This document shows positions 1-22,481 of a DNA stretch of 22,481 nt, in pieces. The DNA comes from a virus. Both the position numbers and the translations under genes were made by a program. The notes under the pieces were generated by a model. It did not search any database, was not told where the DNA came from, and worked only from the letters and a program-made list of their open reading frames with translations. Numbering within the stretch: the stretch's first letter is position 1; each line of letters begins with the position of its first letter. The DNA lies in the IMG/VR virus record IMGVR_UViG_3300012147_000094, positions 1 through 22,481 of that record, one strand, 5' to 3'.

Positions 1-610
1 GGGGCCACACCTTAGCCAGCTCCCTTGCCTGGCCACGCGGGATATACCCGACATGCGTCCAGATGAAGGAACTCTGCGACGTTCTCTTGGCCACCAGAAC
101 CGCCATAGCATACTGGTCTTTCGGGTTTCCAGGTTCTGGCACAAAGAGCACGCGGTTTCCAGGGTTTTTGTTCCTGAACGCCGACTGCTGGGCTCCGTCC
201 CGATAGCTGTTGCCAACAACCGTTGACTTGAGCGGGAACATCTTGGCCGGGCTGTCCTTCTCAAAACCACCAAAGTTGGCAAGATCATCGTCGGTGACAT
301 GCATTTCGATTTCGGCGGGTGCATTGAACTCATGCACATCAAAGGAACCGGCACCTCGGGTCGTCAGAGGCTTCAGATAATCCCAGGTCTTGGCCACAAG
401 GACTTCATCACCCTTAAGGATCGCCGCCAAGCCGTCAGCACAGTTGGGAGTGCTCTTAACGGTGGCTTTGCGGGTGACAGGCAGACAGCCTGGACAGGGC
501 ACAATGCCTGCCGTAGGTCCACCACCAAGACGCTCGTCTACTTCACCAGTGTCTTGGCAAGTCTCACAGGTAACGCTCGGTTGGTCCCCACAAAAGGGCG
601 GGAAAACCAA
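1..610 (-). CDS. Zinc-finger plus HIRAN-domain protein (3' end outside window)
   Basis: An open frame covers the whole left edge; 203 residues are visible and the C-terminus lies outside the window. No ATG occurs before residue 103, so I place the start at the TTG at 610, behind a weak AAAGG site and 14 nt after the preceding gene's stop. Residues 7-42 hold cysteines C7, C15, C18, C39 and C42, with a CxxCxDTG stretch and a PCPGC stretch, resembling a DnaJ-type or ribbon zinc-binding module. Residues about 128-203 match the HIRAN pattern: VVGNSYRDG, then VLFVPEPGNPKDQYAMAVLV, then HVGYIPRGQARELA. HIRAN domains bind DNA ends or stalled forks in SNF2/HLTF proteins and also occur alone in bacteria and phages. 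The position in the replication block fits a DNA-binding role. What follows the HIRAN domain is unknown. A non-canonical -1 fusion with the upstream gene cannot be excluded. Confidence 0.7.
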   Translation of the reverse strand, partial: MVFPPFCGDQPSVTCETCQDTGEVDERLGGGPTAGIVPCPGCLPVTRKATVKSTPNCADGLAAILKGDEVLVAKTWDYLKPLTTRGAGSFDVHEFNAPAEIEMHVTDDDLANFGGFEKDSPAKMFPLKSTVVGNSYRDGAQQSAFRNKNPGNRVLFVPEPGNPKDQYAMAVLVAKRTSQSSFIWTHVGYIPRGQARELAKVWP

Positions 611-624
611 CCGGCCTTTCGGCG

Positions 625-1254
625 TTACCGGCGCGGAAAATCCGGCTTGTCATCTCCGCCCAGGAGCATCATCAGCATCATCGGGTTCATGCCCGCCATG
701 CCTCCGCCACCGCTGCCACCCATTCCGCCCATCATGGACATAAGGGCCAGGGTCTTGCCGTCGATGCCACCAGAACCGCCCTTGTCGCCCATCAGCATCA
801 GCATCGGAAGCATGGAGGCCATGCCTTCGGCACCAGTGCCTTCTTTGCCACCAAAGTTGAACGGCGAGCGAACGACGGTGATCCCGTTGTCGATACCCAT
901 CATGGACACCTTCTTCGGACGGAACCGGGTCTGGTGACCCTGGAAGGACAGCGCCTGGATGGAGGTCTTTTCCTTCGTGGACGTGGCCTCGAGGACCCAG
1001 CCGGTCGGCTTGCCGCCAGAGACGAGGACATCGCCTTTGTTCACCTGGTCGATCGGGACCAACTGGCTGAAGGCCGGCAATTCCATTGCGAAGCTGTCGA
1101 ACGGGTTCAACTCGACCTGATCGTCCTTCGACAAAGTATAGATGCCGTCGTCGCGCTTGATGCCAGTCTGGTTTGACATGATGTCCCAGACGACGCCGTC
1201 GATCTGAGCAAATACGTGGCCCATCAGTTTGGCCATTGTTCCTTGCAGTTTCAT
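625..1254 (-). CDS. Hypothetical protein with Met/Gly-rich C-terminus
   Basis: This 209-residue protein has a well-placed AAGGAG ribosome site 7 nt before its ATG. I do not recognise the family. Residues 1 to about 130 look like a mixed, beta-rich domain (segments such as KGDVLVSGGKPTGWVLEA). From about residue 134 the protein is low-complexity, with runs such as MLPMLMLMG, MSMMGGMGGSGGGG and MNPMMLMMLLGG, ending in a charged DDKPDFPRR. It is too irregular for a normal transmembrane helix, so it may be an assembly or membrane-associated tail. The gene has its own promoter-like element (YATTCTA type) and follows the terminator of the ssDNA-binding protein gene, so it starts a unit with the zinc-finger/HIRAN gene. 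Function unknown. Confidence 0.8.
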   Translation of the reverse strand: MKLQGTMAKLMGHVFAQIDGVVWDIMSNQTGIKRDDGIYTLSKDDQVELNPFDSFAMELPAFSQLVPIDQVNKGDVLVSGGKPTGWVLEATSTKEKTSIQALSFQGHQTRFRPKKVSMMGIDNGITVVRSPFNFGGKEGTGAEGMASMLPMLMLMGDKGGSGGIDGKTLALMSMMGGMGGSGGGGMAGMNPMMLMMLLGGDDKPDFPRR

Positions 1255-1290
1255 TGTTCATCTCCTTGGTTGAACGTGGTTGATATGATT

Positions 1291-1319
1291 AGAATGCACT
1301 GTGCAGCGCAGAGATGAAA
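1291..1319 (-). promoter_or_regulatory. Leftward promoter P1, YATTCTA type
   Basis: On the minus strand TTTCAT (1319-1314) and CATTCT (1296-1291) are separated by exactly 17 bp, followed by AATCATAT. The element sits about 37 bp before the ATG of the gene starting at 1254 and after the terminator at 1333-1364. The -10 differs from TATAAT but is shared by four other leftward units. Confidence 0.55.
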
Positions 1320-1332
1320 CCTACGAAGCAAA

Positions 1333-1364
1333 GAAAAAGGCCAGCAGATTTCTCCACTGGCCTT
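1333..1364 (-). terminator. Rho-independent terminator after the ssDNA-binding protein gene
   Basis: On the minus strand an 8-bp stem (AAGGCCAG/CTGGCCTT) with a 12-nt loop is followed by a T-rich tail (TTTTTC). It lies 37 bp past the stop of the ssDNA-binding protein gene and just before promoter P1. Confidence 0.75.
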
Positions 1365-1400
1365 CCTTCACCCGAGGTGGGATTGGAGGGGCTCCTCGAG

Positions 1401-1982
1401 TTATGCCGTGGGATCGTCACCTGGGGCGATGTCAGCACCTTCCCAGACTTTGTCCGCATCATCGTCGAAGTCGTCCTCAGCAGCCATGCGGCCAGTGAAG
1501 TTCTCGTCGTCGCCCAGTTTCTGCAAATTGTGCAGACCGAAGGCAACGCCTCTTCCGACGTTATCGTAGGAGTATGCCGTGATGGTGGCACGAGCCCAGC
1601 AACCGGGGTAGAACTCCTCTTCGGTGAGGATGGGTTGCTTGTTGCGATCCACCAGACCCGGACGCTGCTTGGACGAAGCCGTCCCAAACATCATCCCTTC
1701 GCCATAGCCATCGAGATGCGCCTTTTCATCGCCGTCACGAAGAGGCTTTTTGAAGTTGCCCGGCAGGTCTTTGACCAGCTTTTTGAACTTGTCCTTCGAA
1801 GCCGCGTCGGCGATTGCCTGCATGGTCTTCCATGCTTTCTTGTCCGCGTCGGTGAACTTCTCGGGATAGAAGAGCATCACCACAGAATACTTCGGATCGC
1901 CGCCCTGGTAGGACGAGGCCTCAAAGATTGCGGGGAAACTCACTCGGAAAGGCGGGGTTACCGCTTTCAAACGTTCGGCCAT
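1401..1982 (-). CDS. Phage ssDNA-binding protein, Enc34/DUF2815 family
   Basis: The 193-residue product matches the family first annotated DUF2815 and now known as Enc34-type phage ssDNA-binding protein (T7 gp2.5-like OB fold). Recognisable features are the N-terminal RVSFPAIFEA segment, PKYSVVMLFYPE, the central GTASSKQRPGLVDR loop, and FYPGCWARATITAYSYDNVGRGVAFGL in strands of the barrel. The C-terminus is acidic (EDDFDDDADKVWEG and PGDDPTA), as in gp2.5-type proteins where the tail contacts replication partners. It should coat single strands during replication and recombination, alongside the ligase, exonuclease and primase-helicase here. An AAGGAG site 8 nt upstream supports the ATG at 1982. 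It appears to form its own unit between a promoter-like site and the terminator at 1333-1364. Confidence 0.88.
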   Translation of the reverse strand: MAERLKAVTPPFRVSFPAIFEASSYQGGDPKYSVVMLFYPEKFTDADKKAWKTMQAIADAASKDKFKKLVKDLPGNFKKPLRDGDEKAHLDGYGEGMMFGTASSKQRPGLVDRNKQPILTEEEFYPGCWARATITAYSYDNVGRGVAFGLHNLQKLGDDENFTGRMAAEDDFDDDADKVWEGADIAPGDDPTA

Positions 1983-2008
1983 TTGGTGTCTCCTTGACTA
2001 CCTAGATA

Positions 2009-2036
2009 CTTGACACTTTGAATGATCGAACCCTTG
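2009..2036 (-). promoter_or_regulatory. Possible promoter for the ssDNA-binding protein gene
   Basis: On the minus strand TTCGAT and TATCTA are separated by 16 bp, about 27 bp before the ribosome site and start at 1982. The fit to sigma70 consensus is moderate and the YATTCTA motif of the other units is absent. Confidence 0.35.
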
Positions 2037-2147
2037 TGGCCTGGGGGCTCGACCGTTTTGATCCCGTCCTACGTCCGACGATCCTGCGCTGAAGATTACC
2101 TTCGGATCATAATGCCAGGCGAGTGCCATGGGATTTAATCACAATAC

Positions 2148-2168
2148 CCCGAAGTTATTCGGCGGGGA
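2148..2168 (+). other. Stem-loop in the 2.0-2.2 kb intergenic gap
   Basis: CCCCGAA and TTCGG(c)GGGG form a stem of seven to nine pairs with one bulge and a 4-nt loop. On the plus strand a T-rich stretch follows (TTTATTTATTT), but no plus gene ends here. On the minus strand the hairpin lies just after the stop of the gene at 2174-2371 and may protect or end that transcript. Confidence 0.4.
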
Positions 2169-2173
2169 ACTGT

Positions 2174-2371
2174 TTATTTATTTGGCGGGCGCCGGTATAA
2201 GTCATTGACGGTCTTATCTAGTGCCGCTGCTTGGAGGTAGGCTTCTCCGACCAGCAGAGCGACTGCTCTCATCTTAAGCGGGTCCTGGTCAGGGCACGCT
2301 TTGTCCACTTCAGCTTGAACGGTTTTGGCCAGCGAAAGCAATTCCGCTGGGTCATTGTTTGGATGGCTCAT
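2174..2371 (-). CDS. Small hypothetical protein, 65 aa
   Basis: The protein is mostly helical by composition (AELLSLAKTVQAEVDKAC, then MRAVALLVGEAYLQAAALDKTVNDLY) and basic at the end (RRPPNK). There is no Shine-Dalgarno site before its ATG. Instead the start overlaps the stop of a 26-codon reading frame (2368-2448) as ATGA, which suggests translational coupling. Family not recognised. It is the last gene of the run that includes the HNH endonuclease. Confidence 0.65.
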   Translation of the reverse strand: MSHPNNDPAELLSLAKTVQAEVDKACPDQDPLKMRAVALLVGEAYLQAAALDKTVNDLYRRPPNK

Positions 2372-2448
2372 TTACCGCGGACTTTGAAAAACCTAGCTTC
2401 TTTGACAAACCAGGAATGCCCGTTGTGCTGGACATAATACTTATTCAT
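2368..2448 (-). CDS. Very small hypothetical protein, 26 aa
   Basis: The frame begins with ATG at 2448, six nt after an AGAGG ribosome site located in the end of the preceding gene, and reads MNKYYVQHNGHSWFVKEARF before ending ...FKVRGK. It overlaps the upstream gene by 8 bp and the downstream start by 4 bp (ATGA). That tight double overlap, and the lack of a ribosome site for the next gene, are the reasons to call it real. The aromatic-rich composition looks protein-like. Function unknown. Confidence 0.6.
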   Translation of the reverse strand: MNKYYVQHNGHSWFVKEARFFKVRGK

Positions 2449-2749
2449 TTGTGGCCTCTTTTCGGGCGCGAGCCCAATTGATGATTACATTGTAGTCCCC
2501 AAACATGGTTTCAGGAACCTCGATCCAGGAAGCGTTGGCTGGGTTAAACTTGGCAAGCTCGTTAGCGCCAACGCACTGGTTGCGGTTTTGGGCAGAGTAA
2601 ACGATCCAGCACAACTCATCGTGCTTGACTATATACATGTCCCAAAAACCATTAACGACCCGGCCCCTTACATGGTTCCGGGTCTCACGAAAGCCTTCCA
2701 GCAGATAGGCGCTGTTGTCGATGAACAGCACTGTGCGCTTGCTCGACAT
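2441..2749 (-). CDS. Hypothetical protein, 102 aa
   Basis: The ATG at 2749 has a strong AAGGAGG site. The product starts MSSKRTVLFIDNSAYLLEGF and has several hydrophobic strands (FWDMYIVKHDELCWIVYSA) and a C-terminal helix (NVIINWARARKEATNE). It looks like a compact soluble alpha/beta protein. I do not recognise the family. It lies immediately downstream of the HNH gene. Confidence 0.75.
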   Translation of the reverse strand: MSSKRTVLFIDNSAYLLEGFRETRNHVRGRVVNGFWDMYIVKHDELCWIVYSAQNRNQCVGANELAKFNPANASWIEVPETMFGDYNVIINWARARKEATNE

Positions 2750-2763
2750 CTTAGTCCTCCTTT

Positions 2764-3261
2764 TTAGCTTTCGTTTTCGTTTTCTCTTATGTCATGTTCC
2801 ATATCTAGTCTAGCAAACATTGCACGTTCAAAAGTATCAAAAGTGCCTAAATGGTACTTTTTCTTGAGCCACACAATCTGAGCTGACCAGCGTCCAGATT
2901 TAGTTTTCTTTACTCCTCTAAAGCCTGAGGAATTAGAAGCTGGTGTCGGCTTGTTCAAATGGTTCAAAGACCTTGTAACTTCACGCAAATTAGCCCATCT
3001 GTTGTCTGCACGTTGTCGATTTATATGGTCTATTTCTATAGGCCATTTACCAGTTACGTAAAAGAAAACTAGCCTATGGACTAGCTGTCTTTCTCCAGCT
3101 ATTGTAACTACTAAATAGCCGTTAGGCTGAACTGAGCCTATAGGCTCAGAAACGCTTTTACGTCCCCTATGCCATTTACACCAAAACAGTTTTCCAGTGG
3201 CTTTATCATAGTAAATTTCTTTCAGCAGCCACTTATGATTTATTGTGCTTTGTTGAGGCAT
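2764..3261 (-). CDS. HNH homing-type endonuclease with AP2 DNA-binding domain
   Basis: The 165-residue protein has the classic phage free-standing HNH layout. An N-terminal region (residues 10-55) leads into the HNH core with H62 (VHRLVFFYVTG), D78-H79 (IEIDHINRQ) and the asparagines of the RADNRWANLRE segment at 87-91. Residues about 112-145 (GFRGVKKTKSGRWSAQI and YHLGTF) form an AP2-like domain. Such enzymes nick or cut DNA at homing sites and spread between phages. The DNA is visibly richer in A/T than its neighbours, with many AAA/TTA codons, which suggests separate origin. It has no good ribosome site and its ATG follows the nuclease stop by 4 nt, so it may be poorly translated or coupled. 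Confidence 0.9.
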   Translation of the reverse strand: MPQQSTINHKWLLKEIYYDKATGKLFWCKWHRGRKSVSEPIGSVQPNGYLVVTIAGERQLVHRLVFFYVTGKWPIEIDHINRQRADNRWANLREVTRSLNHLNKPTPASNSSGFRGVKKTKSGRWSAQIVWLKKKYHLGTFDTFERAMFARLDMEHDIRENENES

Positions 3262-3265
3262 TATC

Positions 3266-4645
3266 TTAATCCGAAAGGTCGTCAGGGAAGTCCACAGAGC
3301 CGCCTGAGGCTACTTCGACGGCCGGTCTTGGGTCATCCTCGGTTGTGACTGTCAGGCCACCCTCAGGTTTGTAGGCCATTTCGCCGATGAGCTTTTTGAC
3401 TTCCTTACCCATCTTCTCGAACTGCGCGGGGGACTTGAGCTTTCCAGGCTGGTAGCACTTCGTGCGTTCCAAGCCAAGCTCGCTTTCCATGATGGCAACC
3501 ACATCGCCCTCGGACATGCCGTCCCAGTAGTTGTCGTCAGCGTCCGTCAATTCGTCCATGTCTTCGGTATAAACCCCGAATGCACGATTGGCCCGCTTGC
3601 GCACCAGCTTGTAGCCTTCGACAGGACGCCCAGACAGCAGCTCACGCTGGATTGCACCGTCCACTGCCTTCACATATTTGTCAAACACCCCAATCCACTT
3701 TGCGGCGTGGGCGAGCGTCTTGACATTGGTCGGAACAGGGATACCCATCTCCGGCGGTTCGTCGGCGAAGTCCATCTGAGCTTCCTCCTGCATCTTGTCG
3801 ATAAGAGCAGGGCATTCGTAGAACTCCCCGTTCTCGTCCACGAAGGCTTTGGCATCACAGAAGGTGCACCAGTCACCAGCGCAGAGCGTGGCGTTCTTGT
3901 CCTGCGTTGCATCAGCTGCGGCCTTCAGTTCTTCACCGAAGTCCATGAGTTCTTCGCGGGAATACTCGATAGACCGAATGGGCCCATCTTCGTGTTCTTT
4001 GCGAGGCTGGACGATCGTCATGCGAACGCCCTCACAATCCGGAAATTCCAGCAGAACGCCCAGCCCATATGTCTTAAGCTGGGTGTTGTCGCGAACCTCT
4101 ACAAGAACGCCCCGCCCATGCTTATAGTCGACCAGTTCAGCCCATCCGAAGGCTTCAACCCCGATATAGTCTGCCGTGCCGCCGAGCAAGGGATGCAGTT
4201 CTTCCAGCTTGCTGAGCCATTCCTCAGAACGCTCTTCGCGGCCACGAGGGTCCAGTCGAGCACGAGACGTCTCCACTGCCGCCACGAAATACTCGACGGC
4301 ATCCACCATATCCTGGTCGATCAGGAACTCCGCCTCAATGGCTGCATCAGGGTCAAGAGGCCGACGGGACGTGACTTCGCCCTTGCGCACTTGCTCACGC
4401 AAAGCGCTCAGATGGGTTTCAAGCACAGCGTCATCATTCCAAATGACGATGGTCTCGCCCAGGAACTCTTCCGGCGCCAAGCCTTCGCGAGCATACAGTT
4501 CACAGAGCAGGTGCGCCGCCGTGCCTTCTTGGGCAAAGATTGACGAGCCTCTCGGGTTCGGGTTTCGTGCCTCAGCGGCGACAGAGCCTGGACAGTTCAT
4601 CCATTGCTTTGATCCAGAGGCTGAAAGTTTAGCATGATAAGCCAA
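3266..4645 (-). CDS. DUF2800 PD-(D/E)XK nuclease (RecB/Cas4-like)
   Basis: This 459-residue protein matches phage DUF2800 exonucleases of the RecB/Cas4 superfamily. Visible motifs: LSASGSKQWMNCPGS with C18, EGTAAH at 40-45, GGTADYI with D159, ELVDYKHG with D173 and K175, and NTQLKTYGLG with Q189. C255, C260, C263 and C278, together with C18, resemble the Fe-S cluster cysteines of AddB/Cas4 nucleases. The role is probably 5'-3' end resection for phage recombination, working with the ssDNA-binding protein. Residues after about 300 form a C-terminal extension rich in charged residues. The start is a TTG at 4645, preceded 7 nt away by GGAGG; no better in-frame start exists. It lies 2 nt after the upstream gene's stop. 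Confidence 0.85.
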   Translation of the reverse strand: MAYHAKLSASGSKQWMNCPGSVAAEARNPNPRGSSIFAQEGTAAHLLCELYAREGLAPEEFLGETIVIWNDDAVLETHLSALREQVRKGEVTSRRPLDPDAAIEAEFLIDQDMVDAVEYFVAAVETSRARLDPRGREERSEEWLSKLEELHPLLGGTADYIGVEAFGWAELVDYKHGRGVLVEVRDNTQLKTYGLGVLLEFPDCEGVRMTIVQPRKEHEDGPIRSIEYSREELMDFGEELKAAADATQDKNATLCAGDWCTFCDAKAFVDENGEFYECPALIDKMQEEAQMDFADEPPEMGIPVPTNVKTLAHAAKWIGVFDKYVKAVDGAIQRELLSGRPVEGYKLVRKRANRAFGVYTEDMDELTDADDNYWDGMSEGDVVAIMESELGLERTKCYQPGKLKSPAQFEKMGKEVKKLIGEMAYKPEGGLTVTTEDDPRPAVEVASGGSVDFPDDLSD

Positions 4646-4647
4646 GT

Positions 4648-4971
4648 TTAGTCCTCCAGTGCACGGCCGAGGTATTCCTTCAAGCCTTTGTAAGCAGTTT
4701 CACGATCTGCTGGATCAGCAAGAGCCAGGTCTTGTTTGACCTGCTCAAGCAGCTTGTCCAGCTCAGAGGCCATGGCGGGATCAAGCGACGCCTTCTTGTC
4801 CTTGCTTTGCAGCAGGATACGAATTTGGCCAACGCCTTCAACTTGTTCACCAGCGTGCCAGTATTGGACGCGGCCGGTCTCCATGTCGATATAGGTGGCA
4901 TTGATTGCCTCGCCATTGAGTTCCACAGCTTGGATATACTGCGTCAACGGGCTACTGGGTAGGATTTGCAT
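4648..4971 (-). CDS. Hypothetical protein, 107 aa
   Basis: The product begins MQILPSSPLTQYIQAVELNG, has a short beta-rich half and then a long charged helix (LDKLLEQVKQDLALADPADR). Its ATG overlaps the previous stop by one base (TAATG), and an AAAGGAGA site precedes it. That ribosome site is directly abutted by a perfect 9-bp hairpin at 4988-5009, lying in the tail of the upstream gene. It is placed immediately upstream of the DUF2800 nuclease, so a supporting role in recombination is possible but not shown. Family not recognised. Confidence 0.75.
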   Translation of the reverse strand: MQILPSSPLTQYIQAVELNGEAINATYIDMETGRVQYWHAGEQVEGVGQIRILLQSKDKKASLDPAMASELDKLLEQVKQDLALADPADRETAYKGLKEYLGRALED

Positions 4972-5252
4972 TATTCGGGGTCTCCTTTACGAGCCTCTGG
5001 AGGCTCGTATACTTGTGCGTCCAGGTGGCAATGTTGCAACAGGCTTGGAAAGCGTGTCACGCTGATGGGTTGGCCCGGCTTGAGCACATTGGCGTCGACG
5101 AGTAGGCCATGCGCTTCAATGCACATATCGCCATACCAACGCCAGTCGCCTATCTTCTGCGCTTCTTGCAGGTTCTCAGCTGCTTCTGAATAGGCCGTAT
5201 CGGAAAGCTTTATAGGACTTGGTCCTATAAGCTTGATAAATAAGGCATCCAT
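4971..5252 (-). CDS. Hypothetical protein, 93 aa
   Basis: An AAAGGA site 6 nt upstream supports the ATG at 5252, which sits 2 nt after the ligase stop. The product has a helical middle (AYSEAAENLQEAQKIGDWRW) and ends PPEARKGDPE. Two members of the compact-hairpin family lie inside this gene, one at the 5' end (5210-5230) and one at the 3' end (4988-5009). No family recognised. Confidence 0.72.
   Translation of the reverse strand: MDALFIKLIGPSPIKLSDTAYSEAAENLQEAQKIGDWRWYGDMCIEAHGLLVDANVLKPGQPISVTRFPSLLQHCHLDAQVYEPPEARKGDPE
4988..5009 (-). promoter_or_regulatory. Hairpin abutting the ribosome site of the gene at 4971
   Basis: Perfect 9-bp arms TACGAGCCT/AGGCTCGTA enclose a CCAG loop on the minus strand. 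The AAAGGAGA ribosome site begins at the last base of the stem, so folding would probably affect access to the start at 4971. Confidence 0.6.
5210..5230 (-). other. Compact hairpin within the gene at 4971-5252
   Basis: Arms TTATAGGA/TCCTATAA (8 bp) enclose CCAAG on the minus strand, inside codons 8-14. The arms resemble those of the hairpins at 7468-7489, 10733-10754 and 15359-15381. Confidence 0.5.
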
Positions 5253-5254
5253 GC

Positions 5255-6139
5255 CTAGTCCTTTCTAAGTCCCAGGTATACCGGGAAGCGGGGTTTGTCT
5301 TTTGCTCCGCTGGGCTGGTGTTTGAATTTCACGCTCTGTCCGTTCAGTGTATCTCGGTTTTGCCATAGCGTAAGCCTTTCATTTGCTGTAAAGCCTGTGC
5401 CGATGCCAAACGTTTCAGCCCAGTCTGGGTGCGAGACAGTTAATGCCCCAAGAGTATCACCAGGCGCTTGTCCGGCTTGAGCATGGGACCGCTCCAGATA
5501 ACCAAGCGCATTAGTCTCCGCTTCGTTTTCATTTCGCATCAACTCCTCAAAGCCTACAATGGTTCCTTCAGTGTCTTCGAACCTCTTGACCTTGCCGAGC
5601 AGTTGCTGGTTAGCCGTCGACCGACCGAACTTATAGGAACCCCAGGGCGAACGCGTCATGACGCCCTCGTAGCCTAGACCCACGTAATGTGCCTCAAGCT
5701 CCATAAGCTCAACTGGGGTATGAACCTTTGTGTGCGGAACTACCCGGGCCCATGGCCAGCGCTCTTTGTTCTCGAGCACTCCCTTGGCCATATCCAGGCG
5801 CTTCTCAAAAGGCCAATGAACACTGAATGGATCAACCCAATCAAATACCCAGTAAGTGAACGCCGGGTTTCCTCCATGCGACATGATGCCACTGGTGGAT
5901 TTGTTGAATGCTGACGGGTCGGTAGGATCACCGACCAGCATTTCGCCGTCAAACGGTGGATAGAACGAAAGCTCTCCCTGGATGAACCGGTTCGGGATTG
6001 GCTTGAGTGTCCGAGAGACTGGTCGGTCGTTGTGGATCACACATCTGATGCCATCAAGCTTTGGCGAGGCCAGGACTGGAAACTGCAGAGCTTCCGCATC
6101 TTTGACGGTGAAGGCCAATAGTGGTTTGAAACTGTTCAT
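5255..6139 (-). CDS. ATP-dependent DNA ligase
   Basis: The 294-residue product is a small T7-like ATP-dependent ligase. Nucleotidyltransferase motif I is KLDGIR with catalytic K27; SRTLKPIPN near R43 is motif Ia; FDGEM with E66 is motif III; YEGVMTR at 157-163 is motif IV; and LGKVKRF with K183 and K185 is motif V. The remainder is an OB-fold domain ending PRFPVYLGLRKD. It seals nicks in replicated or recombined phage DNA. I start it at 6139 because this ATG overlaps the exonuclease stop as ATGA; an upstream extension of 13 residues would lie entirely within the exonuclease gene. Length is close to compact phage ligases. Confidence 0.92.
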   Translation of the reverse strand: MNSFKPLLAFTVKDAEALQFPVLASPKLDGIRCVIHNDRPVSRTLKPIPNRFIQGELSFYPPFDGEMLVGDPTDPSAFNKSTSGIMSHGGNPAFTYWVFDWVDPFSVHWPFEKRLDMAKGVLENKERWPWARVVPHTKVHTPVELMELEAHYVGLGYEGVMTRSPWGSYKFGRSTANQQLLGKVKRFEDTEGTIVGFEELMRNENEAETNALGYLERSHAQAGQAPGDTLGALTVSHPDWAETFGIGTGFTANERLTLWQNRDTLNGQSVKFKHQPSGAKDKPRFPVYLGLRKD

Positions 6140-6939
6140 TGGCCATACACCCGTTGCCATCTCTTGAAGGCAATCCATTGATAGACTTGCCCAGAAGGCA
6201 GGACGATGCGATCACCAAGGTGATTGCCCCGTCTTGGAAAATAGGTTACACTCCTGGGCGTCATTGGTTTTCTCCGTTGAACAGGCAAAGTGCGCTGGTG
6301 GGCGAACCGCTGTTTCTGCTCCAGAGCGTCGCCAACGGCGTCTGAGGCCTGCGGGCAGAAGTTGTTCAGGGCCATCCAGAGGCACTTGATTTGGCGATGG
6401 CAGTCCGCCAGGGCATTGTGATGTTTCCCGGTGCGCTCGACCGTGCCGGTGTCAAAGCCAGCCACGTCGTAAGCTGTTCTGGTGTCCCGGTGGCGCCAGA
6501 AGGGCCAGGGCAAAAAGCTTTGGGTCTCGAGGTTCTTCTTTCCATCGCGAACCCGGTCATAGAGTTCAGCCAAGATGGGAAAGTCGAAGTCCTGGCCTTG
6601 CGCCCACACCGTGCCGAGGTTGAAGTCCTCTTTCAAGTAGTGGCTCTGTATCCAGGCATCGAGGGCATCCAGCACTTCGCCGATCGGCTTCAGCTTTGCT
6701 TGGTAGGCGTCGCTCATGACCTCTTCGATCCACTCAGGGTCGGTGCGAGCCCAGAAGTCCATGGTGTCAGCCGACACAGTGGTATGGAACGGAAGCTGGC
6801 TGGCGATATTCACCTCCATATAGAACATTCCGTTCCCGCAGCACAATGCAGTTTCTCGGTCAAACAATACGGCACCAATCGAGAGCACGGTTGCTCCCGG
6901 TTTCGTGTCGAGTGTTTCCAGGTCAAGCATTAGATCCAT
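6136..6939 (-). CDS. DEDDh 3'-5' exonuclease (DexA/Rv2179c-like) with C-terminal extension
   Basis: This 267-residue protein has the exonuclease fold: MDLMLDLETLDT gives D6 and E8, GQDFDF gives D117/D119, and HHNALADCHRQ gives H173/H174 and D179. The spacing and the STADTMDFW-like region (VSADTMDFWARTDPEW) fit the Rv2179c/T4 DexA group, which degrades DNA or RNA 3' to 5'. The catalytic domain ends near residue 195. Residues 226-267 form an extra basic module (MTPRSVTYFPRRGNHLGDR onward) with its own ATG at 6264 and a CGGAG site before it, so a separate 42-residue product is possible. The start at 6939 has a GGGAG site and overlaps the preceding gene by 17 bp; the end overlaps the ligase start. 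Confidence 0.85.
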   Translation of the reverse strand: MDLMLDLETLDTKPGATVLSIGAVLFDRETALCCGNGMFYMEVNIASQLPFHTTVSADTMDFWARTDPEWIEEVMSDAYQAKLKPIGEVLDALDAWIQSHYLKEDFNLGTVWAQGQDFDFPILAELYDRVRDGKKNLETQSFLPWPFWRHRDTRTAYDVAGFDTGTVERTGKHHNALADCHRQIKCLWMALNNFCPQASDAVGDALEQKQRFAHQRTLPVQRRKPMTPRSVTYFPRRGNHLGDRIVLPSGQVYQWIAFKRWQRVYGQ

Positions 6940-7201
6940 TACTCATCTCCCTTCGAATTGCGTTCTGCCGTGTGCGTATCTCAACAGCATACGCCATTTG
7001 CGCCTCAAGCATAACCTCTATAGCCTCACTGGCGTCAAAATGCTTGCTGATAGCGAGGCACTGCCACTTCTCGGGCTCGGTCTCCGTAGCGGCTGTGACC
7101 TTCTGCTCGATATGATAGGTGCCAATGTCTATGTGCCGCACCCTGAATACAAAGGTCAGCCCTTCAGAGACAACGTATGGGAACTTCTGGTTGTCGGCCA
7201 T
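6923..7201 (-). CDS. Hypothetical protein, 92 aa
   Basis: The ATG overlaps the preceding stop as TGATG, indicating translational coupling. The product has a beta-rich first half (FPYVVSEGLTFVFRVRHIDI, TYHIEQKVTAATE) and a helical second half (FDASEAIEVMLEAQMAYAVE). It ends inside the exonuclease gene. I do not recognise the family. Confidence 0.72.
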   Translation of the reverse strand: MADNQKFPYVVSEGLTFVFRVRHIDIGTYHIEQKVTAATETEPEKWQCLAISKHFDASEAIEVMLEAQMAYAVEIRTRQNAIRREMSNGSNA

Positions 7202-7440
7202 CAGTCTTCCTCATTGAGGGCGTCATAGCTGTCCACCATTGAGGTTACAAAGAAGGCCGCAGCCTTCCGCTCCGGATTGAAGCCCTGGAACTGAGCATCG
7301 AGGGCATGACGCATGACCTCTGCTTCGTTACCCTCGGGAAGCGCCTGGAACATAGCCCCGGCCATGGCGAGATGGTGCGCCACCAGTGTGGCTGCTTGGT
7401 CTTGATCGATGGTTGCGGTGTCAACTTGAACTCTGGGCAT
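7201..7440 (-). CDS. Hypothetical protein, 79 aa
   Basis: I use the ATG at 7440 (MPRVQVDTATIDQDQAATLV) because AGGA lies 8 nt upstream; a further in-frame upstream codon has no ribosome site. The product is mainly helical (TLVAHHLAMAGAMFQALPEG, ERKAAAFFVTSMVDSY) and acidic at the end (ALNEED). A large hairpin (7461-7498) stands just before its ribosome site. Family unknown. Confidence 0.72.
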   Translation of the reverse strand: MPRVQVDTATIDQDQAATLVAHHLAMAGAMFQALPEGNEAEVMRHALDAQFQGFNPERKAAAFFVTSMVDSYDALNEED

Positions 7441-7460
7441 GGTTGTGTCCTGTAAATGAA

Positions 7461-7498
7461 GGCCGGGTATACAGGACAAATCCTATAAACTCCCGGCC
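7461..7498 (-). other. Long stem-loop between the acidic-protein gene and the gene at 7440
   Basis: Outer arms GGCCGGG/CCCGGCC and inner arms AGGA/TCCT with further A-T pairs build a strong 38-nt hairpin. On the minus strand TTCATTT follows, so partial termination is possible. It starts 6 nt after the stop codon (7505) of the proposed frameshifted extension of the acidic protein. Confidence 0.55.
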
Positions 7499-7504
7499 TA
7501 TTGG

Positions 7505-7609
7505 TTAGAAAGGTGGTTGCTCGTCTGGATAGACTGGCTTCCAGGGCTTAAGCGATTGGTAATACGAGCCTTTTTTACCTAGACTCGTATAACGCAGCCT
7601 TAGCCCTTT
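7505..7609 (-). promoter_or_regulatory. Probable -1 ribosomal frameshift signal and 32-codon extension
   Basis: The acidic-protein gene ends with codons TTA AAG GGC TAA, which contain the slippery heptamer A AAG GGC (7609-7603). Twelve nt later a 7-bp stem (ATACGAG/CTCGTAT, 7590-7562) with a 15-nt loop could stall the ribosome. After a -1 slip the frame stays open for 32 codons to a TAA at 7505-7507. The added tail is basic and aromatic, includes SLKPWKPVYPDEQPPF, and ends like the SSB C-terminal tip (acidic residues then PF). There is no start codon that would translate this stretch as a separate gene. The 12-nt spacer is somewhat longer than usual, so the activity is inferred only. Confidence 0.55.
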
Positions 7610-8139
7610 AAGCGCGTTACCATCTTCTCGTGAGCTTCCTGCAGGTCGTCCTTCGAGACTTCGCCCACAGCCTTGTAGCCCTTGCCGACTTCGGTCAGCA
7701 CCTCGAAAACGGCGGCCTTGCCGTCTTTTTCCATCAGGTCCCGTGCGAACCCCCGAAGCGTGTCATTGGTCAGCTTTTCGGGGAGGGCGTAGGTGTCTTC
7801 AGCAGCATCTCCATCGCCGAGCGGGTCCCCTTTGTCGCCATCTTCTCCAGCTGCTTCTGCTTCCGCCGGTTCTTCCGGCTCTCCAGCTTCCTCGGGCTCG
7901 GGTTCAGGCTCGGAAGGTGTTTCTTCCTCGACCGTCTCCGCTTCTTCGACTGCGGGGGCTTCTTCGGTGGCAGCTTCGTCGTCGTCGTCGTCGTCGGTTC
8001 CGGCATCATTGTCCTCCGGGATATTGACGCTGAAAGTTGCGTTGGTAACCGCCTCGAGAATGCCCTCAAGCGCTGTCGCCGATCGCTCCTGGGCTGAGGC
8101 AAGCCGCTCAAGCTGCTCGTCAATGGTTTTCGTCGTCAT
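7600..8139 (-). CDS. Acidic hypothetical protein, possibly extended by -1 frameshift
   Basis: The conventional product is 179 residues starting MTTKTIDEQLERLASAQERS. The N-terminal 30 residues look like a short coiled coil. Residues about 40-115 are a very acidic, low-complexity linker with a run of aspartates and many Glu/Pro/Ala repeats. The last 65 residues (LPEKLTNDTLRGFARDLMEK onward) form a compact helical domain. I use the ATG at 8139 because GAGGAG precedes it; a 12-codon upstream extension has no ribosome site. The end carries a slippery AAAGGGC and would give 211 residues after a -1 slip. The gene is divergent from the primase-helicase and heads the leftward replication operon, so a replication-accessory role is a reasonable guess. 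Family not recognised. Confidence 0.78.
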   Translation of the reverse strand: MTTKTIDEQLERLASAQERSATALEGILEAVTNATFSVNIPEDNDAGTDDDDDDEAATEEAPAVEEAETVEEETPSEPEPEPEEAGEPEEPAEAEAAGEDGDKGDPLGDGDAAEDTYALPEKLTNDTLRGFARDLMEKDGKAAVFEVLTEVGKGYKAVGEVSKDDLQEAHEKMVTRLKG

Positions 8140-8221
8140 GGTTAGGCTCCTCTGTTCATGCCTTGTGATGTTCAATTATTTCACTGTAGACAAGTCGAAC
8201 CGTAGAAGAAACCTGCAAATA

Positions 8222-8239
8222 CACAGGACTGGTCCTGTG
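8222..8239 (-). other. Compact hairpin in the divergent promoter region
   Basis: Perfect 7-bp arms CACAGGA/TCCTGTG enclose CCAG on the minus strand (CTGG on plus). A near-identical sequence with two extra central bases lies inside the coding region at 15576-15595. It stands between the divergent acidic-protein and primase genes, so it could be an operator or a transcript hairpin. Confidence 0.5.
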
Positions 8240-8337
8240 AAGCTAGTATAGGAAGTCTACGCGCGCAGTTTATGATGTGAAGATACCGGCGTTGTTGCCA
8301 TCGTGTATCAAAATGGTTTCCCATTAAATCCGAACAG

Positions 8338-8343
8338 TATAAT
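8338..8343 (+). promoter_or_regulatory. -10 box for the primase-helicase gene
   Basis: A perfect TATAAT lies 29 bp before the start codon. No good -35 is visible; the best candidate is TGGTTT at 19 bp. A short leader containing GGAGG would follow. Confidence 0.55.
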
Positions 8344-8371
8344 CTGGTCTAGCGGAACATGGAGGCGCGTA

Positions 8372-10717
8372 ATGGGTAAATCCAATCTCGCCCTCGCTTT
8401 GTCTTATGCCAGCAAGGGCTGGTATGTATTCCCTATCAAAAAGGGAACAACGAACAAACCGAGGGTAAAGTGGGGCTCAGACGCCACCACTTCTGAAAAG
8501 ATCATCAACGGCTGGTGGAAAGCCTGGCCAGAAGACAACATAGGCATCGCTACTGGTCCCTCCAATCTTTGTGTCCTAGACGTGGACATGAAGCATGGCA
8601 AGAACGGGCAGAAAACGCTCGACGACCTGGAGCTGGACTATGGCGAACTTCCCAATACACTTGCTGCTGTCACACCTTCTGGTGGGTTTCATCTCTATTT
8701 TGCTGGTTCGGCCCGAACTACTGTTGAACAAGTGGGTCCGGGCCTTGACACTCGTGGCTCTGGCGGCGCTGGCGGATACGTTCTGGCGCCAGGCTCTAGC
8801 ACAGATGTAGGCGAGTATGAATGGCGCGAGAGCAGCCAGATACCCGTTGCAGAAATTCCTGACTGGATTGTGCACCTCTCTGGGCGCCGCGAAGATCGTG
8901 AGCACCAACAAGAGGCGGTCGTCGACCAGGATCAGCCGCAGTATATTGATTGGGCTACCGAGCACCTCAAGCATGATGCCAAGATTGCCATTGAAGGTAA
9001 GAAGGGCAACTCAGTAACTTTCAACCTAGCATGTGTCTTGCGTGAGAAGGGTCTGTCAAGTGAAATGGCTCTAGAGCTTATGCTTGAGCACTGGAATGAT
9101 CGTTGCGTGCCCTCTTGGTCGCCAGAGGAACTTGGCAAGGTAGTTGAGAACGCTTTCAACTATGCCAGCGTTGTGCCTCCAGGTGGTGATACCCCAGAGC
9201 ATGACTTCGGGGACCCTGATACGCCAGACGATCAAGGAGAATATGGCCCGGCCCCTATAAACGGTGAGCAAGAGGAACGCTTCTCAGGTATAATGGACGA
9301 ATGGGTATGGATTGCCCAGGCCAAGATGTTCTATCGCCGTCGCGACGGTATGATGTTTGACACCAAGTCCTTTGACAGCATGTTCAACTATATGCTGGAA
9401 GGTAAGGGAAGCATTTCCAACGAAATCTTTGGAGCCAAGAGGTCTATGCGGAAGTTCGACAAGATGGACTTCTTGCCCGAGCAGCCTGAGTGCTGCGGAG
9501 AGGTGTATAACACCTGGAGACCTAGCGACCTGAAACCTGTAGAGGGCGATCCAACCATCTTCCTTGAGCACATGGACTACATGTTTGAAGACAAGCGTGA
9601 GCGTGACCTGGTGCTTGACTATATGGCCTGGTGTGTGCAGAACCCTGCAAGCAAGCCTAACTTCGCCATGGTTATCAAGGGTAAGCAAGGCACAGGTAAG
9701 TCATTTATTGGACAGGTGCTGGAACGCATCTTTGGCCCACACAATACGGGCCGGCCCATGAACGCCTCAATTCAATCGCAGTTCAACGGTTGGGCACGAA
9801 ATGTCAAGCTGGTCGTCATTGAGGAACTGATGGTCAAAGGTCGCGTGGACCTGATGAACCACCTCAAGCCAATGATTACTGATCCATTGATTGAGATCAA
9901 CGAGAAATACCAGCCTGCTCAAAAGATCACCAACAACTGTGTGATCGTGGCCTTTACCAACCACGACGACGCCTTGCCTATCGAGGACGACGATCGCCGG
10001 TATATGATTATCATCTCAGACGCCTTTCCGAAAGGACCCGCATACTACGACAAGCTATTCAAGTGGGCCGAGAAGGAAGACGGAGACGCAATCATCTGGA
10101 GTTGGCTGCTGAAGCGCGACATTGGGAAGTTCAACGGAAAAGGCCGAGCGCCGACCAGTGCATCTAAGGACGAGATGCGTGAGGCCTCCAGGACTGACTA
10201 CGACGCCAAATGGCTGCACCTCTATGACAGCAACCTACCTCCGTTCCATGGACAGTATGTCACAGAGCAGGACCTGGTTGATGCCCTACCCGAGAAGATG
10301 CAAATAAGAGGTAGCCGGGCCCATGCCCGTAAGTTCCTTAACAACTCGGTCCCTGCCTACAATACCAAGAAGCAATGCCACACCAATGCCGGACGCGTGA
10401 TCCTGTGGGCGCTGCCTGCTGGTAAGGACGTTCGTGAGAACTCCCAAGCCGCTCAGAAGGCAGTCAAGGAACGGGAAGACGGACGGGTTCCTAAGATGAA
10501 GGCCACTGTCTATAACCGCGAGATGAGCATAGAATTCCAGCAACAGGCTGAGGAGGCTGTTCTTGGTTCTGACTGGGACGATGTTCCGGTGATAAACGAC
10601 ACACATTCGGCTGTTGTGCGTCTACCTGATCGGCACCGAGGTCGTGCAGACCAGACTGACGCGTCCTGTGAAGCAGTGGAAGACTTGATAAAGCGAGACG
10701 CCGACCCACTTGAGTGA
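8372..10717 (+). CDS. Primase-polymerase / SF3 helicase fusion (NrS-1 type)
   Basis: This 781-residue protein combines an AEP primase-polymerase with a helicase. Residues 1-165 are the prim-pol domain: WYVFPIKKG, GIATG, LDVDMKHG with D70 and D72, and TPSGGFHLYF with H107. Residues about 205-265 (GNSVTFNLACVLREKGLS and following) resemble the helical domain found after prim-pol in NrS-1 polymerase. Residues about 310-600 are an SF3/D5-like ATPase with Walker A GKQGTGKS at 437-444 and VVIEEL with E484/E485 as Walker B. It should prime, and possibly polymerise, and unwind phage DNA. I start at 8372 because GGAGG lies 6 nt upstream; the longer frame upstream has no ribosome site. It is the only rightward gene in the left half and has its own promoter and terminator. 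Confidence 0.92.
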   Translation: MGKSNLALALSYASKGWYVFPIKKGTTNKPRVKWGSDATTSEKIINGWWKAWPEDNIGIATGPSNLCVLDVDMKHGKNGQKTLDDLELDYGELPNTLAAVTPSGGFHLYFAGSARTTVEQVGPGLDTRGSGGAGGYVLAPGSSTDVGEYEWRESSQIPVAEIPDWIVHLSGRREDREHQQEAVVDQDQPQYIDWATEHLKHDAKIAIEGKKGNSVTFNLACVLREKGLSSEMALELMLEHWNDRCVPSWSPEELGKVVENAFNYASVVPPGGDTPEHDFGDPDTPDDQGEYGPAPINGEQEERFSGIMDEWVWIAQAKMFYRRRDGMMFDTKSFDSMFNYMLEGKGSISNEIFGAKRSMRKFDKMDFLPEQPECCGEVYNTWRPSDLKPVEGDPTIFLEHMDYMFEDKRERDLVLDYMAWCVQNPASKPNFAMVIKGKQGTGKSFIGQVLERIFGPHNTGRPMNASIQSQFNGWARNVKLVVIEELMVKGRVDLMNHLKPMITDPLIEINEKYQPAQKITNNCVIVAFTNHDDALPIEDDDRRYMIIISDAFPKGPAYYDKLFKWAEKEDGDAIIWSWLLKRDIGKFNGKGRAPTSASKDEMREASRTDYDAKWLHLYDSNLPPFHGQYVTEQDLVDALPEKMQIRGSRAHARKFLNNSVPAYNTKKQCHTNAGRVILWALPAGKDVRENSQAAQKAVKEREDGRVPKMKATVYNREMSIEFQQQAEEAVLGSDWDDVPVINDTHSAVVRLPDRHRGRADQTDASCEAVEDLIKRDADPLE

Positions 10718-10732
10718 GGCGACGCTTCAAGA

Positions 10733-10754
10733 TTATAGAGCCAAGGCTCTGTAA
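10733..10754 (+). other. Compact hairpin after the primase-helicase stop
   Basis: TTATAGAGC and GCTCTGTAA enclose CAAG with one T-G pair, 16 bp after the stop. It matches the hairpin at 15359-15381 with a compensatory A-T to G-C change in the stem. A second 8-bp pair (ACCAGGGA at 10756, TCCCTGGT at 10796) follows before the terminator. Confidence 0.5.
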
Positions 10755-10805
10755 TACCAGGGACCTCCATGTGTCCGCAAACCCTGAGAGCAATCTCCCT
10801 GGTTT

Positions 10806-10846
10806 GGCCCTCGCGGTAGAAATACCCCGGGGGCCTCTTTTATTTC
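10806..10846 (+). terminator. Rho-independent terminator of the primase-helicase gene
   Basis: Two 13-nt arms (10806-10818 and 10823-10835) pair with one mismatch and one G-U around a GAAA loop, followed by TCTTTTATTT. It lies 89 bp past the stop and faces the end of the leftward operon, so it insulates convergent transcription. Confidence 0.85.
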
Positions 10847-11049
10847 CACAAAGCAGCGGTGGCAGGAAACTTTTCCCGAAACTCCTGTGGAGCCAGGTAC
10901 AGGTACTCAGCAGCTTTGCGGAAGTGGCCTGCCGACCAAGCACGAAGAATATCTGCCTCAGCCCGCTTGCCTTCCCGTTCCTTTTTGGCTGCCTCTCTGA
11001 GGTTCTTGAAGGCCTGCTTGCGGTGATACATTCCCTGCTTAAGTGTCAT
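10840..11049 (-). CDS. Small basic hypothetical protein, 69 aa
   Basis: The product starts MTLKQGMYHRKQAFKNLREA and is rich in Lys/Arg with a helical middle, ending EFREKFPATAALWK. Its ATG lies within the end of the upstream gene (11-bp overlap) with GGAG 7 nt before it. Its stop overlaps the plus-strand terminator of the primase gene. Composition suggests nucleic-acid contact, but no family is recognised. Confidence 0.65.
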   Translation of the reverse strand: MTLKQGMYHRKQAFKNLREAAKKEREGKRAEADILRAWSAGHFRKAAEYLYLAPQEFREKFPATAALWK

Positions 11050-11308
11050 CTTCGTCTCCGTAAGTCATGAGTGGGTAGCCGACGATGGACATTATATCCT
11101 CGTCACTGAGATAAGGCCGGACGGCTTCAGCTAGATTGGCGGTGATTTCGGTAAGGGCCTCCACTTTGCGAACCAGGCCCTCCAGCTGGCTGTCGTGATA
11201 GTCTGGAGACCGATCCACCATGATATTGATGGCCTCGCCGAGGGTGTAGGTCTTCGGCTCCTTGGTCGCGTCCATGAATGGCGCATAGTCTGTGATGGTA
11301 AGGGTCAT
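11039..11308 (-). CDS. Hypothetical protein, 89 aa
   Basis: I use the ATG at 11308 (MTLTITDYAPFMDATKEP) because its ATGA overlaps the upstream stop and AGGAGA precedes it. The product is acidic and helical (GLVRKVEALTEITANLAEAV), ending YGDEDDT. The MTLT opening resembles the N-terminus of the first gene in the operon (MTLTSITPF). Family unknown. Confidence 0.7.
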   Translation of the reverse strand: MTLTITDYAPFMDATKEPKTYTLGEAINIMVDRSPDYHDSQLEGLVRKVEALTEITANLAEAVRPYLSDEDIMSIVGYPLMTYGDEDDT

Positions 11309-11619
11309 GCTGGTATGTCTCCTGTGTTGCCCAAGCAGATAAGGCAGTAGCCGATGGGACAGCCACCGTCCTGGCTCCAATCGATGGAAGCCTTGTAGCA
11401 CTCATCTGCTCGGTGTCTCAATGCCTGAGTGTCAGCCTCGGTTGGTTGTCGTTCTGGCGGCAGGGCCCAGATAATGTTCTCTGGACCATCCTCGAAGTGG
11501 AACATCAACCCGTTTTCCGCCAAGATGTCGATGAACATCTTGGCCGAGGCTAGGTCCGTGACTGGCTCGTGATGGACAGAGTTATAGTCTGCCGCGGTAA
11601 GAAGGTTGATAAGGCTCAT
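11305..11619 (-). CDS. Hypothetical protein, 104 aa
   Basis: The ATG at 11619 has a GAGGAG site and overlaps the upstream stop as ATGA. The product contains ASAKMFIDILAENGLMFHFE and DGPENIIWALPPERQPTEAD, and ends with three cysteines (CPIGYCLICLGN) plus an earlier one, so a small metal site is possible. Short soluble phage protein; family unknown. Confidence 0.72.
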   Translation of the reverse strand: MSLINLLTAADYNSVHHEPVTDLASAKMFIDILAENGLMFHFEDGPENIIWALPPERQPTEADTQALRHRADECYKASIDWSQDGGCPIGYCLICLGNTGDIPA

Positions 11620-11777
11620 GCGTTGGTCTCCTCTTTTCTTAGGTTATCATACTCCAGTTGCAGGGCTTTCCACTCGGCTCTTGACGAGGCGTCGTGGGTC
11701 ATGCGACCGTAAGCCATCAGCTGGCACCGAAACAAAGCCAAGCGAGTGTCCCTGTCTGCAGTTGCTGACCTGTTCAT
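11616..11777 (-). CDS. Probable internal gene, 53 aa, in frame with the fusion
   Basis: This ATG has a better ribosome site (GGGAGGG, 6 nt spacing) than most genes in the window. Its product is a charged helical protein ending LEYDNLRKEETNA. It would be made whatever the repeat number upstream. It overlaps the next gene's start as ATGA. Confidence 0.55.
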   Translation of the reverse strand: MNRSATADRDTRLALFRCQLMAYGRMTHDASSRAEWKALQLEYDNLRKEETNA

Positions 11778-12071
11778 ATCAATCCCTCCCGATCCGGTGA
11801 TACTGGAAGTCGACTTCATGGTCCACACTCCACACTCCACACTCCACACTCCACACTCCACGCCGTCTGCGTCTGCGACCGCGAGAAGGGTGTCTGCCTC
11901 GCGAGACATGAAGTCGTCGCCATTGAAGTCGTAACCAAGTTCACCCAGGATGGTGACGAACCGGGCTGCGTCTCGCTGGTCGTAGAATTCCGCATCCTTC
12001 AGGATTTGACCCCAGAGGAGTTCGGCCACTTGGCGCGTCATGGTGAACGGTGTTATGGACGTGAGTGTCAT
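11616..12071 (-). CDS. Hypothetical protein, 151 aa; probable repeat-driven fusion of two genes
   Basis: The frame starts at an ATG with AAGGAG upstream (MTLTSITPFTMTRQVAELLW). The first about 70 residues are one compact domain. A 39-bp run of the 7-bp unit CCACACT then encodes VECGVWSVECGVW. The last 53 residues (MNRSATADRDTRLALFRCQL onward) have their own ATG at 11777 and a strong GGGAGGG site, as expected for a separate gene. In one alternative frame after the repeat the sequence reads HEVDFQYHRIGRD and stops one base before that ATG, the usual spacing of adjacent phage genes. So the present single frame probably arose by gain or loss of repeat units. Promoter P2 drives the unit. Functions unknown. 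Confidence 0.68.
   Translation of the reverse strand: MTLTSITPFTMTRQVAELLWGQILKDAEFYDQRDAARFVTILGELGYDFNGDDFMSREADTLLAVADADGVECGVWSVECGVWTMKSTSSITGSGGIDMNRSATADRDTRLALFRCQLMAYGRMTHDASSRAEWKALQLEYDNLRKEETNA
11823..11861. repeat. 7-bp tandem repeat (CCACACT, 5.6 copies)
   Basis: Five perfect units plus four bases lie within the coding frame of the gene at 11616-12071. Because 7 is not a multiple of 3, each gain or loss changes the reading frame downstream. Confidence 0.95.
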
Positions 12072-12096
12072 GGTGTTTCTCCTTGTTTCTATAACT

Positions 12097-12125
12097 AGAA
12101 TATCGTGACAGAGATGAACTGTAAA
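12097..12125 (-). promoter_or_regulatory. Leftward promoter P2, YATTCTA type
   Basis: TTTACA (12125-12120) and TATTCT (12102-12097) are separated by exactly 17 bp on the minus strand, followed by AGTTATAG. It lies about 26 bp before the start at 12071. Confidence 0.65.
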
Positions 12126-12333
12126 CCAGTGAGTATCGATGCCCGCGCATGTTGTGATGTAGACCAACCCTGCCGAATATCCGGGGTCCTACCGCGGGAT
12201 CGCCGACCAAGTAAACTGACGAGAACCAGTAGCGCTAGATAGGAAACAGCCCGGCGGGCGGTTGGAGGGCCTACACGGTTGGTCGGGTTGGTCGGCTTCG
12301 TAGGGCGTGCCCTTGGTATTCCGGCGGTTGTGG

Positions 12334-12417
12334 AGCTTCTGCTCTAATCGCGTCTTAGCGGTGCTAATCGCTAGGCTGATAACCTGATAGCGGGCTAGAG
12401 CGCACAGGCTAGAAGCT
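12334..12417. other. Extended stem structure in the non-coding block
   Basis: AGCTTCT (12334) pairs with AGAAGCT (12411), and the adjoining GCTCTA (12341) pairs with TAGAGC (12396), with a 9-nt bulge. Inside, TAGCG (12356) pairs with CGCTA (12369). This could be a small structured RNA or a DNA cruciform. Confidence 0.4.
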
Positions 12418-12460
12418 GGATAAGCGCATCAAAGGACTGAGGCCAAGGTGGAAGCCTGGA

Positions 12461-12485
12461 AACGACTACGCCAGCGACTGTGTGA
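12461..12485 (+). repeat. Iteron-like repeat copy 1
   Basis: It begins AACGACTACGCCA and contains GACTGTGTGA. It matches copy 2 at 12705-12728 except for three substitutions and one missing base. Confidence 0.55.
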
Positions 12486-12555
12486 TTTTTAGCGCAGTCG
12501 ACAGCCTAAGTGCATGTTTCTAAAGCCAAATGAGCGCTGGACCCAGCAGGGTGTT

Positions 12556-12571
12556 GACTGCGACTGTGACG
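12556..12571 (+). repeat. Iteron-like partial copy
   Basis: GACTGCGACTGTGACG shares the GCGACTGTG core with copy 1 and borders the A/T-rich stretch. Confidence 0.45.
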
Positions 12572-12704
12572 TATAAAAACCTTTATTACGTAATGTATAT
12601 ATAGGATAGGTATACCCTTATATCCTTGTGCGTATTATTTTTTGTTAAAAGTCGTAGTCAATAGTCAAAAGGATACCTAAGTGCTTAAAAACAAACAAAA
12701 ATAA

Positions 12705-12728
12705 AACGACTACCCAATGACTGTGCGA
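12705..12728 (+). repeat. Iteron-like repeat copy 2
   Basis: It begins AACGACTACCCA and contains GACTGTGCGA. The pair CGACTA here and TAGTCG at 12751 is inverted, and a reversed GACTACGAC lies near 12650. Confidence 0.55.
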
Positions 12729-12849
12729 ACGATTTTGACTATGCCGCTAATAGTCGAGCTGCTGTAGTGTGAGCTCCCAGTGCAGAAGCACCGGGAACTT
12801 TGGTCGTCATACCCCGCAATCCCATCCAACCACGTGTGACAGGGAGACT

Positions 12850-13638
12850 TCATGTGTGGGCCAGGGCTTTAGCTCCCTGAGATACTCCACGGCCCAGAGA
12901 CACGTTCTGTCCATCGTGCACGCCCGCTTGAGCGGCTGCATTGTTCTTCACCGAGGTGCCCTTTGAGGAGTCAGTGCTGAGGCCAGGGGCAATGGTGTTA
13001 AGGAAGTCCTGGACGATCCTGGCCTTTTCGATCAGCACCAGCTCCATCCCTGAGGTGCTCTTGGCCTGCTCTCGCACAGTGTCAAGGGACTGACGCAGCG
13101 CATGGAGCTTGGCGTTCACCGCGGAGGCAAAGCCCACCAGGTAGGAGTTCCGTTCAGCCGTCACAGAAATACCCCGGGCCCCTTTGGTGGCTTCAGCGAG
13201 GACATGGCTGAACAACCAGGTTGCTTGGTCGACGTCGCTCCTGTATCCAGCGAAGAACACTACCTTCCGATCTGAGCGCTTGCCAGTCGGCGTCGGCAGG
13301 ACTTTATACCAGCCCTGGGTTCCGGTAAGTTCCTCGATAGGGCTCATGACGAACTGGGTTACAATCCAGTCAAAGCGGGTTATGACCGTTTCGGATTGGA
13401 ACATATCCGGGTCCTTCGCACGGACCTCATCTTCGGTGAGGCCAAGCGAGTGCAGCATCTTGGCTGCTTTGGCCTGGCGGGACTTGGCTTCAGCCTCAGT
13501 GCAGCCAGCGTCGTCCAGCAAGGTGGCAATTGTCTTCTTCAGGTCATCAGTATCACGTTTGTTGGACGAGTTAATATCACGTCCGTTGGACGAGTTAATA
13601 TCACGTCCGTTGGACGAGTTAATCTTGCGGGTCATCAC
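12850..13638 (-). CDS. DUF2786-like protein with N-terminal tandem repeat
   Basis: The 262-residue product begins with three copies of an 8-residue repeat (INSSNGRD, last copy INSSNKRD). A domain of DUF2786 type follows at about residues 30-75 (LKKTIATLLDDAGCTEAEAK, AAKMLHSLGLTEDEV). A central domain carries KVVFFAGYRSDVDQATWLF and YLVGFASAVNAKLHALRQ, as in the region usually following DUF2786 in phage and plasmid proteins. The biochemical role of this family is unknown. The ATG at 13638 overlaps the previous stop and has a GGAGAG site. Next to the non-coding origin-like block, it is a candidate DNA-associated protein. Confidence 0.75.
   Translation of the reverse strand: MMTRKINSSNGRDINSSNGRDINSSNKRDTDDLKKTIATLLDDAGCTEAEAKSRQAKAAKMLHSLGLTEDEVRAKDPDMFQSETVITRFDWIVTQFVMSPIEELTGTQGWYKVLPTPTGKRSDRKVVFFAGYRSDVDQATWLFSHVLAEATKGARGISVTAERNSYLVGFASAVNAKLHALRQSLDTVREQAKSTSGMELVLIEKARIVQDFLNTIAPGLSTDSSKGTSVKNNAAAQAGVHDGQNVSLGRGVSQGAKALAHT
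13555..13626. repeat. 24-bp tandem repeat in coding sequence, 3 copies
   Basis: The unit beginning GTTGGACGAGTTAATATCAC occurs identically at 13561 and 13585 and in truncated form at 13609; a degenerate copy precedes 13561. Near identity at the DNA level points to recent slippage duplication. The length keeps the frame. Confidence 0.9.
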
Positions 13639-13793
13639 TTCTCTCCAAGTTCGGCCCGCTCACGATCGCGGCGCCAGGTTGCTTCTGAACGGGACATGCC
13701 GTTCCACTTTACTCGACCATCCACAAAGACAGCCCAGGAATACAGGTCATCCCCTTCGTGCTTGCGCATGGTAACCCGTGGTTTCTTAGCCAT
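13635..13793 (-). CDS. Small basic hypothetical protein, 52 aa
   Basis: I use the ATG at 13793, preceded by GAGGAG, giving MAKKPRVTMRKHEGDDLYSW and a short strand-turn-strand (AVFVDGRVKWNGMSRSEATW) ending in a charged helix. The overlaps with both neighbours are a few bases. The fold looks like a tiny beta-hairpin plus helix. Family unknown. Confidence 0.68.
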   Translation of the reverse strand: MAKKPRVTMRKHEGDDLYSWAVFVDGRVKWNGMSRSEATWRRDRERAELGEK

Positions 13794-13962
13794 TAGGCTT
13801 CTCCTCAAATTTAGGGGCCAGGTCTCGGAGCAACTCCTGCTCGTTCCAGCCAGTTTGCATTGCGATGGACTGAGCTGCACAAGTCCAGTCCAGGTCTGGG
13901 TGGTGCAGGAGTTTCTCCTGCACCATCTCAGTTACCTCATTCAGGGTCAGTTTTCGGGCCAT
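13786..13962 (-). CDS. Small hypothetical protein, 58 aa
   Basis: The ATG at 13962 has GGAGA upstream and gives MARKLTLNEVTEMVQEKLLH, then a second helix (CAAQSIAMQTGWNEQELLRD) and a charged tail. The helical arrangement could be a small DNA-binding or adaptor domain. A 6-bp hairpin at 13977-13991 abuts its ribosome site. Its end overlaps the next start by 8 bp. Confidence 0.68.
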   Translation of the reverse strand: MARKLTLNEVTEMVQEKLLHHPDLDWTCAAQSIAMQTGWNEQELLRDLAPKFEEKPNG

Positions 13963-14149
13963 GTGTATCTCCATTTTGGGACTGCGTCCCATAAAGCTTG
14001 TGGAACTCCATGACAGATTGCTCTATCGTGGGCATTTGGTTTTCCCTCACCAGGTTGCAGGCGTTCCTCGAAAAGAAGGTCAATCGTATCCCATTAACCA
14101 GTAGTAAAACCAGCAACCCAAAGAGCAAGATATTCGCCACTTTGGTCAT
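13937..14149 (-). CDS. Small membrane protein, 70 aa
   Basis: One hydrophobic segment (residues about 4-24, VANILLFGLLVLLLVNGIRL) follows a short N-terminus with a single lysine, so it is a single-pass inner-membrane protein. The rest is soluble and polar (MPTIEQSVMEFHKLYGTQSQ). I use the ATG at 14149 with AAGGAG 7 nt upstream. The perfect dyad at 14165-14186 stands immediately before the ribosome site. Candidate for a host-takeover or lysis-accessory function, unproven. Confidence 0.72.
   Translation of the reverse strand: MTKVANILLFGLLVLLLVNGIRLTFFSRNACNLVRENQMPTIEQSVMEFHKLYGTQSQNGDTHGPKTDPE
13977..13991 (-). promoter_or_regulatory. Hairpin abutting the ribosome site of the gene at 13962
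   Basis: Arms TGGGAC/GTCCCA enclose GCA on the minus strand and end 4 nt before GGAG. It lies in the coding tail of the upstream membrane protein gene. Confidence 0.5.
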
Positions 14150-14164
14150 GCACACACTCCTTGT

Positions 14165-14186
14165 TACTTAGAACGCGTTCTAAGTA
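14165..14186. promoter_or_regulatory. Perfect 22-bp dyad before the membrane-protein gene
   Basis: Arms TACTTAGAA/TTCTAAGTA flank a central CGCG and the ribosome site AAGGAG begins 2-3 nt later. It could be a repressor operator in DNA or a 9-bp hairpin with a CGCG loop in RNA. Confidence 0.65.
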
Positions 14187-14200
14187 CTTTCCATAATCCC

Positions 14201-14233
14201 CCGAGGCTGCACGATCGGTCTGTGCAGTCTCGG
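14201..14233 (-). terminator. Hairpin after the gene at 14259, possible terminator
   Basis: A 12-bp stem with one mismatch (CCGAG and CTGCAC halves against GTGCAG and CTCGG) and a 9-nt loop lies 26 bp past the stop. No T-run follows on the minus strand (GGGGATTATGG), so it may need Rho or only stabilise the transcript. Confidence 0.5.
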
Positions 14234-14258
14234 TCAGGCTCGGTGCTCGGTTAGCCGC

Positions 14259-14663
14259 TTAGTGTATGATGCGCTTCTGGACGACGATTTTCATAATGGG
14301 CTCGATAGTCTGAGCCAGCGGCAGGTAATAGTCCAGGACAGTGACTTCCTTGACAGGCAAGGTGCCGGTGAACCCTTCAGGACGCTCACACACTTTGGCT
14401 GAGATGACCACCCTAAGATCGGCGAAGGTCCTCGGAAATAGCCCGGGGGCATCTTCGTCGTCCTGGTAGAATTCCGAGATGCCCTCCCACATTTCGCGGG
14501 CAAGCTCCTCGATCAGTTCCTCCGAGTAGCGCAGGGCCACGAAGCCACACTGAGGCGAAGCCATCAGTTCAAGGTCTAGGTCCTGGGCTTTTGCGTCCTG
14601 CTCAGCATAGACGTCTTCGATGGTTGCGCCTGAGTAGAGATAGGCGTGAGGGGTATAGGTCAT
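14259..14663 (-). CDS. Hypothetical protein, 134 aa
   Basis: I use the ATG at 14663 (MTYTPHAYLYSGATIEDVYA) because AGGAG precedes it and promoter P3 lies just upstream; longer frames would run through that promoter. The protein is acidic in the middle (ELIEELAREMWEGISEFYQD) and has a strand-rich end (KEVTVLDYYLPLAQTIEPIM, KIVVQKRIIH). Family not recognised. It appears monocistronic. Confidence 0.72.
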   Translation of the reverse strand: MTYTPHAYLYSGATIEDVYAEQDAKAQDLDLELMASPQCGFVALRYSEELIEELAREMWEGISEFYQDDEDAPGLFPRTFADLRVVISAKVCERPEGFTGTLPVKEVTVLDYYLPLAQTIEPIMKIVVQKRIIH

Positions 14664-14693
14664 GGTTATTCTCCTGTGTGACATCGTATGAAT

Positions 14694-14722
14694 AGAATAT
14701 CGCGAACTGCGGAAGATGCGAA
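14694..14722 (-). promoter_or_regulatory. Leftward promoter P3, YATTCTA type
   Basis: TTCGCA (14722-14717) and TATTCT (14699-14694) are 17 bp apart on the minus strand, followed by ATTCATAC, about 30 bp before the start at 14663. Confidence 0.55.
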
Positions 14723-14987
14723 CCTCTATTCTCTCTTTCAATTCCAGTGCTGTGACTGTTGGACACATATCAAAGCATTAGGTCAAAATCTGTGCCGCCA
14801 ACACTTAGGGTTCGTCCAAGCATTACGCTACCAACAGACCGGCAGTGCTGGCACCAACCCAGTGACCAGCGCAGAGGCGTGCTGGCTTAGGAGCGGGACT
14901 AGCAATGCTGGTTCACTGGCGTTAGGTTGGAGCCAGCAATGCTGGTTCACTGGCGTTAGGTTGGAGCCAGCACTACCGGCCGCCGGC
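14723..14987. other. Non-coding block with palindromic repeats
   Basis: No gene is seen. The left part (14723-14840) shows nothing clear. From 14840 the sequence is dominated by CCAGC/GCTGG motifs: a degenerate inverted copy (14845-14875), two perfect 34-bp repeats, and the start of a third copy before CGGCCGCCGG. Confidence 0.6.
14901..14968. repeat. 34-bp direct repeat, two perfect copies
   Basis: Copies occupy 14901-14934 and 14935-14968, each starting AGCAATGCTGGTTCACTGGC and ending GGTTGGAGCC. At the second junction CCAGCA-A-TGCTGG forms a 13-bp palindrome; the first junction has a partial version. Confidence 0.95.
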
Positions 14988-15344
14988 TTATCGCCAGCCC
15001 AGCAGAGTTAAAGCTCCACTGCGCAGGTAAGTCTGCTGGCCTCCATCACCAATGAAGATGGTCTTGGCTTCAGCCTCAACCAGCTCGCGCTGCAGGACCC
15101 AGTGATCCTGGGCTTCGCTGTCATCATCGTCGGGCTTGGGGCCATAGTCTTCATCCCATTCGACCATCGGGTCGTGCAGGACAACGTCGCCAATCCTGTG
15201 CTCAAAAGGCCATAAGGGCTGCATGGCCAGCAGGACATTTGGATCAACCTCCAAGTCGTCCAGCCAGTCCACATCAACGACCAGCAACGGGTTGATTTCT
15301 TGTGCTTGGTCGACGAGGGCTGAGATGAGTTCAGAAAGAGTCAT
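14988..15344 (-). CDS. Acidic hypothetical protein, 118 aa
   Basis: The product starts MTLSELISALVDQAQEINPL and is strongly acidic (VDVDWLDDLEVDP, WDEDYGPKPDDDDSEAQDHW). Small acidic phage proteins often act as DNA mimics or inhibitors of host enzymes, but nothing here proves that. AAGGAG precedes the ATG, and the compact hairpin at 15359-15381 abuts that ribosome site. The middle (LLAMQPLWPFEHRIGDVVLHDP) is beta-like. Confidence 0.75.
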   Translation of the reverse strand: MTLSELISALVDQAQEINPLLVVDVDWLDDLEVDPNVLLAMQPLWPFEHRIGDVVLHDPMVEWDEDYGPKPDDDDSEAQDHWVLQRELVEAEAKTIFIGDGGQQTYLRSGALTLLGWR

Positions 15345-15358
15345 TGGAACGTTCTCCT

Positions 15359-15381
15359 TTATAGGGCCAAGGCCCTGTATA
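15359..15381 (-). promoter_or_regulatory. Hairpin abutting the ribosome site of the gene at 15344
   Basis: AGGGC and GCCCT enclose CTTG on the minus strand, with further A-T pairs after one mismatch. AAGGAG begins directly after the stem. It also forms the last codons and stop of the small gene at 15359-15508. Confidence 0.55.
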
Positions 15382-15508
15382 CTAGGTAGAGCTTCAGGGC
15401 GACCAGAGCATAGCTGGCCATGAGAACCAGGGCGTCAACAATGCGAGAAGCCCGGGAGGGCACGAACGTGGTTATCCCACATTCGTGCCTGGTGTAGCTG
15501 TCGTTCAT
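15359..15508 (-). CDS. Small membrane protein, 49 aa
   Basis: The ATG at 15508 overlaps the upstream stop as ATGA, and the frame ends with TAA inside the spacer to the next gene. The product starts MNDSYTRHECGITTFVPSRA and then has a hydrophobic helix (residues about 25-49, ALVLMASYALVALKLYLVYR onward) with a basic residue pair before it, so it is a probable single-pass membrane protein. It fills the gap between two genes exactly, which supports it. Function unknown. Confidence 0.72.
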   Translation of the reverse strand: MNDSYTRHECGITTFVPSRASRIVDALVLMASYALVALKLYLVYRALAL

Positions 15509-15963
15509 GCCAGCGGATCAGAGACCAGTTCGCTTTCCTCGACGATCTTGTCCAGGATAGGCGTTGGTTCGGCCTCACAGGACTCCAGTCCTGTGTGCTT
15601 CACGGCCTTTTTGCGAGGGCGCACAGGCATCTTCACATTCGGGTCAGAGTTCAGCTTGGTGTTATACCAGCGCAGGCACTTGACCGTCGTGTTGGCCTCC
15701 GGGAACTCTTCCAGGACACGCTCCAGGACGTAATCGTAGGGGTGACCGACCGGCTTGCCATCCTCATTGGACGCCACGGCGACTAGCAGGGCCTCGGCGA
15801 CTTCCCGGATGGTCTTGTTACCCCGTGCCGCCCGCATGGCCGCGGCGACTTTCTCGACCAGCAGGTCTTTGCGACCGTTCCACTTGGTGATGGCCTCGAC
15901 GCCCTGGAGGGCATCGTGCTGGGCGACGAGTTCTTTGATGGTCAGTTCATTCAGGGTGGACAT
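15505..15963 (-). CDS. Hypothetical regulatory-type protein, 152 aa
   Basis: The N-terminus (LTIKELVAQHDAL, then TKWNGRKDLLVEKVAAAMRA) resembles a SAP or Rho-N-like helix-extended-helix. The middle (HPYDYVLERVLEEFPEANTT, CLRWYNTKL) is a segment I associate with small phage and plasmid proteins of unknown role. The tail is basic then acidic (RPRKKAVKHTG; ILDKIVEESELVSDPLA). AAGGAG and promoter P4 precede the ATG at 15963. A near-perfect 20-bp inverted repeat (15576-15595) lies inside the coding region. DNA or RNA binding is plausible, not proven. Confidence 0.72.
   Translation of the reverse strand: MSTLNELTIKELVAQHDALQGVEAITKWNGRKDLLVEKVAAAMRAARGNKTIREVAEALLVAVASNEDGKPVGHPYDYVLERVLEEFPEANTTVKCLRWYNTKLNSDPNVKMPVRPRKKAVKHTGLESCEAEPTPILDKIVEESELVSDPLA
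15576..15595. repeat. Inverted repeat inside the gene at 15505-15963
   Basis: Perfect 9-bp arms CACAGGACT/AGTCCTGTG surround CC. The flanks match the intergenic hairpin at 8222-8239, suggesting common origin or a common binding protein. Confidence 0.6.
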
Positions 15964-15983
15964 GGTAGTTCTCCTTGGTTGGT

Positions 15984-15998
15984 GCGACTGTGTGTCGC
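15984..15998 (-). other. Leader hairpin of the gene at 15963
   Basis: GCGAC and GTCGC enclose a 5-nt loop in the leader, about 10 nt before AAGGAG and after promoter P4. Confidence 0.4.
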
Positions 15999-16011
15999 TG
16001 TTGATAGTTAT

Positions 16012-16040
16012 AGAATGTCGTGTCTCTCAAGACTTGTAAA
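16012..16040 (-). promoter_or_regulatory. Leftward promoter P4, YATTCTA type
   Basis: TTTACA (16040-16035) and CATTCT (16017-16012) are 17 bp apart on the minus strand, followed by ATAACTAT. The -35 is directly adjacent to the terminator at 16040-16085. Confidence 0.65.
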
Positions 16041-16085
16041 GTAGAAAACCGCGGGTCATTCATTGTTTGTTGCAGGCACCCGCGG
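16040..16085 (-). terminator. Rho-independent terminator after the gene at 16159
   Basis: Arms CCGCGGGT/ACCCGCGG (8 bp, 21-nt loop) are followed by TTTTCTACTTT on the minus strand. It ends the operon from 17288 or its last segment and sits back-to-back with promoter P4. Confidence 0.8.
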
Positions 16086-16158
16086 TATTCTGTTTCAGCC
16101 CTTCAGTTTTACCCGGCGGAGGCGTTCGGTCCAGACGCCCAGCTCTTCCATTTTCTAA

Positions 16159-16542
16159 CTAGCCGACTGGGTGTTGTCTCCAAATAGGGCAGAAGTGCCC
16201 AGGAAGATTGCTGGTCGCAGAAGCTTCAACAGTCCAGCCAAGTCGCTCCCAGTTGACTAGGGCAACAACCTCAGCCCAGTCGTCAGTCTCCAGAAGGGTG
16301 CTGTCATCAGCAGGCAGTTGGCCTTCTTTGTCCAGTCGGCACAGAATGAACCGGCGCCCATCAAAGTCTTCACGCTCTCGAGGGTCAGGATAGTCTATCC
16401 AAACCAGGAAGTCATTTCGCCTGAAAGACGGGCAGGGGTCATTCCGCCAGCTCGTGTTCTCCCAGCCCTCAAGATCGGGCAGGGAAATAATTGGGTAATC
16501 CGGAAATTCGGATGCCAGGGTCTGTGGAAATAGGGTGGGCAT
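16159..16542 (-). CDS. Hypothetical protein, 127 aa
   Basis: Its ATG overlaps the preceding stop as TGATG, without an independent strong ribosome site. The product is rich in Trp, Asp and Pro (SLPDLEGWENTSWRNDPCPS, DFLVWIDYPDPREREDFDGR) and seems a compact beta-rich protein (RFILCRLDKEGQ). Family not recognised. Confidence 0.72.
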   Translation of the reverse strand: MPTLFPQTLASEFPDYPIISLPDLEGWENTSWRNDPCPSFRRNDFLVWIDYPDPREREDFDGRRFILCRLDKEGQLPADDSTLLETDDWAEVVALVNWERLGWTVEASATSNLPGHFCPIWRQHPVG

Positions 16543-16736
16543 CAGGGGTTAACCTCCATTTGGCAGATGTCCGTGTCAAAGGTGTCACCCAAACCTGAGG
16601 TGTCCTTGGCCACAAGGGTAGCAGTCATCGACTGGGCGAATGTTTCAGCACTCTGGTAAGACGCCCAAGCGGAGTGGTGTTTCACCCGGCCAAAGTCAGC
16701 TTGGTCCGTGATGGTGAGAATGTAAACGTGGGCCAT
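16542..16736 (-). CDS. Small hypothetical protein, 64 aa
   Basis: I use the ATG at 16736, preceded by AGGAG, over the ATG at 16754 whose own ribosome site is absent. The product starts MAHVYILTITDQADFGRVKH and looks like a small ferredoxin-like beta-alpha-beta unit (strand, then SAWASYQSAETFAQSM helix). Family unknown. Confidence 0.68.
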   Translation of the reverse strand: MAHVYILTITDQADFGRVKHHSAWASYQSAETFAQSMTATLVAKDTSGLGDTFDTDICQMEVNP

Positions 16737-16810
16737 GGGCTTTCTCCTATTCATGGGTTAGAGTGGTAGTCACAGGTAGGCACCCACCACAGGTGCCCAC
16801 TTCGAAACTA

Positions 16811-17032
16811 TCACAGGTCGAGGGTGAGTTGAACCTCACGGGTTCTCACAGGTTCCCTCTTTTCCAGGAGACCAGCCTTTCTCATATCGCGGGCAATGCT
16901 CGCGACGGACTTGTCCGTGGTCCGGGCATTGGGGAAGTGTTCGCGGGCTTTATTCGCGATGGCCTTATAGGAGAGTTCGCCCTCGAGAAGAAGGGTCTTC
17001 ACGACGTGGGTACAGTTCTTGAATGTGGACAT
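16811..17032 (-). CDS. Small winged-helix-like DNA-binding protein, 73 aa
   Basis: The product reads as a three-helix DNA-binding domain: THVVKTLLLEGELSYKAIAN, then ARTTDKSVASIARDMRKAGL, then a strand pair (EPVRTREVQLTLDL) like a wing. This is the pattern of phage winged-helix regulators and of helix-turn-helix domains in general. It could be a transcription regulator acting on the repeats nearby (inference). GGAG precedes the ATG and a G/C-rich hairpin stands directly upstream. Confidence 0.7.
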   Translation of the reverse strand: MSTFKNCTHVVKTLLLEGELSYKAIANKAREHFPNARTTDKSVASIARDMRKAGLLEKREPVRTREVQLTLDL

Positions 17033-17047
17033 GATAGTTCTCCGTTA

Positions 17048-17063
17048 TGGGCCCTGGGGCCTG
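17048..17063 (-). promoter_or_regulatory. G/C hairpin abutting the ribosome site of the gene at 17032
   Basis: GGCC and GGCC arms enclose CCAG on the minus strand, followed by CATAACGGAG. Stem is short (4-5 bp) but all G/C. Confidence 0.4.
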
Positions 17064-17093
17064 ATTTGACGTTGGGTAAAGAGGGTGTGACTT

Positions 17094-17288
17094 TTACATC
17101 ACGTAGGCCAGAAGGTCCTCAAGTCTTTGAACCCAATGAGGATGGTCTTCTCCTATATTGGACATTTCAAATTGAATAGCCATACGTTCCAAATCAAGAC
17201 AGTCCTTTATGGACAGATCATGAAGGACCTCATCCGAAGAGACAACCCAGCATTCCCGCAAGCGGGTCTCATATTCAAATTTTGTCAT
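17094..17288 (-). CDS. Small acidic hypothetical protein, 64 aa
   Basis: The product starts MTKFEYETRLRECWVVSSDE and is helical (LHDLSIKDCLDLERMAIQFE, then WVQRLEDLLAYVM). AAAGGA lies 9 nt upstream and the YATTCTA motif of P5 further upstream. It is the first leftward gene next to the switch region, so probably among the earliest expressed. Family unknown. Confidence 0.7.
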   Translation of the reverse strand: MTKFEYETRLRECWVVSSDEVLHDLSIKDCLDLERMAIQFEMSNIGEDHPHWVQRLEDLLAYVM

Positions 17289-17329
17289 TTTATTTGATCC
17301 TTTGTTCGTTCGTTCGTTTCGCGTCTCGT

Positions 17330-17341
17330 ATTAATAGAATA
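17330..17341 (-). promoter_or_regulatory. Leftward promoter P5, YATTCTA type, weak -35
   Basis: TATTCT (17341-17336) followed by ATTAATAC matches the shared motif, about 48 bp before the start at 17288. No convincing -35 is seen at 16-18 bp. A short TTCG-type repeat lies in the leader. Confidence 0.45.
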
Positions 17342-17488
17342 GGCCTAAAGTACTAACAAAGTATTAACGTTTTCTGAAATATTCATGAACTCTTCGCACT
17401 GCATTCAGTGGGGGTAGAGCCCAGGACATACTACATGCAGCGCGCCCTGGCCTGTTTTGGCACAACGGTGAATGATTTGAAAGTGAAA

Positions 17489-17547
17489 GTTTACGAGGAC
17501 GGGTGCTCGTTTAGACCGTAGGTTTACGAGGACGGGTGCTCGTTTAG
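17489..17547. repeat. Two 26-bp direct repeats, 33 bp apart
   Basis: Identical copies at 17489-17514 and 17522-17547 begin GTTTACGAGGACGGGTGCTC. Each contains the inverted pair ACGAG/CTCGT. The 33-bp period is about three helical turns, so both would face the same side of the DNA. Confidence 0.95.
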
Positions 17548-17662
17548 TAACCTTTTCATGTTGGAACCTTTGGAGCCTGAGCAAATGAATTGCCCACTAG
17601 CCTTACAAAAATATGGAAAAATAGGTTTGGAGCCAAAGTTCCTCCCAGTCTAGCAAGTTTCT

Positions 17663-17680
17663 AGGAGGTTCCAACCTCCT
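17663..17680. promoter_or_regulatory. Dyad at the -35 position of the candidate late promoter
   Basis: Perfect arms AGGAGGTT/AACCTCCT surround CC. The dyad ends 17 bp before TATACG, where a -35 would lie, so an activator or repressor could bind here. Confidence 0.55.
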
Positions 17681-17693
17681 GAATAGCCAACGC

Positions 17694-17702
17694 TGGTATA
17701 CG
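17694..17702 (+). promoter_or_regulatory. Candidate late promoter, extended -10
   Basis: TGGTATACG fits an extended -10 (TGnTATA), about 85 bp before the terminase small subunit start. No -35 consensus is present. A second weaker candidate is TATAAG at 17721. Confidence 0.4.
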
Positions 17703-17753
17703 ATGGTGCTGTAAGGTGGTTATAAGGATCAGAGCCACAACATAGAACTACGC

Positions 17754-17768
17754 GAAGCTCAGAGCTTC
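17754..17768 (+). promoter_or_regulatory. Hairpin abutting the ribosome site of the terminase small subunit
   Basis: Arms GAAGCTC/GAGCTTC surround a single A and end about 6 nt before GAGGA. This is the only plus-strand member of the ribosome-site hairpins. Confidence 0.5.
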
Positions 17769-17786
17769 ACGAACTGAGGAACCAAC

Positions 17787-18725
17787 ATGGCAATGCACCG
17801 ACCCTCCAAACACGTTACAAAGCCCAACCACAATCAGAAACGCTCAAAGGAGCTTCTGGAACGGTGCGTTGCGGAAATGGCGGACTGCGCCAATGTCTCG
17901 GAGACCGCCCGTCGGTGTGACATCACGCCCTGGTTGATGTATTACTGGAAGCGTCGCAGCGAGGATGGCTATCCAGGATACTCCATCGACATGGGCGGGA
18001 TGGATGATGATGGAAATCTGTTGGTCGCAGAGTTCCATGAGGCTTGGGACGCAGCGCTGGAGATTGGCAATGACTACTTGGAAGAGGAAGCACAGCGGCG
18101 AGCTGTTGCTGGCTACGAAGAGCCAATCGTGCATAAGGGAATTCAAGCATTCGTCCGGGACGCGACCACTGGTGAACTCGAACTGGATGCCAACGGGAAA
18201 CCTATTCCACTTACTATTCGCCGCTACAGTGACCGGTTGCTAGAGATTTTGTTGAAGGCACGCCGCCCCGACAAGTTCCGCGAGAACATGAAGATTGAGG
18301 CGCACGTAACTGGTGGAGTGCTGGCCATTCCCCAGAGCGACCAAGCTAACCTCAGCGCTGAGGATTGGGCTGCACGGTTCCGGGACAATGAGGACGGCAA
18401 GACTATCGAGGGCACTCCGGTTTATACCAGTGAGCTGCCGCCCGATGGAATTGACCCCGAGACTGGCCTTGAACGGCGGACTGGTTCAACCAGTGTGCGC
18501 CAGGTCATGGAACGGAAAATGGCTCAGCAAGCTATGGACCAGGACCCGGCGCTGGAAGAGAAGCAAGCAGCCTTTATGAAGTGGTATATGGAGCAGGACA
18601 AATCACCTAAGGGCAAGCCCCTTATGCAGTCTGGCCCACGTGGCAAGGAATACAACACTCGCCCTGGCTTGTCCAAGGCGGAACTGAAAGCACTTGAGGA
18701 GAGCGATCTTGACCCACTTGCCTGA
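17787..18725 (+). CDS. terS: Terminase small subunit (probable)
   Basis: The 312-residue protein precedes the large terminase by one small gene. Residues about 20-60 (KRSKELLERCVAEMADCANV, SETARRCDITPWLMYYWKRR) are a helix-turn-helix as in DNA-recognising small terminases. The middle has the segment LTIRRYSDRLLEILLKARRP followed by DKFRENM, which is typical of small-terminase-like phage proteins. The C-terminal third is polar and charged, as expected for a region contacting the large subunit. It should recognise the packaging site and load the large subunit. GAGGA precedes the ATG at 17787. Identification rests on position and these motifs, not on a full family match. Confidence 0.7.
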   Translation: MAMHRPSKHVTKPNHNQKRSKELLERCVAEMADCANVSETARRCDITPWLMYYWKRRSEDGYPGYSIDMGGMDDDGNLLVAEFHEAWDAALEIGNDYLEEEAQRRAVAGYEEPIVHKGIQAFVRDATTGELELDANGKPIPLTIRRYSDRLLEILLKARRPDKFRENMKIEAHVTGGVLAIPQSDQANLSAEDWAARFRDNEDGKTIEGTPVYTSELPPDGIDPETGLERRTGSTSVRQVMERKMAQQAMDQDPALEEKQAAFMKWYMEQDKSPKGKPLMQSGPRGKEYNTRPGLSKAELKALEESDLDPLA

Positions 18726-18966
18726 CGCCAGCAAAGTTGTGACCTTTCAAAAGCCGGAAGATCGCGATGCAAAAGCATACAAAGAGTATATGCTGGAAAT
18801 TCTTGATGAGGCTCGTGCTAAAATTGAAGCGGATGAAGTGCATAGTTTTGCCTTTGCAATGGAATTGAAAGACTTTGGGGTATACACCGACTTTACCGGG
18901 GGCTTTAACCCAGTTCTTATTGGAGCTGCTAGTCAACTGCTACATCGGCTGAACGAGGTAGACTGA
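18709..18966 (+). CDS. Small hypothetical protein between terminase genes, 85 aa
   Basis: There is no ATG near the start; the TTG at 18709 has GAGGAG 7 nt upstream, inside the end of the small terminase gene (17-bp overlap). The product is helical (DRDAKAYKEYMLEILDEARA, KIEADEVHSFAFAMELKD) and ends FNPVLIGAASQLLHRLNEVD. Its TGA overlaps the large terminase ATG as TGATG, so the two are likely coupled. Family unknown; a packaging or head accessory is possible. Confidence 0.72.
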   Translation: MTHLPDASKVVTFQKPEDRDAKAYKEYMLEILDEARAKIEADEVHSFAFAMELKDFGVYTDFTGGFNPVLIGAASQLLHRLNEVD

Positions 18967-21596
18967 TGAGTGTTCATGGTGGAGGCCAAGCGGAGTTCCA
19001 GCCTGGGTCACAGCGCATTGAATGGCGCAAGACCGACGACGGGCTGAAGGCGTTTGTCATCAAACCTAATGGCCGGCAGGAAGCAGTGGTCTGGGCACCT
19101 CAGCCTGGAAGCCAGGAAGCATTCCTCAGTTGCCCCATTACGGAAGTCCTTTACGAGGGCACACGCGGCCCGGGTAAGTCCCAGCCACTAGATACCATTG
19201 TCTATACTCCTACGGGCCCGCGACAAATTGGGGCCTTGGTTGTAGGAGACTTGGTTTCTGGCAGTGATGGAAAGCCGGTACGGGTTACCGGGGTCTACCC
19301 GCAGGGTCGTAAGGCGCTTTGCCGTCTGGTGTTCAAAGACGGGACAAGCACGCTCGCGAGTCCGGATCACCTTTGGCAGACAGCGGCAACTGGGCCAGGG
19401 GCCCGCTGGAACAAGCGCGTGCTGCGGACGCACGAAATGAAAGAGTGGATGGCTAAAGGCAAAGCCCTCTCTGTTCCGTTTATGTCAGGGCCTTGGGAAT
19501 GCAAGCCAGCGGACCTGCCAATTGACCCGTATCTCATGGGCATGTTCCTCGGTGACGGCTGTTATCAAAAGTATTCTGTTGCCATAACCACAACGGACCA
19601 AGAGACTATAGACTGGCTGCTAGGCCTTGGTTTCAAGTTCAAAGCGCCAATATCGTATAGAGCGCCGGGAACGCAGATGGCACATGCACTCCGGACGCTT
19701 GGTTTGGAAAACAAGACGTCGGCCCACAAGTTTGTTCCGCACTGCTATCTACAAGCCTCGGTCGACCAGCGATTGGCCCTGTTACAGGGGCTCATGGATA
19801 GCGATGGGTCTGCAAAAGCCGAGAAGAACCGTCTTCGCTTTGGCTCGATTTCCGAAGCCCTTGCCAAACAGGTGGCATGGCTACTTCGTAGTTTAGGTGG
19901 CCAAGCAACAGTCTTCAAAATTCAAAGGCCCACAGAAGACCGGCTAGAATTTGAGGTAACGGGCTATCTGCCAGATATGAAGTTCGCGTTCAGGCTGACA
20001 CGTAAGAGGGCTAAGGTTAAAACTAGAGAATTTAATAATCCGAGTAGCCGGGTAAAGAAGTATGTGTCTTATATAGAGGAAGTTGAACCACAAGAACAGG
20101 TCTGCATATCAGTGGAAGCTGACGACCACCTCTATCTTACTGACGATTTCATAGTGACCCACAACACAGACGCCCTGATTATGGATTTCTGCCAGGACGT
20201 CGGCAAAGGCTGGGGCGAAGAATGGCGTGGCATCATCTTCCGCAAAAGCTATCCTGATTTGCAGGACGTTATTGAGAAGTCCCGCAAATGGATCCCGCGT
20301 ATCTGGCCAGGTGCCAAGTATAACGAGACCAAGTCATTCTGGGAATGGCCAACTGGTGAGAAGCTCTACTTCCGCCAGTTCGCCAAGCCTGCTGACTATT
20401 ACAAATACCACGGCCACGCATATCCCTTCATTGCTTGGGAAGAACTTACAACTTGGCCCGACGATAAGTGCTTCAAGTCCATGTTCTCTTGCTTGCGTTC
20501 CACGAAAGTGGGTATGCCCCGCAAAGTCCGCGCCACGACCAACCCTTATGGTGTCGGGCACAACTGGGTGAAGATGCGCTATCGTCTTCCAGTTAAGAAG
20601 GGGAATATCATTGGGCAAATCATCACCGACGCACGCGACGACGCAGGAGAGCTTGAAGCTCCACGGGTCGCCATTCACGGCTACCTTGACGAGAACAAAG
20701 TCCTGCTCCATGCCGACCCGCACTACAAGCGCAATATTCGCACTGCTGCGCGCAATCCTGCAGAACTTGCTGCTTGGCTCGATGGCTCCTGGGACATTGT
20801 CGCGGGTGGTATGTTCGACGACATTTGGTTCATGGGCAAGGACTACATCGTGCTTGAGCCCTTTCCAATCCCGGCAAGTTGGCGTATCGATCGCAGCTTT
20901 GACTGGGGTTCGAATGCTCCGTTCTCCGTTGGCTGGTGGGCCGAAAGCGATGGCTCCGATTATACGGATGCCTTCGGTCACCGACGCTCAACAGTTCGTG
21001 GAGACCTATTCCGCATTGCTGAATGGTATGGGTGGACAGGAAAGCCAAACGAAGGCTCTCGTCTCTTGGCATGGGAAATCTCCAAGGGTATCATCGAGTT
21101 TGAGCTTGAGATGGGATGGCGCAACAAAACCAACCGTCGCTGGTCACGGGTAAAGCCGGGTCCTGCAGACAACGCTATCTTCGACGACGAGATGGGCCGC
21201 AAGAAGGATGATCCTAGCGCGAAGTCCAAAGCCACTGATATGGGTCAGCCTGTTCGCATCGACGGCCAGCTCTATCATGGCGTGCAGTGGGAATACTCCG
21301 ACAAGTCACCGGGCTCGCGCAAGCAAGGCTGGGAGCAAATGCGCTCTATGATGAAGTCAGCCATCCCGCCTGAGAAGCGCACTCCTCCAGAAGAGGGCTT
21401 GCGTGAAAAGCCCGGTCTGTTCATCTTTGAAACGTGCGAGCAGTTCCAACGAACCGTGCCCGCTCTTCCTCGTGACGAGGATGATATGGACGATGTAGAC
21501 ACCAACGCTGAAGACCACATCGGTGACGAATGCAGGTATCGTGTCCGCTTTAAGCGGCGTAATGTCAAGTCCGGAAGCACCACTGGTCATCATTAA
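18966..21596 (+). CDS. terL: Terminase large subunit, interrupted by an intein
   Basis: The 876-residue precursor holds a 328-residue intein; the spliced protein would be 548 residues, a normal size. The Walker A loop (GTRGPGKS, K71) is split right after S72, and T401 resumes it. Walker B is FIAWEE (E492/E493), the coupling motif is ATTNPYG (524-527), and the RNase H-like nuclease has D642/D646 (DRSFDWG), the GPADNAIFDDE segment (D735) and late acidic residues (D850, D854). The enzyme pumps DNA into the prohead with ATP and cuts the concatemer. Because the intein splits the ATP-binding loop, the precursor should be inactive until splicing. TGATG couples it to the preceding gene. Confidence 0.95.
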   Translation: MSVHGGGQAEFQPGSQRIEWRKTDDGLKAFVIKPNGRQEAVVWAPQPGSQEAFLSCPITEVLYEGTRGPGKSQPLDTIVYTPTGPRQIGALVVGDLVSGSDGKPVRVTGVYPQGRKALCRLVFKDGTSTLASPDHLWQTAATGPGARWNKRVLRTHEMKEWMAKGKALSVPFMSGPWECKPADLPIDPYLMGMFLGDGCYQKYSVAITTTDQETIDWLLGLGFKFKAPISYRAPGTQMAHALRTLGLENKTSAHKFVPHCYLQASVDQRLALLQGLMDSDGSAKAEKNRLRFGSISEALAKQVAWLLRSLGGQATVFKIQRPTEDRLEFEVTGYLPDMKFAFRLTRKRAKVKTREFNNPSSRVKKYVSYIEEVEPQEQVCISVEADDHLYLTDDFIVTHNTDALIMDFCQDVGKGWGEEWRGIIFRKSYPDLQDVIEKSRKWIPRIWPGAKYNETKSFWEWPTGEKLYFRQFAKPADYYKYHGHAYPFIAWEELTTWPDDKCFKSMFSCLRSTKVGMPRKVRATTNPYGVGHNWVKMRYRLPVKKGNIIGQIITDARDDAGELEAPRVAIHGYLDENKVLLHADPHYKRNIRTAARNPAELAAWLDGSWDIVAGGMFDDIWFMGKDYIVLEPFPIPASWRIDRSFDWGSNAPFSVGWWAESDGSDYTDAFGHRRSTVRGDLFRIAEWYGWTGKPNEGSRLLAWEISKGIIEFELEMGWRNKTNRRWSRVKPGPADNAIFDDEMGRKKDDPSAKSKATDMGQPVRIDGQLYHGVQWEYSDKSPGSRKQGWEQMRSMMKSAIPPEKRTPPEEGLREKPGLFIFETCEQFQRTVPALPRDEDDMDDVDTNAEDHIGDECRYRVRFKRRNVKSGSTTGHH
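19182..20165 (+). mobile_element. Intein with LAGLIDADG homing endonuclease, class 3 type
   Basis: Residues 73-400 of the precursor form the intein. Block A is QPLDTIVYTPTGPRQIG, with Gln rather than Cys or Ser at position 1. Block B is TLASPDHLWQT with H135 and W137. Block F is EQVCISVEADDHLYL with C380. The end is H399-N400 followed by T401. Trp in block B, Cys in block F and Thr after the junction are the WCT triplet of class 3 inteins, which replace the missing first nucleophile with the block F Cys. Two LAGLIDADG motifs lie at 187-199 (PYLMGMFLGDG) and 272-282 (LLQGLMDSDGS), so the homing endonuclease seems intact. Insertion in Walker A of a terminase is a known intein site. Confidence 0.9.
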
Positions 21597-21608
21597 GGGA
21601 GAGACCCA

Positions 21609-22481
21609 ATGTCCGTTGACGAAAAACACCCTCAATATGACCTGTTCGTTGAGGACTGGACGCAGATGAGCGACACCCACAAGGGTGAGCGCACAGTCAA
21701 AGATGCAGGGACAACCTATCTGTTTCCGACCGCCAACATGGTGGCCGATGGCATGGACAATCAGAACCAGCCCGGTTACAAGGCATATGAGTCCTATCGC
21801 AAGCGCGCAGTTTATCATGACTTCGTGAAGGACGCCATCAACATGATGGTTGACATCATGAACCGCAAGCCTGCTCAGATCAAGCTGCCGTCCAAGATGG
21901 AGCCTCTGCGTGAGAAGATTACGGCCGAGGGACATTCCTTGAAGGCGCTTCTGCGGGACATCAACTTCCACCAGCTTCTTCACTCACGCTACGGTCTGCT
22001 GGTCGACGTGCGCACTGGCGAGGGCCCAAATGCTCTTCCCTACATTGCGACCTATGAAGCCCCGAACATCATCAACTGGGACATGGGCCGGCGCGAGGAC
22101 AACAAGTCCACGCTGGACTTCCTTGTGTTGGACGAAACTGAGGAAGAACGGACCAACTTCACCTGGGAGGAGCAGGACAAGTATCGTGTGCTGCTGGCAC
22201 CTGGTTCAAGTCTGACTGAACTCATGGGTGCAGAGAAAGAGGGTGGCAAAGCCAATCAGTTCTGGTCCCTTGCTGTTCGCGGGCGTGACGCTCTCATGTC
22301 CAGCGCTTTGGCTGTTCAGCCGATGATTGCAGGCAAGGGTCTTCCCTACATTCCGTTCACCTTCATCAACGCCGGCGACTTGGAGAGCTCTCCTGAGGCA
22401 CCCGTGCTCATTGGCCTGTCCAATCTGACCCTGGCGATCTATCGTGGGGAAGCAGACTATCGTCAGACCCTGTTCATGCAA
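21609..22481 (+). CDS. Portal protein, DUF4055 family (3' end outside window)
   Basis: The first 291 residues are visible. GGGAGAG precedes the ATG at 21609, 12 bp after the terminase stop. Recognisable parts are YESYRKRAVYHDFVKDAINM near residue 60-80, the segment SLKALLRDINFHQLLHSRYG, LLVDV, and LPYIATYEAPNIINWD near residue 150. This pattern fits the DUF4055 family of phage portal-like proteins, in which the middle region reads Gly-Leu-Leu-Val-Asp followed by an Ile-Ile-Asn-Trp motif. The portal forms the ring through which DNA enters the head and docks with the terminase. The position directly after the large terminase agrees. Confidence 0.85.
   Translation, partial: MSVDEKHPQYDLFVEDWTQMSDTHKGERTVKDAGTTYLFPTANMVADGMDNQNQPGYKAYESYRKRAVYHDFVKDAINMMVDIMNRKPAQIKLPSKMEPLREKITAEGHSLKALLRDINFHQLLHSRYGLLVDVRTGEGPNALPYIATYEAPNIINWDMGRREDNKSTLDFLVLDETEEERTNFTWEEQDKYRVLLAPGSSLTELMGAEKEGGKANQFWSLAVRGRDALMSSALAVQPMIAGKGLPYIPFTFINAGDLESSPEAPVLIGLSNLTLAIYRGEADYRQTLFMQ

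Follow-up and report, generated by a model that had tools for sequence, protein, structure and literature searches.

In a clade of phages that includes Roseobacter phage RDJL3, a −1 frameshift at or near the stop codon of a gene for an acidic protein probably yields a minority fusion product with a DUF3268 half-domain, as judged from comparison of the related loci. On this reading, a fraction of the ribosomes arriving at the 3' end of the acidic gene would slip backwards by one base, at the stop codon or close to it. Those that slipped would continue into the half-domain, and a minority of the acidic protein would thereby carry it at its C-terminus. The half-domain is encoded by a conserved sequence that has no shared start codon and keeps a constant −1 register relative to the complete gene ahead of it (five lineages, all of them relatives of the window), and for such an arrangement a −1 frameshift is the simplest explanation. 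The occurrence of the frameshift, how efficient it is and any part in the replication/recombination module are inferences. The window is the whole stretch of DNA that was analysed, namely the 22,481 nucleotides of IMG/VR virus record IMGVR_UViG_3300012147_000094. It carries the acidic gene, whereas DUF3268 sequence was absent from it in a profile search.

Besides the window, the acidic protein was found in RDJL3 (L001) and in the IMG/VR contigs L003, L004, L005, L006, L039, and L040, of which L006 is a contig-edge fragment. With the close pair L001 and L003 taken as one, these make seven lineages (L001 with L003, L004, L005, L006, L040, L039, and the window). A scan of genome contigs with the C-terminal domain returned no further members. 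Scanning viral and genome contigs by alignment of the whole protein gave nothing either, as the patterns lay in low-complexity parts. The acidic protein has no family match in a Pfam search. Structure prediction, at low overall confidence, places an N-terminal helix at residues 6-33, followed by a disordered Asp/Glu/Pro linker, and residues 125-178 are predicted to form a conserved C-terminal helical domain. In L006 an in-frame TAG (contig positions 8-10) stands in the acidic gene where the relatives have AAG. It lies at most 10 bases from the contig end and is probably a contig-end error.

The half-domain is present behind the acidic gene in five of the seven lineages and absent in the window and in L039. 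In L001, L003, L004, L005, L006, and L040, the −1 frame opens within the acidic gene, crosses the stop codon (TAA or TGA) and continues into the conserved sequence LxxxELxELRxKAHxSFDRxWKxxxMxRxxAYxWL...HMSxM...GRTxxxDDF. The products match positions 56-119 of the 121 positions of the Pfam profile PF11672 (DUF3268), with E-values of 4e-14 (L001), 1e-13 (L004), 8e-15 (L005), 3e-13 (L006), and 4e-15 (L040). Their scores of 50.5-56.6 bits compare with a gathering score of 28.4. The match begins within a few codons of the acidic-gene stop, and the N-terminal zinc-finger half of the family is absent from the −1 products. A structure search with the half-domain gave no confident match, the best being a weak XRE-type helix-turn-helix with an E-value over 1. 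No Rfam element, including the published DUF3268 RNA motif (k-junction), was found in the window or in 12 related loci, and no tRNA was found in the gap behind the acidic gene. The first-pass annotation of the window had proposed that a −1 frameshift appends a C-terminal part to the acidic protein. This is borne out insofar as five lineages keep a start-less coding region in that very frame, but the part appended there would be a DUF3268 half-domain.

Where translation of this region begins was considered next to the distribution of start codons. In L001, L003, L004, and L006, the −1 frame contains no ATG, GTG, or TTG from its upstream stop to an ATG located 74-80 nt past the stop of the acidic gene. 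L001, L004, and L006 also lack ATT, ATC, ATA, and CTG in this frame before +41. L005 has a CTG overlapping the stop and a TTG at +26, and L040 has a GTG at −31 and a CTG at the stop. In these two, unusual initiation may occur at the CTG, TTG, or GTG candidates. The RDJL3 protein UFK26618 (L001 5713-5907) is annotated from the first ATG, as it would be if the DUF3268 polypeptide began there and nothing upstream were translated in the −1 frame, and purine-rich, Shine-Dalgarno-like stretches were seen by eye ahead of the ATG. This start is nevertheless very improbable, as the codons upstream of it evolve as coding sequence. Across five lineages, 10 of the 19 residues encoded before the ATG are invariant, compared with a mean of 3.05 in column shuffles, and 65 codon differences are synonymous where 23 were expected. 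None of the 5000 shuffles that served as the null was as extreme in either respect. Third-position differences number 103, against 47 and 45, and the other two frames over the same codons show no such coding pattern in the five lineages. Moreover, the 8 differences between L001 and L003 over the whole −1 open reading frame (ORF) are all synonymous (8/8), which would be the case for 24% of random changes. To go by these substitution patterns, the pre-ATG codons are under purifying selection. A cut at the ATG would also remove residues 3-22, which form helix 1 of the helical domain in the predicted model (mean pLDDT 78), together with about half of the DUF3268 score, which drops from 53 to 30 bits in L001, from 52 to 20 in L004, and from 57 to 25 in L040. 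The Met itself is invariant also in relatives that start further upstream, and its conservation therefore does not mark a start. Because the pre-ATG codons evolve as coding, carry part of the family score and form helix 1 in the model, UFK26618 is probably truncated at its N-terminus.

The main rival to a frameshift is initiation coupled to termination, at a non-standard codon that overlaps the stop or lies close to it. The −1 frame would then encode a separate small protein, and no fusion would be made. Such a protein has precedents, in that the half-domain is encoded by ordinary stand-alone genes in L011, L017, L018, L045, L046, and RDJL Phi 1 (gp39). The closeness of the −1-frame homology to the stop and the CTG at the stop in L005 and L040 also suit this mechanism. 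However, L001, L003, L004, L006, and L039 have CTA or TTA at the stop, neither of which is a known start codon, and there the case for coupled initiation is weakest. The lack of any near-cognate codon before +41 in L001, L004, and L006 counts against it as well, as does the absence from every lineage of a GGC to GGA substitution adjoining TGA, one base change that would create an ATG. Coupled initiation was therefore judged rather unlikely as the source of the −1-frame product.

For the frameshift, the preferred reading, the position of the slip can be narrowed down. In L040 the −1 frame is open for just 58 nt before the stop, so the shift would have to fall within these last 58 nt; an upstream slip at a G GTT TTC-like site was considered and is ruled out for L040 by the same stretch. 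Synonymous divergence in the 0 frame is about 0.4-0.5 across the last 57 codons and does not dip at the end, which suggests that no long stretch is dual-coded and that the shift probably occurs close to the stop. The two codons before the stop are AAG GGC in the window, L001, L003, and L005, CGC GGT in L004, AAA GGC in L006, CGC GGC in L039, and CAG GGC in L040. The context A AAG GGC occurs in the window only and G AAG GGC in L001, L003, and L005, while the remaining contexts are C AAA GGC, G CGC GGT/GGC, and T CAG GGC. In bacteria, −1 shifting at a low level has been described at A_AAG (PMC5009743). No slippery heptamer is common to the lineages, and the sites at the gene end are poor in L004, L006, L039, and L040. 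As the heptamer is not conserved, we do not propose a programmed shift of the classic heptamer type. There is no conserved stimulatory structure either, since the hairpins after the stop in L001, L039, and the window are not homologous; the downstream hairpins of L005 (z −0.8) and L040 (z 0.1) are weak. The first-pass annotation had named joint conservation of heptamer, stem and tail in homologues as a check. These are not conserved together, and the heptamer is lost in homologues with an intact first frame, yet the −1 frame is retained there, in five lineages. Codon-to-codon bypassing over the stop was also looked at by eye, and GGC to GGC over 5 nt fits L001 only. The base after the stop is C in five of the seven lineages, and a C in this position makes for a weak termination context. 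A broader proposal, which at present seems doubtful, is that −1 recoding takes place close to the stop without a classic heptamer, perhaps from slow termination at GGY-stop-C, and that the region after the stop is a slot for exchanged domains, including the 32-residue tail of the window.

In the window, the acidic gene ends with CGC TTA AAG GGC TAA on the minus strand (TTA AAG GGC TAA at 7600-7611), and the features at this end are collected in Table 1. Three of them had been singled out from the window alone: the heptamer in X XXY YYZ register directly before the stop, a stem of 7 bp 12 nt downstream, and an open stretch of 32 further codons in the −1 frame, without a start of its own and ending in YPDEQPPF. 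All three are present on the minus strand, with the stem extended to about 10 bp. The open −1 frame spans 7762 to 7505, and its extension LRLRYTSLGKKGSYYQSLKPWKPVYPDEQPPF contains no ATG, GTG, or TTG.

Table 1. Features at the 3' end of the acidic-protein gene, in window coordinates.
Feature	Position	Strand	Remark
Acidic protein gene, 179 aa, ending RLKG TAA	7600-8139	−	also conserved in relatives
TAA stop, 0 frame	7600-7602	−	
Heptamer A AAG GGC, candidate −1 slip site, abutting the stop	7603-7609	−	only in the window lineage
−1 extension, 32 codons (LRLRYTSLGKKGSYYQSLKPWKPVYPDEQPPF) plus stop	7505-7603	−	no family match
Hairpin about 12 nt past the stop	7560-7590	−	not homologous to the relatives' hairpins
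Hairpin GGCCGGGAG...CCCGGCC after the extension	7462-7500	−	

The hairpin after the stop exceeds chance, while the heptamer, the open frame and the PF ending do not. The 45 nt following the stop have a minimum free energy of −14.3 kcal/mol, compared with −6.6 for shuffled sequences (z −3.6). An X XXY YYZ heptamer falls within the last five codons of 1 of 147 window ORFs, where two to three were estimated by chance. Extensions of at least 32 codons in the −1 frame are found in 72 of these 147 ORFs (50 aa or more), and 6 of the 1055 stop-to-stop segments of the window end in PF. The open frame and its ending are thus unremarkable when taken alone.

From this ending, it had been proposed that a −1 frameshift in the window adds a docking tail like the tip of single-stranded DNA-binding protein (SSB). 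The perfect A AAG GGC, the strong and suitably spaced hairpin and the ending DEQPPF favor the idea, as do the relatives, which indicate recoding at that place. Similar to the C-terminal tip of bacterial SSB, the tail ends in acidic residues and then Pro-Phe. However, the acidic protein has no SSB (OB-fold) domain, and the tail is not conserved. The SSB tip motif has Ile or Leu before Pro-Phe, at which position the window tail has proline. The phage also encodes a separate SSB of the Enc34 type (PF10991), which ends in DDPTA, and an open frame of 32 codons is ordinary among its ORFs. In the relatives the C-terminal part is a different one, the DUF3268 half-domain. Homology searches, tblastn among them, returned no meaningful homologue of the tail except in the near-identical sister contig L026, and the tail has no Pfam match. 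A tblastn match at E 0.9 to a phage-collection protein, which presumably resembles the N-terminus of PheS, was taken as chance. The SSB-tip reading, which draws on six residues, was set aside for want of conservation and of a homologue. On this evidence, a frameshift in the window is possible, an SSB-tip function of its tail is unlikely, and a docking tail made by frameshifting there is hardly credible.

The sister contig differs from the window by 1 mismatch in 1500 aligned bases, which lies outside the tail, and the tail is unchanged. Since L026 carries the identical tail, the tail is not an assembly slip; being near-identical, L026 offers no test of selection on it. Elsewhere in the window, a minus-strand gene at 2764-3261 appears by eye to encode a homing-type endonuclease of the HNH kind whose C-terminus is AP2-like. 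This gene is absent from L026, in which its neighbors are 1 base apart (791-1099 and 1101-2480).

For the window, it seems fairly likely that the slot behind the acidic gene holds decayed DNA after loss of the domain, and that the extension is either not made or functionless. L039 lost the domain independently and retains only LTPPELAEL of it before diverging. The window tail has no detectable selection or homology, and the approximately 100 nt in the domain slot have no homologue in the relatives or in known families. Behind the acidic gene, the match between the window and L006 is limited to the terminal GGCCGGG hairpin region and the sequence downstream. On the other hand, the slip site and hairpin of the window look better than those of the relatives, not worse. 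This decay would concern the window only and is compatible with frameshifting in the clade. To judge from the alignments, the window lineage has lost the domain and had it replaced by an unrelated stretch of 32 codons behind a good-looking slip site.

The GGCCGGGAG...CCCGGCC hairpin of the window occupies the site of a GGCCGGGA...TCCCGGCC hairpin in the relatives, and the latter contains the stop of the DUF3268 frame. A palindrome, CACAGGACCAGTCCTGTG, stands in the divergent intergenic region ahead of the acidic gene (window ~8222-8240), and partial copies of it, TATAGGATTTGTCCTGTATA and ACAGGACAC, are found before the next gene (~7467-7485 and 7450-7460). Before the same downstream gene, L003 has a different palindrome, TAGAACACAGTTCTA. 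All of these are possibly operator sites.

In RDJL3 the acidic gene is followed by genes annotated as exonuclease, DNA ligase and Cas4-like, and the window has matching genes. The RDJL3 gene annotated as an integrase (UFK26616, L001 2513-4849) is the positional counterpart of a primase/helicase-like gene in L003 (2528-4891) and the window (8303-10717), and on the basis of gene position the integrase label looks wrong. Further features of the window include a terminase large subunit ORF on the plus strand (18966-21596) with an apparent intein in Walker A, seen by eye (GPGK/SQPLDTIVYTPTG ... FIVTHN/TDALI, with slashes at the junctions). Short in-frame tandem repeats occur at ~11816-11934 and ~13560-13638, with VECGVWSVECGVW in one ORF and INSSNxRD three times at the N-terminus of another.

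If the frameshift reading of the clade is right, C-terminal domain extension by frameshifting, well known for capsid and tail genes of phages, would also occur in a gene of the replication/recombination module. DUF3268 would gain an arrangement, a half-domain joined to an acidic-linker protein, that is useful for finding its function, and the truncated RDJL3 annotation would be corrected. Homologues in described phages include the DUF3268 proteins RcTitan gp32 and RDJL Phi 1 gp39, whose C-terminal half is homologous to the −1 products, and the RcTitan gene sits between the genes for SSB and a Cas4-type exonuclease. Both are ordinary genes with their own start, whereas the clade described here has neither the start nor the zinc-binding half. 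In mechanism, the closest parallel is found in the out-of-frame C-terminal Ig-like domains of tailed phages, which are made by −1 or +1 frameshifting, for example in phage T3 gene 10 (PMC5009743). The review suggests that these domains landed out of frame by chance and that selection for frameshifting followed (PMC5009743). Both cases share an out-of-frame C-terminal domain that follows an intact gene and is presumably expressed as an extension on a minority of the protein. However, the carriers of Ig-like domains are mainly capsid and tail proteins, whereas the acidic protein is encoded beside replication/recombination genes, and its proposed extension, for which the frameshift is deduced from sequence, is half of DUF3268 instead of an Ig-like domain. 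The Lambda-type tail chaperone frameshift that produces gpG and gpGT (PMC5009743) differs in the genes involved, and the clade has no conserved slippery heptamer. If gpG/gpGT is taken as a model, the minority fusion could serve as an adaptor in a replication/recombination complex.
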